Positions 1 to 64,000 of a stretch of 64,000 bases of DNA are shown here, in pieces. Every line of letters begins with the position of its first letter. The stretch's first letter is position 1. The DNA lies in contig NZ_FQXC01000004.1 in NCBI RefSeq assembly GCF_900129875.1, forward strand, positions 434,001-498,000. The letters run 5' to 3'. Both the position numbers and the translations under genes were made by a program. The notes beneath the pieces are model-generated. The model saw nothing but the letters and a program-made list of their open reading frames with translations, did no database searches and was not told where the DNA came from. The stretch comes from Marivita hallyeonensis. GTDB taxonomy: Bacteria > Pseudomonadota > Alphaproteobacteria > Rhodobacterales > Rhodobacteraceae.

Positions 1-1
1 A

Positions 2-79
2 GACGTCCATTGTCCCGAACCGCCCAAAAAGACACGCAAACCCGGGAAATTCAAAAATCTCTTCTCGCGCAAAACTTGA
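2..79 (+). CDS. C-terminal tail of an upstream gene (partial)
   Basis: An open frame enters the window from the left and ends at a TGA at 77-79. The 25 visible residues are rich in Lys, Pro and Arg (KKTRKPGKFKN), a common kind of basic tail, but too little to name the protein. It runs the same way as the membrane protein that follows 51 bp later. That it is coding is an inference from its position and composition only. Confidence 0.35.
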   Translation, partial: DVHCPEPPKKTRKPGKFKNLFSRKT

Positions 80-130
80 AACCCGGGCAACAAGGCGCGA
101 TGTAGGACCAAAGCCAGAGAGGCAGGGCAC

Positions 131-1198
131 ATGGCACTCCCGGCACGGGATCAGTTGAAATATTGGGGCGTCGCGGCGGCCGTGTTTGCGGTGGTGCTGT
201 GGTTCCTGGGGGACGTGCTCTTGCCCTTCGTGCTGGGCGGGGCGATTGCCTATTTCCTCGATCCGGTGGCGGACCGGTTGGAGAAGATGGGGCTGAGCCG
301 GGTGACGGCGACGTTGATCATCACGGTGGTCTGCATCCTTGCCTTCGTGATCCTGCTTTTGCTGGTCATACCGGCGCTGGTGGATCAGGCGGTGGATCTG
401 TTCAACGTGGCGCCGACGGTCTTTGGCAACCTGCGCGATTTCCTGATCGCGCGGTTCCCGGACATCATGGATGTGGAAAGCCCGCTGCGGCAGTCGCTGG
501 TGTCTGTGGGCGAGACCATTCAGGCGCGGGGTGGAGAGCTTCTCAACACGGTGCTGAGCTCGGCCGCGGGGATCATCAATATCGTCATGCTCTTCGTGAT
601 CGTGCCGGTGGTTTCGGTGTACCTGCTTCTGGATTGGGACCGGATGGTGTCCCGGATCGACGAGCTGTTGCCACGCGATCATGCGCCGACGATCCGCAGA
701 CTGGCCGCCGATATCGACAGGACGCTGGCGAGTTTCATTCGCGGCATGGGTACCGTTTGTATCATCCTCGGCACGTATTACGCCGTCGCTCTGATGATGA
801 TCGGTCTGCAGTTCGGTCTGGTTGTCGGATTCGTGGCCGGTCTGGTGACCTTCATCCCCTACCTGGGCGCGCTGATTGGCGGGGCGCTCGCGATCGGTCT
901 GGCGCTGTTCCAGTTCTGGGGCGATTGGGTGTCGATTGCGCTTGTGGCCGGTGTCTTTGTGCTGGGCCAGGTGATCGAGGGCAATGTGCTGACGCCCAAG
1001 CTTGTGGGGTCGTCCGTCGGACTGCACCCTGTCTGGCTCATTCTGGCGCTGTCGGTCTTCGGGACGCTTTTCGGCTTTGTCGGCATGCTGGTGGCAGTGC
1101 CGGTCGCGGCGGCGATTGGCGTGGTCGCGCGGTTCGCGGCGGACCAGTACAAATCGAGCCGGCTGTATCGCGGGTTGAGTGATCAGGACCCGGAGTGA
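131..1198 (+). CDS. AI-2E family transporter (PerM-like membrane protein)
   Basis: The 355-residue protein has the layout of the AI-2E exporter/PerM family (TqsA, YhhQ-like permeases). There are hydrophobic segments at about residues 10-40 and 60-85, a long polar stretch at 90-140, then a hydrophobic C-terminal half with family-typical GxxVGFVAGLVTFIPYLG and the conserved VEG-NVLTPK-VG block near residue 280. It sits in the inner membrane; the substrate cannot be told from sequence. Its stop overlaps the start of hdaA (ATGA), so the two are probably translationally coupled. In related genomes this gene commonly precedes hdaA and ppk. Confidence 0.85.
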   Translation: MALPARDQLKYWGVAAAVFAVVLWFLGDVLLPFVLGGAIAYFLDPVADRLEKMGLSRVTATLIITVVCILAFVILLLLVIPALVDQAVDLFNVAPTVFGNLRDFLIARFPDIMDVESPLRQSLVSVGETIQARGGELLNTVLSSAAGIINIVMLFVIVPVVSVYLLLDWDRMVSRIDELLPRDHAPTIRRLAADIDRTLASFIRGMGTVCIILGTYYAVALMMIGLQFGLVVGFVAGLVTFIPYLGALIGGALAIGLALFQFWGDWVSIALVAGVFVLGQVIEGNVLTPKLVGSSVGLHPVWLILALSVFGTLFGFVGMLVAVPVAAAIGVVARFAADQYKSSRLYRGLSDQDPE

Positions 1199-1893
1199 TG
1201 CACCAACAAATGAAATTTGATATTCCGGCGCGGCCCGCGCTGGGACGGGGCGATTTTTACGTGACCGAAAGCAACGCGGTGGCTTTGGGGCTGGTCGATA
1301 CCTGGCCGCACTGGCCCGAGGGCAAGCTGCTTTTGGTCGGGCCGGAAGGCGCAGGCAAGACGCATCTGGCGCATGTCTGGTGCGCGGAGAGCGGTGCGCG
1401 AATGGTGGCGTCGCGCGACCTTGGCCAATTGGACATGGCAGGCGTCTGTTCCGGGTCGGTCTGCGTTGAGGATGTCGAACGCGTCGCGGGGGATCGGACC
1501 GCCGAAGAGGCCCTGTTCCACCTGCATAATCTGGTGCTGGCGAATGGGTACACCCTTTTGATGACCGCCACATCGGTGCCGAGCGTCTGGGGGTTGGACC
1601 TGCCGGACCTGGTCAGCCGGATGGTGGCGACCACCGTGGCCAAGGTATCACCGCCCGATGACATCCTGTTGTCGGCGGTTTTGGCCAAACTGTTCGCCGA
1701 CCGTCAGATCGTACCTCTGGCCGATGTGATCCCATATCTCGTGCGCTGGATGCCCCGATCTTTTGCCGCGGCGGGTCAGGTTGTGGCGCATCTGGACCGC
1801 GCGGCACTGGGCACTCCGAAGGGTGTGACCCGGACGCTCGCCCGTCAGGCATTGGCAGAGCTTGAATTCCCGGACGAAACCGCGCCAGAATAG
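1195..1893 (+). CDS. hdaA: HdaA, DnaA-related regulator of replication initiation
   Basis: A 232-residue single-domain AAA+ protein related to the ATPase part of DnaA. A Walker A motif (GPEGAGKTH, residues 49-57) follows a short N-terminal segment. The DnaA DNA-binding domain is absent, as in the Hda/HdaA family. In alphaproteobacteria HdaA works with the replication clamp to stimulate ATP hydrolysis by DnaA and so limits re-initiation. Position between the AI-2E gene and ppk supports the call. A start at the internal Met (1210) is possible, but the longer form matches the family N-terminus. Confidence 0.85.
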   Translation: MMHQQMKFDIPARPALGRGDFYVTESNAVALGLVDTWPHWPEGKLLLVGPEGAGKTHLAHVWCAESGARMVASRDLGQLDMAGVCSGSVCVEDVERVAGDRTAEEALFHLHNLVLANGYTLLMTATSVPSVWGLDLPDLVSRMVATTVAKVSPPDDILLSAVLAKLFADRQIVPLADVIPYLVRWMPRSFAAAGQVVAHLDRAALGTPKGVTRTLARQALAELEFPDETAPE

Positions 1894-1946
1894 CGGCTCT
1901 TCTGATCCGTCACCTCTGTGTCACTTTTCGCCCTTAAGGGACGCCC

Positions 1947-4121
1947 ATGAACGCCGCCGACTATCTGAAAGCCCCCCGCCCCGCGCCGACCGAGTTCCCG
2001 GATCTGGATTTGGGCAGTCCACGGCGTTTCGTGAACCGTGAGCTGTCCTGGCTTGGCTTCAACTGGCGGGTGCTGGAAGAGGCCGAGAACCCGCGTGTGC
2101 CGCTCTTGGAACGACTGCGCTTCCTGTCGATCTCGGCCACCAATCTGGACGAGTTCTATACCGTGCGCGTGGCCGGTCTGCGGGAATTGGCGCAGGCGGG
2201 TAACACGACACCGGCAGCGGACGGGCTGTCCCCGGCCGAGCAGCTTGTGCTGATCAACGAGGACGCGCGAAAGCTCATGGCCTCGCAGCAACGGGTTTTG
2301 GCCGAGCTGCGCGAGCAGATGGAGGCAGAAGGAATTTGCATCGTCCATCGCGACGCGGTGACCGAAGAAGATCTGGAGCATCTCGGCGAGGTGTTTCTGA
2401 ATCGCGTCTTTCCGGTTTTGTCACCCTTGGCGATCGACCCGGCGCATCCGTTCCCGTTCATCGCCAACAATGGCTATTGCCTTGCCCTGCAACTGGAGCG
2501 GCGCAAGGACAAGACGTCGTTGCAGGCCCTGCTGCCCATCCCCGCGCAGGTGGAGCGGTTCGTCGCCCTGCCCGCAGAGGATGGCGGGCGGCGCTTCATC
2601 TTTCTTGAAGACGTGCTTCTGATGCATTTCGACCGGCTGTTTCCGGGCTACAAACTGCGCGATCACTTCGGGTTCCGGGTGTTGCGGGACAGCGATATTG
2701 AGGTCGAGGAAGAGGCCGAGGACCTTGTGCGCGAATTCGAGGTTGCGTTGAAGCGGCGGCGCCGTGGTGAGGTTGTGCGGCTGACGATCTCGGCCGGGGC
2801 GCCGAAAGGGCTGCGCGAGACCGTCATGCGCGAATTGCGGGTCCGCGAGGACGACGTGATCGAACTGACCGGCATGTTGGGCGCCGCAGACCTCAAGGAA
2901 CTGGTGTTGGACGAGCGGCCCGATCTCTTGTGGCCGAGTTTCACGCCACGGGTGCCGGAACGGGTGCAGGATTTCGACGGCGACATGTTCGCGGCGATCC
3001 GGCAGAAGGACATGCTGCTGCACCACCCCTACGAGACCTTCGACATGGTGGTGCGGTTCCTGACACAAGCGGCCCGCGACCCCGATGTTGTGGCGATCAA
3101 GCAGACCTTGTACCGCACCTCGCGGCAGTCGCCCATCGTGGCGGCGCTTTGCGAAGCGGCGGAGGATGGCAAATCCGTTACAGCGCTTGTGGAGTTGAAG
3201 GCACGGTTCGATGAAGCTGCGAACATCCGTCAGTCGCGACAGCTCGAACGCGCCGGGGCACACGTGGTTTACGGGTTCCTCGACTGGAAAACGCACGCCA
3301 AGATCTCTGTCGTGGTGCGGCGCGAGGGCGATAGGCTCGTGACCTATACTCATTTCGGCACGGGCAACTATCACCCGATTACGGCGACCATCTATACTGA
3401 TCTCAGTTTCTTTACATGCGATGCGACGCTTGGGCGCGATGCCACGAAGGTGTTCAACTACCTGTCCGGATACGCGGAACCCGAGGGGTTGGAAAATCTA
3501 GCGATTTCACCGCATTCGCTGAAACCGTTGATGCTGGACTTGATAGAGGCGGAGATTGAGCACGCCAAGGCGGGCAAACCGGCGCAAATCTGGTTGAAGA
3601 TGAATTCGTTGATCGAGCCTGACATGATCGACGCGCTTTATGCCGCCTCTCAGGCGGGGGTGCAGATCGATTGCGTTGTGCGGGGGATTTGCGGACTGCG
3701 ACCTGGTGTGAAGGGTCTGAGCGAGAACATCCGCGTGAAGTCCATTGTCGGACGGTTTCTGGAACACTCGCGGATCATCTGTTTTGGGAACGGATTTGGC
3801 CTTCCGCACAAGAGGGCTCGCGTCTTCATGTCTTCGGCGGACTGGATGGGGCGGAACCTCAATCGACGGGTCGAGACACTGATCGAGATCGAGAACGCTA
3901 CAGTGAAGGCGCAGATCGTCAGCCAGATCATGGCCGCCAACCTCGCAGATGTAGCGCAAAGCTGGATCATGCGGCCCGAAGGGCATTTCGAGCGGGCGAC
4001 ATGGGAGGACGGCGCGTTTGCTTTCAATTGCCACCGGTTCTTTATGGAGAACCCGTCGTTGTCCGGCCGCGGATCGGCCGGCGCATCGGACGTGCCGAAG
4101 CTGACCCATACCGAAGAGTAA
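1947..4121 (+). CDS. ppk1: Polyphosphate kinase 1
   Basis: The 724-residue protein is full length for PPK1, which reversibly makes polyphosphate from ATP. The catalytic histidine that becomes phosphorylated is in THFGTGNYHP (H469), and the second conserved histidine is in LEHSR (H607). The N-terminal domain begins with the family motif RFVNRELSWLGFNWRVLEEA. It lies 53 bp after hdaA and upstream of a Ppx-type phosphatase, so synthesis and breakdown of polyphosphate are encoded together. Confidence 0.96.
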   Translation: MNAADYLKAPRPAPTEFPDLDLGSPRRFVNRELSWLGFNWRVLEEAENPRVPLLERLRFLSISATNLDEFYTVRVAGLRELAQAGNTTPAADGLSPAEQLVLINEDARKLMASQQRVLAELREQMEAEGICIVHRDAVTEEDLEHLGEVFLNRVFPVLSPLAIDPAHPFPFIANNGYCLALQLERRKDKTSLQALLPIPAQVERFVALPAEDGGRRFIFLEDVLLMHFDRLFPGYKLRDHFGFRVLRDSDIEVEEEAEDLVREFEVALKRRRRGEVVRLTISAGAPKGLRETVMRELRVREDDVIELTGMLGAADLKELVLDERPDLLWPSFTPRVPERVQDFDGDMFAAIRQKDMLLHHPYETFDMVVRFLTQAARDPDVVAIKQTLYRTSRQSPIVAALCEAAEDGKSVTALVELKARFDEAANIRQSRQLERAGAHVVYGFLDWKTHAKISVVVRREGDRLVTYTHFGTGNYHPITATIYTDLSFFTCDATLGRDATKVFNYLSGYAEPEGLENLAISPHSLKPLMLDLIEAEIEHAKAGKPAQIWLKMNSLIEPDMIDALYAASQAGVQIDCVVRGICGLRPGVKGLSENIRVKSIVGRFLEHSRIICFGNGFGLPHKRARVFMSSADWMGRNLNRRVETLIEIENATVKAQIVSQIMAANLADVAQSWIMRPEGHFERATWEDGAFAFNCHRFFMENPSLSGRGSAGASDVPKLTHTEE

Positions 4122-4131
4122 ACCGGGTCCG

Positions 4132-4359
4132 TCACCCAGCGAGTTGCAGGATCAGCCAAACGGCGGCACCGACAGCACACAGAACCGCAAAGAGTCTTAT
4201 GGCCGTGCGGCCCTTTTCGCGATCGCCCGAGCGTTCGGGAAGCCGTTCCGGGCGCGCCTGACGGCCCGCATCTCCTGGGCCGGCACGCACCTCTTTCGAA
4301 GTGCTCAGATCGTTGACATGGGCCGATGTAGCGGCGGCGGCTGATGTGCGATGTGACAT
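4132..4359 (-). CDS. Small single-pass membrane protein, unknown function
   Basis: A 75-residue frame with ATG at 4357-4359, preceded by an AAAGGAC ribosome-binding site on the minus strand. The N-terminal half is polar and charged. The C-terminal 20 residues form one hydrophobic segment (LFAVLCAVGAAVWLILQLAG), so it is probably a tail-anchored inner-membrane protein. It is convergent with ppk1 (10 bp gap) and divergent from ppx. No family is recognised. Coding status rests on the ribosome-binding site, the clean membrane segment and its place filling the gap. Confidence 0.5.
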   Translation of the reverse strand: MSHRTSAAAATSAHVNDLSTSKEVRAGPGDAGRQARPERLPERSGDREKGRTAIRLFAVLCAVGAAVWLILQLAG

Positions 4360-4504
4360 GGTATGTCCTTTCGTCTCTCCAGACTTAAACACCTGAGGCC
4401 GGACCATGTTCCCTTAGCCAGCATTTGTTGCCGCACCCAAAGGTCGAAACTTGACCTGCGGGCGTGGCTTTGCAACGGTGCGCGCGACCTGATCGAGAGG
4501 CGTT

Positions 4505-6052
4505 ATGGACGGGACTGCCACATCCGAATACGACTCTACGAGCCTCTTCGGACGGCCCCTGTTCAACGACCCTAAAGCCCGCGCGCTAAGCCGGGTGGGC
4601 GTGGTCGATATCGGATCGAACTCGGTCCGTCTTGTGGTCTTTGACGGCGCGGCGCGATCGCCTGCCTACTTTTACAACGAAAAACTGATGTGCGCGCTTG
4701 GCGCAGGCATGTCGGACACCGGGCGATTGAACCCCCAGGGTCGGGACCGCGCGCTGCAGGCGCTGAAAAGGTTCCACGCGCTGGCCGAAGGCATGAACCT
4801 CCCGCCCCTGACCGTGGTCGCCACCGCCGCCGTGCGCGAAGCAGAGGACGGTCCCGAGTTCCGCGAAGACGTGCTGCGCGAGACTGGGTTGCGCATCTGG
4901 GTGATCGGCGGTGAGGAAGAGGCACGGCTGTCGGCACAAGGCGTGCTTTTGGGTTGGCCGGGCAGCTACGGGCTCGTCTGCGATATCGGTGGATCGTCGA
5001 TGGAACTGGCCGAGATCTCGGAGGGTCGCGTCGGGCGGCGCATCAGTTCGAACCTCGGGCCGCTCAAGCTGCGCGACGTCAAGGGCGGATACAAGGGGCG
5101 CGACGCGCATATCAAAGAGGTGATGGCCAAGCTGGCCGAGCACATGGGCGCACAGCGTGACCGGCTGTTCCTTGTGGGCGGCTCATGGCGGGCGATTGCG
5201 CGGATCGACATGTATCGCCGAGGGTATCCGCTGCACGTGCTGCATGAATACCGGATGAACCGGAAATCGGTCAGCCAGACGGTGAAGTTCATCAAGTCGA
5301 GCGATCTGGAAGAGCTGCGCCAGGCCTGTGGGGTGTCTTCGGCCCGGATGGAGCTGGTGCCCTACGCGTCCGAAGTGTTGAAGCGATTGGTGCAGACCTT
5401 CAGCCCGAAGGACATCGCGATTTCAAGCTACGGCATTCGGGAAGGGCTGCTCTACGAACAGATGCCGCAAGAGCTGCGGGATCGCGATCCGCTGATCGAA
5501 GCCTGCCGCTTTGCTGAGGCGAAAGACGCTCGGTTGCCCGGATTTGGCAAGAAGCTCTTCAAGTTCGTGATGCCGCTGTTCTCGCGCTCGGACGCGGCGC
5601 GCATGCGGCTGATCAAGGCGGCGTGCCTGTTGCACGACGTGAGCTGGCGTGCGCATCCCGATTACCGCGCAGAGACCTGTTTCGATAACGCGACGCGGGC
5701 CAACCTTGGCGGTTTAAAGCATTCCGAGCGCGTGTTTCTGGGGTTGGCGCTGCTGCATCGCTACAAGAACAAGCGCGAAGGCACGCGGTTTGAAGACCTC
5801 GAAGAGCTTTTGTCCGAAACCGCAACGCAAGAGGCCGAAGTTCTGGGCAAAGCGCTGCGTTTCGGGGCGATGTTATGGATGTCGGACGCGAGCGCAGATG
5901 GCACGGCTCTGGAATGGAAGCCACGCAAGAAGCTTCTGCGGCTGAAACTGACCAAGGCTTCTGTGCCGCTTTACGGCGAGGTTGCGCAAGCGCGGCTTCA
6001 GTCGCTGGCCGCATCCCTTGGAGCCGAGGTCGACGTGAAGATCCTCCGGTAG
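4505..6052 (+). CDS. ppx: Ppx/GppA family phosphatase (exopolyphosphatase)
   Basis: A 515-residue member of the Ppx/GppA family, which hydrolyses polyphosphate or pppGpp using an ASKHA (actin-like) fold. The phosphate-1 motif VGVVDIGSNSVRLVVFDG lies near residue 31 and the phosphate-2 motif CDIGGSSMELAE near 160. The C-terminal third has an HD-type helical region (LLHDVSWRAHPDYRAE), as in long exopolyphosphatases. Pairing with ppk1 supports exopolyphosphatase over GppA. About 30 residues precede the first domain, so the start could be slightly later. Confidence 0.9.
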   Translation: MDGTATSEYDSTSLFGRPLFNDPKARALSRVGVVDIGSNSVRLVVFDGAARSPAYFYNEKLMCALGAGMSDTGRLNPQGRDRALQALKRFHALAEGMNLPPLTVVATAAVREAEDGPEFREDVLRETGLRIWVIGGEEEARLSAQGVLLGWPGSYGLVCDIGGSSMELAEISEGRVGRRISSNLGPLKLRDVKGGYKGRDAHIKEVMAKLAEHMGAQRDRLFLVGGSWRAIARIDMYRRGYPLHVLHEYRMNRKSVSQTVKFIKSSDLEELRQACGVSSARMELVPYASEVLKRLVQTFSPKDIAISSYGIREGLLYEQMPQELRDRDPLIEACRFAEAKDARLPGFGKKLFKFVMPLFSRSDAARMRLIKAACLLHDVSWRAHPDYRAETCFDNATRANLGGLKHSERVFLGLALLHRYKNKREGTRFEDLEELLSETATQEAEVLGKALRFGAMLWMSDASADGTALEWKPRKKLLRLKLTKASVPLYGEVAQARLQSLAASLGAEVDVKILR

Positions 6053-6059
6053 CGGACGC

Positions 6060-6081
6060 GCGTTTCCGTCACCGGAAACGC
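6060..6081. terminator. Hairpin between convergent genes
   Basis: A perfect 9-bp inverted repeat (GCGTTTCCG / CGGAAACGC) with a TCAC loop lies in the 32-bp gap between the converging ppx and DUF3422 genes. There is no long T-run on either side, so bidirectional termination is an inference from placement and stem strength. Confidence 0.45.
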
Positions 6082-6084
6082 CGG

Positions 6085-7383
6085 CTACATGTCGGGACCG
6101 CCCTGCTCTACCACTTTGCGGATACGTCGGATCGCCAGCCAAACAAGCAACACCACCGGGATGGTCACAAGCCCCGTCAACGCGCCGCGCGTGATGCCCA
6201 GCATGCCGGCCACCGGATAAAGCAGGTAGCCCGCAAGCGACACGGCGTAGTAGCTGATCGCGACCACGGACAGGCCTTCCACCGTTTTTTGCAGGCGCAA
6301 TTGCATGTCGGCGCGCTGGTTCATGCTTTCGAGGAGCTGTTGGTTCTGGGCCGAGCGGGCGACTTCGACACGCGTTCGCAAAAGGTCCCCGGCCCGCACC
6401 GCCCGTTCCGCCATGGCAGACAGGCGGCGTTCGGCGCTTTTCACGGTGCGCATCGCTGGATCGTAGCGGCGGGTCATGAATTCTGCAAAGGTCTGGCGAC
6501 CTTCGAAACGTTCTTCGCGCAGGACCGAGATTCGCTGCGCAACGATCGCCTCATAGGCTCCGGTCGCGCCAAAGCGGAATGAGGTCTGGGCCGACAGGCT
6601 TTCCAGTTCGGCCGACACCGCAAGGAGGGCTTTCAGCCGATCTTCTTCCTGCCCGTCGCCCTGGGTCATGGCCGTCATCAGGCGCGTGAGTTCGTTGTCG
6701 ATCTCGCCCATCCTCGGACCAAGCTCACGGACGCGGGTGAACCCGAGCATCGACATGGTCTTGTAAGTCTCGATCTCGCACAGGCGCTGCACGATGCGAC
6801 CGACGCGGCGCCGGCCGATGCCAGGCGTGACGAAGACGCCAAAGCGCAGATGGCCAGCCGGATCGATCCGGAAGTCGCCGCAGCAGATGGCGTCATCGTC
6901 GAGCACGCGGCTGACGGCAAGGCTTTCCGGGACGAACCAGTTCGAGAGGTTTTCACTTATCTTGGCGTCGTCGGGGCGCTCCTCGACCCGGATCAGGGCC
7001 GAGGTGATCCGAACACCGGGGGCGGTGGAAAGCCAGTCCTCGGGAAAGACCGAGATATCCGTGGGGTCAAACGGACGTTCCGAAACACCGTTGATGAAGA
7101 CCGTGTAGGTCACAAACTCCGTATGTTGTTCCCATTTCAGCGTATGCTGCCCGATCTGACCCGAAAAATGCGTGGCGCCGGGTTGCGGGTGGGTGGTGCC
7201 GTACCGGTCAAGCAAGGCGATCAGGTGATTGAGATCATCAGCCTTGTCGCGCGCCGCCGCGGCCTTGGGTTTCTTGATGGCTAGATAGATCGCACGACAC
7301 GGCGCTTCGAGCGACGGGAACGGGCGGGCGTGCAGCTCGTTCGAGAGCGGGTATCGCAGCGGATGATCTTCAATCGGGGACAT
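6085..7383 (-). CDS. DUF3422 family membrane protein
   Basis: The 432-residue protein matches the DUF3422 family: N-terminal HPLRYPLSNELHARPFPSL, then a long soluble part including helical segments at about 220-350, and two transmembrane segments near the C-terminus (about 365-385 and 395-415) followed by a basic tail. The shape suggests a large cytoplasmic domain anchored by a C-terminal hairpin. The function of the family is unknown. It is transcribed away from the HemG-like gene across a 296-bp AT-rich gap. Confidence 0.85.
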   Translation of the reverse strand: MSPIEDHPLRYPLSNELHARPFPSLEAPCRAIYLAIKKPKAAAARDKADDLNHLIALLDRYGTTHPQPGATHFSGQIGQHTLKWEQHTEFVTYTVFINGVSERPFDPTDISVFPEDWLSTAPGVRITSALIRVEERPDDAKISENLSNWFVPESLAVSRVLDDDAICCGDFRIDPAGHLRFGVFVTPGIGRRRVGRIVQRLCEIETYKTMSMLGFTRVRELGPRMGEIDNELTRLMTAMTQGDGQEEDRLKALLAVSAELESLSAQTSFRFGATGAYEAIVAQRISVLREERFEGRQTFAEFMTRRYDPAMRTVKSAERRLSAMAERAVRAGDLLRTRVEVARSAQNQQLLESMNQRADMQLRLQKTVEGLSVVAISYYAVSLAGYLLYPVAGMLGITRGALTGLVTIPVVLLVWLAIRRIRKVVEQGGPDM

Positions 7384-7679
7384 GTACGCACCTGTTAACT
7401 GTAAGGGTCAGGTAGGCGCGCCCGGGCGTCAAGTAAAGAAAAATTTGTTTCTATTCAATATTTTACCGGTATTCTACTGTATGCAGCACGCATTTTTTGC
7501 ACCCTGTCCTTGGATGTCTGGAAGCTGTGCGTGCGGGAAATCCGCGGAAGATCGGGAATCTGATGCAGTTTTGCGGTGGCTCAAAGCGGCATGGACGGCA
7601 TCACGCTAGGATTCGATCTGTGCCCGGAGCGCCACATCACGTGACGCTCGAAGGGCCAGAGCACATCTGGAGGACATCC
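7384..7679. other. Intergenic region between divergent genes
   Basis: This 296-bp gap separates the DUF3422 gene (minus) from the HemG-like gene (plus). The stretch 7436-7485 is clearly AT-rich against its surroundings (AAAGAAAAATTTG, CAATATTTTACC) and probably carries one or both promoters, but I cannot assign -35/-10 boxes with confidence. Open frames here lack ribosome-binding sites and look non-coding. Confidence 0.4.
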
Positions 7680-8219
7680 ATGAAACTGTTCATTGGCTAC
7701 GCGACGAATGAAGGACAAACCCGCAAGATCGCGCAGTACGTCGCGGATCGCTGTGTTGATCTGGGGCATTCCGTCGAAATGATGGGACTAACGGATGCGG
7801 GATCCGTCGATCTTGCCCGTTTCGACGGCGCGGTGCTCGGCGGATCGGTGCATGCGGGGCATTATCAGCGGGTGCTGTCGGATTTCGCGGCGGATCACGT
7901 GATGGCGCTGGATGCGATCCCGACGCTTATGATCTCGGTGTCGCTGGCGGCCTCGGGCCACGAGGCGGAGGATTGGCGCGCGCTTGACAAGATCCTTGCC
8001 GATTTCAAGGACGCGACGCAGTGGACGCCGGGTGAGGTTGCGCAGGTGGCCGGGGCGTACAAGCCGTCGGAATATGACGTCTTCCGCCGGTTCATAATGC
8101 GCCGGATTATCAAGGCGAAGGATCCGGAGGTCGATCCCGACTGGGACGCCGAATTTACCGATTGGGAGGCACTCGATGCGACGGTGACCGCATGGTTGCA
8201 ACGGATCGAGCCGGAGTGA
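7680..8219 (+). CDS. Flavodoxin-domain protein, HemG-like protoporphyrinogen oxidase
   Basis: A 179-residue protein with a flavodoxin fold. The N-terminal FMN phosphate loop is in YATNEGQTRKIA (residues 5-16), and the second flavin loop is around AVLGGSVHAGHYQ. Length and sequence resemble menaquinone-dependent protoporphyrinogen oxidase HemG, which oxidises protoporphyrinogen IX in haem synthesis. The ATG at 7680 is chosen because GGAGG lies just upstream; a longer open frame from 7497 has no such signal. A general flavodoxin-like role is the main alternative. Confidence 0.75.
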   Translation: MKLFIGYATNEGQTRKIAQYVADRCVDLGHSVEMMGLTDAGSVDLARFDGAVLGGSVHAGHYQRVLSDFAADHVMALDAIPTLMISVSLAASGHEAEDWRALDKILADFKDATQWTPGEVAQVAGAYKPSEYDVFRRFIMRRIIKAKDPEVDPDWDAEFTDWEALDATVTAWLQRIEPE

Positions 8220-8306
8220 CGGAGCACTACCTTCCGCCTGATGTCGTCTTGGATCAGCACGCCGCTTGAGCAGGTTCCGTTTCGTGACTTCTGCTGCTTC
8301 GGCCAC

Positions 8307-8340
8307 AAAAAAGGCCCCGCAGGAGTTGCGGGGCCTTTGT
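8307..8340. terminator. Bidirectional rho-independent terminator
   Basis: An 8-bp GC-rich stem (GGCCCCGC / GCGGGGCC, 8313-8320 and 8328-8335, 7-nt loop) is flanked by AAAAAA on the left and TTTGTT on the right. It lies between the converging HemG-like gene and pntB and can stop transcription from both sides. Confidence 0.85.
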
Positions 8341-8357
8341 TCGATTATTCGGAATGA

Positions 8358-9854
8358 TCAGCTGATCTTGCCGAGCAGCGTGTCGAGCGACGCCTTTGCG
8401 TCGCCGTAGAACATCCGCGTGTTGTCCTTGAAGAAGAGCGGGTTCTCGATGCCCGAATACCCGGTGCCCTGCCCGCGTTTGGACACGAAGACCTGCTTGG
8501 CCTTCCAGCATTCCAGAACCGGCATCCCGGCGATGGGCGAGTTCGGATCGTCCTGTGCGGCCGGGTTCACGATGTCGTTCGAGCCGATGACGATGGCGAC
8601 GTCCGTATCGGGGAAGTCGTCGTTGATTTCGTCCATTTCGAGCACAATGTCGTAAGGCACCTTCGCCTCGGCGAGAAGCACGTTCATGTGGCCGGGAAGA
8701 CGGCCTGCGACCGGGTGGATCGCGAAGCGGACTTCCTTGCCTTTGGCGCGCAGACGGCGGGTAAGCTCGGCCACGTTCTGCTGTGCCTGCGCCACCGCCA
8801 TTCCGTACCCCGGAATGATGATGATGCTGTCAGCTTCGTCCAGCGCCTGGGCTACCCCGTCAGCGTCGATGGCAATCTGTTCGCCCTCGACCGCCATTTG
8901 TTCGCCCGCTGCGCCGCCGAAGCCACCGAGGATCACGCTGATGAACGAGCGGTTCATCGCCTTACACATGATGTAGCTGAGGATCGCACCGGAGCTGCCC
9001 ACGAGCGCACCGACCACAATCAGGAGGTCGTTGCCCAGCGAGAAGCCGATCGCGGCAGCGGCCCACCCCGAGTAGGAGTTCAGCATCGACACCACGACCG
9101 GCATGTCGGCGCCGCCGATACCCATGATCAGGTGGTAGCCGATGAAGAGTGCCAGAAGCGTCAGAAGGACCAGTGTCCAGCTGCCCGAGCCGCCCAGGTA
9201 CATGATGGCCAGAAGCAGCGACAAGGCCGCAGCGCCTGCGTTCAGAAGGTGACCGCCCGGCAGTTTCTTGGCAGAGCTGTCCACCTTGCCTGCGAGTTTG
9301 CCGTAGGCGATGACGGAGCCGGTGAAGGTCACCGCGCCGATCCAGATACCGAGGACCAGTTCGACCCGAAGGATACCGATCTCGACCGAGGATTTCTTGG
9401 CGATGAGCTTACCGAACGCCGAAAGACCGTCGTAGGCCTCTTTCGGAAGTCCAATGGCGGTGATGCCGTCGTCGCCGACCGCGCCCATCACAAGGCCCTG
9501 CGCCTCGTAGATGTTGCCCACGTAGTTGATCATGAGGTCAGCATTGAAGCCGACAAAAACAGCCGCCAGACCAACAAGCGAGTGCATGATCGCCACAAGC
9601 TCGGGCATCTGGGTCATTTCGACCTTGGTCGCCAGTTGGTAGCCGACCACGGCACCGCCTGCGATCAGGACCAGTGAGGCGAGCCAGAGGCCTGAACCGG
9701 GGCCGAACATCGTTGCGATGACCGCAACGGCCATGCCCACGATGCCATACCAGACGGCGCGTTTGGCGCTTTCCTGACCAGACAGACCACCCAGCGACAG
9801 GATGAAGAGAACAGCGGCGACAACATAGGCCGCGATGGTGAATGCGTTTTCCAT
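8358..9854 (-). CDS. pntB: NAD(P) transhydrogenase subunit beta
   Basis: The 498-residue PntB has about eight transmembrane segments in the first 290 residues. The C-terminal NADP(H)-binding domain III carries the family motif [13 protein letters not shown] near residue 345 and the [14 protein letters not shown] block near 435. With PntA it forms the inner-membrane pump that couples hydride transfer from NADH to NADP+ with proton entry, supplying NADPH. It lies 12 bp downstream of pntA in the same operon. Confidence 0.97.
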
Positions 9855-9866
9855 TGCCTCTGCCCC

Positions 9867-11474
9867 TTAGGATTTCTGGAACATGGCGAGCATGCGCCGT
9901 GTCACGAGGAAGCCACCGAAGATGTTGACGGCGGCCATGAAGATGCCGAGCGCGGCAAGGAGCGTGATCAAGAGGCTTGAAGATCCGATCTGGATCAGAG
10001 CGCCGAGAATGATGATCGACGAGATCGCGTTCGTCACAGCCATCAGCGGTGTGTGCAGCGAGTGCGCCACGTTCCAGATCACCTGGAACCCGATGAAGAC
10101 GGAGAGCACGAACACGATGAAGTGCTGCATGAAGCTTGCCGGCATGCCGGGGATGAGGCCGACACCCAGAACAAGCGCCGCGCCTACGGCCAGCAATGTG
10201 ACCTGCTGCTTGGTCTGCGCCTTGAAGGCCGCGAGTTCCTGCGCCTTCTTTTCATCGGGCGTCAGCTCCTTGGCCTTTTCCTTGGGTTTGGCCGCGATGG
10301 CCTGCACCTTGGGCGGCGGTGGCGGGAAGGTGATTTCCTTCTCGTAGGTCACCGTCGCACCACGGATCACATCGTCTTCCATGTTGTGCACGATCTGACC
10401 GTCTTTTTCAGGGGTCAGGTCGGTCATCATGTGACGGATGTTGGTGGCGTAGAGGTTGGACGCCTGTGTCGCCATGCGACTGGGGAAGTCCGTGTAGCCG
10501 ATGATGGTCACGCCGTTGTCGGTGACGATCTTCTCATCCTTGACGGTCAGCTTGCAGTTACCGCCCTTTTCGGCCGCGAGGTCGACGATGACGGAGCCTG
10601 GCTTCATGCTCTCGACCATGTCCTTGGTCCAGAGCTCTGGCGCCTCGCGGTTCGGGATCAGCGCTGTGGTGATCACGATGTCGATATCGGGGGCCAGTTC
10701 GCGGAACTTGGCAAGTTGGGCCGCGGCGAATTCCGGTGAGGATACAGAGGCATAGCCGCCAGTGGCCGAGCCGTCTTGCTGCTCTTCCTCGAAGTCGAGG
10801 AAGACAAATTCCGCGCCCATGGATTCAACCTGCTCGGCCACTTCCGGGCGCACGTCGAAGGCGTAGGTGATGGCGCCAAGAGAGGTCGATGTGCCGATGG
10901 CGGCAAGACCGGCCACACCGGCGCCGACGACCAACACCTTGGCGGGCGGCACCTTTCCAGCGGCGGTGACCTGACCGGTGAAGAAGCGGCCGAAGTTGTT
11001 GCCCGCTTCGATTACGGCGCGGTAGCCCGCGATATTTGCCATCGAGGACAGTGCGTCCATCTTCTGCGCGCGGGAAATCCGCGGCACCATTTCCATCGCG
11101 ATGACGTTGGCGCCCTTTTTCTTCGCCGCTTCCATGCCCTCTTCGTTGGCAGCGGGATTGAAGAAGGAGATCAGGGTTTGACCTTCGCGCAGGCGTTTCA
11201 ATTCGCCACCGTCGGGCTGGCGCACCTTGGCGACGATATCGGCCTCTTTCCACAGGGCGGCGGGGGTCTTGATAACCGTAACGCCGGCTTCCTCGTAGAG
11301 CGCGTCCGAGAACCCTGCCTTTTCACCGGCGCCGGTTTCGATCAGGCAGTCATATCCGAGTTTCTGGAGCTGTCGGGCGCTGTCGGGCGTCATCGCCACG
11401 CGGTTTTCGCCCTCGAACACTTCCTTGGGTGTTCCGATTTTCACCTGAGCTGTCCCCTCTTTTGCGTCAATCAT
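9867..11474 (-). CDS. pntA: NAD(P) transhydrogenase subunit alpha (full-length)
   Basis: A 535-residue alpha subunit in one chain. The NAD(H)-binding domain I is related to alanine dehydrogenase (IGTPKEVFEGENRVAMTP near residue 13; nucleotide-binding VLVVGAGVAGLAAIGT near 180). A proline/lysine-rich linker at about 380-410 leads to four transmembrane segments at 425-530. Some alphaproteobacteria split this subunit into PntAA and PntAB; here it is fused as in enterobacteria. It is first gene of the pntAB operon. Confidence 0.96.
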   Translation of the reverse strand: MIDAKEGTAQVKIGTPKEVFEGENRVAMTPDSARQLQKLGYDCLIETGAGEKAGFSDALYEEAGVTVIKTPAALWKEADIVAKVRQPDGGELKRLREGQTLISFFNPAANEEGMEAAKKKGANVIAMEMVPRISRAQKMDALSSMANIAGYRAVIEAGNNFGRFFTGQVTAAGKVPPAKVLVVGAGVAGLAAIGTSTSLGAITYAFDVRPEVAEQVESMGAEFVFLDFEEEQQDGSATGGYASVSSPEFAAAQLAKFRELAPDIDIVITTALIPNREAPELWTKDMVESMKPGSVIVDLAAEKGGNCKLTVKDEKIVTDNGVTIIGYTDFPSRMATQASNLYATNIRHMMTDLTPEKDGQIVHNMEDDVIRGATVTYEKEITFPPPPPKVQAIAAKPKEKAKELTPDEKKAQELAAFKAQTKQQVTLLAVGAALVLGVGLIPGMPASFMQHFIVFVLSVFIGFQVIWNVAHSLHTPLMAVTNAISSIIILGALIQIGSSSLLITLLAALGIFMAAVNIFGGFLVTRRMLAMFQKS

Positions 11475-11582
11475 GGTGCCGTAGCGGCAAGTTCAGCGGC
11501 GATGGGTCTATAGTGCTGACCTAAAGCGCACAATGGCCCCGCGCCTGCGAACCGCTCATCTAGAACAGTAAGTCGCAGGCGG

Positions 11583-12035
11583 CTAGAGCCAACGTCGCGT
11601 TTGTTTCTCGTATCGTGCAAAATCCGCACGAAAATTACGCCGAAGGCGCTTTTCCTCGGGCAATATGAAGTGTTTCTCGATCCACCAGACGAAGATCGGG
11701 ATCAATGGGAGCGATAACACAGCATCCCAGTAGAGGATGAATCCGGCCAGGATCAGCGAATCGGCGAGATAAATCGGATTGCGGCTGCGCTTGAAGATGC
11801 CCGAGGTAATGAGGCGCGTCGCCTCTTGGTGCGGGATGATCGTGGTGCGATGTCGGCGGAATTCGTACGCGGCGAGCGCGATCAGGACAAAACCGGCGCC
11901 GACGAGAAGGCCACCGAGCAGGTCCGCCACCACGGGACCGAAGCTGAGGCCAAAGTCATAATATGTCTTTTGCAGCCACGCGAGCAGAAGCGCGGTGCAA
12001 AGCCAGACAGGGGGGATGTCTAGGTACTTGAGCAT
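11583..12035 (-). CDS. Isoprenylcysteine methyltransferase-like membrane protein
   Basis: A 150-residue protein with about four transmembrane segments and the ICMT/PEMT-type motif SGIFKRSRNPIYLA, followed by a C-terminal EEKRLRRNFRADFARYEKQTRRWL typical of the family. Such bacterial proteins are membrane methyltransferases of unknown substrate. The ATG at 12033-12035 is preferred; an in-frame TTG 14 codons upstream is possible. Neither has a strong ribosome-binding site. It follows pntA by about 110 bp on the opposite side of that gene's promoter region. Confidence 0.75.
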   Translation of the reverse strand: MLKYLDIPPVWLCTALLLAWLQKTYYDFGLSFGPVVADLLGGLLVGAGFVLIALAAYEFRRHRTTIIPHQEATRLITSGIFKRSRNPIYLADSLILAGFILYWDAVLSLPLIPIFVWWIEKHFILPEEKRLRRNFRADFARYEKQTRRWL

Positions 12036-12095
12036 AGCGGGGGTATAGCAAGCGTCAGAGAGTAACGCGACCCGCAAGGCAGTGGGACAGAAGGA

Positions 12096-12114
12096 CGCCC
12101 GTGGGGACCGGGCG
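12096..12114 (-). terminator. Weak hairpin after small gene
   Basis: A 6-bp stem (CGCCCG / CGGGCG, 7-nt loop) lies just past the stop of the 65-residue gene on the minus strand, followed in that direction by TCCTTCT. It is a possible weak terminator. Confidence 0.3.
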
Positions 12115-12122
12115 ACCGGAGC

Positions 12123-12320
12123 TTACATCTTGACGCAGCCGAGGATTTCGTTCTGCGGAAGACGGGCCACCATCACGCCACCGTTCACGCGTTTGACGTG
12201 AAAGCCGTACCCGCGCATGCGGAATTTCCATTCGGTGTCGGACAGGGTTTTTTCGCGTTCCGCCACAAGGAAGTGGCGCAGCTTGCCCAGATCGGAGGCG
12301 GCAGTTGTTTCGGCAAACAT
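12123..12320 (-). CDS. Small conserved-looking protein, unknown function
   Basis: A 65-residue protein starting at an ATG preceded by GAGGAGA at good spacing on the minus strand. It has a helical N-terminal half and a C-terminal part with alternating hydrophobic residues (GYGFHVKRVNGGVMVARLP) suggesting a small beta-sheet. No signal peptide, membrane segment or known motif is visible. The good ribosome-binding site and GC-rich codon pattern support it being real. Confidence 0.6.
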   Translation of the reverse strand: MFAETTAASDLGKLRHFLVAEREKTLSDTEWKFRMRGYGFHVKRVNGGVMVARLPQNEILGCVKM

Positions 12321-12441
12321 GGGGTGTCTCCTCGTACGTTACCTGAAGACGTTTTCGACGCCGATTGAGGCAAATCTTGGAACGAAACGGGGTTTTTTGC
12401 CGAAATGGAAACAGTGATTGTGGCGCGATGCGGACGCGCCG

Positions 12442-13344
12442 TCAGCTTTTGGTCTCGTTCACCACGGGCGTCACACGGGCGCGGCGCAAAACGGCCTCGC
12501 GCCAGGTGATGAAGGCGACCGCGCTCATGATCACGGCGCCTCCGAAAATCACCCAAGGGTCAATCGGCTCTGCAAAGAAGATCGCACCAAGCGCGACCGA
12601 CCAGACGAGTTGCAGAAACGTGACCGGTTGCGTGACCGTTACCGGTGCGGCGGCGAAGGCCAGAGTCATGGTGTAGTGCCCGGCGGTCGCAAAGCAGGCG
12701 ACGAGGGCGATAATGGCGAGGTCAGACAGGCTTGGCGTCACCCAAACCGCGAAGGCGAAGGGAGCAAGGCCAATGGTGACGGTAATGGACAGCAGCGCCA
12801 CGACGATGCTGGCGGGCAACTCGCCCGAGACGATCTTGGCGATCAGGTAGCTGCCTGCGAAGAACAGAGCGGTCGCGAGCATGGCGATATGGCCGGGATC
12901 GAGCTCGCGGAAGCCGGGGCGCAGAATGATCAGCGCGCCGAACAGAGCCGCCACGACGGCCAGCGCGCGGCGCAGGGCCAGTTTTTCGCCAAGCACAAAC
13001 ACGGCGAGGATGGTGACATAAACCGGGTTAAGGTAGTTCATCGCGGTGACTTCGGCGATGGAGATCCGGGTCATCGAATAGAACCAGAGGATCACGCCCA
13101 GCGCGTGCATCAGGCCCCGCACGGCGAACAGGCCTTTTTGCCGTTGCGTGAGCCGCACCGACATGAGTTCACGCCAGACCGGGATCAGAAAGACCAACCC
13201 GATCACGTAACGCAGAAAAGCCGACTCGGCGGCGGGGACCCGTCCACCCAGCACTTTGACCAGTGCGGTCACTGCCACGAAGCACAGGCCGGTGACGATC
13301 ATCCAGAGGATGCCGGTCACGGGTCTGTTTGCGTCCGTCGTCAT
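12442..13344 (-). CDS. EamA/DMT family transporter
   Basis: The 300-residue protein has ten predicted transmembrane segments in two EamA repeats; family motifs are visible in FLRYVIGLVFLIPVW (first half) and the repeat around VTFLQLVWSVALGAIFF (second half). It is an inner-membrane metabolite exporter or importer; substrate unknown. It is one of three EamA proteins in the window (others at 18006 and 40882), and they are clearly different paralogues. Confidence 0.88.
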   Translation of the reverse strand: MTTDANRPVTGILWMIVTGLCFVAVTALVKVLGGRVPAAESAFLRYVIGLVFLIPVWRELMSVRLTQRQKGLFAVRGLMHALGVILWFYSMTRISIAEVTAMNYLNPVYVTILAVFVLGEKLALRRALAVVAALFGALIILRPGFRELDPGHIAMLATALFFAGSYLIAKIVSGELPASIVVALLSITVTIGLAPFAFAVWVTPSLSDLAIIALVACFATAGHYTMTLAFAAAPVTVTQPVTFLQLVWSVALGAIFFAEPIDPWVIFGGAVIMSAVAFITWREAVLRRARVTPVVNETKS

Positions 13345-13508
13345 GCCTGCACTGGAACGGAAGGCGTCGGGAATGGCAAGCGGAGGCTGGCGCTTGGCCC
13401 GCCCCGCAGGCAGTCCGCGCTTTGGCGTGATGTGTCATGGTTGCGTTCAACCAGAGGGTCGTCCGGTCAAGGGTCCTCGGGTCACGCCCATGGAAGACGG
13501 GACGGTGG

Positions 13509-14102
13509 TCACATGAGCAGCAGTTTCGCGGCGATCGCCCACATGACGAGACCGATGATGACGTCGAGCACTTGCCACGCGCGCGGTCGAGCGAACAGCG
13601 GAGCGAGGAACCGCGCGCCATACCCCAGTGAGAAGAAGAACACGAAACTGGCGGTCATTGCGCCCAACGCGAAGGCAAGACGGTTGTCATACTGCGCTGA
13701 CACCGCGCCGAGCAGGATCACCGTGTCGAGATAGACATGCGGGTTCAGCCATGTCAGCGCGAGACAGGTCAGAAGCGCCTTGCGAAGGGAACCTGCCGCC
13801 TGCCCGGCCTGCATCGCCTGCCCCCCACGCCACGCGCTTTGTAAGGTGCGCGCGCCGTACCAGATCAGGAAGGCGGCACCGAGCAGCCGCATCGCGAATT
13901 CAAGACCGGGAATGGCCTGTGTCAACGCGCCGAACCCGGCCACGCCAGCGGCGATCAAGATCGCATCCGACAGTGCACAGGTCAGGCTGACCGCGAACAC
14001 ATGGGACCGCAGTAGCCCCTGCCGCAGGACAAAGGCGTTCTGCGCGCCGATGGCAAGGATGAGGGAGAAGCCGAGCGCGAACCCGGCGAGCGCCGCCGTC
14101 AT
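13509..14102 (-). CDS. LysE/ArgO family amino-acid exporter
   Basis: A 197-residue protein with six hydrophobic segments and the LysE/ArgO signature GAQNAFVLRQGLLRSHVF near residue 20, plus LALTWLNPHVYLDTVIL in the middle, which is diagnostic for the ArgO/LysE group exporting basic amino acids such as arginine or lysine. Its start lies next to the purD stop with no gap, so the two minus-strand genes are probably co-transcribed. Confidence 0.88.
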   Translation of the reverse strand: MTAALAGFALGFSLILAIGAQNAFVLRQGLLRSHVFAVSLTCALSDAILIAAGVAGFGALTQAIPGLEFAMRLLGAAFLIWYGARTLQSAWRGGQAMQAGQAAGSLRKALLTCLALTWLNPHVYLDTVILLGAVSAQYDNRLAFALGAMTASFVFFFSLGYGARFLAPLFARPRAWQVLDVIIGLVMWAIAAKLLLM

Positions 14103-15365
14103 CTAGAGCGCGCGCCAGCCGATGTCGCGGCGGTAGAAGCCCTGCGGCCAGTTGACGGCGTCCGCCATCGCATAGGCGCGATCTCGGGCCTCTTGCAGTG
14201 TCGTCCCGCGCGCGGTGGCGTTGAGCACGCGGCCTCCGGTAGCGACGATCCTGCCATCCTTTTCAGACGTGCCAGCATGAAACATCATGTGGAAGCTGTC
14301 TTCGGGTAAATCGTCGAGGCCAGTGATGGGCGTGCCTTTTTCGTAAGACCCCGGATAGCCATCAGCCGCGAGCACGACGGTCATCGCGTGATCGTCCGCC
14401 CAGTTGACACGCGTTTCGGCCAAGCGTCCCTCCGCACAGGCGTGCATCAGGTCCATCGCCTGCGCGCCGAGCCGCATCATCAGCACCTGGCATTCCGGGT
14501 CACCGAAGCGCACGTTGTATTCGACAAGGCGTGGCTGGCCGTCTTGGATCATCAATCCTGCGTAGAGCACACCCTGATAGGGCGTGCCGCGTTTGGCCAT
14601 TTCAGCCATCGTCGGTTTGATGATCTCATCAAGTGCCTTTTGCGCGATGGCATCTGTGAGAACGGGAGCGGGTGAGTAGGCTCCCATTCCGCCGGTGTTA
14701 AGGCCCGTATCGCCTTCGCCCACGCGCTTGTGGTCCTGTGCCGTGCCGATGGGAAGGACGTCGGTGCCGTCGCACAGGACGAAGAAGGATGCTTCTTCAC
14801 CTTGCATGAATTCCTCGATCACCACCTCGGCCCCGGCCCCGCCGAACGCGCCGCCGAACATGTCGTCGATTGCGGCTTCGGCGTCTTCGATGGTTTCGGC
14901 GATTATGACGCCTTTTCCGGCCGCGAGGCCGTCGGCTTTGACCACGATGGGCGCGCTCTGCTGGCGGACATAGGCCTTCGCGCTGTCCGCGTCGGTGAAA
15001 TGCCCATAAGCGGCGGTGGGGGCTTGGGCCGCATCACAGATTTCCTTGGTGAAGCTCTTGGAGGCTTCCAGCTTGGCGGCCTCCGCAGTGGGACCGAAAA
15101 CCAGCAGGCCCGCATCGCGCAGCCGGTCGGCAACCCCGGCGGCCAACGGCGCTTCGGGGCCGACGATCACGAAGTCGATGCTGTTCTCCTCGGCAAAGGT
15201 AACGACCGCGCCGCCGTCCTCGATATCGAGCGCGGCACAATCGGCGATCTGGGCGATACCCGCATTGCCCGGCGCGACGATGAGCTTGTCGCATTTGGGG
15301 TTCTGCATCACCGCCCAGGCCAGGCTGTGTTCGCGCCCGCCGCTGCCAAGGATCAGAATGTTCAT
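14103..15365 (-). CDS. purD: Phosphoribosylamine-glycine ligase
   Basis: The 420-residue enzyme makes glycinamide ribonucleotide, the second step of purine synthesis. The N-terminus MNILILGSGGREHSLAWA is the family signature. The ATP-grasp region includes PIVVKADGLAAGKGVIIA and the late motif LVEYNVRFGDPECQ. The start at 15365 fits this signature; the open frame extends 89 codons further without supporting sequence. A GGAGA site precedes the ATG. It diverges from xseA. Confidence 0.96.
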   Translation of the reverse strand: MNILILGSGGREHSLAWAVMQNPKCDKLIVAPGNAGIAQIADCAALDIEDGGAVVTFAEENSIDFVIVGPEAPLAAGVADRLRDAGLLVFGPTAEAAKLEASKSFTKEICDAAQAPTAAYGHFTDADSAKAYVRQQSAPIVVKADGLAAGKGVIIAETIEDAEAAIDDMFGGAFGGAGAEVVIEEFMQGEEASFFVLCDGTDVLPIGTAQDHKRVGEGDTGLNTGGMGAYSPAPVLTDAIAQKALDEIIKPTMAEMAKRGTPYQGVLYAGLMIQDGQPRLVEYNVRFGDPECQVLMMRLGAQAMDLMHACAEGRLAETRVNWADDHAMTVVLAADGYPGSYEKGTPITGLDDLPEDSFHMMFHAGTSEKDGRIVATGGRVLNATARGTTLQEARDRAYAMADAVNWPQGFYRRDIGWRAL

Positions 15366-15433
15366 GGGGGCGGTCTCCGACTTCACCTTCGATTGCGGGC
15401 GTTCTAGGGTTGGGGTGACTTGAGAGCAAGGTG

Positions 15434-15455
15434 GGTCGGACAAGATTGTCCGACC
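15434..15455. promoter_or_regulatory. Palindrome between purD and xseA
   Basis: A perfect inverted repeat of two 10-bp arms (GGTCGGACAA and TTGTCCGACC) separated by GA lies 18 bp before the xseA ATG and 68 bp before the purD start, in the divergent promoter region. It may be an operator for a dimeric regulator or an RNA hairpin in the xseA leader. No known binding site is matched. Confidence 0.5.
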
Positions 15456-15473
15456 GTCGAATTGAGGCACGCC

Positions 15474-17024
15474 ATGTCCGACCTGATTGATGATCCCCGT
15501 CCGGGGCAGAACCTGCCGGAATACACGGTGTCCGAAGTATCGGGCGCCGTGAAGAAAACGCTGGAAGACCAGTTCGGGCGCATCCGCGTGCGCGGAGAGG
15601 TCGGGCGCGTCTTCACCGCGCGATCGGGGCATTTGTATTACGACGTGAAGGACGATCGGAACGTGCTGGCCTGCACCACGTGGAAGGGTCAGGTGTCGAG
15701 CCTGTCCGTGGTGCCCGAGGAAGGGCTGGAAGTGGTCGTCACGGGGCGCATGACAGCGTTCGGCGGTCAGTCGAAATACAATCTGAACGTCGATGAGGTG
15801 ACCGTCGCGGGCGAAGGCGCGCTGATGGCGATGCTGGAGAAGCGAAAGAAAGCGCTAGCCGCCGAGGGTCTGTTCGATCCGGCGCGGAAGAAACCTCTGC
15901 CCTATCTGCCGGATATCATCGGCGTCATCACGTCGCCCTCCGGGGCGGTGATCCGCGACATTCTGCACCGGCTGCGCGACCGCTTTCCACGCAAGGTGTT
16001 GATCTGGCCCGTCGCCGTGCAAGGCGCGAATTGCGCACCCGAGGTGGCGCGGGCGATTGAGGGGTTCAATGCATTGACGCCGGGAGGGGGCCTGCCCCGC
16101 CCCGACCTTCTGATCGTGGCGCGTGGCGGCGGGAGTATCGAAGACCTTTGGGGGTTCAACGAGGAAATCGTTGCGCGGGCGGCGGCGGCGTCTGAGATCC
16201 CCCTGATATCGGCGGTGGGGCACGAAACAGATACGACGCTTATCGATTTCGTGTCGGATCAGCGCGCGCCGACACCAACCGCAGCGGCCGAGATGGCGGT
16301 TCCGGTGCGATTGGAACTTCTCGCATGGGTTGGTGACAGCGAGGCACGGATGGCGCGGGCGATGTCACAACGGATGGACGCGAGACGCCAGAGGTTGCGC
16401 GATCTGAGCCGGGCGCTGCCGCGACCCGACAGCCTTCTTTCCGGCCCCGTGCAAAGACTGGATGTCTGGGGCGAGCGGTTGCCGCTGGCGCTGGTGCGCT
16501 CGGTCGAAAAACGGCGCGGGCGTCTCATCGAGGCCGGGGCCTCTCTGCGCCCGGGCCTGTTGAGGCGAGCACTGGAAGAGCGGCAGCGCGGCCTGAAGGC
16601 GACGTCACTGCGCCTCTCTCCGAGCCTGATGCGCCTCGTCGACCAGAAGCGAGAAGCGCTTGCGCGTAGAGCCGACCGATTGTCGGTACAGCCGATCCTG
16701 CGGGACCTGCGCGGCAAACGCGAGCGGCTCGATGCGCTGTCACAACGCCTGTCCACGGCTGGGCAGGCACAGGTCAAAGACTGGCGCACGCGGCTGGACG
16801 GGCTGGACCGTCTGCGGGAAACGCTTGGTTACAAGGAAACGCTCAAGCGCGGATATGCGGTTGTGCGAGGCGACGGGGCGGTCGTGACCAATACGAAGGC
16901 GGCGAAGGCGGCGACATCGCTGGAAATCGAGTTTTCGGACGGACGTCTGACTGTGGGTGCAGCCAGCGCGAAGTCTGGCGGGAAACCGAAGTCTTCACCA
17001 CCTGAACAAGGATCGTTGTTCTGA
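15474..17024 (+). CDS. xseA: Exodeoxyribonuclease VII large subunit
   Basis: The 516-residue protein has an N-terminal OB-fold (EYTVSEVSGAVKKTLEDQFGRIRVRGEV) and the catalytic domain with the conserved ARGGGSIEDLWGFNEE and SAVGHETDTTLIDFVSD motifs. A coiled-coil-like stretch spans about residues 290-480, as in XseA. It degrades single-stranded DNA together with XseB, which is not in this window. The ATG at 15474 is chosen because it gives the family N-terminus; 18 codons upstream are open but run through the palindrome. Confidence 0.95.
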   Translation: MSDLIDDPRPGQNLPEYTVSEVSGAVKKTLEDQFGRIRVRGEVGRVFTARSGHLYYDVKDDRNVLACTTWKGQVSSLSVVPEEGLEVVVTGRMTAFGGQSKYNLNVDEVTVAGEGALMAMLEKRKKALAAEGLFDPARKKPLPYLPDIIGVITSPSGAVIRDILHRLRDRFPRKVLIWPVAVQGANCAPEVARAIEGFNALTPGGGLPRPDLLIVARGGGSIEDLWGFNEEIVARAAAASEIPLISAVGHETDTTLIDFVSDQRAPTPTAAAEMAVPVRLELLAWVGDSEARMARAMSQRMDARRQRLRDLSRALPRPDSLLSGPVQRLDVWGERLPLALVRSVEKRRGRLIEAGASLRPGLLRRALEERQRGLKATSLRLSPSLMRLVDQKREALARRADRLSVQPILRDLRGKRERLDALSQRLSTAGQAQVKDWRTRLDGLDRLRETLGYKETLKRGYAVVRGDGAVVTNTKAAKAATSLEIEFSDGRLTVGAASAKSGGKPKSSPPEQGSLF

Positions 17025-17111
17025 CGAAGGAGTTCACGAGGCACCTTCGCCAGCGTGCGCGTTAAAGCGGCTGCAAAGCGGCGTGCAACACCAATTCAAA
17101 TTGGCGTTCTT

Positions 17112-17131
17112 ACCGCCATTCGAAAGGCGGT
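17112..17131 (+). terminator. Short hairpin between xseA and ymdB
   Basis: A 6-bp stem (ACCGCC / GGCGGT) with an 8-nt loop and a following TTTC lies in the 169-bp gap after xseA. It could be a weak terminator. The rest of the gap is slightly AT-richer and shows nothing recognisable. Confidence 0.3.
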
Positions 17132-17193
17132 TTCGCTCAGGAAAAGACGTTTGTCTCTTTGCTTTCCAGAAACTGCGGCCTAAGCCCTAGTCC

Positions 17194-18009
17194 ATGAGAA
17201 CACTCTTTCTGGGCGATATCATGGGCCGCGCCGGGCGGGCGGCGATTGTGGAGCGGCTCCCTGGCATCCGGGAGCGGTTGCGGGTGGATTTCTGCGTGGT
17301 GAACGGAGAGAACGCCTCCAGCGGTGTCGGATTGTCCGGGCCACATGCGAAACTTCTGCTCGATGCCGGTGTCGACTGCCTGACGCTTGGCGACCATGCC
17401 TTCGATCAGAAGGACATGCTCAGCTACATCGACAATGAGCCGCGCATCCTGCGCCCACTCAATTTCGCTAAGACGGCACCGGGGCGCGGGGCGCGGATGT
17501 TCACCGACGCGCGGGGCCGTAAGATCCTCGTGCTGCAGGTGCTGGGCCAGGTCTTCATGAAGCGCGCCTTTGACGATCCGTTCTCGGCGGTTGACGCTGT
17601 GCTGCGCGCGCATCCCCTCGGCGGACAGGCGCAGGCCATTCTGGTCGATATGCATTGCGAGGCGACGTCGGAAAAGATGGGCATGGGCCATTTCTGCGAC
17701 GGTCGCGCAAGCCTTGTCGTCGGCACCCATACCCATATCCCGACCGGAGACGCGCAGATCCTGCCGGGCGGCACCGGGTATCTGACCGATGCAGGCATGT
17801 GCGGCGACTATAATTCCGTGATCGGCATGGAAAAGACTGAACCGATGCGCCGCTTCGTGACCGGCATGAGCAAGGGCCGGTTTCAACCGGCAATGGAGGA
17901 AGCCACGCTGTCGGGTGTGCTGGTCGAGACGGACGACAGAACCGGCAAGGCGACCGCCATTCACATGATCCGCGATGGTGGTCGGTTGCAGCCAAGCATT
18001 CCGGAATGA
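17194..18009 (+). CDS. YmdB-family metallophosphoesterase
   Basis: A 271-residue calcineurin-like phosphoesterase of the YmdB/TIGR00282 family. Metal-binding motifs are visible in FLGDIMGRAGR (residues 4-14), VVNGENASSG, LGDHAFDQ, DMHCEATSEK and GTHTHIPT. Family members hydrolyse 2',3'-cyclic nucleotides. In many relatives this gene follows a 5-formyltetrahydrofolate cyclo-ligase, which is not present here. Its stop overlaps the next EamA gene (ATGA). Confidence 0.88.
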   Translation: MRTLFLGDIMGRAGRAAIVERLPGIRERLRVDFCVVNGENASSGVGLSGPHAKLLLDAGVDCLTLGDHAFDQKDMLSYIDNEPRILRPLNFAKTAPGRGARMFTDARGRKILVLQVLGQVFMKRAFDDPFSAVDAVLRAHPLGGQAQAILVDMHCEATSEKMGMGHFCDGRASLVVGTHTHIPTGDAQILPGGTGYLTDAGMCGDYNSVIGMEKTEPMRRFVTGMSKGRFQPAMEEATLSGVLVETDDRTGKATAIHMIRDGGRLQPSIPE

Positions 18010-18929
18010 GCCGACTTCTTCCGCTGGTCGTGCTGATCCTCGCCGGTGCGGCCTGGGGCGCGACCCAACCCTTGTCCAAGGTCGCGGTGAGCGAGGGGTA
18101 TCGGCCGCTTGGCATCCTGTTCTGGCAGTTGAGCATCGGTGTCCTTGCGCTCGGGGCTGTCACGCTGATGCGCGGAAAGCGCTTGCGGTTCGAACCGCGT
18201 GACATGCGGCTCTATGTTCTGATTGCACTGATCGGGACACTCTTTCCAGGCATCGCCTCCTACAGCGCCGCCGTGCATCTTCCGTCGGGCGTCTTGTCCA
18301 TTCTCCTGAGTTCGATCCCGATGTTCGCCTTTCCGATCGCACTGGTTATGGGTTTGGATTCGTTCAGTTGGCGGCGTTTGACGGGATTGAGCCTTGGTTT
18401 CATCGGGATCAGCCTTCTGGTTGTGCCAGAGGCCAGCCTGCCGGAGACGGTGGTGACAATCTGGATCTTCGTCGCGCTCTTTTCGTCGCTCTGTTACGCG
18501 CTTGAGGGCAACGTGGTGGCAAAGCTGGGCCGCAACGGCCTCGATCCGGTGCAGGTGCTGTGCGGGGCCTCGCTTGTCGGCGCGGTCATGGCGTTGCCTC
18601 TGGCCCTCGTGTCGGGTCAATGGATTGCGCCGCATGTCGCCTGGGGCGCGCCGGACACGGCAATCCTCGCGTCTTCGCTGCTACATGCCGCGGCCTATTC
18701 CTCTTATGTCTGGCTTGTCGGGCGAGCCGGTCCGGTCTTTACGGCGCAGATCAGCTATCTCGTCACGCTTTTCGGCGTGACCTGGGCCATGCTGTTCCTT
18801 GGCGAGAACTATTCGCGGTTCTTCTGGGCCGCTCTTGCCATCATGCTGACAGGGTTGGCATTGGTGCAGCCAAGACCGAAAGCGGCGCTTGTGCCGTCTT
18901 CGGAACAACGCCACATTGAATCAACCTGA
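18006..18929 (+). CDS. EamA/DMT family transporter
   Basis: A 307-residue ten-helix membrane protein with two EamA domains; AGAAWGATQPLSKVAVSEG at the N-terminus and AQISYLVTLFGVTWAMLFLGE in the second repeat are typical. Its start overlaps the ymdB stop by four bases, suggesting coupled translation. Substrate unknown. Confidence 0.85.
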   Translation: MSRLLPLVVLILAGAAWGATQPLSKVAVSEGYRPLGILFWQLSIGVLALGAVTLMRGKRLRFEPRDMRLYVLIALIGTLFPGIASYSAAVHLPSGVLSILLSSIPMFAFPIALVMGLDSFSWRRLTGLSLGFIGISLLVVPEASLPETVVTIWIFVALFSSLCYALEGNVVAKLGRNGLDPVQVLCGASLVGAVMALPLALVSGQWIAPHVAWGAPDTAILASSLLHAAAYSSYVWLVGRAGPVFTAQISYLVTLFGVTWAMLFLGENYSRFFWAALAIMLTGLALVQPRPKAALVPSSEQRHIEST

Positions 18930-18949
18930 ATGCGAGGGGATCCCGGGCG

Positions 18950-20734
18950 GTGCTGACTGCGGTTTTCGACATCGACCAGACGACACAGGCGGTGATCGCG
19001 CTCGGCACCGTAGTGGTGATGTTCGCGCTGTTCGTGCGCGAGGTCTACCCAACCGAGGTTGTGGCCATCGGTGGCGTCGGTTTTCTTTTGGCCACCGGTA
19101 TCCTGCCTTACGCGGATGCGCTTCAGGTCTTGTCGAATCCCGCGCCTTGGACCATCGCCGCGATGTTTCTGGTTATGGGCGCATTGGTGCGAACCGGCGC
19201 GCTGGCTGCGTTCACGACGGCGGCGCAGAACGCGGCGGAAAAGAACCCCAAAAGGGCGATGGCGGGCATCCTTCTGGTGGTGATCGTCGCCTCGGCCTTC
19301 ATGAACAACACACCCGTGGTCGTGGTGATGCTGCCGCTTTTCGTGCAGCTGGCGAAAACCCTTGGGCTGGCGCCGTCCAAGCTTCTTATCCCGCTCAGCT
19401 ATGCGGCGATCCTGGGCGGGACGCTGACGCTCATCGGCACCTCGACCAACCTTCTGGTCGATGGTGTCGCGCGCGCGCAGGGTTTGGCGCCTTTCACCAT
19501 CTTCGAGGTCACGCCGCTCGCCGTGGTGCTGATCGCGTGGGGGATGCTCTACCTCTGGCTTTTCGGCCGCTTCCTGCTGCCGGACCGGACCAGCATGGCC
19601 GGGATGCTGTCGGACAAATCGAAAATGAAGTTTTTCACCGAGGCGGTGATACCGCCGGACAGCAACCTCATCGACCGCGAGGTTCTGAGCGTACAGCTGT
19701 TCAAGCGTGAAGGCGTTCGACTTGTAGACGTGATCCGGGGCGATGCGTCACTGCGGCGCAACCTCGAGGGGGTGAAACTGCAGGTTGGTGACCGGGTGGT
19801 GCTGCGCACGCAGATGACGGAACTTCTGAGCCTTCAGCGCAACAAGGAACTGCGCCGGGTCGATCAGGTCTCGTCGGTTGAAACCACAACGGTCGAAGTG
19901 TTGATCACCCCGGTCTGCAAGATGGTCGGACGGCGCCTGGGTGCCTTGCGCTTGCGGCGGCGCTATGGGGTCTATCCTCTGGCGGTGCATCGGAGAAACC
20001 AGAATATCGGGCGGCAACTCGATGACCTTGTCGTACGGGTCGGCGACACGCTGCTGCTCGAGGGCGCGCCGGAAGATATCCAGCGTCTTGCCGAGGACAT
20101 GAACCTCGTCGATGTCTCGAAACCTGCCGCGCGTGCCTATCGGCGCAGCCACGCCCCCGTGGCGATCGCCGCTTTGGCCGGTCTTGTTCTGCTCGCGGCA
20201 TTTGGCGTCGCGCCGATTCTGGCTTTGGCGATCATCGCGGTTGCTGTGGTGCTCCTGACGAAATGCGTCGACTCCGAAGAAGCGTTTTCCTTCATCGAAG
20301 GCCAGTTGCTCGCGCTTATATTCGCCATGCTTGCCATCGGCGCCGCACTGGAAGCCTCGGGCGCGGTGACGCTGATTGTCGAAGCTTTGGCCCCCTACCT
20401 GATGAACCTGCCACCCTGGGCGATTGTCTGGGCCATCTATCTACTCACCAGCGTATTGACTGAGTTGGTGAGCAACAATGCGGTCGCCGTTGTGGTCACG
20501 CCGATCGCCATCGGGCTGGCCCAGGCGATGGGGTTCGATCCGCGCCCGCTGGTGGTGGCGGTCATGGTGGCAGCGTCCTGCGCCTTCGCGACGCCCATTG
20601 GCTACCAGACCAATACCCTTGTTTACGGTCCGGGCGGATATGCCTTTTCCGACTTCCTGAAAGTCGGTGTGCCGCTGAACCTGACCGTAGGGATGCTGGC
20701 CTCGGCTTTGATCCCGCTGATCTGGCCGTTGTAA
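18950..20734 (+). CDS. SLC13/DASS-type permease with two TrkA-C domains
   Basis: The 594-residue inner-membrane protein has a split transporter domain (about residues 10-205 and 390-594) around two TrkA-C (RCK-C) domains at about 210-295 and 305-385. Motifs SAFMNNTPVVVVMLP and GTLTLIGTSTNLLVDG in the first half and TELVSNNAVAVVVTPIA in the second are the paired SNT-type substrate/sodium motifs of DASS transporters. Likely cargo is an anion such as a dicarboxylate or sulfate; the exact one is open. The start is GTG at 18950, with GAGGGGA upstream. Confidence 0.88.
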   Translation: MLTAVFDIDQTTQAVIALGTVVVMFALFVREVYPTEVVAIGGVGFLLATGILPYADALQVLSNPAPWTIAAMFLVMGALVRTGALAAFTTAAQNAAEKNPKRAMAGILLVVIVASAFMNNTPVVVVMLPLFVQLAKTLGLAPSKLLIPLSYAAILGGTLTLIGTSTNLLVDGVARAQGLAPFTIFEVTPLAVVLIAWGMLYLWLFGRFLLPDRTSMAGMLSDKSKMKFFTEAVIPPDSNLIDREVLSVQLFKREGVRLVDVIRGDASLRRNLEGVKLQVGDRVVLRTQMTELLSLQRNKELRRVDQVSSVETTTVEVLITPVCKMVGRRLGALRLRRRYGVYPLAVHRRNQNIGRQLDDLVVRVGDTLLLEGAPEDIQRLAEDMNLVDVSKPAARAYRRSHAPVAIAALAGLVLLAAFGVAPILALAIIAVAVVLLTKCVDSEEAFSFIEGQLLALIFAMLAIGAALEASGAVTLIVEALAPYLMNLPPWAIVWAIYLLTSVLTELVSNNAVAVVVTPIAIGLAQAMGFDPRPLVVAVMVAASCAFATPIGYQTNTLVYGPGGYAFSDFLKVGVPLNLTVGMLASALIPLIWPL

Positions 20735-20762
20735 TGCTGGGTCGACGCAGTGACGGAAACGC

Positions 20763-21497
20763 CTACCGGTACCGTTGAACGAAACGGCGTAGGATGTCGG
20801 GCGGGACGGTGACCTCGCTTGACTTGACCGTCACGATCAGGTCCTCCGCCGTTTCCGGCGGAAAGTACCCTCTGTGTTTGTAAATGTTGATGCGGTCTTC
20901 AAAAACGTGGCCGTCCGCCTCGGGATGGAACTGCGTCGCATAAACGTTCCGACCGTATCGGATCATCTGGAACGGGCACGGGTCAGACGCGAGAAGATGC
21001 ACGCAGCCAGTCGGTAGCTCCTGCACTGCCTCTTTGTGACCCACCAGAGCGTCGAATTGCGCGGGCAAACCGGCAAGAAGCGGGTCCGCCGCACCGTCTT
21101 CCGTCAAGGTGCAGGACACAGGACCAACCGGTTCGCCGAAGCGTTCCTTGGACACGTCCGCACCAAGGTGATGGGCAAGTATGCCGATCCCGTAACAACA
21201 TCCCATAAACGGGACGTCCCGCGCGGTGATTTCGGGCATGAGGGACAGGATGTCGGCTTCGATCCTTGCCTCAACCGGGTCTTTGCTGGCTGGATCATCG
21301 GATACGCAGCCTGGGCCACCCCCGACAATGACACCGGCATAGTCCGAGAGGTTCAGATCGTCCGGCAGGGCCTGATGATCAAGGCAGATACGATGCACCT
21401 CTTCCGTGCGTAATCCGCCCTTGTCGAGAAAGGCTGCGAATTCGCCATCACTGGCCTCGGTCTCGGGACGTAACTGCAGGATCAAAAACGGTTTCAT
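20763..21497 (-). CDS. Class I glutamine amidotransferase
   Basis: A 244-residue stand-alone GMP-synthase-type amidotransferase domain. The nucleophile cysteine is in [11 protein letters not shown] and the catalytic histidine in ATQFHPEAD, with the glutamate two residues later. The oxyanion-strand motif [13 protein letters not shown] is also present. Such proteins hydrolyse gamma-glutamyl compounds or supply ammonia; the substrate here is unknown. The ATG at 21495-21497 fits the family start; the open frame reaches 14 codons further. It is convergent with the SLC13 gene. Confidence 0.85.
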
Positions 21498-21621
21498 GCT
21501 CCTGTCTTTACTGCGCAGATGGCGCGGGGCAAACCGCAAAATGGGCCACTTGTTCCCTCACCTGCTTCTGCTGTACATAGCCGCGAAATCGCCTCCAAAA
21601 GACAATCAAGGACAGGACACC

Positions 21622-22362
21622 ATGGCCGGCCATTCCAAATGGGCAAACATCCAGCACCGCAAGGGACGTCAGGACGCCGTGCGGGCCAAGCTCTTTTCGA
21701 AGCTTTCCAAGGAAATCACCGTCGCCGCGAAAATGGGCGATCCGGACCCGGAAAAGAACCCGCGCCTGCGTCTGGCGGTGAAGGAAGCCAAATCGCAGTC
21801 GATGCCGAAGGACAATATCGAGCGCGCGATCAAGAAGGCGTCCGGCGGTGACAGCGAAGATTACGAGGAAATCCGGTACGAGGGCTATGGCCCCAACGGC
21901 GTCGCGGTGATTGTCGAGGCGATGACCGACAATCGCAACCGCACGGCCTCGAACGTGCGGTCCACGTTCACCAAGAACGGCGGAAACCTGGGTGAAACCG
22001 GGTCCGTCGGCTTCATGTTCGAGCGCAAGGGTGAGGTGAGCTATCCGGCGGATGTGGGCGATGCGGATACTGTCATGATGGCAGCGATCGAAGCGGGTGC
22101 CGAAGACGTGGAGAGCAGCGAGGACGGCCACATCATCTGGTGCGCGGACACCGATCTGAACGAGGTCGCGACGGCGCTGGAGGCGGAGTTGGGCGAATCT
22201 GAATCGACAAAGCTGGTCTGGAAGCCCACGACGACCACCGAACTTGATCTTGACGGGATGCAGTCTCTGATGAAGCTGGTCGATGCGCTTGAGGACGACG
22301 ACGACGTACAGCGCGTCACGACGAATTTCGAAGCGACGGACGAGGTGATGGCGCAGCTCTGA
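21622..22362 (+). CDS. YebC/PmpR family protein (TACO1-like)
   Basis: The 246-residue protein begins [19 protein letters not shown], the YebC/TACO1 signature, and keeps the family's three-domain length. Members have been described as transcription regulators and more recently as factors easing ribosome stalling; the role here is undecided. The first ATG with the signature is used; the longer frame from 21406 overlaps the divergent amidotransferase gene and has no homology. Confidence 0.92.
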
Positions 22363-22391
22363 TCGCTGTGTCCGACCTGCGGTCAACCGGC

Positions 22392-22426
22392 GCCCCGCTC
22401 CACCTGACTGGGCGGGGCTTCCTTTT
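22392..22426 (+). terminator. Rho-independent terminator after yebC-type gene
   Basis: A 7-bp stem (GCCCCGC / GCGGGGC, 22392-22398 and 22412-22418) with a 13-nt loop is followed by TTCCTTTT. It lies 30 bp past the YebC-type stop and should end that transcript. Confidence 0.65.
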
Positions 22427-22549
22427 GCGCGTCATCTCTCATGGGCCGCCCAACACACCGACTCCTTTTTTCAGGTTCCTCGCGTTTGCCGCATACCCCT
22501 CCGGCAGGTTTTCGCTTAAGACGGACCCATAACGACAAGAAGCAGGCAC

Positions 22550-23584
22550 ATGGACAACACTTCCGGGACCCCCGAGCAGGCGACTTCCACCCGTTCCGCA
22601 CGCGAATGGGCACGAGTTCTCAACACTTACCGCGAACCGAACGCATGGCGCAGCTGGTACGAAGTGGCCGTGACCATCGGGCCTTTCGTTTTCCTATGGG
22701 CGTTTGCATGGTGGTCACTTGACGTCAGCTACTGGCTGACCTTCGTGATCGCGCTGGTGAACGGTGCATTTCTTTTGCGCTTGTTCATCATCCAGCATGA
22801 TTGCGGGCACGGCGCGTTCTTCGCCAATCGTACGCTGAGCGACTGGCTCGGCCGGGTCCTTGGCGTTTTGACCCTGACACCATACGACGTGTGGCGGCAG
22901 TCACATTCGATCCACCACGGAACGACCGGCAACCTGCATCGACGCGGGATCGGCGACATCCACACGCTTACGGTGAAGGAATACAAAGCCTTATCGATGC
23001 CGCGTCGGATCCAGTATCGCCTTTACCGCAATCCGATCGTGCTTTTCGGGCTTGGACCGGGCTACCTGTTTCTGGTCGAGAACCGCATCCCGGTCTGCTT
23101 TCCGGACAAGGCCAAATACTGGCTTAGCGCGATGGCTACGAATGCGGGCATCCTCGTCGCCCTTGGTCTGATCCTGTATTTCGGTGGGATCGTACCCATC
23201 CTTCTCATCTTCCTCCCGACAACGCTTCTCGCCGCCACCGCTGGCATGTGGCTGTTCTATGTGCAGCACCAGTTCGAGGACACGCACTGGGAAGAGGAAG
23301 ACGCGTGGAATGTGCAGGACGCCGCGTTTCAGGGCAGTTCGCACTACGTGATGCCAAAGGTCCTGCAGTGGGCCAGTGGCAATATCGGCATTCACCACGT
23401 CCATCACCTCCAAAGCCGGATACCGTTTTACCGGCTGACAGAGGTGCTGCGCGACCATGGCGAATTGGCATTCAACAATCGCTTGACCATTCGAGAAAGC
23501 CTGCGCAACGCGCGGCTTCACCTGTGGGATGAGGACAAGAAACAGTTGATGTCGTTCTCGCAAGCGCTCGGAGGGGTGCGCTGA
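22550..23584 (+). CDS. Membrane fatty-acid desaturase
   Basis: A 344-residue di-iron membrane desaturase. The three histidine boxes are HDCGH (83-87), HSIHH (119-123) and HHVHH (282-286), with hydrophobic segments at about 42-80 and 180-225 between them. The box pattern resembles acyl-lipid delta-12/omega-6 type desaturases, which add a double bond to membrane lipids using ferredoxin or another electron donor. A 2Fe-2S ferredoxin gene lies about 0.8 kb downstream on the other strand, but is not in its operon. The bond position cannot be read from sequence. Confidence 0.88.
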   Translation: MDNTSGTPEQATSTRSAREWARVLNTYREPNAWRSWYEVAVTIGPFVFLWAFAWWSLDVSYWLTFVIALVNGAFLLRLFIIQHDCGHGAFFANRTLSDWLGRVLGVLTLTPYDVWRQSHSIHHGTTGNLHRRGIGDIHTLTVKEYKALSMPRRIQYRLYRNPIVLFGLGPGYLFLVENRIPVCFPDKAKYWLSAMATNAGILVALGLILYFGGIVPILLIFLPTTLLAATAGMWLFYVQHQFEDTHWEEEDAWNVQDAAFQGSSHYVMPKVLQWASGNIGIHHVHHLQSRIPFYRLTEVLRDHGELAFNNRLTIRESLRNARLHLWDEDKKQLMSFSQALGGVR

Positions 23585-23609
23585 CCCGAACTGCGCGGTC
23601 GGGCAAGAG

Positions 23610-24341
23610 TCAGCAGGTCAAGGCCTGCTCTAGCGCCGCCGGGCTGTAAGGGCCCAATTCGGTGACGGACAACGCGGAGCCATCGAACCGGACGGCCACA
23701 ACCTGGGTCCAGTTGGCATCGGCCATGATCATCTCGGGCCCCTGCCCGCAGGTCCGCGTCCCACCGGCAATATAGTCCCAGCCGATGCGATGGTTGGTGA
23801 GGCCCGGCAGCGATGCTGCTTCCGTCAGGATCGCCGTGCCATCGGCCTGTGGCTCATAACGCCAGACGCGCAGTGTCTTGGCCAGATGGGGCCGGTCGAC
23901 ATAGGCGATCTCGACCCTGCCGTCACCATCGAGGTCTTCCCACGCCGCAGGAGCCAGCCAACGGAAACGCGTGCCGATATGGGGGGTGGTGGCCAGCGGC
24001 ATCAGGCGGCCATCACGAAGGCCCCACACGCCCAGCCGCGCGCCTTCGGTGTCGGAGCTTTCGATGGTGATGATCTCGGACGTGCCATCGCCGTCCAGAT
24101 CGGCCAGTCGCGGCGCGATGTCTTCGAACACCATGCCGGGCTGCCACGTGGCCGAGGTTTGCGCGCCGTTGCTCAGTTGCACGACCAACGTCGTGTACTC
24201 CACCGCGTCGCCAAGCACGTTGTGCGGATAACGGTCGGTCGGCCCTTGATAGGTCGCCGACACAATGTCCTGCGCGTCAGCTGCGGTGGCGATCCCAAGC
24301 GCCGCCATGACCGAAAGCAGCGCCCTGCCCGGCATGCGCAT
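23610..24341 (-). CDS. Secreted FG-GAP/VCBS-type repeat protein
   Basis: A 243-residue protein with a signal peptide (cleavage after ATAADA, about residue 23). Two calcium-binding-like FG-GAP/VCBS repeats are visible: DLDGDGTSEI and DLDGDGRVEI. The rest looks like beta-propeller blades with WxxG spacing. Two cysteines are near the C-terminal half. It is probably periplasmic, with no known function. The start almost abuts the ferredoxin stop, so it is likely the second gene of that operon. Confidence 0.75.
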   Translation of the reverse strand: MRMPGRALLSVMAALGIATAADAQDIVSATYQGPTDRYPHNVLGDAVEYTTLVVQLSNGAQTSATWQPGMVFEDIAPRLADLDGDGTSEIITIESSDTEGARLGVWGLRDGRLMPLATTPHIGTRFRWLAPAAWEDLDGDGRVEIAYVDRPHLAKTLRVWRYEPQADGTAILTEAASLPGLTNHRIGWDYIAGGTRTCGQGPEMIMADANWTQVVAVRFDGSALSVTELGPYSPAALEQALTC

Positions 24342-24342
24342 A

Positions 24343-26376
<2,034 letters not shown>

Positions 26377-26380
<4 letters not shown>

Positions 26381-26583
26381 CGCATCAGGTTGTCGACAGC
26401 GCGGCGGTGTGTTTCGGCGCGGTTTTGGGCTGCAAGAAGGTCTTCCGGCTTGCGCTTCATGCCCTTTCTCGGCTTTGCAAGATACGCCGCCAGGATCCGG
26501 ATCAGCCTGCGGAGATGTGTCTTGGTGTCGGTCACTGTGACCGGCGCTGCTGAGATCGTCTTGTCTGTGTCGAAATATGCCAT
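26377..26583 (-). CDS. Small basic helical protein, unknown function
   Basis: A 68-residue frame starting at an ATG preceded by GAGGAC on the minus strand. It is basic in the middle (KPRKGMKRKPEDLLAAQNRAETHRRA) and mostly helix-forming. It overlaps the 3' end of the winged-helix/TPR gene by four bases in convergent orientation. A TTAA-N7-TTAA motif lies about 64 bp upstream. No family recognised; it is likely real given the ribosome-binding site. Confidence 0.55.
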
Positions 26584-26646
26584 GATGTCCTCGTCGGTAT
26601 GTGCTGTGTCTGATGGCACTTTCCCACGTGGGTGTGCTCTGCGTCC

Positions 26647-26661
26647 TTAAGCCAGGATTAA
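26647..26661. promoter_or_regulatory. CtrA-like half-site pair
   Basis: TTAA-GCCAGGA-TTAA matches the core TTAA-N7-TTAA of CtrA binding sites in alphaproteobacteria, but lacks the final C of the full motif (TTAAC). It sits between the small basic gene (minus) and the DnaE2 fragment (plus). The assignment is by pattern only. Confidence 0.35.
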
Positions 26662-26718
26662 GGGTTCCAAAGCGATCCGAATTTTGCGGAAAATGCCGGC
26701 TTGCATGATTTGGCATAT

Positions 26719-26733
26719 GTTCTATTTTTGTTC
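26719..26733 (+). promoter_or_regulatory. LexA (SOS) box
   Basis: GTTC-TATTTTT-GTTC is an exact match to the alphaproteobacterial LexA site GTTC-N7-GTTC. It ends two bases before the ATG of the DnaE2-like fragment. In this group SOS boxes of this form stand before recA, lexA and the imuA-imuB-dnaE2 mutagenesis cassette. Confidence 0.75.
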
Positions 26734-26735
26734 TC

Positions 26736-27137
26736 ATGCAGAACGCCTATGCCTCTCGCCATTCGGATGGGCCTGACTGGCCGCGCCCGCCGTCGTGCCT
26801 GATGGCGTCTCAGCTCAAGCTGCCGCCCAACGGGGCGCGGGTGGCGGTGGCGGGGCTTGTGATCCTGCGGCAGCGGCCCGGCACCGCAAAAGGGGTGATC
26901 TTCCTCACGCTTGAAGATGAAACCGGCGTGGTAAACATCATCGTCTGGCGCAAGATGTACGAACGCTTTCGCCGGGCGGTCATCGCCGGGCGGATGCTCC
27001 GGGTCACCGGGCGCATTCAGAATGACGGCGACGTCATCCATGTGATCGCGGAAGAAATCGAAGACATTTCGCCGATGCTCGACCTGCTTCTGTCGCCGAA
27101 ACCCGAGACGCTTTCGCCGGACCTGCAAACCGGCTAG
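26736..27137 (+). pseudogene. C-terminal OB-fold fragment of error-prone DNA polymerase DnaE2
   Basis: The 133-residue frame matches only the C-terminal OB-fold of DnaE2/ImuC: LPPNGARVAVAGLVILRQRPGTAKGV, FLTLEDETGVVNIIVW and VTGRIQ-GDVIHVIAEEIEDIS are characteristic. A complete DnaE2 is over 1,000 residues, and the PHP, palm and fingers parts are missing. The first 22 residues do not resemble the family. A perfect LexA box directly upstream suggests that an SOS-controlled imuA-imuB-dnaE2 cassette lost its middle by deletion, leaving promoter and 3' end. It could instead be a small expressed OB-fold protein, since the frame is intact. Confidence 0.75.
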
Positions 27138-27179
27138 ACTGCGCCCGAGCAGAAACAGACAAACAGGCGCAGTTTAATC

Positions 27180-27734
27180 GTGACCCGTCCCCCGACTGTG
27201 ATCCGGGCCGTCTGTGCCGTGGTTCTGACGGGGTACCTGTGCGCCTGTACCTCCACCAGTGGCTTTGACGACGGGCCCAGCGATCTCGATGTCCCCGATT
27301 TCGCCTCGGCCCAGATCCCGCCACCGCCCGGCGTCAATCCTGGCGGATGCTGGGTGCGCGACGTGGCCCCGGCCGAGCTTCAGACCGTGACGCGTCAGAT
27401 CGAGGTGTCGCCCGCCGAAATGGCCCCGGACGGCACCCTACTGAAACCCGCGCGGTTCCGAACCGAAACCGCGCAGGTGATCGTGCGAGAGCGGCAGGAG
27501 CTAATTTTCGAAACCCCCTGCCCGGCGGACATGACGCGCGAGTTCATCTCGACCCTCCAGCGGGCTCTGGATGCGCGCGGGCTCTATCGCGGACCGATCA
27601 CCGGAGAGATGGATGTCTTCACCCTGCGGGCCGTGCGGCGATACCAAAGCGGACAAGGCCTGCCGAGCGGGCTGCTGTCCCTGCAATCCGCCCGACGGCT
27701 GGGTCTATTGACCACGCCGCGCGATCAACTCTGA
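27180..27734 (+). CDS. Putative lipoprotein with peptidoglycan-binding domain
   Basis: A 184-residue protein starting at GTG. The N-terminal hydrophobic segment ends in a lipobox-like LCAC (Cys at residue 23), so it is probably a lipoprotein of the cell envelope. The C-terminal 60 residues (FISTLQRALDARGLYRGPITGEMDVFTLRAVRRYQSGQG) match a PG_binding_1-like helical domain. The middle is Pro-rich. Function unknown; an envelope-anchoring role is an inference. Confidence 0.72.
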   Translation: MTRPPTVIRAVCAVVLTGYLCACTSTSGFDDGPSDLDVPDFASAQIPPPPGVNPGGCWVRDVAPAELQTVTRQIEVSPAEMAPDGTLLKPARFRTETAQVIVRERQELIFETPCPADMTREFISTLQRALDARGLYRGPITGEMDVFTLRAVRRYQSGQGLPSGLLSLQSARRLGLLTTPRDQL

Positions 27735-27764
27735 TCGCGACACGCGACTCAGCACGCCAAACGG

Positions 27765-27883
27765 TTTGCAAGGTGAAGTTTGCAGTTTTGCAAAAAGCGA
27801 TTGCCCAGCAGGGCCACCTGCATAAACCCAAGCGCTTTGCAAAACTTTGCAGGTCAAATTCCTGAAAACTGCAAAGTTTTTGC
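27765..27883. promoter_or_regulatory. Cluster of TTTGCA motifs upstream of prpE
   Basis: Three groups of TTTGCA-type motifs stand in 119 bp: TTTGCAAG at 27765 with TTTGCAG at 27779 and TTTTGCAAAA at 27786; TTTGCAAA at 27836 with TTTGCA at 27846; and, in reverse, TGCAAA at 27870 with TTTTTGC at 27877. This resembles the TTTGCAAA repeats bound by ScfR/RamB-type regulators such as PccR, which control propionyl-CoA genes in Rhodobacter. Binding is inferred. Confidence 0.6.
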
Positions 27884-27972
27884 GGCCTTCTGCCGCGTGA
27901 CAAATCCAGAGACTTGCCGCAACGTCGCCCGCGCCGTAGGCCAGAGCCACGGACGAAGAGGAGGAGCACGGG

Positions 27973-29865
27973 ATGGGCTACCAAGAGGTTTACGACAGCT
28001 GGAAATCCGATCCGGAGGGATTCTGGATGGACGCGGCCGAGGCGATTGACTGGGACCGGAAGCCCACGAAAGCGCTGACGGAAACCGGTGCAGATCTGTA
28101 CGAATGGTTCGCGGACGGTTTGACCAACACCTGCTGGAACGCGGTCGACCGCCATGTGGAGGCCGGGCGCGGCGGACAGGTGGCGATCATCCACGACAGT
28201 CCGATCACCGGCACGCTGCACAAGATCACCTATGCCGAGCTGCGCAACCGGGTGGCCCGCCTTGCAGGCGCGCTGCGCGCGAAGGGCGTCGAGAAAGGCG
28301 ATCGCGTGATCATTTACATGCCGATGGTACCCGAAGCGCTTGAGGCGATGCTGGCCTGCGCGCGTCTGGGTGCGATCCATTCGGTGGTGTTCGGCGGGTT
28401 TGCCGCGAACGAGCTGGCGGTGCGGATCGACGACGCAAAGCCCAAGGCGATCATCGCCGCGTCCTGCGGGTTGGAGCCGGGCCGCGTGGTAAAGTACAAG
28501 CCATTGCTCGACGGCGCGATCGAGTTGGCGGCGCACAAGCCGGACTTCTGCGTCATTTTCCAGCGCGAGCAGGACGTCGCGCATCTGGAAGACGGGCGCG
28601 ACGTGGATTGGCACGGGTTCCAGTACGGGGTTGAACCGGCGGATTGCGTACCGGTGGAGGGCAATCACCCGGCCTATATCCTCTACACCTCGGGCACGAC
28701 CGGCCAGCCCAAAGGTGTGGTGCGCCACACGGGCGGACATCTGGTGGCGCTGAACTGGACGATGAAAAATATCTACAATGTCGATCCGGGTGACGTGTTC
28801 TGGGCCGCCTCTGATGTCGGCTGGGTCGTCGGGCACAGCTACATCTGCTACGCGCCACTGATCCACGGCAACACCACGATCGTGTTCGAGGGCAAGCCAG
28901 TGGGTACACCGGATGCGGGCACGTTCTGGCGCGTGATCTCGGAGCATAAGGTGCGCAGCTTCTTCACCGCACCGACCGCTTTCCGGGCGGTAAAGCGCGA
29001 AGACCCCAAAGGCACGTTTGTCGAGAAATACGATCTGTCGGGGTTGCGGGCGATCTACCTGGCCGGGGAACGCGCCGATCCCGACACCATCGAATGGGCC
29101 CAGAACGTGACGGGCAAGCCGATCTACGACCATTGGTGGCAGACCGAAACCGGCTGGACCATCGCGGGCAACCCCGCAGGCATCGAAGCCCTGCCGGTGA
29201 AGATGGGCTCTCCGTCCGTGCCGATGCCGGGCTACGATGTGCAGATCCTCGACGAGGCAGGCAATCCGATGCCTCCTGGAGAGCTTGGCGCAATTGCGGT
29301 CAAACTGCCGCTTCCGCCGGGCACCCTGCCGACACTTTGGAACGCCGAGGACCGGTTCAGGAAATCATACCTCACCACCTTTCCCGGCTATTACGAGACC
29401 GGTGACGCGGGCATCGTGGATGACGATGGCTATCTCTACATCATGGCGCGCACCGATGACGTGATCAATGTGGCGGGACACCGGTTGTCCACTGGCGGCA
29501 TGGAGGAAGTGCTCGCATCACATCCAGACGTTGCGGAATGCGCGGTCATCGGCGTGACGGATCAGCTCAAGGGGCAGTTGCCGATGGGGTTCGTCTGTCT
29601 GACAACCGGCGTGAACCGCCCGCACGACGAGATCACTGCGGAATGCGTGAAGCTGGTGCGGGACAAGATCGGACCCGTCGCGGCATTCAAGCTGTGCGCC
29701 GTGGTGGATCGGTTGCCAAAGACCCGGTCTGGCAAGATCCTGCGGGCGACAATGGTCAAGATTGCGGACAGCGAAGACTTCAAGATGCCCGCGACAATCG
29801 ACGATCCGGCGATCCTTGACGAGATCAAGATCGCGCTGCAGGGCATGGGTTACGCGAAAGGCTGA
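27973..29865 (+). CDS. prpE: Propionyl-CoA synthetase
   Basis: A 630-residue acyl-CoA synthetase of the acetyl/propionyl type, activating propionate to propionyl-CoA with ATP. The AMP-binding signature YILYTSGTTGQPKGVVR is near residue 235, WWQTETGW near 385 and the catalytic lysine in TRSGKILRA near 580. The N-terminus MGYQEVYDSWKSDPEGFW and the overall length match PrpE rather than Acs. A strong GAGGAGG site precedes the ATG. The TTTGCA motif cluster upstream suggests control by a short-chain acyl-CoA regulator. Confidence 0.93.
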   Translation: MGYQEVYDSWKSDPEGFWMDAAEAIDWDRKPTKALTETGADLYEWFADGLTNTCWNAVDRHVEAGRGGQVAIIHDSPITGTLHKITYAELRNRVARLAGALRAKGVEKGDRVIIYMPMVPEALEAMLACARLGAIHSVVFGGFAANELAVRIDDAKPKAIIAASCGLEPGRVVKYKPLLDGAIELAAHKPDFCVIFQREQDVAHLEDGRDVDWHGFQYGVEPADCVPVEGNHPAYILYTSGTTGQPKGVVRHTGGHLVALNWTMKNIYNVDPGDVFWAASDVGWVVGHSYICYAPLIHGNTTIVFEGKPVGTPDAGTFWRVISEHKVRSFFTAPTAFRAVKREDPKGTFVEKYDLSGLRAIYLAGERADPDTIEWAQNVTGKPIYDHWWQTETGWTIAGNPAGIEALPVKMGSPSVPMPGYDVQILDEAGNPMPPGELGAIAVKLPLPPGTLPTLWNAEDRFRKSYLTTFPGYYETGDAGIVDDDGYLYIMARTDDVINVAGHRLSTGGMEEVLASHPDVAECAVIGVTDQLKGQLPMGFVCLTTGVNRPHDEITAECVKLVRDKIGPVAAFKLCAVVDRLPKTRSGKILRATMVKIADSEDFKMPATIDDPAILDEIKIALQGMGYAKG

Positions 29866-29906
29866 GAAGCGTATTGGTTCGCGCCGGCGGTGCCGGTCCG
29901 ACCGGG

Positions 29907-29923
29907 GCGCGTCTCCGACGCGC
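29907..29923 (+). terminator. Hairpin after prpE
   Basis: A perfect 7-bp stem (GCGCGTC / GACGCGC) with a TCC loop lies 41 bp past the prpE stop, directly before the repeat element. There is no T-run. It may protect or end the prpE transcript. Confidence 0.35.
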
Positions 29924-29971
29924 GTGAGGGCGCTGCCCTCACACTCCCGGGATATTTCGAAACCAGAGAAG
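29924..29971 (+). repeat. Hairpin-plus-tail repeat, copy 1
   Basis: An 8-bp perfect stem (GTGAGGGC / GCCCTCAC, loop GCT) is followed by a 29-nt tail starting ACTCCCGGGATATTT and ending ACCAGAGAAG. The second copy at 63287-63334 shares the stem-loop geometry and 24 of the 29 tail bases. Another 8-bp inverted repeat (GAAGTGAG / CTCACTTC, 29968-29975 and 29997-30004) overlaps the tail's end. Confidence 0.7.
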
Positions 29972-30047
29972 TGAGGACCGCTGGCGCTTCGCGTTGCTCA
30001 CTTCGCCCTTGGCTCAGCGGTTTGTCAGATCGTCAGATGTGACAAGA

Positions 30048-30077
30048 AAAAGGGCGCCCTCCGTGGGGCGCCCTTTT
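30048..30077. terminator. Bidirectional rho-independent terminator
   Basis: A 12-bp stem (AAAAGGGCGCCC / GGGCGCCCTTTT) with a 6-nt loop lies between prpE (plus) and the Do protease gene (minus). A-run and T-run are part of the stem, so it works in both directions. Confidence 0.85.
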
Positions 30078-30102
30078 GGTTCGTGATCTCTTTGGTAGAG
30101 CT

Positions 30103-31569
30103 TTATTCGTTTTCTGCGATGGTCAACGCCACGAAGCGCGGGTCGCCGGAACGGCGGACGAGAAGGAGGATGGACTTGCGCCCCGCCTCGGATGCCTCTT
30201 CGATCCGTTCCTGCAGATCGCTGAGCGACGCCACCTGAGCCTGACCCGCTTCGGTGATCACGTCCCCGGCGCGCAGGCCTTTTTCGAATGCCTCCGACGT
30301 TTCGTCGACATCCATCACCGCCAGACCACGCGCCGAGTCCGGCAGTTCGAGCTGCTCACGGATCTCGTCACTGAGCGGGCTGAGGGTAAGACCCATCAGG
30401 TCCATGGACATCGGCTCGTCGTCATCTTCCACCGGTTGCGATGCGGGTACCGCGCCTTCGGCTTCCTCGCGACGGCCCAGAGTTACGAGCAGCGTCTGGG
30501 TTTCCCCGTTGCGGTTGACGACCACGCGCACGGCTTTGCCGACTTCGGTGTTGCCAACCTGACGAACGAGGCCACGGGTGTCTTCCACCTCGCGCCCATC
30601 GAAGCTTACGATCACGTCACCGGCTTCCATGCCGGCTTCCATCGCAGGGCCTTCGGGGACGTCGGAGACCAGCGCACCTTTGGCTTCTTCAAGGCCCAGC
30701 GCGTCGGCCACGTCTTCGGTCACATCCTGGATACGGACGCCGAGCCAGCCACGGCGGGTTTCACCGAATTCCTGAAGCTGATCGACCACGCGGACAACAA
30801 CGTTCGACGCCATCGAGAAACCGATGCCGATCGACCCGCCATTGGGCGACAGGATCGCGGTGTTCACGCCGATCACCTCGCCACCCATGTTGAACAGGGG
30901 GCCACCCGAGTTGCCGCGGTTGATCGCCGCGTCGGTCTGGATGTAGTCGTCATATGTGCCGCTGAGCGCGCGGTTGCGGGCCGACACGATCCCAGCAGAG
31001 ACCGAGAAGCCCTGCCCCAGCGGGTTGCCCATCGCCATGACCCAGTCACCAACGCGGGCGGTATCACTGTCGCCGAACGTGACGTATTTCAGCGGGGTTT
31101 CGCTTTCCACTTTCAGCAGCGCGATATCCGTGTTGGGGTCCGTGCCGACGATTTCCGCGGGAAGTTCAAAGCCTTCGAAAAACTCGATCAGGATTTCGTC
31201 AGCGCCTTCGATGACGTGATTGTTTGTCACGATGAAGCCGTCTTCGGAAATCACGAAGCCCGATCCAAGCGCGCTTGAGCGGCGCGGACGGTCGCCCTGG
31301 CCGTTGCGATCCTGGAATTCGCGGAAGAAATCCTCGAACGGGGAACCTTCGGGCACGATGCCTTGCGGGCCGGTACGGCCTGCGACGGTGGTTGAGGTTG
31401 TAATGTTCACAACCGCGGGGCTGATCTGATCGGCAAGATCCGCGAAGCTTTCACGTGCCTGCGCCACCAGCGATTGAGCGAGAATGAGGAAAATCGACAA
31501 TGAGGTCAGCCAGAAAAGCCGCAGCGGCGTGGCTCGATCCCGATCGATTGCGATTGCCTGTGAGGTCAA
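30103..31569 (-). CDS. Do-type periplasmic serine protease (DegP/DegQ family)
   Basis: A 488-residue HtrA protease degrading misfolded envelope proteins. A signal peptide or anchor spans residues 17-37. The catalytic triad is H118 (TNNHVIEG), D148 (NTDIALLK) and S221 (GNSGGPLF). Two PDZ domains follow at about 275-370 and 395-485, separated by an acidic linker. The start is read as TTG at 31567-31569 because AAGGAG lies six bases before it; upstream ATGs lack such a signal. It is downstream of hflK-hflC-DUF2065 on the same strand, linking it to membrane protein quality control. Confidence 0.93.
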   Translation of the reverse strand: MTSQAIAIDRDRATPLRLFWLTSLSIFLILAQSLVAQARESFADLADQISPAVVNITTSTTVAGRTGPQGIVPEGSPFEDFFREFQDRNGQGDRPRRSSALGSGFVISEDGFIVTNNHVIEGADEILIEFFEGFELPAEIVGTDPNTDIALLKVESETPLKYVTFGDSDTARVGDWVMAMGNPLGQGFSVSAGIVSARNRALSGTYDDYIQTDAAINRGNSGGPLFNMGGEVIGVNTAILSPNGGSIGIGFSMASNVVVRVVDQLQEFGETRRGWLGVRIQDVTEDVADALGLEEAKGALVSDVPEGPAMEAGMEAGDVIVSFDGREVEDTRGLVRQVGNTEVGKAVRVVVNRNGETQTLLVTLGRREEAEGAVPASQPVEDDDEPMSMDLMGLTLSPLSDEIREQLELPDSARGLAVMDVDETSEAFEKGLRAGDVITEAGQAQVASLSDLQERIEEASEAGRKSILLLVRRSGDPRFVALTIAENE

Positions 31570-31723
31570 GGGAAACTCCTTCGTGTTGGGTGTCGGGTGC
31601 ATCGCCGACCACCTGCCTTGCATGTCCACAATGTAGGTGCGCGATCGCAACACGCAAATAGGAAAACCCCTGCTCAACCGCTTGTGAGTTGATTGTGACG
31701 TCAGGCAGCAGGGGGACGGTTTG

Positions 31724-31915
31724 TTAAAAGCTGTTTATTATCCAAAGCATGGCCACGCCCGCGGCAATGGACGACACACCGATCAAGCGACGCATATCCA
31801 GTGGCATCATGCGCATCGCCTCAAGCATGCGTTCAATAAGCGAAGGGGCCAGCGCGTAGGCCAGCCCCTCGATAATCAGAACAAGGGCAATCCCCAAAAG
31901 GATCGTTTCGATCAA
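31724..31915 (-). CDS. DUF2065 family small membrane protein
   Basis: A 63-residue protein with two hydrophobic segments (residues 3-25 and 43-62) and the family motif LIIEGLAYALAP. DUF2065 genes regularly follow hflC, as here, where the start overlaps the hflC stop by four bases. The role is unknown, but coupling to the HflKC complex is likely. Confidence 0.85.
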   Translation of the reverse strand: MIETILLGIALVLIIEGLAYALAPSLIERMLEAMRMMPLDMRRLIGVSSIAAGVAMLWIINSF

Positions 31916-32898
31916 TTGCCGGCCCCTGCGCCAGTGTCGGTTTCGCTTTCCGTCTGGATCGCCGTGCTTTCGGCACCCGGTGCCTCGGGGATCGCGATGC
32001 GGGCGGCGTCTTCTGCCGAGATCCCGCCGCCCTGACCAACAGCGGAGTCAAAGTAATTGAAGAACTCGCTGTCCGGCGCCATGACGAAGGTCGAATTCTC
32101 GCCCTGCAGTGCCCGCTGATAGGCGGTCAGAGAGCGATAGAATTCAAAGAATTCCGCGTCCTGGCTGAAAGCATTGGCAAAGATGTTGTTCCGGCGAGCG
32201 TCAGCCTCACCGCGAATGATCTCGGCCTGGCGGTTGGCGTCTGAGACAAGCTCGACCACCGTACGATCCGCCTGAGCACGAACACGTTGCGCCGCTTCGT
32301 TACCACGTGCGCGTTCGTCGGTCGCTTCACGCTCACGCTCGGCTCGCATCCGGTCGAAGGTGGCGTCGAGGTTTTCCGCCGGAAGGTCGGTGCGCTTGAG
32401 GCGCACGTCGATAATTTCGATCCCGAGCGCGCGGGCCTCCTGAATAGCACCGTTGCGAATGCGCAGCATCAGCGCGGCGCGGTCCGAACTCAGGATATCG
32501 TTCGACGACACCGAACCAAGGATTTCCCGGGTTTCGGCGCGCAGGATCGAATCCAGACGGCTTTCTGCGGCAGGAATACCGCCAACACCGACGGCCTGAC
32601 GGAACTGTTCGACATTGACGATCCGGTAACGTGCGAAGGCGTCCACGACGAGACGGCGATCATCCAGAGGCGTGATTTCCAACGGATCGATATCCCGGCT
32701 CAGGATGCGGTCGTCGTAGCGGACGACTTCCTGAATGAGCGGGATCTTGAACGCCAGACCGGGGTCCTCCTTGACCGACACCACGCGGCCGAACTGCAGC
32801 ACCAGCGCGTTTTCGCGTTCGTCCACAATGAAGATGGAGGACAGCAAGCCCGCGATCGCAAGGACAACGACGGGCAAAAGGTACGTTGTTTTACGCAT
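31912..32898 (-). CDS. hflC: HflC, subunit of the FtsH-regulating membrane complex
   Basis: A 328-residue SPFH-domain protein with one N-terminal transmembrane segment (residues 5-25), then the SPFH domain (FIVDERENALVLQFGRVV at about 23-40) and a long helical part at 190-280 rich in Arg/Glu/Ala. With HflK it forms the large periplasmic-facing cage around the FtsH protease. The C-terminal Thr/Glu/Gly tail is longer than in E. coli. The start overlaps the hflK stop by one base. Confidence 0.94.
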   Translation of the reverse strand: MRKTTYLLPVVVLAIAGLLSSIFIVDERENALVLQFGRVVSVKEDPGLAFKIPLIQEVVRYDDRILSRDIDPLEITPLDDRRLVVDAFARYRIVNVEQFRQAVGVGGIPAAESRLDSILRAETREILGSVSSNDILSSDRAALMLRIRNGAIQEARALGIEIIDVRLKRTDLPAENLDATFDRMRAEREREATDERARGNEAAQRVRAQADRTVVELVSDANRQAEIIRGEADARRNNIFANAFSQDAEFFEFYRSLTAYQRALQGENSTFVMAPDSEFFNYFDSAVGQGGGISAEDAARIAIPEAPGAESTAIQTESETDTGAGAGN

Positions 32899-34058
32899 CA
32901 GTTCGTCCCTCCGGTGGGCGTATTGCGACGCAGCTCATTGAGCGGCAGATAGGGTACGACACCGCTGCCTCCGCCTTCGCTGCTTTCGTCGAGGATGATC
33001 TTGTCGACGCGGCCCAGAACCTCTTCCATCGTTTCGAGGTAAAGGCGCTTACGGGTCACTTCCGGCGCGTTGCGGTATTCGCCAAGAACGGCAAGGAAAC
33101 GGCTGGCTTCACCTTCCGCTTCGTTCACGACGCGGGCGCGATACCCTTCGGCTTGCTCAAGCACCTGTGCCGCTTCACCGCGTGCCTCTGCGAGGACACG
33201 GTTTGCGTAGGCGTCCGCCACGTTCTGCAAGCGGTCGCGTTCCTGCTCGGCGGCCTGAACGTCGCGGAAGGCGGCGATCACCGGCTCGGGCGGGTCGGCC
33301 TTGTCAAAGTTCACACGGATGATGTTCACACCGGAATCGTAGCTGTCGAGCGTCGACTGGATCAGCTCCTGCAGGCGCGACGCGATTGCGCCACGGTCCC
33401 TGTTGAGGATCGGCGCGAGATCGGACTGCGCAATGATTTCACGCATTGCCGATTCACTCACGGCCCGGATGGTCGGCCGTGGGTCGCGCAGGTTAAACAG
33501 GAATTTCGCCGGATCGTTGATGTTCCAGACGACCTGGAAGTCGATATCCACGATGTTTTCATCGCCTGTCAACATCAGTCCCGCGTCAGACCCACGAGCG
33601 CCAACACCGATGTCTTCGGTCTGTTCGCGGGTCACCGGGATCACTTCGGCCGAGACGACCGGCCAAGGGGCGAAGTTCAGACCCGGGTTCCCGGTGGCGT
33701 AATATTCACCAAGGAAAAGTTCGACTGACTGTTCTTCCGGGCGAACGGTGTAAAAGCTGGCCATGCCCCAGAGGACGATGGCACCGATGACACCAAGACC
33801 GATCGTGCCGCGGGTGAACTTGAAGCCGTCGCCGCCACCGCCGCCGGATCCGTTCATCCCGCCATTGCCGCCGCGACCGCCCATTAGCACACGCAGGCGT
33901 TCCTGGCCCTTCTTCATCAACTCGTCAATTTCAGGAATTTGCGGTTGGCCGTCATCACCTGGACGCCGCCCGCCATTGTTGCCACCACGCGGGCGATCAT
34001 CACCACGGTCTCCACCGCCTCCGCCGCCGCCCCACGGGCCGCCACTGTTACCTGCCAT
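32898..34058 (-). CDS. hflK: HflK, subunit of the FtsH-regulating membrane complex
   Basis: A 386-residue SPFH protein. The first 85 residues are Gly/Arg/Asp-rich and disordered (GGPWGGGGGGGD), as in HflK. A transmembrane segment at about 87-107 and the SPFH domain (FYTVRPEEQSVELFLGEY) follow, then a helical region at 250-330. It heads the hflK-hflC-DUF2065 operon; the Do protease lies downstream. Confidence 0.94.
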   Translation of the reverse strand: MAGNSGGPWGGGGGGGDRGDDRPRGGNNGGRRPGDDGQPQIPEIDELMKKGQERLRVLMGGRGGNGGMNGSGGGGGDGFKFTRGTIGLGVIGAIVLWGMASFYTVRPEEQSVELFLGEYYATGNPGLNFAPWPVVSAEVIPVTREQTEDIGVGARGSDAGLMLTGDENIVDIDFQVVWNINDPAKFLFNLRDPRPTIRAVSESAMREIIAQSDLAPILNRDRGAIASRLQELIQSTLDSYDSGVNIIRVNFDKADPPEPVIAAFRDVQAAEQERDRLQNVADAYANRVLAEARGEAAQVLEQAEGYRARVVNEAEGEASRFLAVLGEYRNAPEVTRKRLYLETMEEVLGRVDKIILDESSEGGGSGVVPYLPLNELRRNTPTGGTN

Positions 34059-34130
34059 CTGGTCTTTTCCCCTCTCGGAAGTCTTACGTCTTTAATGTCT
34101 GTCTCTTACCTGTGCGCAATCGTCAGGAAT

Positions 34131-35570
34131 TCAAGCCGTCCGCATCGGTTTGCGCATGGTCACGATCTCTTCGGACATGGTCGGATGGACCGCAACCGTG
34201 CGATCGAAGTCTTCCTTCGTCGCGCCCATTTTTACCGCAATGCCAGCCATCTGGATCATTTCGCCGGCCCCGGGGGCCACGATATGGCAGCCAAGAACCC
34301 TGCGGCTTTCGGTACTGACGATCAATTTCATGAGAACACGATGCGGTTTTTCGGCGAACGCGGTCTGCATCGGGCGGAACGAGGTACAGTAGACCTCGAC
34401 CCCTTCTTGGTCACGGGCTTCTTCTTCAGTCATACCGACAGTGCCGAGCTCTGGCTGTGTGAACACCGCTGACGGGATCAGTTCATGATCTACAGGCGTC
34501 GGGTTGCCTTTGAATACCGTTTCCACAAAAGCCATGCCTTCGCGGATGGCGACGGGCGTCAGGTTGACCCGGTCCGTCACGTCGCCGATTGCGTAGATCG
34601 ACGGCACTTTGGTCTGGCTGTACTCGTCAACCTCGATCTCTCCGTTACGACCCAGCGTGACCCCGACCTCTTCGAGACCCATGTCTTCTGTGTTGGGTTT
34701 GCGACCGGTGGCGAAAAGTACCTGATCGAACACCTTGATCCGACCGTTGGTCGCCTTGACCTTCAGCGGGCCTTCTTTGGGCGCGTCTTCGGCGGGCTGG
34801 GCAAACTGCTTGGCCTCCATCGGCGCTTCCATCCCGTCGGTGTCTTCTCCCCGATAACGCTCCATCTCGACGATGTTGGACCCTGTGTGCAGATCGACGC
34901 CCATTTCGCGCATCGACTCGGCGATCAGTCCGCGCGCCTCATCGTCAAAGCCACGCAAGATCTGCGCGCCGCGATAGTACTGGGTCACTTCGACGCCAAG
35001 TCCCGCCAGAATGCAGGCGAATTCGCAGGCGATGTAGCCGCCACCGATGATGAGAATGGACTTCGGCAGGGTTTCCAGGTGGAAGATGTCATCCGATACG
35101 ATGCCCATATCGGCATTCGGCATATCGGGTCGCACCGGGCGACCACCTGTCGCGACGAGAATGTGCTTCGCGGTGTAGGTGTCCCCATTGGCCAGCTCGA
35201 CCGTATGCGCATCCTTGATCCGTGCGCGGGTGTCGAAGGTCTCGACCCCACTGCCGGACAAAAGGTTGCGGTAGATCTGTTCCAGCCGGTCCAACTCTTC
35301 GCGCATCCGGCCCGCGAATTTGTCCCAGGTGAAGCCGTAGTTCCGCAGGTCCCATCCGTAGGCCGTGGACTCGTCCGGGATCGTGGCATAGCTGCTGGCA
35401 AAGACCATGAGTTTCTTCGGGACGCAGCCGCGGATGACGCACGTGCCGCCGTAGCGATCATGTTCTGCCAGTGCGACCTTCGCTCCGGCCTCTCCCGCTG
35501 CGACGCGGGCGGCGCGAACTCCGCCTGACCCCCCGCCAATCACAAAGAGATCATAGTCGAATTCGCTCAT
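34131..35570 (-). CDS. gor: Glutathione-disulfide reductase
   Basis: A 479-residue FAD disulfide reductase. The FAD motif is FVIGGGSGGVRAARVA (9-24), the redox disulfide is C44/C49 in GGTCVIRGCVPKK, and the C-terminal catalytic base is in VAVHPTMSEE. It reduces oxidised glutathione with NADPH, which the pntAB pump could help supply. Compared with E. coli Gor there is an extra acidic stretch near residues 235-270 (GEDTDGMEAPMEAKQFA). A GAGGAA site precedes the chosen ATG; 27 more open codons lie upstream. Confidence 0.93.
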   Translation of the reverse strand: MSEFDYDLFVIGGGSGGVRAARVAAGEAGAKVALAEHDRYGGTCVIRGCVPKKLMVFASSYATIPDESTAYGWDLRNYGFTWDKFAGRMREELDRLEQIYRNLLSGSGVETFDTRARIKDAHTVELANGDTYTAKHILVATGGRPVRPDMPNADMGIVSDDIFHLETLPKSILIIGGGYIACEFACILAGLGVEVTQYYRGAQILRGFDDEARGLIAESMREMGVDLHTGSNIVEMERYRGEDTDGMEAPMEAKQFAQPAEDAPKEGPLKVKATNGRIKVFDQVLFATGRKPNTEDMGLEEVGVTLGRNGEIEVDEYSQTKVPSIYAIGDVTDRVNLTPVAIREGMAFVETVFKGNPTPVDHELIPSAVFTQPELGTVGMTEEEARDQEGVEVYCTSFRPMQTAFAEKPHRVLMKLIVSTESRRVLGCHIVAPGAGEMIQMAGIAVKMGATKEDFDRTVAVHPTMSEEIVTMRKPMRTA

Positions 35571-35707
35571 GGGTCGTTCCTCGTTTCGTCGGCGCAGGTA
35601 TTTCACAGCGTCGCCCGGATGACCAGAGAACGTTGGCACCCAACGCACCAAGATTGCGCGACAGGCGTTTCGCGCCTAGCGTTTCGGGATACAGGGGAGG
35701 CCCGCAT

Positions 35708-36991
35708 ATGAGACGCGACCGGTACGACAATCCGCTATCGACCCAGTCCGATGCGGCGCGGGATCACTACATTCGCGCGGTTGATCTGCTTCTCGGCGGG
35801 CACGCGGGCATTTCAGCGGCGTTTCAAAGCGCGGTTGATGCCGATCCGGAGTTCGCTCTGGCACATGTGGGTCTGGCACGTGGGCTTCAGTTCGAGGGCA
35901 AGATGGCGGATGCAAAGGCCGCCATGTCCGCTGCCGCAGCAACCAAAGGCCCGCGCACCGATCGCGAAGACAGCCATCTTGCGGTATTCGACCTGCTCAT
36001 CTCGGGCAGGACGGCCGAGGCTTACGCCGCGATCCGTACGCATGTCACCGAGCATCCGCGAGACGCATTGGTCGCGCAGACCTGCTCGTCCGTCTTCGGG
36101 CTGATCGGGTTTTCGGGCAAGCCCGGACGCGAACCGGAGATCCTGGCCTACACCACATCTTTATTGCCGCATTACGGCGAAGATTGGTGGTGCCTGAGCC
36201 AGCACGCCTTCGCGCTGTGCGAAAACGGCAATCAGGACGCGGCGACGACCTATATCGACCGGTCTCTGGCGCTGAATGCGCGCAACGCCAATGGCGCCCA
36301 TGTGCGCAGCCACATCTATTACGAAAGCGGCGCGCCGGAGCTTGGGATTGCCTACCTCACCGATTGGCTGAAGCCCTATGATCGCGCCGGGTATTTGCAC
36401 GGGCATCTGTCCTGGCACGCCGCGTTGTGGTCGCTGGAACAAGGTGATGTGGACACGATGTGGCAGCGGATCGAGACGGATATCCTTCCGGACGTGTCGC
36501 AAGGTCTGCCGATCAACGTGCTGACGGACACGGCGTCGATCCTGTATCGGGCCGAATTGGCAGGCGTGTCTGTCCCGCGTGAGATATGGATCGCAATCAG
36601 CCGCTATGCCTCACGCTTTTTTCCGACGACAGGGATCGGATTTGTCGACATCCACGCCGCGCTTGCGCATGCGATGGCAGACGATGCGGATGCTCTGATG
36701 CGCATTGTGTCGGAGCCGAACCCGGTGACGGGCGATCTGGTAACACCCGTGGCGGAAGCCTACCGTGCTTTTGCAGCGCAAGACTGGGCTTTGGGAACAG
36801 AGCTACTGGTGTCGGCCATGGGAGATCATGCGCGCCTTGGCGGAAGCCGGGCCCAGCGCGATTTGCTTGAATTCTCGCTTTTGGGTGCCCTTCTGAAGCA
36901 AGGCAAGGAGGACGAAGCCAGGCGCCTTTTGGCCCTGCGGCGGCCGGGTCTTGTCGGCACGCACGCCGTGCACGGACTGGCCGCACATTGA
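35708..36991 (+). CDS. TTC38-like tetratricopeptide repeat protein
   Basis: A 427-residue soluble protein made of TPR-like helical repeats, similar in style to the TTC38 family (YDNPLSTQSDAARDHYIRAVDLLL at the N-terminus; LVAQTCSSVFGLIGFSGKPGR in the middle; NGAHVRSHIYYESG-PE repeats). No catalytic motif is known for the family. GGGGAGG lies just upstream of the ATG. It is divergent from gor and nearly overlaps the GNAT gene downstream. Confidence 0.82.
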   Translation: MRRDRYDNPLSTQSDAARDHYIRAVDLLLGGHAGISAAFQSAVDADPEFALAHVGLARGLQFEGKMADAKAAMSAAAATKGPRTDREDSHLAVFDLLISGRTAEAYAAIRTHVTEHPRDALVAQTCSSVFGLIGFSGKPGREPEILAYTTSLLPHYGEDWWCLSQHAFALCENGNQDAATTYIDRSLALNARNANGAHVRSHIYYESGAPELGIAYLTDWLKPYDRAGYLHGHLSWHAALWSLEQGDVDTMWQRIETDILPDVSQGLPINVLTDTASILYRAELAGVSVPREIWIAISRYASRFFPTTGIGFVDIHAALAHAMADDADALMRIVSEPNPVTGDLVTPVAEAYRAFAAQDWALGTELLVSAMGDHARLGGSRAQRDLLEFSLLGALLKQGKEDEARRLLALRRPGLVGTHAVHGLAAH

Positions 36992-36993
36992 GC

Positions 36994-37452
36994 ATGACGG
37001 ACACGGCAATTGTCCTGCGTCGCGCGTCGATGTCCGATCTGGAACAGATCAAGGTGTGCGCTGTCGCAGCCTATGCACCTTACATTCCAGCGATCGGTCG
37101 ACCGCCCGCCCCAATGGTCGCGGATTTCGCTGCGTTGATCGACCGGCAGTGCGTCGTGGTTGCCATGTCGGGACAGGACCTTGCGGGATTTGCTGTCTTC
37201 TTCCCGCGCGGTGCGGACATGTTCCTCGAAAACGTCGCCGTTGATCCGCGCTATACGGGACAGGGGCTTGGGCGGCGGTTGATCGAAGCCTGCGAAAGCG
37301 ACGCACGACGCGCGGGGTTGTCGCGCGTAACGCTGTATACCAACGAGAAGATGCTCGGGAACCTGACCCTATATCCCTATCTCGGGTATGCCGAGACCGA
37401 CCGGCGCACAGAGGACGGGTTCAACCGCGTTTACTTTGCAAAGGACCTTTGA
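36994..37452 (+). CDS. GNAT family N-acetyltransferase
   Basis: A 152-residue acetyltransferase. The acetyl-CoA loop is in VDPRYTGQGLGRRLIEACE (Q/R-x-x-G-x-G/A), with the preceding strand MFLENVAV and the late motif LYPYLGYAETDRR. Substrate unknown. It is placed directly after the TPR gene; a TTG at 36988 overlapping the previous stop is an alternative start. No clear ribosome-binding site is visible for either, which suggests coupling to the upstream gene. Confidence 0.85.
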   Translation: MTDTAIVLRRASMSDLEQIKVCAVAAYAPYIPAIGRPPAPMVADFAALIDRQCVVVAMSGQDLAGFAVFFPRGADMFLENVAVDPRYTGQGLGRRLIEACESDARRAGLSRVTLYTNEKMLGNLTLYPYLGYAETDRRTEDGFNRVYFAKDL

Positions 37453-37461
37453 TCCCGGCAG

Positions 37462-38244
37462 TCAGATGTCCGAGAACAGATTGTCGCTGTCGGCAAGGGT
37501 GATCCGGTCTTCGCTGACGGTCCCTTCATTGATATCGCGTATTTCGACGCGACCGTCGCTGAAGCCGATGATGACCTTGTCGCAGAGATCGATGAACAGA
37601 CCGTTTTCCACAACACCGGGCATCTGGTTCAGCGCCATGGCAAGTTGCCGCGCGTTGCCGATACGGCTGAGATGCAGATCGAGGATATAGTTGCCTTCGT
37701 CAGTGACGAATGGCTTTTCGCCGTTCATGCGAAGCGTGATCTTGCGGCCCATGACATCGGCGGAGACCAGCAGTTCCTCCACCAACATCTGCGTCGTGGT
37801 CCAGCCGAACGGGATCACTTCGATGGGAAGCGGAAACGCACCGAGGGTGCCGACCTCTTTGGCGGCATCGGCAATGATGACCACTTCCTCGCTCGCCGCA
37901 GCAACGATCTTTTCCTGCAAGAGCGCACCACCGCCGCCTTTGATCAGGTTCAATTCGCGGTCGAATTCGTCCGCCCCGTCGATGGTGATGTTGAGTGTCT
38001 TTGCCTCATCCAGCGTGATTACCTCGATCCCGACCTCGCGGGCGAGCGCGGCTGTGCGCGACGAAGTCGGCACACCTTTGATCCGCAAGCCGTTGTCACG
38101 CACCATGTCGCCCAGATGCCGCACCAGCCATGCCGCGGTCGAACCGGTGCCTAGACCGACGCGCATGCCGTCTTCGACCATTTCCGCAGCGCGTTTTGCG
38201 GCGACATACTTGGCTTTATCGATGGGCGACAATTCACCGGACAT
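37462..38244 (-). CDS. rpiA: Ribose-5-phosphate isomerase A
   Basis: A 260-residue enzyme interconverting ribose-5-phosphate and ribulose-5-phosphate in the pentose phosphate pathway. Motifs GLGTGSTAAWLV, DGADEFDRELNLIKGGGGALLQEK and IIADAAKEV are all present. The start MSGELSPIDKAK (38242-38244) has a CGGAG site; an ATG eight codons upstream is possible. Confidence 0.95.
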   Translation of the reverse strand: MSGELSPIDKAKYVAAKRAAEMVEDGMRVGLGTGSTAAWLVRHLGDMVRDNGLRIKGVPTSSRTAALAREVGIEVITLDEAKTLNITIDGADEFDRELNLIKGGGGALLQEKIVAAASEEVVIIADAAKEVGTLGAFPLPIEVIPFGWTTTQMLVEELLVSADVMGRKITLRMNGEKPFVTDEGNYILDLHLSRIGNARQLAMALNQMPGVVENGLFIDLCDKVIIGFSDGRVEIRDINEGTVSEDRITLADSDNLFSDI

Positions 38245-38381
38245 ATTGGTGGCTCCGTTGGCAGACATGGCAGCCTTATAGGGTGTCGGTTTTACAGGTG
38301 CGAGACCGAATCCGCCGCATCCCATCAAACGCTTTGGCTGCTCTGCCCATGGGCGGTGATTATGTACCCCAAGACACCCCG

Positions 38382-38585
38382 CTAATTGTCCGCGTGCGAG
38401 GCGCCTTTATCCGCCCGTTTTGATGTCTCTGGGTCCAGCGCGACAGGCGGCAAGTCACTGACCGTGATGGTTGGCACCTGAGGGAAGACCACCACATTCG
38501 CCGACACAAGATGGGGGACAAAGGCCCAGACGAGCACGGCCAGCGCTGCGGCGACCCATGCAAGCTTGTTGTAGCGTTCCGTCAT
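38382..38585 (-). CDS. Small single-pass membrane protein, unknown function
   Basis: A 67-residue frame with a hydrophobic segment at residues 8-28 (LAWVAAALAVLVWAFVPHL) and a polar, Pro-rich C-terminal half ending in charged residues. AAAGG lies upstream of the ATG. It is divergent from the GST gene. No family recognised. Confidence 0.5.
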   Translation of the reverse strand: MTERYNKLAWVAAALAVLVWAFVPHLVSANVVVFPQVPTITVSDLPPVALDPETSKRADKGASHADN

Positions 38586-38722
38586 CTGCGAGCCTTTCGA
38601 TCAATTGCGGGCCTGCAGCATCGGGCGCAGCAGTAAAAACCGGGTTAAGCGCATCGCTTTTTTGTGACGACGCGCCGTTTTCGCTGGTCTCGTTCGGGAC
38701 AACCGAGGCTACATGTCATTCC

Positions 38723-39415
38723 ATGAGCGGGTATATTCTTCACTACGCACCAGACAACGCGTCGCTGATCGTTCGGCTGGCGCTGGAAGAGCTTGGCGTG
38801 CCGTACCGCACCGCGCTGGTGGACCGCCGGTCAAAGGCGCAACGCAGCGCGGCGTATCTTGCGCTCAATCCCGCCGGGCGCATTCCGGTGCTTGAGACGC
38901 CGGACGGCCCGATATTCGAAACCGCTGCCATTTTACTTTGGTTGGCAGATCGTCATCGTAACGCTGCAGACCTTGCGCCGGAGACGAGCGATCCGCTCAG
39001 GGGTCGCTTGCTCAGCTGGTTATTCTACCTGTCGAACACTTTGCACGCAGACATGCGATTGCTGTTCTATCCTCCCGATCTGCCGGGCGACACGTTCCCC
39101 AAAAACCTTCATGAGCGCCTCGCGGATCACTTCGCCCTATTGAACGCCGAATGCGCGGCCGGAATCGTCATGGGAAGGGCGAATCCGATGATCTGTGATC
39201 TTTACCTTGCCGCCTTGCTACGGTGGCCCGCGCTCTATCCAACGGATGGGGATCGCGACTGGTTTGACTTGTCATGCTGGCCCGCGCTTCATGCACTTGC
39301 GCAGCGGATCGAGGCTCTTCCCTCTGCCATTGCCGTTGCCCAGGCGGAAGGGCTTGGTCCAACGCCATTTTCCAATCCTCAGCTCCCAAATCCGCCCGAA
39401 GGAAGCGCGCTTTAG
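38723..39415 (+). CDS. Glutathione S-transferase family protein
   Basis: A 230-residue GST. The thioredoxin-like domain (YILHYAPDNASLIVRLALEELGVPY) has a Ser-rich N-terminus in the catalytic position, the cis-Pro motif GRIPVLETPDGPIFETAAIL, and the all-helical C-terminal domain follows from residue 85. The chosen ATG gives the canonical start; the open frame upstream overlaps the small membrane gene. It ends two bases before sdaA, so both are likely one transcript. Confidence 0.88.
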   Translation: MSGYILHYAPDNASLIVRLALEELGVPYRTALVDRRSKAQRSAAYLALNPAGRIPVLETPDGPIFETAAILLWLADRHRNAADLAPETSDPLRGRLLSWLFYLSNTLHADMRLLFYPPDLPGDTFPKNLHERLADHFALLNAECAAGIVMGRANPMICDLYLAALLRWPALYPTDGDRDWFDLSCWPALHALAQRIEALPSAIAVAQAEGLGPTPFSNPQLPNPPEGSAL

Positions 39416-39417
39416 CC

Positions 39418-40791
<1,374 letters not shown>

Positions 40792-40881
40792 ACACTCGGC
40801 TGTTCAGGCGAAGAACCGCGCGCTGGCGCCCCCGTGAAGGAGAGCGTTGACAGCCCAGCACAACCAAGAGTAGCGTGTCGC

Positions 40882-41826
40882 ATGCATCAGGATCGCCCCA
40901 CCCTTGGAATTATGCTCATGCTCGGCTTCTGCATTGTCGCGCCGATGGGTGATGCGATGGCCAAGATCTTGTCGGACAAGGTGGCGTTGGGGCAATTGCT
41001 TTTGCTGCGGTTCGGCATTCAAGCGCTCGTCCTCATTCCCATCCTCGTGATGGGGAACCGGATCTGGCGCATGAACCGACGGATCTTTGGACTGACGGCG
41101 CTCAGGACCGTGATGCATATCTTCGGCATCGGAATGATGGTGTCGGCGCTATATTACCTGCCCCTCGCGGACGCGGTTGCCATCGCCTTTGTCATGCCAT
41201 TCATCATGCTACTGCTCGGGCATTATGTGCTGGGTGAAGAAGTGGGCCTGCGCCGCATGATCGCCTGCGCGGTCGGGTTCGCGGGCACGTTGCTGGTCGT
41301 TCAACCCTCGTTCCAGCAGGTCGGTTGGCCCGCGCTACTGCCGCTTGGGGTCGCTTTGAACTTCTCTCTTTTCATGTTGATCACCCGCAAGATCGCCAAA
41401 GACACCGACCCGGTCGGATTGCAGGCTGTCTCCGGGGTGATGGCGGTGTTCATCATAGCGCCGCTGATCATCCTCATCCCCGATGCCGCCGCGCCAGTCC
41501 TCGCTTGGGATAATGGCGTGGGCCAATTCGTGTGGTCGCTTCTGATCATCATCGGGCTGGCCGGAACACTGGCGCATCTTCTGATGACGTGGTCGCTGCG
41601 CTATGCACCATCGGCTACGGTTGCACCCATGCAATATCTCGAGATTCCCATTGCCACGATTATCGGCTTCATCGTCTTCGGGGATCTGCCGAATACGATG
41701 GCGGCAATCGGCATCGCCATCACCATCGCCGCGGGGCTTTACATCGTGTTCAGAGAGCAGGCCATCGCGCGTCAGACGACAGCAACGCCTCTTGCAGCAC
41801 AGCGCGCGCCGACACCGGCAGAATAA
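40882..41826 (+). CDS. EamA/DMT family transporter
   Basis: A 314-residue ten-helix protein with two EamA repeats (PMGDAMAKILSDKVALGQLLLLRFG and SATVAPMQYLEIPIATIIGFIVFGD). The second-repeat sequence resembles RhaT/SAM-transporter-like members; substrate unknown. The ATG at 40882 is preferred to the GTG at 40834. Its 3' end overlaps the convergent thiamine pyrophosphokinase gene by 77 bp. Confidence 0.87.
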   Translation: MHQDRPTLGIMLMLGFCIVAPMGDAMAKILSDKVALGQLLLLRFGIQALVLIPILVMGNRIWRMNRRIFGLTALRTVMHIFGIGMMVSALYYLPLADAVAIAFVMPFIMLLLGHYVLGEEVGLRRMIACAVGFAGTLLVVQPSFQQVGWPALLPLGVALNFSLFMLITRKIAKDTDPVGLQAVSGVMAVFIIAPLIILIPDAAAPVLAWDNGVGQFVWSLLIIIGLAGTLAHLLMTWSLRYAPSATVAPMQYLEIPIATIIGFIVFGDLPNTMAAIGIAITIAAGLYIVFREQAIARQTTATPLAAQRAPTPAE

Positions 41827-42433
41827 CGAGCAATCCCGGGGACTTTGCCTCAAGCGCAACCGGACCTTCGGCCCGGTTGGACGTTCCGACACGCGTGGAT
41901 GGGGACAGGGTCAGGCCGTCTATGGGCCAGTGCAATCCAGTCGACCGCCCCTCGACGCGGCGCATCGGGTAGAGCGAGACACGCGTATCTGCTTCCAGCG
42001 GCAGCTCAAGTCTGGGCGGCATATGCGCGATGACGTCGCTTTCCCCGACCAGCAAAACACGGCGATCCGGGTATCTTGCCAGAACGGTCATCGCGGCCAG
42101 AAGATGGTCTACCCGCCCGCCCAAAAAGCCGATCCCGACAATCAGAGGTGCCGCGATGGACCGCAAGGCCTTGTCGAAATCAGTGCTGTCCTGCTCTGCG
42201 ATGTGATGCACCCGATCCGGGGGAAGCGCTGCGCGCGTCTCGGGCGAGACGGAATCCAAGTCGCCGATCAGCGCATCCGGCCATCGTCCCATCGCACGAA
42301 CCCAGTCCGCGCCGCTGTCTGCTGCGACAACGCATGGAAACGCATCCAATAGCTCTGCAAGCTGCTGATTGTCGCCATTCGCGCCACCAACGAGCAGAAC
42401 TGGTTCTTCCGAGAAAACAATTGCGTCATTCAT
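41750..42433 (-). CDS. Thiamine diphosphokinase
   Basis: A 227-residue enzyme making thiamine diphosphate from thiamine and ATP. The catalytic N-terminal motifs VAADSGADWVRAMG and ALIGDLDSVS, the EQDSTDFDKAL motif and GGRVDHLLA are family-typical. The C-terminal domain (about 140-227) is the thiamine-binding beta-sandwich. The last 25 codons are shared on the opposite strand with the EamA gene. Confidence 0.9.
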   Translation of the reverse strand: MNDAIVFSEEPVLLVGGANGDNQQLAELLDAFPCVVAADSGADWVRAMGRWPDALIGDLDSVSPETRAALPPDRVHHIAEQDSTDFDKALRSIAAPLIVGIGFLGGRVDHLLAAMTVLARYPDRRVLLVGESDVIAHMPPRLELPLEADTRVSLYPMRRVEGRSTGLHWPIDGLTLSPSTRVGTSNRAEGPVALEAKSPGLLVILPVSARAVLQEALLSSDARWPAL

Positions 42434-42570
42434 GGCCGATTAATGGCAATTGGCGAAACAGATCACAATCAGGTCACGAAATGATACCGTAATAAGCACA
42501 GATTCGATGCGCTTTGGTCTTGGTAAACATGCATCAACCAAGCGCAGAATTTTGGAAAGTGAGTGTTGCT

Positions 42571-45201
42571 ATGGTGAGTTCTAACAAAATACTCACGGTA
42601 TCCTACGGTACCTTTTCATGTACGCTCGAAGGGTTCGACGACTCTTTCGACACGATGAAGGCAATCGCCGAGTACTTTCGCGACCTTGCCCAGGACGACC
42701 GTTATTTTGGTGCGGAACCCCCCACCCCAGATGCCGAGATGCTCGCCCGGATCGCCGAGCGCGAGATCGAGCGCAGGGTCGAAGCCCGATTTGAAAAAGG
42801 TAGTTTGGTTCTGCGCCCGACTGATGAGGCCGAGCCGCCGCGCGGGGATGTCGCGCCGGAACCATCACACGGCGCAGCTCTCGTGGGCGCGACAGCCGGT
42901 TTGGCTGCCACTGATCCGGCTGTCGCGGACACACCCGAACCCGAGGTCAAGGTCGACACGCCGGACATCTCGTTCGACAACGTCACGACATTCGACCGCG
43001 GTGCGGATATCGAGAGCAGCGAAGTTTCGCTGGACCTGTCTGGTCTCGAAGACGACGGGACGATCATCAAGCTGGTCGAGGACACGAACGGGCTCTTGGA
43101 TGAGGCTGAGACCGCAGAGGTCGATGACGCCGAAGACGTCGACGATGAACTGAGCATCGACGACCTGATCTCGCAACAGGAAGCGCAGGCCGAGGCACAT
43201 GCTGCGGAAGACGCCGCCCTGGAAGAATACATCGAAGCAAGTGAAGAGTTGGACGCTGACGAAGAGCTTCAAGCGCAGGCCGAGGAAGAACTGCAGGCTG
43301 AGGCCGAGGAAGAGCTGGAAGCGGAGGCCGAGGAAGAGCTGCAAGTGGAGGCCGAGGAAGAGCTGCAAGCGGAGGTCGAGGAAGAACCTGTAGCCGTCGC
43401 AGAGACGATCGATGAAGTTTCGCCCGCAGCAGAAGCAGAAGCAGAAGCGGAAGCAGAAGCAGAAGCAGAAGCAGAAGCAGAAGCAGAAGCAGAAGCAGAA
43501 GCAGAAGAAATCATCGACGAAACTCCGACGCAAGATGTCGTGCAAGAAGCTCCGGCGCGTACCATTGCCGACACTGTGGCTGACAAACTGCAGCGCATTC
43601 GCGCGGTGGTCGCATCCAAGCCTCAAGAAGAGCCTGACTACATCGAAGACGAACACGCGATGTCCGGTCCCGATGGTGACGGCAATGACGAGAACGATGC
43701 CATCGACCTTGAGACCCACATGCCGGGATTTGACGACGATGTCGCGGCGGACCAAGACAAAGTGACCGAGGTTGAAGCCGCGGAACTGACCGAAACTGAC
43801 GACAACCTGTTCACTGACACCATTGCGGCTGTCAGCGACATGGTCGCGTCCGACGAGGACGAGGACGCTCTTCTCCCAGAACTGGCGGATGACGACACCG
43901 AGGTCGAGGCAGAAGACACGCACAGCGAAGTCGAAGCGCTGCGGGCCCGTATCGCAGAACTCGAAGCCCTCGCCGCGAACCCGGATCCCGTCGCAGAAGA
44001 CGACGATGAGGATCTGGCTGAGCTTTCAGAGGACGATTTCGAAGAGTTCGACGACGACGCAGAGGACGATGCCGCGCCGCTGGTTCTTGAGAAGGACCAT
44101 GCCGTTCGGGACGAGAGCGCCGAAGAGGAGTTGTCCGAGGCGGAAGACGCCCCGCTGGTCGCGCGCGTCAACAAGGTCAAGCGCAGCGATTTCGAGGCTG
44201 CTGTGGCGTCGGGCGATCTTGAAGAGGTGGCCGAGGACGAAGCCGAAGATGACGATGTCCCCGGCACTGAAGACAGCTCGCTGACGCCCGAGGAAGAAGC
44301 AGAGCTGGCGCAAGAGTTGGCCGAGCTTCAGGCGGAGATCGACGAAGACGAAGACTGGAACTTCGACGTCTCCGAGGACACGGCCGAAGTTGATACGGCA
44401 GAAGAAGAAGACGAGCCGGTTGAAGCGCTTTCGGATGAGTATGACGACGAGGCCGAAGCCAACATTCGGAAGGCGGTCAAACTGACCAGCCCGGCCCGCG
44501 CGATGCTGACGGACAAGCCCATCGAAGACGACGAAAGCTCTGTAGAGCGTCTGATCGATGAGACCGAGCATGCGATGGAAGAGCCGGAAGGCAATCGCCG
44601 TCGCAGCGCCATCGCGCATCTTCGTGCCGCGGTTGCGGCTACCCGCGCAGATCGTTTGTTGGGTCTTGGAAAAAAGAAGGATGACGCCGAGGAACAGTAT
44701 CGCGAAGACCTCGCCGACGCCGTCCGCCCGCGCCGCCCGACCGTGACACAAGCCACGTCCGAGCGCCCGGCGCCGGTGCGCCCTGCCCCGCTGAAGCTGG
44801 TTGCGGAGCAGCGGATCGACGTGGACGAGGATGAGGATGACCGGACCCCGGTGCGCCCGCGTCGTGTGATGCGCAACGAAACGATCGACGCGATGGACGA
44901 TGTGGCCGGTGACGACACGGGTTTTGCGGAATTCGCCGAAAGCCAGGGGGCGCACACGCTGCCCGAGTTGCTTGAAGCCGCAGCAGCCTACATGTCCTTC
45001 GTAGAAGGCCGCGACCAGTTCTCGCGCCCGCAGCTGATGACGAAGCTGCATCAGGCCGAAGGTGAGGCCAGCTCTCGTGAGGAACGGCTGCGCAGCTTTG
45101 GCCAGCTTCTGCGCGACGGCAAGATCGAGAAGACCGGTGGCGGACGTTTCACCGCATCGGACAATATCGGTTTCAAGCCGGACGAACGCGCCGCAGGCTA
45201 A
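42571..45201 (+). CDS. Very acidic repeat-rich protein, unknown function
   Basis: An 876-residue protein with three parts. An N-terminal domain (residues 1-75) has SSNKILTVSYGTFSCTLEGF and looks globular. The middle (about 75-790) is extremely rich in Glu, Asp and Ala, with five 8-residue repeats (AEEELQAE type, about 230-273) and a 26-residue run of Ala-Glu pairs (287-312), so it is probably disordered. The C-terminal 80 residues look like a winged helix (FSRPQLMTKLHQAEG and a beta-hairpin KIEKTGGGRFTAS). There is no signal peptide or membrane segment. Similar N- and C-terminal ends are, to my memory, found in other Rhodobacteraceae, without known function. The start at 42571 is preferred over 42514. 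Confidence 0.8.
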   Translation: MVSSNKILTVSYGTFSCTLEGFDDSFDTMKAIAEYFRDLAQDDRYFGAEPPTPDAEMLARIAEREIERRVEARFEKGSLVLRPTDEAEPPRGDVAPEPSHGAALVGATAGLAATDPAVADTPEPEVKVDTPDISFDNVTTFDRGADIESSEVSLDLSGLEDDGTIIKLVEDTNGLLDEAETAEVDDAEDVDDELSIDDLISQQEAQAEAHAAEDAALEEYIEASEELDADEELQAQAEEELQAEAEEELEAEAEEELQVEAEEELQAEVEEEPVAVAETIDEVSPAAEAEAEAEAEAEAEAEAEAEAEAEAEEIIDETPTQDVVQEAPARTIADTVADKLQRIRAVVASKPQEEPDYIEDEHAMSGPDGDGNDENDAIDLETHMPGFDDDVAADQDKVTEVEAAELTETDDNLFTDTIAAVSDMVASDEDEDALLPELADDDTEVEAEDTHSEVEALRARIAELEALAANPDPVAEDDDEDLAELSEDDFEEFDDDAEDDAAPLVLEKDHAVRDESAEEELSEAEDAPLVARVNKVKRSDFEAAVASGDLEEVAEDEAEDDDVPGTEDSSLTPEEEAELAQELAELQAEIDEDEDWNFDVSEDTAEVDTAEEEDEPVEALSDEYDDEAEANIRKAVKLTSPARAMLTDKPIEDDESSVERLIDETEHAMEEPEGNRRRSAIAHLRAAVAATRADRLLGLGKKKDDAEEQYREDLADAVRPRRPTVTQATSERPAPVRPAPLKLVAEQRIDVDEDEDDRTPVRPRRVMRNETIDAMDDVAGDDTGFAEFAESQGAHTLPELLEAAAAYMSFVEGRDQFSRPQLMTKLHQAEGEASSREERLRSFGQLLRDGKIEKTGGGRFTASDNIGFKPDERAAG
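43258..43389 (+). repeat. 24-bp coding repeats
   Basis: About five imperfect 24-bp units (GAGGCCGAGGAAGAGCTGCA core) encode AEEELQAE-type octapeptides within the acidic protein. Confidence 0.8.
43429..43506 (+). repeat. Hexanucleotide microsatellite (GCAGAA)13
   Basis: Thirteen tandem GCAGAA units (one is GCGGAA) encode Ala-Glu pairs in the acidic protein. Gain or loss of whole units keeps the frame, so it can vary protein length but not switch the gene off. Confidence 0.92.
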
Positions 45202-45223
45202 GTTCCCAAATCCAGAACGACTG

Positions 45224-45255
45224 AAAAGGCCGGGCCGCGAACGCCCGGCCTTTTT
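45224..45255 (+). terminator. Rho-independent terminator
   Basis: A 12-bp stem (AAAAGGCCGGGC / GCCCGGCCTTTT) with a 7-nt loop and a T5 run follows the acidic-protein gene by 22 bp. Confidence 0.9.
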
Positions 45256-45307
45256 AATGATGCACCTTGGTTTGACGATCGCTCCGCTCCACGGCGGTGA
45301 AATCGCT

Positions 45308-45336
45308 TTGACTTTATTTAACTCTTAAGTTATATA
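45308..45336 (+). promoter_or_regulatory. Promoter and operator of the arsR-type gene
   Basis: TTGACT (45308-45313) and TATATA (45331-45336) with a 17-bp spacer form a good sigma-70-type promoter. The spacer holds the palindrome TAACT-CTTA-AGTTA (45319-45332), a plausible self-binding site for the regulator encoded next. AAGGAA precedes its ATG. Confidence 0.6.
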
Positions 45337-45358
45337 ACAAGAAGATAAAGGAATTTCC

Positions 45359-45715
45359 ATGCCCTTCGACATCCCGCAAGACGCCACGTTTACCGCCCTC
45401 GCCGACCCCACACGGCGTGCCATTCTCGCGCGACTGGCAGAAGGTCAGGCAACCGTGGCGGAGCTTGCCGATCCGTTTCAGATTTCCCAGCCTGCGATCT
45501 CGCGCCACTTGCGCGTTCTGGAGAAAGCCGGGCTGATTTCGACTCGCATCGACGCACAGCGCAGACCACGGCAGCTCAATCCACAGGCTTTGGCACAAGT
45601 CGCGACCTGGCTCACCCACCTGGCCGCGCGCTACGAGGCGCAATACCAGCGGCTCGACGCGGTTTTGGAAGACCTGCAATCCGATCCCACCATCCCCGAA
45701 GGAGATATGAAATGA
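45359..45715 (+). CDS. ArsR family transcriptional regulator
   Basis: A 118-residue winged-helix repressor (FTALADPTRRAILARLAEGQATVAELADPFQISQPAISRHLRVLEKAGLI). The metal-binding CVC motif of ArsR is absent, so it is more like the SRPBCC-linked group in which the partner is the next gene. Its stop overlaps the SRPBCC start (ATGA). A palindrome in its promoter suggests autorepression. Confidence 0.9.
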   Translation: MPFDIPQDATFTALADPTRRAILARLAEGQATVAELADPFQISQPAISRHLRVLEKAGLISTRIDAQRRPRQLNPQALAQVATWLTHLAARYEAQYQRLDAVLEDLQSDPTIPEGDMK

Positions 45716-46221
45716 CCACGCTGATCGCACCTGCCGACGTCACTTTGCCAGATGACCGATCCGTATTGGTCACGCGCGATTTCCACGCATCCGCGCCGCT
45801 TGTGTTCCGCGCGTATACCGATCCCGATTTGCTTGTGCGCTGGCTTGTCGGCAGTGACGGCTGGGAGATGACCCGCTGCGATGTCGATCTGCGCGTTGGC
45901 GGCAGCTATCGCTGGGAATGGACCCATGTCGACAGCAAAGCCTATTTCGGCTTCTTCGGCGACTTCCTTGAAATCGACGCACCACATCGGATCGTCAATT
46001 CCGAAACCTTCGATCCGGGAACCCTGGGCGGGGACATGGGCAAGCCGGCGCAATCCGAGGTGACCTTTGTCGAAAAGAACGGCGTCACAACGTTGACGAC
46101 GCGGATCACGTATCCAGACCAGGCCTCGCGTGACATGGCCTTGTCGACCGGCATGACCGATGGCATGGAGCAGTCTTATCAGCGGTTGGATACGTTTATC
46201 GAAGGCGACCTTCAGCCCTAA
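45712..46221 (+). CDS. SRPBCC/AHSA1 domain protein
   Basis: A 169-residue START-like ligand-binding domain protein (VTRDFHASAPLVFRAYTDPDLLVRWL at the start; VGGSYRWEW and HRIVNSETFDP in the middle). ArsR-AHSA1 pairs are common and are thought to act together in sensing or handling a small hydrophobic molecule, which is unknown. The overlap of four bases with the regulator indicates one operon. Confidence 0.88.
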   Translation: MTTLIAPADVTLPDDRSVLVTRDFHASAPLVFRAYTDPDLLVRWLVGSDGWEMTRCDVDLRVGGSYRWEWTHVDSKAYFGFFGDFLEIDAPHRIVNSETFDPGTLGGDMGKPAQSEVTFVEKNGVTTLTTRITYPDQASRDMALSTGMTDGMEQSYQRLDTFIEGDLQP

Positions 46222-46312
46222 TCGATGGCTTCTCTGACACTGGACGAGCGGAGGCTGCGTGTGATCCGAAATGTCGCACACCGCGTCCTGTTGGTTCCAC
46301 CGTGCAGTCAGG

Positions 46313-46534
46313 TCACTTGCTGGCGTCAGGGTCTTCCTGTCCGATGCCCTTGAACACGAACTTGAACGGCAATGCCCACAGAATGCCTAAGATCAGGTAC
46401 ACGAAAATCTCCAGCCAGAATGGCGGCCGGTCGAGCCAGTTCAGCACCGTCACACAGGCCACGACATACGCCGGCATCCCGATGAGCAGGATCACCAGCG
46501 ACCATCGTTTGCGGGCTTTGTAGCTTAGCGCCAT
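46313..46534 (-). CDS. DUF2842 family membrane protein
   Basis: A 73-residue protein with two transmembrane segments (about 13-32 and 38-60) and the DUF2842 pattern RKRWSLVILLIGMPAYVV. Function unknown. It lies 19 bp downstream of purA on the same strand. Confidence 0.8.
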   Translation of the reverse strand: MALSYKARKRWSLVILLIGMPAYVVACVTVLNWLDRPPFWLEIFVYLILGILWALPFKFVFKGIGQEDPDASK

Positions 46535-46553
46535 GGCTCTCTCCGTTGCGGCC

Positions 46554-47849
46554 TCAGTCTGCGAACGGGTCTGTCACAAGGATTGTGTCTTCCCGCTCCG
46601 GTGAGGTGGAAAGTAGCGCAACCGGGCATTCGATCAATTCTTCGACCCGGCGAACGTATTTGATGGCCTCTGCTGGCAGATCGGCCCAGGATCGCGCGCC
46701 TTCGGTGGATTGCGACCAACCCGGCATTTCTTCGTAAATCGGGACGCACCGGGCCTGTTCTTCGGCCGCGATGGGCAAGTAATCAAGCCGCTTGCCGTCA
46801 AGGTCGTAGCCAACGCAGATTTTCAGTGTTTCGAACCCGTCCAGCACGTCCAGCTTGGTCAGAGAGATGCCATTGACGCCGCTGGTGGCGCAGGTCTGTC
46901 GCACAAGGCAGGCATCGAACCAGCCGCAACGCCGCTTGCGGCCCGTGGTCGTACCGAACTCGTGCCCCCGTTCGCCAAGGCGTTGGCCGTCAGCATCTTC
47001 CAACTCGGTGGGGAACGGGCCTTCCCCGACGCGGGTCGTGTAGGCCTTTACAATGCCCAGAACGTAATCGATCGCACCCGGCCCCAGGCCAACACCCGTG
47101 GCAGCCTGACCCGCGATCACGTTAGACGACGTCACAAAAGGATACGTGCCGAAGTCGATATCGAGGAGCGCGCCTTGCGCCCCCTCGAACAAGATGCGTT
47201 TGCCCGCCTTGCGCTTTTCGTTCATCACCTTCCAGACCGGAGCGGCGAAAGGCAGGATATGGTCGGCGATCTCGTTCAGCTGCGCCAGCAGCGCGTCGCG
47301 GTCGACCGGCTCAAAACCAAGTCCCTTGCGCAACGGATCGTGGTGCTGCAGCGCCCGGTCCACACGCGCTTCGAGCGTGGCGGCGTCGGCCAGGTCCGCC
47401 ACGCGGACCGAGCGGCGCCCAACCTTGTCTTCATAGGCGGGGCCGATGCCGCGCCCCGTCGTGCCGATCTTGGTGCCCTTGCTGGCGGCCTCTTCCCGGG
47501 CGCGATCCAGTTCGCCATGAATTGGCAGGATCAGCGGCGTGTTTTCGGCGATCATCAGCGTCTCGGGCGTGATCTCCACCCCCTGTTCGCGGATCGTCGC
47601 GATTTCCTTCATCAGGTGCCACGGGTCGAGCACCACGCCATTGCCGATGACCGACAGCTTGCCGCCACGCACGACGCCAGACGGCAGCGCGTGCAGCTTG
47701 TAGACCTTACCGTCGATGACAAGCGTGTGGCCGGCGTTGTGGCCACCCTGGAAACGGCAGATCACATCCGCGCGCTCGCTGAGCCAGTCCACGATCTTGC
47801 CTTTGCCCTCGTCGCCCCACTGGGCGCCCACGACCACAACGTTTGCCAT
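46554..47849 (-). CDS. purA: Adenylosuccinate synthetase
   Basis: A 431-residue enzyme joining IMP and aspartate with GTP on the way to [19 protein letters not shown] (residues 8-23) and [10 protein letters not shown] carry the catalytic Asp and His; [13 protein letters not shown] is near residue 300. The start [12 protein letters not shown] is canonical; the open frame extends 47 codons further without support. Confidence 0.97.
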
Positions 47850-48004
47850 TATCCAAGACCTTTTGTTGAAGTTCCGTCCGTCAAACCCGCGCCCGTATAG
47901 CGCCGGATTGCCACAGGCGAAACCGGGAAAGTGACGCGCCCTCTGGACAGCCCGCAACGGGTTGGGCCATCTGCCCAGATCGACACGCAAGACGAGGTAG
48001 GATC

Positions 48005-48394
48005 ATGGGGTTTCTTCTACGCTGGCTCTTTGCCTTTGGCCTGATTTCAGCCACCTACAATCCAACCGAATACAACTTCGTTCGCTGGGCCTCCACCTCG
48101 GATCAGCTGTCGATCACCGTTCTGGCCGGCCTCGTGCTGCTGGTCGGATATATCATCTATCTGCGCGCCACGCTTCGATCCATCGGCGCGTTCGGGATGA
48201 TCCTCATCCTCGCGCTCGTCGCTGCACTTTTGTGGGTGCTCTACGATTTCGGGCTGCTCGATCTGCAAAACAGAAACCTGACAGTGTGGATCGGAATCGT
48301 TGCACTGGCCACCGTGTTGGGCATCGGTCTCAGCTGGTCCATCGTGCGCCGAAAGCTTACGGGCCAGACGGATGTCGATGACGTGGACGAATAA
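48005..48394 (+). CDS. DUF6524 family membrane protein
   Basis: A 129-residue protein with four hydrophobic segments and the family N-terminus MGFLLRWLFAFGLISATYNPT. Function unknown. It is divergent from purA. A 13-bp tandem duplication covers its stop codon (see separate entry). Confidence 0.78.
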   Translation: MGFLLRWLFAFGLISATYNPTEYNFVRWASTSDQLSITVLAGLVLLVGYIIYLRATLRSIGAFGMILILALVAALLWVLYDFGLLDLQNRNLTVWIGIVALATVLGIGLSWSIVRRKLTGQTDVDDVDE

Positions 48395-48406
48395 CGTGGA
48401 CGAATA
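48381..48406 (+). repeat. 13-bp tandem duplication over a stop codon
   Basis: ACGTGGACGAATA occurs twice in direct succession, followed by ACGTGG. The stop of the DUF6524 gene (TAA) spans the junction of the copies. Confidence 0.9.
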
Positions 48407-48504
48407 ACGTGGTGTCGTGACGATCCGGTCGGCGAACACGGGTTGCACGGCTTGGCTCTTGGCCTTAGATACCCCCCATTCACACCTGACATCCCGGTTG
48501 GCCC

Positions 48505-48879
48505 ATGGAAAACGTCGTTCTCATCATTCACCTGCTTCTGGCGCTCGCGCTGATTGGCGTCGTGCTGTTGCAGCGGTCTGACAGCGGCGGATTGGGTGCC
48601 ATGGGTGGTGGCGGCGGTGGCGGGTCCATCAGCACACGCAGCGCGGCGACGGGGCTGGGCAAATTGACTTGGATCCTGGCCATTGCCTTCATCTGTACAT
48701 CGCTGACCCTCACGGTCATCGCGGCGCAGAATGCGTCGGGCAGTTCGATCATGGACCGTCTGACCCGTGGCGGTGGCGCTCCGGCAGAAGACAGCACCAA
48801 CGAAATCGACACGGACGGGCTTCTGCCCCCGCCTTCGACAATCGACCCGAACACGCCGCTGGTGCCGCGCGCAGATTAA
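48505..48879 (+). CDS. secG: Preprotein translocase subunit SecG
   Basis: A 124-residue SecG, part of the SecYEG protein export channel. Two transmembrane segments (about 4-22 and 55-75) flank the conserved LLQRSDSGGLGAMGGG loop. A polar, Thr/Pro-rich C-terminal tail is longer than in E. coli, as in other alphaproteobacteria. It precedes pyrG, a common order in this group. Confidence 0.93.
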   Translation: MENVVLIIHLLLALALIGVVLLQRSDSGGLGAMGGGGGGGSISTRSAATGLGKLTWILAIAFICTSLTLTVIAAQNASGSSIMDRLTRGGGAPAEDSTNEIDTDGLLPPPSTIDPNTPLVPRAD

Positions 48880-49107
48880 GCCGCCTTTCCTAAGGGTTGG
48901 TGCGCGCGCTGGAGATGCTCGGCTGCGCGTGACACTCACGTTCATCGCCCACCATCCCTAGAGGCGGGCTGTTCTGACGCAACATCATCTTGGGCCGAGC
49001 CTTGCCAAACGGTGCCGAATCCCTTACCGGTTAAATCCCGTGATGCTGCGTGGTTTTGACTGTGCAGGACGCAAGTTTGACAGGCGCTTCGCGGGAGGTT
49101 TCACCAC

Positions 49108-50751
49108 ATGGCACGCTTCATTTTCATCACCGGCGGCGTGGTGTCTTCCCTTGGCAAAGGGCTGGCCTCTGCAGCCCTTGGAGCGCTGTTGCAGGCGCGG
49201 GGCTTCTCGGTGCGGTTGCGCAAGCTCGACCCCTATCTGAACGTCGATCCCGGCACGATGTCGCCATTTGAGCATGGTGAGGTGTTTGTCACCGATGACG
49301 GGGCCGAGACGGACCTTGACCTTGGTCACTACGAACGGTTCACCGGCGTGCCTGCGCGCAAGACCGACAGTATCTCTTCGGGGCGCATCTACACCAACGT
49401 GCTCGAGAAAGAGAGGCGCGGCGATTATCTTGGCAAAACGATCCAGGTGATCCCGCATGTCACCAATGAAATCAAGGACTTCATTTCCATTGGCGAGGAT
49501 GAGGTCGATTTCATGCTCTGCGAAATCGGCGGCACCGTGGGCGATATCGAGGGATTGCCGTTCTTTGAAGCCATCCGCCAGTTCAGTCAGGACAAGCCCC
49601 GCGGACAGTGCATCTTCATGCACTTGACCCTGTTGCCCTACATCAAGGCGTCGGGTGAGCTGAAGACCAAACCGACCCAGCACTCGGTCAAGGAACTCCG
49701 TTCCATCGGTCTGGCACCAGATATCCTCGTCTGTCGCTCCGAAGGGCCGATCCCCACCAAGGAACGCGAGAAGCTGGCGCTCTTCTGCAACGTCCGGCCC
49801 GACAGCGTGATCGCCGCGCAGGATTTGAAATCGATCTACGAGGCGCCGCTGGCCTACCACCGCGAGGGGCTGGATCAGGCGGTGCTGGACGCGTTCCAGA
49901 TCACCCCTGCCCCGAAGCCGAACCTTGAGAAATGGGAAGACGTGGCCGACCGGATCTACAACCCGGAGGGTGAGGTCAACGTCGCCATCGTCGGCAAATA
50001 CGTACAGCTTGAGGATGCCTACAAGTCCATCGCCGAGGCGCTGACCCATGGCGGTATGGCGAACCGGGTCAAAGTAAACGTCGAATGGGTCGATGCCGAG
50101 ATTTTTGAGCGCGAAGATCCGGCCCCGCATCTCGAAGGCTTCCACGCGATCCTCGTTCCCGGCGGTTTCGGCGAACGCGGCACCGAGGGCAAGATCAAGG
50201 CTGCGCAGTTCGCACGGGAACACAAGGTGCCTTACCTGGGCATCTGCCTCGGCATGCAAATGGCGGTGATCGAGGCCGCGCGGAACGTGGCAAAACTGCC
50301 CGATGCCGGGTCCGAGGAGTTCGACCACGAGGCCGGCAAGAAACGCTTCACCCCGGTGGTCTATCACCTCAAGGAATGGGTGCAGGGCAACGAAAAGGTC
50401 AACCGCAAGGTCGATGACGACAAGGGCGGCACGATGCGCCTTGGCGCCTACGACGCGGTGCTTTCGGAAGGGTCAAAGGTGGCAGAGGTCTACGGCACCA
50501 CCACCATCGACGAACGCCACCGCCACCGCTACGAGGTCGACATCAAATACAAGGACGATCTGGAGAAAGCGGGCCTATGTTTCTCGGGCATGAGCCCGGA
50601 CGGTCGCCTGCCGGAAATCGTCGAATGGCCGGACCACCCGTGGTTTATCGGGGTGCAGTTCCACCCGGAATTGAAGTCGAAACCGTTTGATCCGCATCCG
50701 TTGTTCAAGGATTTTGTCCGGGCGGCGAAGGATGTGTCGCGGTTGGTGTGA
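49108..50751 (+). CDS. pyrG: CTP synthase
   Basis: A 547-residue enzyme making CTP from UTP with glutamine. The N-terminal synthetase domain begins [18 protein letters not shown] (ATP loop). The C-terminal amidotransferase has its cysteine in [12 protein letters not shown] (near residue 378) and histidine in [16 protein letters not shown] lies upstream of the ATG. It is followed after only four bases by the HEPN-like orphan. Confidence 0.97.
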
Positions 50752-50755
50752 AGTT

Positions 50756-51466
50756 TTGGCAGATCGTTACGAGTTTTTTCTCAAGAATGAGTCGGTAGTA
50801 CGAGCGAATAAGAACGGCTCTGACGTAAGCGTGAAAGGGCTAGAGTTCGAACAAACCTATTCGCTGTCTAGTCGCCATTTCACGAACAGCTTTAATCTAT
50901 TGCTACAATTGGAAGACTCCGTCGATGCAGATTTCGCAAGAAACTTTGGCATGCTGGCGTTTCTTTCAGCCGCAATGGGGCTAGAAGCATTTATTAATGC
51001 GTACTTTTTGCGTTCGGCGTCTGAGACCGAAGTCCATAAAATTCGAAAGATTGTTCAACGAAGAGACGGATCACTGAAAGATAGAACTAGAGAACTTCTT
51101 AAGGCCAGCGGCATTCGTTGCATACACCACAGCGAAATCATTCTGGTCTTAGGATTTCTAAGTGAAAAAAGGCACGAACTTGTTCATCCAAAACCGGTTG
51201 AGACAACTGTCGAATTCAAGGGCAGTACTGAAATGGTCTTGGATAAGCTACATGTTCCGCCTTGGCCTCGCTACGGTGACTTGGGCTACTGCTCGCTTCT
51301 GTTGGATTGGTGTCTTTTCTTACCTGCCAGCATCGCATTGGAGGTGCAGGAAAACAATCGGCGGTTCATGCTACAGTGGACTGGGCTATCGGACCATGAT
51401 CCAAGCCAGATTGTGAGTGACGTATGCTTAGAAGTACGTAAGGCACAAAAGAGTGGCTCCATTTAA
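50756..51466 (+). CDS. HEPN-like orphan protein in an AT-rich segment
   Basis: A 236-residue protein if started at TTG 50756, four bases after the pyrG stop; an alternative is GTG at 50831. It is mostly helical, with a long hydrophobic helix (GMLAFLSAAMGLEAFINAYFLR, written here in parts: residues 65-86) and the motif EKRHELVHPKP, in which R139-x4-H144 matches the R-x4-6-H active site of HEPN RNases. Base composition is visibly AT-richer than both neighbours and codon use differs, suggesting recent transfer. Function unknown; an RNase effector in defence is possible but unproven. No antitoxin gene is visible beside it. Confidence 0.6.
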   Translation: MADRYEFFLKNESVVRANKNGSDVSVKGLEFEQTYSLSSRHFTNSFNLLLQLEDSVDADFARNFGMLAFLSAAMGLEAFINAYFLRSASETEVHKIRKIVQRRDGSLKDRTRELLKASGIRCIHHSEIILVLGFLSEKRHELVHPKPVETTVEFKGSTEMVLDKLHVPPWPRYGDLGYCSLLLDWCLFLPASIALEVQENNRRFMLQWTGLSDHDPSQIVSDVCLEVRKAQKSGSI

Positions 51467-51520
51467 TATGAGGTTGCAACACCGGTCTGGGCTAAGCAGT
51501 GTTTTCATGACCAATGCGCC

Positions 51521-51544
51521 ATCGCCAGACCGCGGGATGGCGAT
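51521..51544. repeat. Palindromic repeat, copy A
   Basis: ATCGCCA (51521-51527) and TGGCGAT (51538-51544) form a hairpin. The sequence around it (GCGCCATCGCCAG) is found again inverted at 51619-51655. Confidence 0.6.
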
Positions 51545-51618
51545 CCAACCTCTGAACGACAGCGCTTTATCCCGGCCAAACCCGCGCGCAGAACGAACGT
51601 TTTGCCTAGCCCAACCAA

Positions 51619-51648
51619 ATCGCCAGCCCGTCCGGGCGGCCTGGCGAT
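51619..51648. repeat. Palindromic repeat, copy B (inverted)
   Basis: ATCGCCAG (51619-51626) and CTGGCGAT (51641-51648) form an 8-bp stem around a CCCGTCCGGG core. Its reverse complement aligns with copy A, so the two form an inverted pair about 75 bp apart. Confidence 0.65.
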
Positions 51649-51704
51649 GGCGCGGCCCCTTCGGTGCTATTCGCGCCTTGGCGCTGCGCTTATCGCTGGC
51701 GTAG

Positions 51705-51723
51705 GGTGGGTTTCCAACCCACC
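51705..51723. repeat. GGTGGGTT palindrome
   Basis: GGTGGGTT-TCC-AACCCACC is a perfect 8-bp hairpin 12 bp before cutA. GTAGGGTGGGTT-type elements of this kind recur between genes of many proteobacteria; it may act as a repeat or as part of the cutA leader. Confidence 0.6.
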
Positions 51724-51735
51724 AAAAGGCCTGCC

Positions 51736-52044
51736 ATGCCCCTTCTCTCCTACACGACGCTCGACGATGACCAAACTGCGAAAGCCCTCGCCCGCAAAGT
51801 GGTCGAGGCGAAACTGGCAGCGTGTGTGCAAATCCAGCCCATCACCTCGGTCTACGAGTGGAACGGCATACAGGAAGAGGCGGAAATCCGGGTGATGTTC
51901 AAAACGAGCCGCGCGGCGTATCCGAAGCTCAAGGACCTGATCCTGCGCGAGCACCCCTATGACGAACCGGCGCTCTGGGTGGTTGAGATCGCGGATGGCT
52001 CGGAGAGCTTCCTGAACTGGATCGACGCGACGGCGACGGGATGA
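51736..52044 (+). CDS. cutA: CutA divalent-cation tolerance protein
   Basis: A 102-residue trimeric CutA1-type protein (LARKVVEAKLAACVQIQPITSVYEWNG and HPYDEPALWVVEI are signatures). Linked to copper tolerance in E. coli, but with no firm biochemical role. The chosen ATG gives the family length. Confidence 0.93.
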   Translation: MPLLSYTTLDDDQTAKALARKVVEAKLAACVQIQPITSVYEWNGIQEEAEIRVMFKTSRAAYPKLKDLILREHPYDEPALWVVEIADGSESFLNWIDATATG

Positions 52045-52072
52045 GCCCGAAGGCTCACCCCAGGTTCAGAGA

Positions 52073-53374
52073 TCAGTTGGACGGCGGCGTGAGCTTGTGG
52101 ATCTGGCCCTCGTCCACCGCCGTGTAGAGGCTGCCATCGGGGCCGAGCACGACCGAGCGGAAGCGCGCCGATTCCATTGGCAATGTCATCTCGGTCACGT
52201 CCTCCACGATGAGCGATCCGCCTTCTTCCACCAGATGGATCACGTCGATCCGCTGACCGATCGGCGTGCCGCCAAAGCCGATGCCCATGATGCCGACGAC
52301 CATTGCGCCGTCCCAATCGCCCCAGGCCTCGCCTTCGAGGAAGGCCGCTGAGGACGTCCCCCGCGACCAGCCGTTGTTTTCCCAAATGGGGGGCATGGCG
52401 TCGGGATAGGTGTCGAAATCGGTCATCGGCATAAAGGCCGCGCGTTCGAAGCGGTTCATGCCTTCGTTCTGGTTGGGCATGTAGCCGCAATAGTTGTCCG
52501 GGCAGTCACCTCGTCCGGACATGTTCGGACGCGGGTCCCAGCCGCCATTGCCGCCGTTCACCAGCGGTGTGATCTCGTCCGAATGCCAGGGACCGTGCTC
52601 TGCCACGATGGGCTGGCCGGTTTCGGGATGAAACGCAATGCCCTGCACGTTCCGGTGGCCGTAAGTGAAGGTGCGCGGGTCGAACCCTTCGGGCGGTGCG
52701 TTGTCGGGCGCAGCGTTTCCGTCAGTGTCGATGCGGATGACCTTGCTGCCCATGATCGCCGGGCTTTGCGGCACCTCGCCATTATGGGTGTCACCGGTGG
52801 TCAGGTAGAGGAACCCGTCGGGACCAAAGCGCACCCGCCCCCCATTATGTGCGCCAGTGCCGCCGAACGGGTGATCCGACGCTGCGGTCTTGTACGGCAC
52901 GTCGTCGACGATGTCGGTGCGGTCCGAGACGTTGGAGAAATCCTCGCTGACGGTGAGGCGCATCAGACGGTTGGTCTGCGGATCAGACAGGTTCGACGTG
53001 GAGTAGACATAGATGCGGCGGTTCTCTGCAAAATCAGGATCGACCGCGACACCGTTCATACCAGCTTGACCGTCGCAGAACAGATCCTCCGCCGTGCTGG
53101 CGTAGTCGCTGCTGCCCGACATGCCGAGCAAGGCGTTCACCTCTCCCGACGGCAAGCGGACGGACAGGCCATCGCATTTTTCGGTGAAGAACATCGTGCC
53201 ATCTTCAAGGAACGCCATGTCCCAAGGGCTGTCTAGCTCATCCAAAACAACCGTGTGTTCCAGAGCGCTGGTGTTCATGCCGGTTTGTGCCAGAGCCGGC
53301 ACCGTCAGAAACGCCGTACCTGCAAGAGCCGACGCGAGCCAGGACGCGGATCGGGTTCGAGTGCGTGTCAACAT
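52073..53374 (-). CDS. Secreted PQQ-dependent sugar dehydrogenase-like protein
   Basis: A 433-residue protein with a signal peptide (cleavage after VPALAQ, about residue 30) and a six-bladed propeller of the glucose/sorbosone dehydrogenase family (LDSPWDMAFLEDGTMFFTEK; GGRVRFGPDGFLYLTTGD; FTYGHRNVQGIAFHP; EHGPWHSDEITPL). It probably oxidises sugars in the periplasm with PQQ. Several cysteines (CDG, FCDG, CPDNYCGY) suggest disulfides. Two adjacent ATGs occur; the second (53374) has better spacing to GGGAGG. Confidence 0.88.
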   Translation of the reverse strand: MLTRTRTRSASWLASALAGTAFLTVPALAQTGMNTSALEHTVVLDELDSPWDMAFLEDGTMFFTEKCDGLSVRLPSGEVNALLGMSGSSDYASTAEDLFCDGQAGMNGVAVDPDFAENRRIYVYSTSNLSDPQTNRLMRLTVSEDFSNVSDRTDIVDDVPYKTAASDHPFGGTGAHNGGRVRFGPDGFLYLTTGDTHNGEVPQSPAIMGSKVIRIDTDGNAAPDNAPPEGFDPRTFTYGHRNVQGIAFHPETGQPIVAEHGPWHSDEITPLVNGGNGGWDPRPNMSGRGDCPDNYCGYMPNQNEGMNRFERAAFMPMTDFDTYPDAMPPIWENNGWSRGTSSAAFLEGEAWGDWDGAMVVGIMGIGFGGTPIGQRIDVIHLVEEGGSLIVEDVTEMTLPMESARFRSVVLGPDGSLYTAVDEGQIHKLTPPSN

Positions 53375-53573
53375 CATATCCTCCCAAAGTTGAACGAAGG
53401 CGCCGGACGCGGGTCCGCGCCTTCCGAAGCCCCGAGCATTTCGGGGACCGGGCAACACGCCGCCGATCACAAGATTACGCAACGTCAACCCAGCTCTGAA
53501 GAATTAGCCTTTTGCGGAGTCCGATCAATCTCTGCCTCTACCCGACAGGCGCATTCTCGCCTATCAGTGGGGG

Positions 53574-54335
53574 ATGCTGTCCTATCAACATCTCTACCAT
53601 GCCGGGAATGCCGCGGACGTTCACAAGCACGCACTGCTTGCCGTGGCGCTGGACTATCTCACCCGGAAGGACAAGCCGCTCACCTATATCGAGACCCATG
53701 CCGGCCGTGGTCTCTACGACCTCACCGCCCCTGAGGCGCTGAAAACCAATGAGGCGGCGCAAGGCATTGCCCGGCTGCGCGCCCATTTTGCGCCGGATCA
53801 CCCGTACCGCAGGGCGCTCGATGCCCATGACCGGTATCCCGGGTCGCCTGCTATCGCCGGGGCTTTGCTGCGCCCGCAGGACACGCTGCATCTCGCAGAA
53901 CTCCACCCGCAAGAGTACACCGCTTTGCGTGACAACCTCGCCGGGCCAAACGTGCATGTTTACCGACAGGACGGCCTCGAACTGGCGCAAAGCCTGTGCC
54001 CACCGACACCGCGACGCGGGTTGATGCTGGTCGATCCGTCCTACGAGGTGAAGGCAGAGTACGCGGCCTTGCCGAAATGGTTGGCCGCAATCACGCGGAA
54101 ATGGAATGTCGGAACCGTCATGATCTGGTACCCGATCCTCACGTCGAACCTGCATGCGCCAATGCTCAAGGCACTGCGGGAGGCGCATCCGGACGCACTG
54201 ACCCACGAGGTGGCATTCCCACCAGCGCGCGAGGGCCACCGGATGGTCGGTTCGGGTCTGTTCGTCGTGAACCCGCCCTACGGATTGGAGCCAGAGCTTC
54301 AGTCTCTCAGCAAACTATTCGACAAACTACGATGA
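53574..54335 (+). CDS. rlmJ: 23S rRNA (adenine-2030-N6)-methyltransferase
   Basis: A 253-residue RlmJ methylating A2030 of 23S rRNA. The N-terminus MLSYQHLYHAGNAADVHKHALL, the motif YIETHAGRGLYDL and the catalytic DPSYE (near residue 152; DPPY type) are diagnostic. Its stop overlaps the next gene (ATGA). Confidence 0.94.
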   Translation: MLSYQHLYHAGNAADVHKHALLAVALDYLTRKDKPLTYIETHAGRGLYDLTAPEALKTNEAAQGIARLRAHFAPDHPYRRALDAHDRYPGSPAIAGALLRPQDTLHLAELHPQEYTALRDNLAGPNVHVYRQDGLELAQSLCPPTPRRGLMLVDPSYEVKAEYAALPKWLAAITRKWNVGTVMIWYPILTSNLHAPMLKALREAHPDALTHEVAFPPAREGHRMVGSGLFVVNPPYGLEPELQSLSKLFDKLR

Positions 54336-55018
54336 TCCGCGCCGCCGTTCTGTGTCTGCTATTGCCGCAGATCGCTTTCGCCGGTGAGATGAGACCGGTG
54401 TCGTTCGACAGCCTGCGAAGCCTGCCGCACAGGATCGAAACCTTCGACACTGTGCCGCGCACGCCCGAGCCGGGCATCGCCTTCGATTATCACTGGCGAG
54501 CACCGGGTTTGTCCGTCGCGGAGAGGCTGCTTGGCCAAAACGCAGTGGTGACAGAGACCGCACACGGGCGGTTCGATCGCCTGGCTGGGCACCCCAGTGC
54601 GCCGCCGCAGGTCACATCTGGGCAACCGGGCCACAACCTGACCATCGCCTATCACGAGGGGTTTCAATCCAACGCGCTGTTCCCCCTCGGCCCTGCCGGT
54701 TTCGCAAGTGCGGATGGGCGCGGTGAGGGAAGTATGGCTTTGGCCTTCGATGACCCGCAGTTCGCGTTTGGATTTCGACTGCATGCCGAATACCCCGACC
54801 CTCTGGGGCAGCGCCCGGAGCCACACACAGCACAGGTCACCTTTTACGATGCCGATGCGCGGCTATTGGCCCGTGTGACGCTTGGGTTGACCCACGGGGT
54901 CATGTCGCTGGGATGGCGCAACGACGACGGCGTTGCAGCTGTGACCATCGAGACCACCGACCCCGGTGGGATCGCAATCGATGACATTCTGTTCGCCGTC
55001 AAAGACCTCTCGGGCTAA
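54332..55018 (+). CDS. Secreted protein of unknown function
   Basis: A 228-residue protein with a signal peptide (LLLPQIAFA, cleavage near residue 17). The rest is predicted mostly beta, with FGFRLHAEYPDPLG and a final GIAIDDILFAV, which recalls carbohydrate-binding-like sandwiches often placed before PEP-CTERM tails, though no such tail is present. It overlaps rlmJ by four bases. No family is recognised with confidence. Confidence 0.7.
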   Translation: MIRAAVLCLLLPQIAFAGEMRPVSFDSLRSLPHRIETFDTVPRTPEPGIAFDYHWRAPGLSVAERLLGQNAVVTETAHGRFDRLAGHPSAPPQVTSGQPGHNLTIAYHEGFQSNALFPLGPAGFASADGRGEGSMALAFDDPQFAFGFRLHAEYPDPLGQRPEPHTAQVTFYDADARLLARVTLGLTHGVMSLGWRNDDGVAAVTIETTDPGGIAIDDILFAVKDLSG

Positions 55019-55059
55019 AACCCATTGGCGAAGCAGCGGGTCCGGCATATATCACCCTC

Positions 55060-55497
55060 ATGTTTGGTGAATTCCTGAAGCGGCTGACCGCGCCCGACCC
55101 CGCCCCTTTGCCCGATTCCGACGCCCGTTTGGCCCTGACGGCCTTGCTTGTGCGTGTCGCGCGAACCGACGGCAATTACGATCAGAGTGAAAAGTCCCGT
55201 ATCGACAAGATCGCGTCGGCCCGGTACGGCCTGTCGCCATTCGAAGCGACCAAGCTGCGCAGTGATGCTGAGGTGCTGGAAGATGAAGCGCCGGATACGG
55301 TGCGCTTTACGTCTGCCATCAAGGACGCCGTGCCTTACGAAGACCGGATCGGCGTCATAGAGGCGCTGTGGCAGGTCGTTCTGGCAGACGGTGTGCGCGA
55401 GGCGGAAGAGGATGCATTGTTGCGTTTGGTCTCCAAACTGCTTGGCATCAACGACCGCGACAGCGCGCTTGCCCGCCAACGCGTCGAGAACGCATGA
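55060..55497 (+). CDS. TerB family protein
   Basis: A 145-residue all-helical TerB-like domain with the Asp/Glu metal-binding pattern (LLVRVARTDGNYDQSEKSRIDKIA and WQVVLADGVREAEEDALL). TerB domains occur in tellurite and stress systems, but single copies like this are widespread and of unknown role. Its stop overlaps the next start by four bases (ATGA). Confidence 0.85.
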   Translation: MFGEFLKRLTAPDPAPLPDSDARLALTALLVRVARTDGNYDQSEKSRIDKIASARYGLSPFEATKLRSDAEVLEDEAPDTVRFTSAIKDAVPYEDRIGVIEALWQVVLADGVREAEEDALLRLVSKLLGINDRDSALARQRVENA

Positions 55498-56255
55498 CAA
55501 TAGCCAGCCTGCCGATGTACTGGCGGGCTGAGAACGCAGAGATGTGGCGGGCGTTCTGGTCGGTGTTACAAGATTGCGCAGCGGAGGAAGGCATTGCCTT
55601 GCCCAATCTGACACCGCCGAATGATCTCCCGTCCGATCTGTACGCGCATTGGACGGCACCGGACCTTGCCCTGTCGATGACCTGCGGCCTGCCCTTCCGC
55701 ACTGCGTTGAAGGGAAAGGTCCAGTACATCGGGACGTTGGACTTCAACTTGGACTGCCCCGCAGGGCACTATTATTCCTGCGTCATCGCGGGCTCTGATT
55801 CAAACGTCATGACGCGAACGGGCAACCTGCGACTTGCCTACAATGCCGCCGACAGCCAGTCGGGATGGGCAGTGTCGCAAAGCGAGCGGCCATTCGCCCG
55901 TCCACCGCGTTTTTCCGGGTTTCTTGAAACCGGGTCGCACGCGACTTCGCTTGCGGCCGTTGCCGAAGGACGGGCCGATATCGCCTATATCGATGCGGTC
56001 ACATGGCGGCTGCTGGAGCGCTTTGACCCCCGCGCGCAGCAAGTTCATGTACTTGGCCACACGGATGCGACGCCGGGATTGCCGCTCATCGCCGCGAAGG
56101 GCGTTGACCCGGCACCCCTGCGTTCCGCCCTGGGCGCCGCGACGACGGGTTTCACGCCAGAGGACCCGTATCTCATGGGTGGACCAATGGCGTTTTGCGT
56201 GTTGGAGGAAGCGCAATACCATACGCTGCCTAATCCGGCGCCACCGCCTGCCTGA
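55494..56255 (+). CDS. PhnD/SsuA-like substrate-binding protein without signal peptide
   Basis: A 253-residue periplasmic-binding-protein fold of the PhnD/transferrin type (AYNAADSQSGWAV; FLETGSHATSLAAVAEGRADIAYIDAVTW). The N-terminus MTIASLPMYWRAENAEMW has no signal peptide, so it is probably cytoplasmic. It is coupled to the TerB gene and stands 111 bp before the ABC transporter genes. Ligand unknown. Confidence 0.8.
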   Translation: MTIASLPMYWRAENAEMWRAFWSVLQDCAAEEGIALPNLTPPNDLPSDLYAHWTAPDLALSMTCGLPFRTALKGKVQYIGTLDFNLDCPAGHYYSCVIAGSDSNVMTRTGNLRLAYNAADSQSGWAVSQSERPFARPPRFSGFLETGSHATSLAAVAEGRADIAYIDAVTWRLLERFDPRAQQVHVLGHTDATPGLPLIAAKGVDPAPLRSALGAATTGFTPEDPYLMGGPMAFCVLEEAQYHTLPNPAPPPA

Positions 56256-56366
56256 CGCATCGTCACTTTGCCAGTCCTGATGCCAATCGCTGGTTTTCGT
56301 TTGCATAAAGACAGGTTTTGGCGTCAAGGTCGCCCGCGACGTTAGCGAAACAATGAACGCCGCCCA

Positions 56367-57140
56367 GTGACAGACACCCCCGTCCTCGACATTCGGAACC
56401 TGCACAAGCAGTACGGCACCCTTGAGGTTATCAAGGGCGTCGATATCTCGGCGCATCGCGGGGACGTCGTGTCCCTGATCGGCTCCTCCGGGTCGGGCAA
56501 ATCCACGATCCTGCGCTGCGCCAATTTGCTGGAGGACAGCCAGCAGGGCGACATTCTGTTCAAAGGTGAAGCGGTGTCGTGGAAAGGCTCGGGTCTTGGT
56601 CGGCATCCGAGCGACCCGAAACAGGTTCTGCGGATCCGCACCAACCTCAGCATGGTGTTCCAGCAGTTCAATCTGTGGTCCCACATGACGATCCTGCAGA
56701 ACGTGATGGAAGCGCCGCTCACCGTGTTGGGTCGCGACCGGTCCGAAGTCGAACAGGCCGCGCGCGGCTATCTCGACAAGGTGGGCATCGGTGACAAATG
56801 CGATGTCTATCCGGCGCAGCTTTCCGGCGGTCAGCAGCAGCGAGCAGCCATCGCGCGGGCGCTTTGCATGGAGCCGGAAGCGCTTTTGTTCGACGAACCC
56901 ACGTCGGCGCTCGATCCCGAGCTCGAACAGGAGGTGGTCAAGGTCATCAAGGATCTCGCCGCCGAAGGCCGCACGATGCTGATCGTCACGCATGACATGA
57001 AACTGGCCCGCGATGTGAGCAACCACGTCGTGTTCCTGCATCAGGGTCTCATCGAAGAAGAAGGCGCGCCCGACACCGTGTTCGGCGCGCCCAAATCAGA
57101 ACGGCTTCGGGGGTTTCTCTCCTCCACAATGGCCGAATAA
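56367..57140 (+). CDS. ABC transporter ATP-binding protein, amino-acid type
   Basis: A 257-residue HisP/GlnQ-type ATPase: Walker A GSSGSGKSTILR (residues 38-49), signature LSGGQQQRAAIARAL, Walker B ALLFDEPTSALDPEL and H-loop IVTHDM. The extra WKGSGLGRHPSD stretch resembles HisP-type basic amino-acid importers. The start is GTG at 56367 with no clear ribosome-binding site. It is first of the four transporter genes. Confidence 0.93.
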   Translation: MTDTPVLDIRNLHKQYGTLEVIKGVDISAHRGDVVSLIGSSGSGKSTILRCANLLEDSQQGDILFKGEAVSWKGSGLGRHPSDPKQVLRIRTNLSMVFQQFNLWSHMTILQNVMEAPLTVLGRDRSEVEQAARGYLDKVGIGDKCDVYPAQLSGGQQQRAAIARALCMEPEALLFDEPTSALDPELEQEVVKVIKDLAAEGRTMLIVTHDMKLARDVSNHVVFLHQGLIEEEGAPDTVFGAPKSERLRGFLSSTMAE

Positions 57141-57166
57141 CCACTCAAAATCAGGGAGTAACCACC

Positions 57167-57895
57167 ATGAAAACCATCCTTTTGGGCACTGCCGCTCTGG
57201 CCATCACGGCCACCGTCGCGCTTGCGGGCAGCCATTCGGTCGTCCGCATGGGCACCGAAGGCGCCTACCCTCCGTACAATTTCATCAACGATGCCGGTGA
57301 AGTGGACGGGTTTGAGCGTGAACTCGGCGATGAGCTTTGCGCGCGGGCCGAACTGACCTGCGAATGGGTCACGAACGAATGGGACAGCATCATCCCCAAT
57401 CTCGTATCGGGCAACTACGACACCATCATCGCAGGCATGTCGATCACAGACGAGCGCGATGAAGTCATTGATTTCACACAAAACTACACCCAGCCCGACC
57501 CGTCCGCCTACCTCGCCCTCGAAGGTGCGGATGTCGACTTCGAAGGCGGCGTGATCGCGGCGCAGGCAGGCACCATTCAGGCGGCGCATATCGCGTCCTC
57601 CGGTGCGACGCTTGTCGAGTTTGCCACACCGGACGAAACGATTGCCGCCGTCCGCAGCGGTGAGGCCGACGCTGTCCTCGCTGACAAAGGCTACCTGACG
57701 CCGATCGCCGAAGAGAACGCCGACGTGGCGATCGTGGGCGAAGACGTGCTGCTTGGCGGCGGCATCGGCATGGGTGTCCGCGAAAGTGACACAGAGCTGC
57801 GCGACAAGTTCTCTGCCGCGATTCAGAGCATGAAGGATGACGGCTCCCTCAACGCGCTGATTGAAAAGTGGCTGCCCGGCTCGGCCACGTTCTAA
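57167..57895 (+). CDS. ABC transporter substrate-binding protein, amino-acid type
   Basis: A 242-residue periplasmic binding protein with a signal peptide (cleavage after ATVALA, residue 20). The family-3 solute-binding signature is in GFERELGDELCARAEL, with GMSITDERDEVIDFTQNY following. It delivers a polar amino acid or amine to the permeases; lysine/arginine/ornithine-like or a polyamine are candidates from the ATPase type and the downstream genes. A GGGAG site precedes the ATG. Confidence 0.93.
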   Translation: MKTILLGTAALAITATVALAGSHSVVRMGTEGAYPPYNFINDAGEVDGFERELGDELCARAELTCEWVTNEWDSIIPNLVSGNYDTIIAGMSITDERDEVIDFTQNYTQPDPSAYLALEGADVDFEGGVIAAQAGTIQAAHIASSGATLVEFATPDETIAAVRSGEADAVLADKGYLTPIAEENADVAIVGEDVLLGGGIGMGVRESDTELRDKFSAAIQSMKDDGSLNALIEKWLPGSATF

Positions 57896-57906
57896 GCACT
57901 ACGGTC

Positions 57907-57940
57907 GAAGGGGGCGCCACCCTGTCCCCTTCTTCTTTTT
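57907..57940 (+). terminator. Intra-operon terminator/attenuator
   Basis: A stem of GAAGGGG / CCCCTTC, extended by G-T and G-C pairs to nine, with an 8-nt loop, is followed by TTCTTTTT. It lies 11 bp after the binding-protein gene and before the first permease gene, so most transcripts should stop here, leaving more binding protein than permease. Confidence 0.75.
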
Positions 57941-58024
57941 CCAAATATGCCACTCTGACCGCGCCAGAGGCTCGCCATCTTCAGCTTTTGCACAGACCCC
58001 GACACGCTCGATAGCCTCCGCTGG

Positions 58025-58861
58025 ATGGCGTGTTACCTCACGACCGGAAAGCACATGGCGTTCTACTGGTCGTTCGGCACCGTGCTTTTGCTGTTGGCCA
58101 TCACGGCCCCTGCGGCGCTGGCATTCGGGTTCGGCGGCGCGTCGATGGCACGGTCGAAAATCGCGCCTCTGCGCTGGTTCGGCAAAGGCTATATCTCCGT
58201 GGTGCGCGGTGTGCCGGATATCGCGTTTTTCCTGTTCTTCGTGTTGGCACTCGACATCTTTTTCGAATGGCTGCGGCACGAATGGAAATGTCCGGAGTGG
58301 ACCGACAACATTTGGCAAGGCAATGATTTCGTCGTCTGCGACATCGCCAAACTGCCGCTCGGCAATGCCCCGCAATGGGTACATGAAACCTACGGGTTCT
58401 TCCTTGCCGTCCTGACCTTCGCCATCGTGTTCGGCGCATTTGCGGCCAATGTGCTTTATGGCGCGATGCGCGCTGTCCCCCGCACCCAGCTGGAAACAGC
58501 CGAGGCTTACGGGATGACCCAGCGCCAGGTCTATTGGCGCATTCTCGTGCCGCAAATGTGGGTCTTTGCGTTGCCTGGCCTGTCGAACCTTTGGATGGTC
58601 CTTATCAAAGCGACACCCCTTCTTTTTCTTCTTGGCGTCGAGGATATCGTTTACTGGGCACGAGAACTTGGCGGCGCGAAAACCGCGCGCTTCACGGACT
58701 ACCCGCATCCTGACTGGCGGATGTGGTATTTCCTGTTTCTGTTGGTCTTCTACCTCGCCTTCACGCGGGTGTCAGAGATCGTGCTCGACAAGCTGATGCT
58801 GAAGCTCACGCATGGGCAGGCCACCATGGCTGGCGAAGCGCAGCGAAAGGCAGCGGCATGA
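58025..58861 (+). CDS. ABC transporter permease, amino-acid type (first)
   Basis: A 278-residue inner-membrane permease with the HisM/GlnP-type inner-membrane motif (VYWRILVPQMWVFALPGLSN, EAYGMT loop). In-frame codons upstream of the ATG at 58025 encode IFSFCTDPDTLDSLRW, which resembles the family N-terminus, but no ATG, GTG or TTG is available after an in-frame TGA at 57956. An ATC start at 57977, with AGAGG upstream, is possible. Confidence 0.88.
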   Translation: MACYLTTGKHMAFYWSFGTVLLLLAITAPAALAFGFGGASMARSKIAPLRWFGKGYISVVRGVPDIAFFLFFVLALDIFFEWLRHEWKCPEWTDNIWQGNDFVVCDIAKLPLGNAPQWVHETYGFFLAVLTFAIVFGAFAANVLYGAMRAVPRTQLETAEAYGMTQRQVYWRILVPQMWVFALPGLSNLWMVLIKATPLLFLLGVEDIVYWARELGGAKTARFTDYPHPDWRMWYFLFLLVFYLAFTRVSEIVLDKLMLKLTHGQATMAGEAQRKAAA

Positions 58862-58952
58862 TCCCTCTTTCTGCATCGTCCCAATGGAGTCGGAGCGCGC
58901 CCGCTTTGCGAACGCTGCCACAGGCGCGGTGCCTCATACGGAGGCCCCGAGC

Positions 58953-59759
58953 ATGAGTTGCTGGGAGACCATCGCCGACTACGGATTGCGTTCCATCGGG
59001 ATCGGTGAACGTATGTTGCCGCGCGAGGGCTTCACTCTTTGTCAGCAATTCACGCTCATCGGCTCGGGGATGATCTGGAACATCTATTTCGGTGTTGTGG
59101 CGTTGTGTGCCGGGTTCTTTTTGGCAACTGCGGTGGCGCTTGGAAAGGCGTCCAACAACTGGCTGATTCAGAAGACGAGCGCTTGGTTCATTTTTGTCTT
59201 CCGGGGCTCGCCCCTCTTTATCCAGTTCTTCTTCGCTTATTTCCTGTTTCTCACGTTGAAGCCGGTGTCGCCGTTCTTTGATCCGTTCACCTCTGCGTGG
59301 CTCGGCGCGCTGATCGTCCTGTTTTTGAACACCGCCGCATATTCCGGAGAGATCTTTTTCGGCGCGCTGCAATCCGTGCCCAAAGGCGACATTGAAGCGG
59401 CGGATGCGTATGGCATGTCCGGGTGGTCACGGTTCAAACGGATCACATGGCCGACGATGCTGCGGCTGGCGTGGCCCGGTTACACGAACGAAGCGATCTT
59501 TTTGTTCCACGCCACGACACTTGTCTACTTTTCCGGCTTCCCGGCATGGCAGCAGAGGGGCGACGCGCTTTACTACGCGAATTTCTTTGCCGACAAGACG
59601 TTCAACCCGTTCATCCCCTACCCGATCCTTGCGTTCTATTTCATCCTGCTGACGTTGTGCATCATCGGTGTGTTCGGCTTGATCAATCGTCGCCTCAATC
59701 GTCATCTTCCGCAGGACGCGCGAACGAAGATGAAGCTCAAGATGAACGTCATCCGCTGA
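58953..59759 (+). CDS. ABC transporter permease, amino-acid type (second)
   Basis: A 268-residue permease with five or so transmembrane segments and the EAA loop DIEAADAYGMSGWSRFKRITWP. GGAGG precedes the ATG at 58953. With the first permease it forms the heterodimeric channel of the importer. It is followed after 61 bp by the amine-ligase genes. Confidence 0.93.
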   Translation: MSCWETIADYGLRSIGIGERMLPREGFTLCQQFTLIGSGMIWNIYFGVVALCAGFFLATAVALGKASNNWLIQKTSAWFIFVFRGSPLFIQFFFAYFLFLTLKPVSPFFDPFTSAWLGALIVLFLNTAAYSGEIFFGALQSVPKGDIEAADAYGMSGWSRFKRITWPTMLRLAWPGYTNEAIFLFHATTLVYFSGFPAWQQRGDALYYANFFADKTFNPFIPYPILAFYFILLTLCIIGVFGLINRRLNRHLPQDARTKMKLKMNVIR

Positions 59760-59820
59760 ATTCCCCTTGCGTCGCGCTGTGTCGGGCGCCTATCTCTGAA
59801 TTTGATCAAATTTTCACATC

Positions 59821-61176
59821 ATGGTTCCCATGGATACCCATATTCGAAATTGGCTTCGCAAAAATCCCGAGGTGCGCACGATCCGCGTCGCGGCTTCGGA
59901 CCTGAATGGTCAGGCGCGGGGCAAGCGTGTTCCGGCGAGGTTCGCAGACAAGGCCATCGAGGGCGGAACGCGGTTTCCGCTCTCGGTGCTGAACCTCGAC
60001 ATCTGGGGCGAAGATATCGACGACAGCCCGCTCGTCTTCGAAGCGGGCGATGCAGACGGAGTGCTCTGGCCGACCGGGCGCGGGTTCGTTCCCATGCCAT
60101 GGCTTGAAGCACCCAGCGCGCTCTTGCCGCTCTGGATGTATCACGACAGTGGCAAGCCCTACGCCGGAGACCCCCGCCATGCGTTGAATACGGTGGTGCA
60201 GCGCTACAAGGCGCGCGGGCTGACACCGGTAGTAGCAATGGAGCTTGAATTCTTCCTGATCGACGACAGCACACGCAACCTGCAGGTGCCCGCCTCTCCG
60301 CGGTCGGGCAAGCGGCGCAAAGCCGGTGAGATCCTGTCGATCCGCCTGATCGACCAGTTCGACCGCTTCTTCACCGATCTCTACGATGCCTGCGAAGCGA
60401 TGGACATTCCGGCTGATACTGTGATTTCCGAGGCCGGGCTCGGCCAATTCGAAATGAACCTGATGCATTGTGACGACGCCTTGCGTGCGGCGGATGATGC
60501 GTGGCTCTTCAAGATGCTGGTCAAGGGACTTGCGCGCCGTCACGGCTTTGCGGCGTCTTTCATGGCGAAACCCTATCCGGACTATTCCGGTTCGGGCATG
60601 CATACGCATTTCTCGCTTCTGGATGAGGACGGGAACAACGTCTTCGACGATGGTGGGCCAAAGGGCACGGACACACTCCGACACGCCATCGCGGGCTGCA
60701 TGAACGGTATGTATGACAGCACACTGCTCTTCGCGCCGCATATGAACAGCTATGACCGCCTCGTTCCGGGATCGCACGCACCGACCGGGATCGCCTGGGC
60801 CTACGAGAACCGCACAACCGCGATCCGCGTGCCATCGGGCAGCCCGGCAGCGCGTCGGATCGAACATCGTGTGGCAGGCGGCGATGTAAACCCGTACCTG
60901 ACGCTTGCGGTCATCCTCGGCGCGGCGCTCACCGGGATCGAAGATGCAAAAGATCCGCCTGAACCGGTCAAAGGCAACGCCTACGCGCTCGATCTGCCGC
61001 GCATTCCAGGCGACTGGCCGACCGCCGTCGCCGCGTTCGAGAAAAGCACCCTGATGCCTCGCATTTTCGATCCTGAACTGATCCGAAACCTGGTTCTGAC
61101 GAAGACCCAGGAAATCCACTACATGAACGAGCTCACACCCGCCGAACGGGTGGAGATCTACCTCGACACGGTATGA
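59821..61176 (+). CDS. Glutamine synthetase family ligase (PuuA-like), first paralogue
   Basis: A 451-residue enzyme of the glutamine synthetase fold. Metal- and ATP-binding motifs are in VVAMELEFFLID, EAGLGQFEMN, GSGMHTHFSLLD and NRTTAIRVPSG. Gamma-glutamylputrescine synthetase (PuuA) and related enzymes join glutamate to amines. It is not GlnA: the usual adenylylation loop is not evident. The downstream GATase and PuuB-like genes support a gamma-glutamylated amine pathway. Confidence 0.88.
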   Translation: MVPMDTHIRNWLRKNPEVRTIRVAASDLNGQARGKRVPARFADKAIEGGTRFPLSVLNLDIWGEDIDDSPLVFEAGDADGVLWPTGRGFVPMPWLEAPSALLPLWMYHDSGKPYAGDPRHALNTVVQRYKARGLTPVVAMELEFFLIDDSTRNLQVPASPRSGKRRKAGEILSIRLIDQFDRFFTDLYDACEAMDIPADTVISEAGLGQFEMNLMHCDDALRAADDAWLFKMLVKGLARRHGFAASFMAKPYPDYSGSGMHTHFSLLDEDGNNVFDDGGPKGTDTLRHAIAGCMNGMYDSTLLFAPHMNSYDRLVPGSHAPTGIAWAYENRTTAIRVPSGSPAARRIEHRVAGGDVNPYLTLAVILGAALTGIEDAKDPPEPVKGNAYALDLPRIPGDWPTAVAAFEKSTLMPRIFDPELIRNLVLTKTQEIHYMNELTPAERVEIYLDTV

Positions 61177-61238
61177 CCGCCGCCTTGCCGTAAGGCAAAG
61201 CATCACTTAACTCTTTGACTGAACCCCTTTGGTGACAC

Positions 61239-61922
61239 ATGAAAATCGGGATCCTGCAAACCGGCCTTGCGCCTGATGAGCTTGTCGATGACTTCGGCGA
61301 GTATCCGGCTTTTTTTGAAAGGCTGCTCGACGGCAACGGCTTCACCTTCCAGAGCTGGTCGGTGGTGCAGCACGTCTTTCCCGATGGTCCGGAAGACGCC
61401 GATGGCTGGCTGATCACCGGATCGAAACACGGTGCTTACGAGGATCACGACTGGATCCCACCTCTGGAGCAACTCATCCGCGATATCGTCGCGGCGGAAC
61501 GGCCGCTGATCGGCGTCTGCTTCGGCCACCAGATCATCGCGCAGGCACTCGGCGGCAAGGTCAACAAATTCGAAGGCGGCTGGGTCGTCGGCCAGCACCA
61601 CTATACGATCGGTGACGAGGTACTGACCTTTAATGCCTGGCATCAGGATCAGGTGATCGAAGCCCCGCAAGGGGCCGAGGTTGTCGGGACCAGCAACTAT
61701 TGCGCCAATGCCGCCCTGCTTTATCCCGGCAAGGCATTCACCGTGCAACCGCATCCGGAGTATGGCGACGATTTCATTCAGGGTCTAATCGATACGCGCG
61801 GCAAAGGCGTGGTGCCAGACGATCTGATGGAGGCCGCGCAGACCCGTATGGGCCAACCGCTCAGCAACCAGCGCATGGCCCGACAATTCGCCACCTTTTT
61901 CCGCGAAGGACGTCTCTCATGA
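61239..61922 (+). CDS. Class I glutamine amidotransferase-like hydrolase
   Basis: A 227-residue GATase1 protein: nucleophile cysteine in LIGVCFGHQIIAQAL (near residue 92), histidine in TVQPHPEYGDDF. In this neighbourhood it may hydrolyse gamma-glutamyl amides in the manner of PuuD, although PuuD belongs to another subgroup. It overlaps the next gene by four bases (ATGA). Confidence 0.86.
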   Translation: MKIGILQTGLAPDELVDDFGEYPAFFERLLDGNGFTFQSWSVVQHVFPDGPEDADGWLITGSKHGAYEDHDWIPPLEQLIRDIVAAERPLIGVCFGHQIIAQALGGKVNKFEGGWVVGQHHYTIGDEVLTFNAWHQDQVIEAPQGAEVVGTSNYCANAALLYPGKAFTVQPHPEYGDDFIQGLIDTRGKGVVPDDLMEAAQTRMGQPLSNQRMARQFATFFREGRLS

Positions 61923-63283
61923 ATGACTGGACAGTGAACCTTCCCGATCCGGCCGCGCTTTATCTGCAAGGCAAGCGGTTGGACGAGGTGGAATGCGTGA
62001 TCGCGGACCTGCCGGGCATCGCGCGAGGCAAAGCGGTGCCTGCCTCAAAGTTCGCGCGCCAGAAGTATTTTCATTTGCCGGACTCGATCTTCTTTCAGAC
62101 CATCACTGGCGACTGGGGCGAAGCCGCTGACGACGCCGATGGCGGTTTCATTGAACGTGACATGATCCTGAAGCCGGACATGAGCACCGCGACCGCCGCA
62201 CCTTGGACGGGCGACTGGACATTGCAGGTCATTCACGATGCCTTTGATCGCAAGGACCGACCCGTGCCCTACGCGCCCCGCAACGTTTTGAAACGAGTGG
62301 TTCAACTCTATCGTAATCAGGGATGGGAACCGGTCGTCGCACCCGAAATGGAATTCTTCCTGACCGCCCGCAACCTCGATCCGGCAAAACCGATCGAGCC
62401 CATGATGGGGCGTTCGGGCCGCCCCGCGGCGGCGCGCCAGGCATACTCGATGACCGCCGTTGACGAGTTCGGCCCGGTTATCGACGACATCTACGACTTC
62501 GCCGAAGCGCAAGGATTCGAGATCGACGGCATCACGCAGGAAGGCGGAGCCGGGCAGCTTGAAATCAACCTGCGCCACGGCGATCCGGTCAAGCTTGCCG
62601 ACGAGGTGTTCTACTTCAAGCGACTGATCCGAGAAGCGGCTCTACGGCATGATTGCTTTGCGACCTTCATGGCGAAGCCGATCGAGAACGAACCTGGCAG
62701 TGCCATGCATATCCACCATTCGATCATGGACATGGAGACAGGGCGGAACCTGTTCTCGGGCCCGCAGGGTGGCGAGACGGATGCGTTCTTTCATTTCATC
62801 GGTGGCCTGCAAACGTATATGCCAGCGGCGATTGCGGTGATCGCGCCATACGTGAACAGCTACCGCCGCTACGTGAAAGAACACGCCGCGCCGATCAATC
62901 TGGAATGGGGTCGGGACAACCGGACCACCGGTATCCGCATTCCTCTTTCCGGCCCCGAAAGCCGCCGGGTGGAAAACCGTCTCGCGGGGATGGATTGCAA
63001 TCCGTATCTTGGGATCGCGGCGTCGCTGGCCTGCGGCTATCTCGGCTTGATGGAGGAGCGTCGCCCGTCCAAGCAATTCAAAAGCGATGCGTATGAGGGC
63101 GATGCAGATATCCCTCAGGTTCTTGGACAAGCGCTGCTGTTGTTTGACGAGGCCAAAGCGCTGCACGATGTGCTTGGCCCAGAATTCTGCCGCGTCTACG
63201 CGATCGTCAAACGCGCGGAATACGAGGAATTCCTGCAGGTCATTTCTCCGTGGGAGCGGGAACACCTGTTGTTGAACGTGTGA
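61919..63283 (+). CDS. Glutamine synthetase family ligase (PuuA-like), second paralogue
   Basis: A 454-residue paralogue of the ligase at 59821, clearly diverged. Motifs APEMEFFLTA, EGGAGQLEINL, GSAMHIHHSIMD and NRTTGIRIPLSG are kept. Its start overlaps the amidotransferase stop, so both are translated together. Two ligases in one cluster suggest two related amine substrates or two steps. Confidence 0.88.
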   Translation: MNDWTVNLPDPAALYLQGKRLDEVECVIADLPGIARGKAVPASKFARQKYFHLPDSIFFQTITGDWGEAADDADGGFIERDMILKPDMSTATAAPWTGDWTLQVIHDAFDRKDRPVPYAPRNVLKRVVQLYRNQGWEPVVAPEMEFFLTARNLDPAKPIEPMMGRSGRPAAARQAYSMTAVDEFGPVIDDIYDFAEAQGFEIDGITQEGGAGQLEINLRHGDPVKLADEVFYFKRLIREAALRHDCFATFMAKPIENEPGSAMHIHHSIMDMETGRNLFSGPQGGETDAFFHFIGGLQTYMPAAIAVIAPYVNSYRRYVKEHAAPINLEWGRDNRTTGIRIPLSGPESRRVENRLAGMDCNPYLGIAASLACGYLGLMEERRPSKQFKSDAYEGDADIPQVLGQALLLFDEAKALHDVLGPEFCRVYAIVKRAEYEEFLQVISPWEREHLLLNV

Positions 63284-63286
63284 CAC

Positions 63287-63334
63287 TTGGGGGCTCTGCC
63301 CCCAAACCCCCGAGATATTTTTGAACCAGAGAAG
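63287..63334 (+). repeat. Hairpin-plus-tail repeat, copy 2
   Basis: An 8-bp perfect stem (TTGGGGGC / GCCCCCAA, loop TCT) is followed by a 29-nt tail starting ACCCCCGAGATATTT and ending ACCAGAGAAG, 24 of 29 bases equal to copy 1 at 29943-29971. The tail's AGAGAAG lies where the ribosome-binding site of the next gene would be. Confidence 0.75.
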
Positions 63335-63336
63335 AT

Positions 63337-64000
63337 ATGAACCTGCTTTTCAGCAACGACCGGCGCGGTGAATATCCCCAAAGCTGGTACGCAGCGACCG
63401 CGACGCCGCTGGATCCGTTCCCACCATTGGGAGGCGCCACAAAGGCCGATGTCTGCATAATCGGTGCAGGCTTCACCGGTCTCTCGGCAGCGTTGCATCT
63501 GGCTGAGATGGGTGCGGATGTCGTTCTTCTTGACGCGCACCGGGTCGGCTTCGGCGCTTCGGGTCGAAACGGCGGCCAGTTGGGATCGGGTCAGAGGCAG
63601 GACCAGATCACACTCGAGAAGATGGTGGGGAAAGAGGCTGCGCGTCGGCTTTGGGACCTCGGCGAGGATGCGAAAGCGCTTGTGCGCCAACTGGTGCAGA
63701 CCCATCAGATCGACTGCTACCTGAAAGACGGTATTGCCTGGGCCGGATCACGCCGCTCCGAAGTGGACGAGCTACATGGCTATGCCGAGCACCTGCAAAA
63801 ACGCTATGGCTACACCAAGATCAAACCGCTGGATTCCGAGGCTTTTCACGCACTCTGCCCGTCCCCGGACTACAAAGGCGGCACACTCGACATGGGCGCA
63901 GCGCATCTGCATCCGCTGCGGCTTACGCTGGGGCTGGCAAAGGCGGCTCAAACGGCAGGCGTCCGGATTCACGAGCGCAGCCATGTCCACGACATCAAAC
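63337..64000 (+). CDS. FAD-dependent oxidoreductase, PuuB-like (partial)
   Basis: The first 221 residues of a DAO-type flavoenzyme. The FAD motif is ADVCIIGAGFTGLSAALHLAEMGA (split here: GAGFTG at about 44-49), and the GASGRNGGQLGSGQRQDQ segment is typical of gamma-glutamylputrescine oxidase (PuuB/OrdL). The gene runs off the right edge. It likely oxidises the gamma-glutamylated amine made by the two upstream ligases. Confidence 0.88.
   Translation, partial: MNLLFSNDRRGEYPQSWYAATATPLDPFPPLGGATKADVCIIGAGFTGLSAALHLAEMGADVVLLDAHRVGFGASGRNGGQLGSGQRQDQITLEKMVGKEAARRLWDLGEDAKALVRQLVQTHQIDCYLKDGIAWAGSRRSEVDELHGYAEHLQKRYGYTKIKPLDSEAFHALCPSPDYKGGTLDMGAAHLHPLRLTLGLAKAAQTAGVRIHERSHVHDIK

Follow-up and report, generated by a model that had tools for sequence, protein, structure and literature searches.

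A short gene of Marivita hallyeonensis, contained in a 64,000-nucleotide stretch of contig NZ_FQXC01000004.1 (hereafter the window), probably encodes the OB-fold subunit of a two-gene, SOS-controlled DnaE2 (ImuC) polymerase, with the OB domain acting in trans. From the sequences compared here, we put the probability of this reading at roughly three in four. The splitting of DnaE2 into two genes, its spread among related marine bacteria and the SOS boxes are well supported.

A stand-alone OB-fold gene behind a LexA box

A perfect LexA box, GTTCTATTTTTGTTC, of the form GTTC-N7-GTTC, occupies positions 26719-26733 of the forward strand. It is followed by the dinucleotide TC and then by an ATG at 26736. 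The box stands where the original prediction had placed it, and a perfect box is kept in 119 of the 126 orthologous loci.

The gene that opens at this ATG, a predicted leaderless start, extends to 27137 on the forward strand and codes for 133 residues. It had been predicted as an intact, stand-alone OB fold of DnaE2, and profile searches agree: residues 36-111 (26841-27068, forward strand) match the OB-fold family PF01336 with an E-value of 6e-14, and the best NCBIfam match is NF004225 (DnaE2), limited to positions 942-1039 of its 1047. Against solved structures, the OB profile finds weak OB-fold relatives only, including the Pol III alpha chain 5fku (E 0.039). The nearest named relatives of the gene are from Marivita. 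Matches were also found in 832 plasmid records; among the best 40 of these 832, most are annotated as error-prone DNA polymerase, and the remainder have no gene under the match or belong to unannotated records. A frameshift or sequencing error was considered and rejected, there being no DnaE2 homology upstream and the frame being open in relatives; a phage origin was rejected for want of any PHROG family match.

The GTTC-N7-GTTC pattern is not rare by itself, since it occurs 5 times in the window against 2.5 expected and 9 of 100 shuffles of the window reach 5. Combined with an ATG at a spacing of 1-4 nt, it is found once in the window; with exactly 2 nt before the ATG, it is found twice in the whole genome, against 1 match for a reversed control pattern. 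The evidence for the box-ATG arrangement is its conservation among relatives, not its rarity. A second GTTC-N7-GTTC match, GTTCTCTGTCAGTTC, lies at 24673-24687 of the window, within the region of a ferredoxin-like frame, and is probably due to chance.

The rest of DnaE2 is encoded elsewhere in the genome

We searched the genome that contains the window (4.19 Mb, 20 contigs) with the NF004225 profile at E ≤ 0.001. Matches are confined to three places: the OB frame of the window, an OB-less DnaE2 on contig C13 and a DnaE1-like protein on contig C9. No DnaE2 thus runs on upstream in another frame, an outcome that the original prediction had named as the mark of a sequencing error. The additional dnaE2 and imuB for which it had suggested looking are both present on C13, the former as the OB-less core.

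This core is a 997-residue open reading frame, whose match at C13:244289-247180 covers NF004225 from about position 4 to 938. It scores 1230 bits against NF004225 (cut-off 939) and 493 against the Pol III alpha model NF004226; judged by these scores, it is a DnaE2 rather than a DnaE1. Its Pfam domains are PHP, Pol3 alpha, finger and HHH_6 (HhH). A C-terminal OB domain in the same chain is usual, not universal, in DnaE2. Here the chain has none, ending 34 residues past the end of its NF004225 match, and the OB part is a separate frame on another contig. The core has a LexA box of its own, GAAC-N7-GAAC, beginning 28 nt before its ATG.

Split cores stop just after an LTP motif, the proline of which (P964) is present in 41 of 42, and the tails past LTP, from 1 to about 80 residues long, are unrelated in appearance. 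Within 110 nt of 47 distinct split cores, the SOS box is perfect in 18 and reads GAAC-N7-GAAT in 27, and 2 cores have neither; by our own arithmetic, assuming equal base frequencies, a box with at most one mismatch would occur by chance in such a stretch at a rate of about 8%. Most of these boxes sit 25-33 nt ahead of the start codon used.

Distribution of the split and fused forms

The family was surveyed in 246 genomes, one per genus. A stand-alone OB gene is present in 107 of them, and 103 of these 107 also have an intact OB-less DnaE2 core. Fused DnaE2 occurs in at least 105 genera, 2 of which also carry a stand-alone OB gene. By class, 103 genera have an intact core and OB, 5 a core without a counted OB, 4 an OB without an intact core, and at least 103 fused DnaE2 only. 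The co-occurrence of split core and stand-alone OB gives a Fisher p of 2e-49 over the 246 genera; as these are related and most or all splits share one ancestry, only one or two independent split events stand behind that value.

The exceptions are few. In two genomes (G097 and G181), what there is of the core lies in pieces at contig ends, and G097 has just its first third. A third (G247) has the OB gene, a fused DnaE2 of another type and remnants of a split-type core that are 64% identical to the split core L004 and 47% to its own fused DnaE2. The fourth (G087; 7 contigs, 100% complete) has the OB gene (L234) and ImuB with no DnaE2 core, which may mean that the core was lost recently, that it lies on an unassembled replicon or that the OB protein has another task. 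Four genomes with a core and no detected OB (G080, G100, G184, G201) are all drafts of about 100-490 contigs. A short OB frame at a contig start (G025) was not counted as stand-alone, and one genome (G119) was not kept among the split cores, since its pieces make up a single fused frame. The 126 stand-alone loci are what remains of 128 after L201 and L202, fused DnaE2 ends at contig edges, were removed. In G117, the fifth genome whose core has no counted OB, the OB gene lies in an odd frame, with neither the WxxPP motif described below nor a box, and the core is also boxless. One genome (G071; L268, L149, L209) has the split DnaE2 on its contig C1 and, on C4, a fused DnaE2 adjoining ImuA- and ImuB-like genes; the C4 OB coordinates agree with the Dinoroseobacter shibae plasmid record NC_009957.

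Within the genus of the window, all 17 genomes have an OB match and all 17 have the core too. Named carriers of the stand-alone OB gene (80 of 552 relatives) include Marivita, Roseovarius, Ruegeria, Shimia, Tropicibacter, Tateyamaria and Roseivivax. The original prediction had set against itself relatives that conserve the short gene away from any cassette and without a LexA box; the former part was found, the DnaE2 core being absent from the flanks (up to 3 kb per side) of all 80 named OB loci, and the latter was not, the box being kept as described above. In the 15 genomes compared that have both halves on one contig, the distance between them is at least 0.2 Mb, for example 0.2 Mb in G218 and 1.4 Mb in G070. 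In G214, core and OB are about 1 kb apart, with an opposite-strand gene between them.

A predicted leaderless promoter

In 105 of the 126 OB loci, the box is separated from the start codon by 1-4 nt, and in 85 by exactly 2 nt (with one GTG start). The box therefore takes the position of a ribosome-binding site not only in the window, as the original prediction had pointed out in proposing leaderless translation, but across relatives. Seven of the 126 loci have no perfect box, and 14 of the 119 boxed loci have a spacing of 5 nt or more; in G087, it is 33 nt.

We aligned the 85 promoters with the 2-nt spacing. A TTGC that begins 18 nt ahead of the box has its four bases conserved at 96%, 68%, 94% and 74% in turn, and the five fixed columns of a TATNTT element are conserved at 87-99%. 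In the window, these correspond to a predicted -35-like element, TTGCAT, at 26701-26706 and a -10-like element, TATTTT, at 26723-26728, both on the forward strand; the latter lies inside the spacer of the LexA box, 16 nt after the -35 hexamer. In the aligned promoters the box spans the -10 element; counting from the end of that element, the eighth base is the A of the ATG. As the conserved pair puts the transcription start at the ATG, a leaderless mRNA is predicted, and the OB message is probably translated without a leader. From its sequence and position, GTTC-N7-GTTC is a putative operator over the OB promoter, as in the alphaproteobacterial LexA (SOS) regulon.

A candidate docking peptide

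Ahead of the OB fold, residues 15-19 (26778-26792, forward strand) read WPRPP. In 123 of the 126 stand-alone OB proteins, a WxxPP motif lies exactly 24 residues ahead of the (A/V)GLV strand: 117 have WPxPP, mostly WPRPP, and six have WHRPP or WLRPP. It occurs in none of 26 fused DnaE2 rows. WPRPP, a new N-terminal peptide, is our best candidate for a dock that would replace the lost covalent link.

The motif is missing in L147 (Sedimentitalea arenosa), in G117 and in G247. In G247, the OB gene survives and the motif is lost where the split-type core is reduced to remnants; being one lineage without intact split core and motif, it gives thin support for docking. The coreless G087 keeps WPRPP, which weakens a simple docking view. 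On the side of the core, residues specific to the split form are found at four positions only (395, 450, 451 and 964), too few for the dock to be placed from them. Residues 450-451 (L004 numbering) are KR in split cores and mostly RA in the fused DnaE2 of the family.

Origin, selection and genomic neighbours

The core tree contains 60 proteins, that is, 68 minus the fused L042 and L049 and six other distant rows; six near-identical rows from the genus of the window and repeat copies of loci had been left out earlier. It places 41 split cores on one side of a branch (SH-aLRT 83), with G214 outside. Forcing all 42 split cores into one clade gives an AU p of 0.041; in the OB tree, which is built on few columns, a single clade is not rejected (p 0.66). 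Given the placement of G214 in the core tree, there may have been two separate splits.

The OB protein of G214, which has the WPRPP motif, retains the C-terminal tail of fused DnaE2, HPRDQAKRLFPSRDFH, and that of G117 keeps it in part (the fused tail of the family is HPRxQAKxLFPSRDFH). These retained tails argue that the OB protein descended from a single-chain protein. Three split cores (L154, L184, L185) have C-termini of the form HPR..RHF, resembling the fused tail HPR...RDFH, as though the core had kept or regained the tail motif.

Within the genus, the OB gene has a median pN/pS of 0.20 (136 pairs, 17 genes) and the core one of 0.11 (45 pairs, 10 genes). By this measure the OB gene is under purifying selection. 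It is accompanied by two conserved neighbours that stand outside the system. A ferredoxin-like gene, so named by the look of its sequence (24343-24792, reverse strand), has a homologue in the flanks (up to 3 kb per side) of 77 of the 80 named OB loci, and a peptidoglycan-binding-domain protein (PF01471; 27180-27734, forward strand) has one in 60 of the 80. Their conservation points to a stable chromosomal home for the OB gene.

ImuB and ImuA partners

An ImuB-like protein is present in 60 of 60 genomes (E up to 1e-20). In the genome of the window, imuB (C13:25761-27419, Pfam IMS) lies behind a perfect LexA box and shares its contig with the core, about 217 kb away. In 10 other genomes with both on one contig, the distance is at most 4 kb in 6 (G068, G079, G093, G130, G204, G244) and 22-28 kb in 4. 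A perfect box was found at 29 of 30 ImuB loci, the remaining one not having been parsed. The fused DnaE2 genes inspected are mostly close behind an ImuB-like frame.

For ImuA, the model gives weak matches only: its 150-bit cut-off is reached in 0 of 60 genomes and in 0 of 14 control genomes. The genome of the window has a weak ImuA-like match on contig C12 (E 6e-7), where a perfect box overlaps one possible start. A perfect box is present in 7 of 8 stretches around such weak matches, its position having been checked in this genome only. The mutasome parts of this genome (OB, core, ImuB and the weak ImuA-like gene) are thus spread over four places on three contigs.

Proposed mechanism and alternatives

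We propose that, in an ancestor of a large Roseobacter-group clade, dnaE2 broke precisely where the helix-hairpin-helix region meets the OB domain, leaving a polymerase body and an OB domain that are now usually unlinked, each behind a LexA box. DNA damage would lead to LexA cleavage and so release both halves. The OB mRNA would most likely begin with its start codon, the LexA box lying over the -10 element, and would be translated leaderless. The OB protein would then join the OB-less polymerase in trans for translesion synthesis, together with ImuB, which has its own box, and perhaps the ImuA-like protein. Its contribution would be template-strand binding, and its N-terminal WPRPP peptide would dock it in place of the lost covalent link. 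Induction, assembly and the role in mutagenesis are steps that we infer.

The simplest account, and the one offered by the original prediction, was that an internal deletion in an imuA-imuB-dnaE2 cassette had joined the SOS promoter to the last domain, the remnant being kept by chance. The frame does consist of the last domain only, directly behind an SOS box, but the remainder of DnaE2 is encoded intact on another contig, where it stops at the same domain boundary and has an SOS box of its own. Of the 246 genera, 103 have both halves and 107 the stand-alone OB gene, which has conserved neighbours and a median pN/pS of 0.20. The OB-less core and the conservation of the OB gene rule out this origin for practical purposes. 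It is harder to dismiss, though still unlikely, that the OB protein is a free-standing SOS factor that binds single-stranded DNA, competes with DnaE1 or serves ImuB, and does not join the DnaE2 core. The coreless G087, with OB, WPRPP and ImuB, would suit such a factor, as would the four drafts with a core and no detected OB. On the other hand, 103 of the 107 OB genera have precisely the form of DnaE2 without this domain, and only 2 of at least 105 genera with fused DnaE2 have the OB gene: one of them (G071) has a split core and the other (G247) the remnants of one.

A different doubt concerns the start codon. If translation began downstream, for example at Met23, the contact of box and ATG would be accidental; there is indeed no room for a ribosome-binding site before the ATG at 26736, and the spacing reaches 5 nt or more in 14 of the 119 boxed loci. 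We regard this as improbable, more so than a free-standing factor: 105 loci have a spacing of 1-4 nt and 85 of these one of 2 nt, the -35/-10 pair is set for initiation at the ATG, and a start at Met23 would drop the conserved WPRPP.

The reading that we prefer is thus a DnaE2 whose OB subunit is supplied by a second gene. It could be taken further, in that the OB protein might be a separately dosed, leaderless SOS subunit throughout the clade, with a WPRPP docking that is perhaps exchangeable between the DnaE2 core and ImuB. From the sequences we consider this extension tentative and somewhat doubtful; if true, a second component under separate control would gate mutagenesis.

In error-prone C-family polymerases the OB domain normally belongs to one chain with the rest of the enzyme, which makes its role difficult to test. 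Its natural separation in about 100 of 246 genera would make it removable, titratable and taggable with the polymerase untouched, and would offer a two-chain interface for mapping the DnaE2-ImuB contact. The gene is also a candidate, conserved among relatives, for leaderless translation under SOS control. A survey in which such a DnaE2 is scored as merely OB-less would miss the separate gene.

Comparison with known systems

Several DnaE2 sequences have been described as lacking the CTD and OB domain (Timinskas et al., PMC3919608), and the cores found here fit that description; the accessible text of that paper makes no mention of the missing OB domain surviving as a separate gene. More widely, no separate DnaE2 OB gene is described in the literature searched, which included the accessible text of PMC3323433, PMC5285347, PMC3290774, PMC4374717 and PMC5627055. 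A two-gene DnaE2 with a separate OB gene has no earlier description in that literature. Predicted LexA targets in D. shibae are named in PMC6473078, the main text of which contains neither dnaE nor OB-fold.

Two other systems invite comparison. Mutasome variants with a stand-alone ImuB-C domain (PMC6511836, PMC12926913) likewise have a mutasome domain as a separate gene, but it is that of ImuB, not of DnaE2; the terms OB-fold, OB domain and Rhodobacter are absent from the main texts of both papers. The cyanobacterial split DnaE is, according to the accessible text of PMC3919608, a C-family polymerase in parts. It has an intein at the split, whereas the junctions here, inspected by eye, show no intein-like extension: some cores end with LTP plus 1-3 residues, and the OB protein opens with a short leader and WPRPP.

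The closest likeness is to the known DnaE2 (ImuC). The two halves combined have the same sequence and domain order, and they share with it the LexA boxes and, in 60 of 60 genomes, an ImuB-like partner. They differ from it in their arrangement: the OB domain has a gene to itself, about 217 kb separate imuB from the core in the genome of the window, and in relatives imuB has a box of its own.
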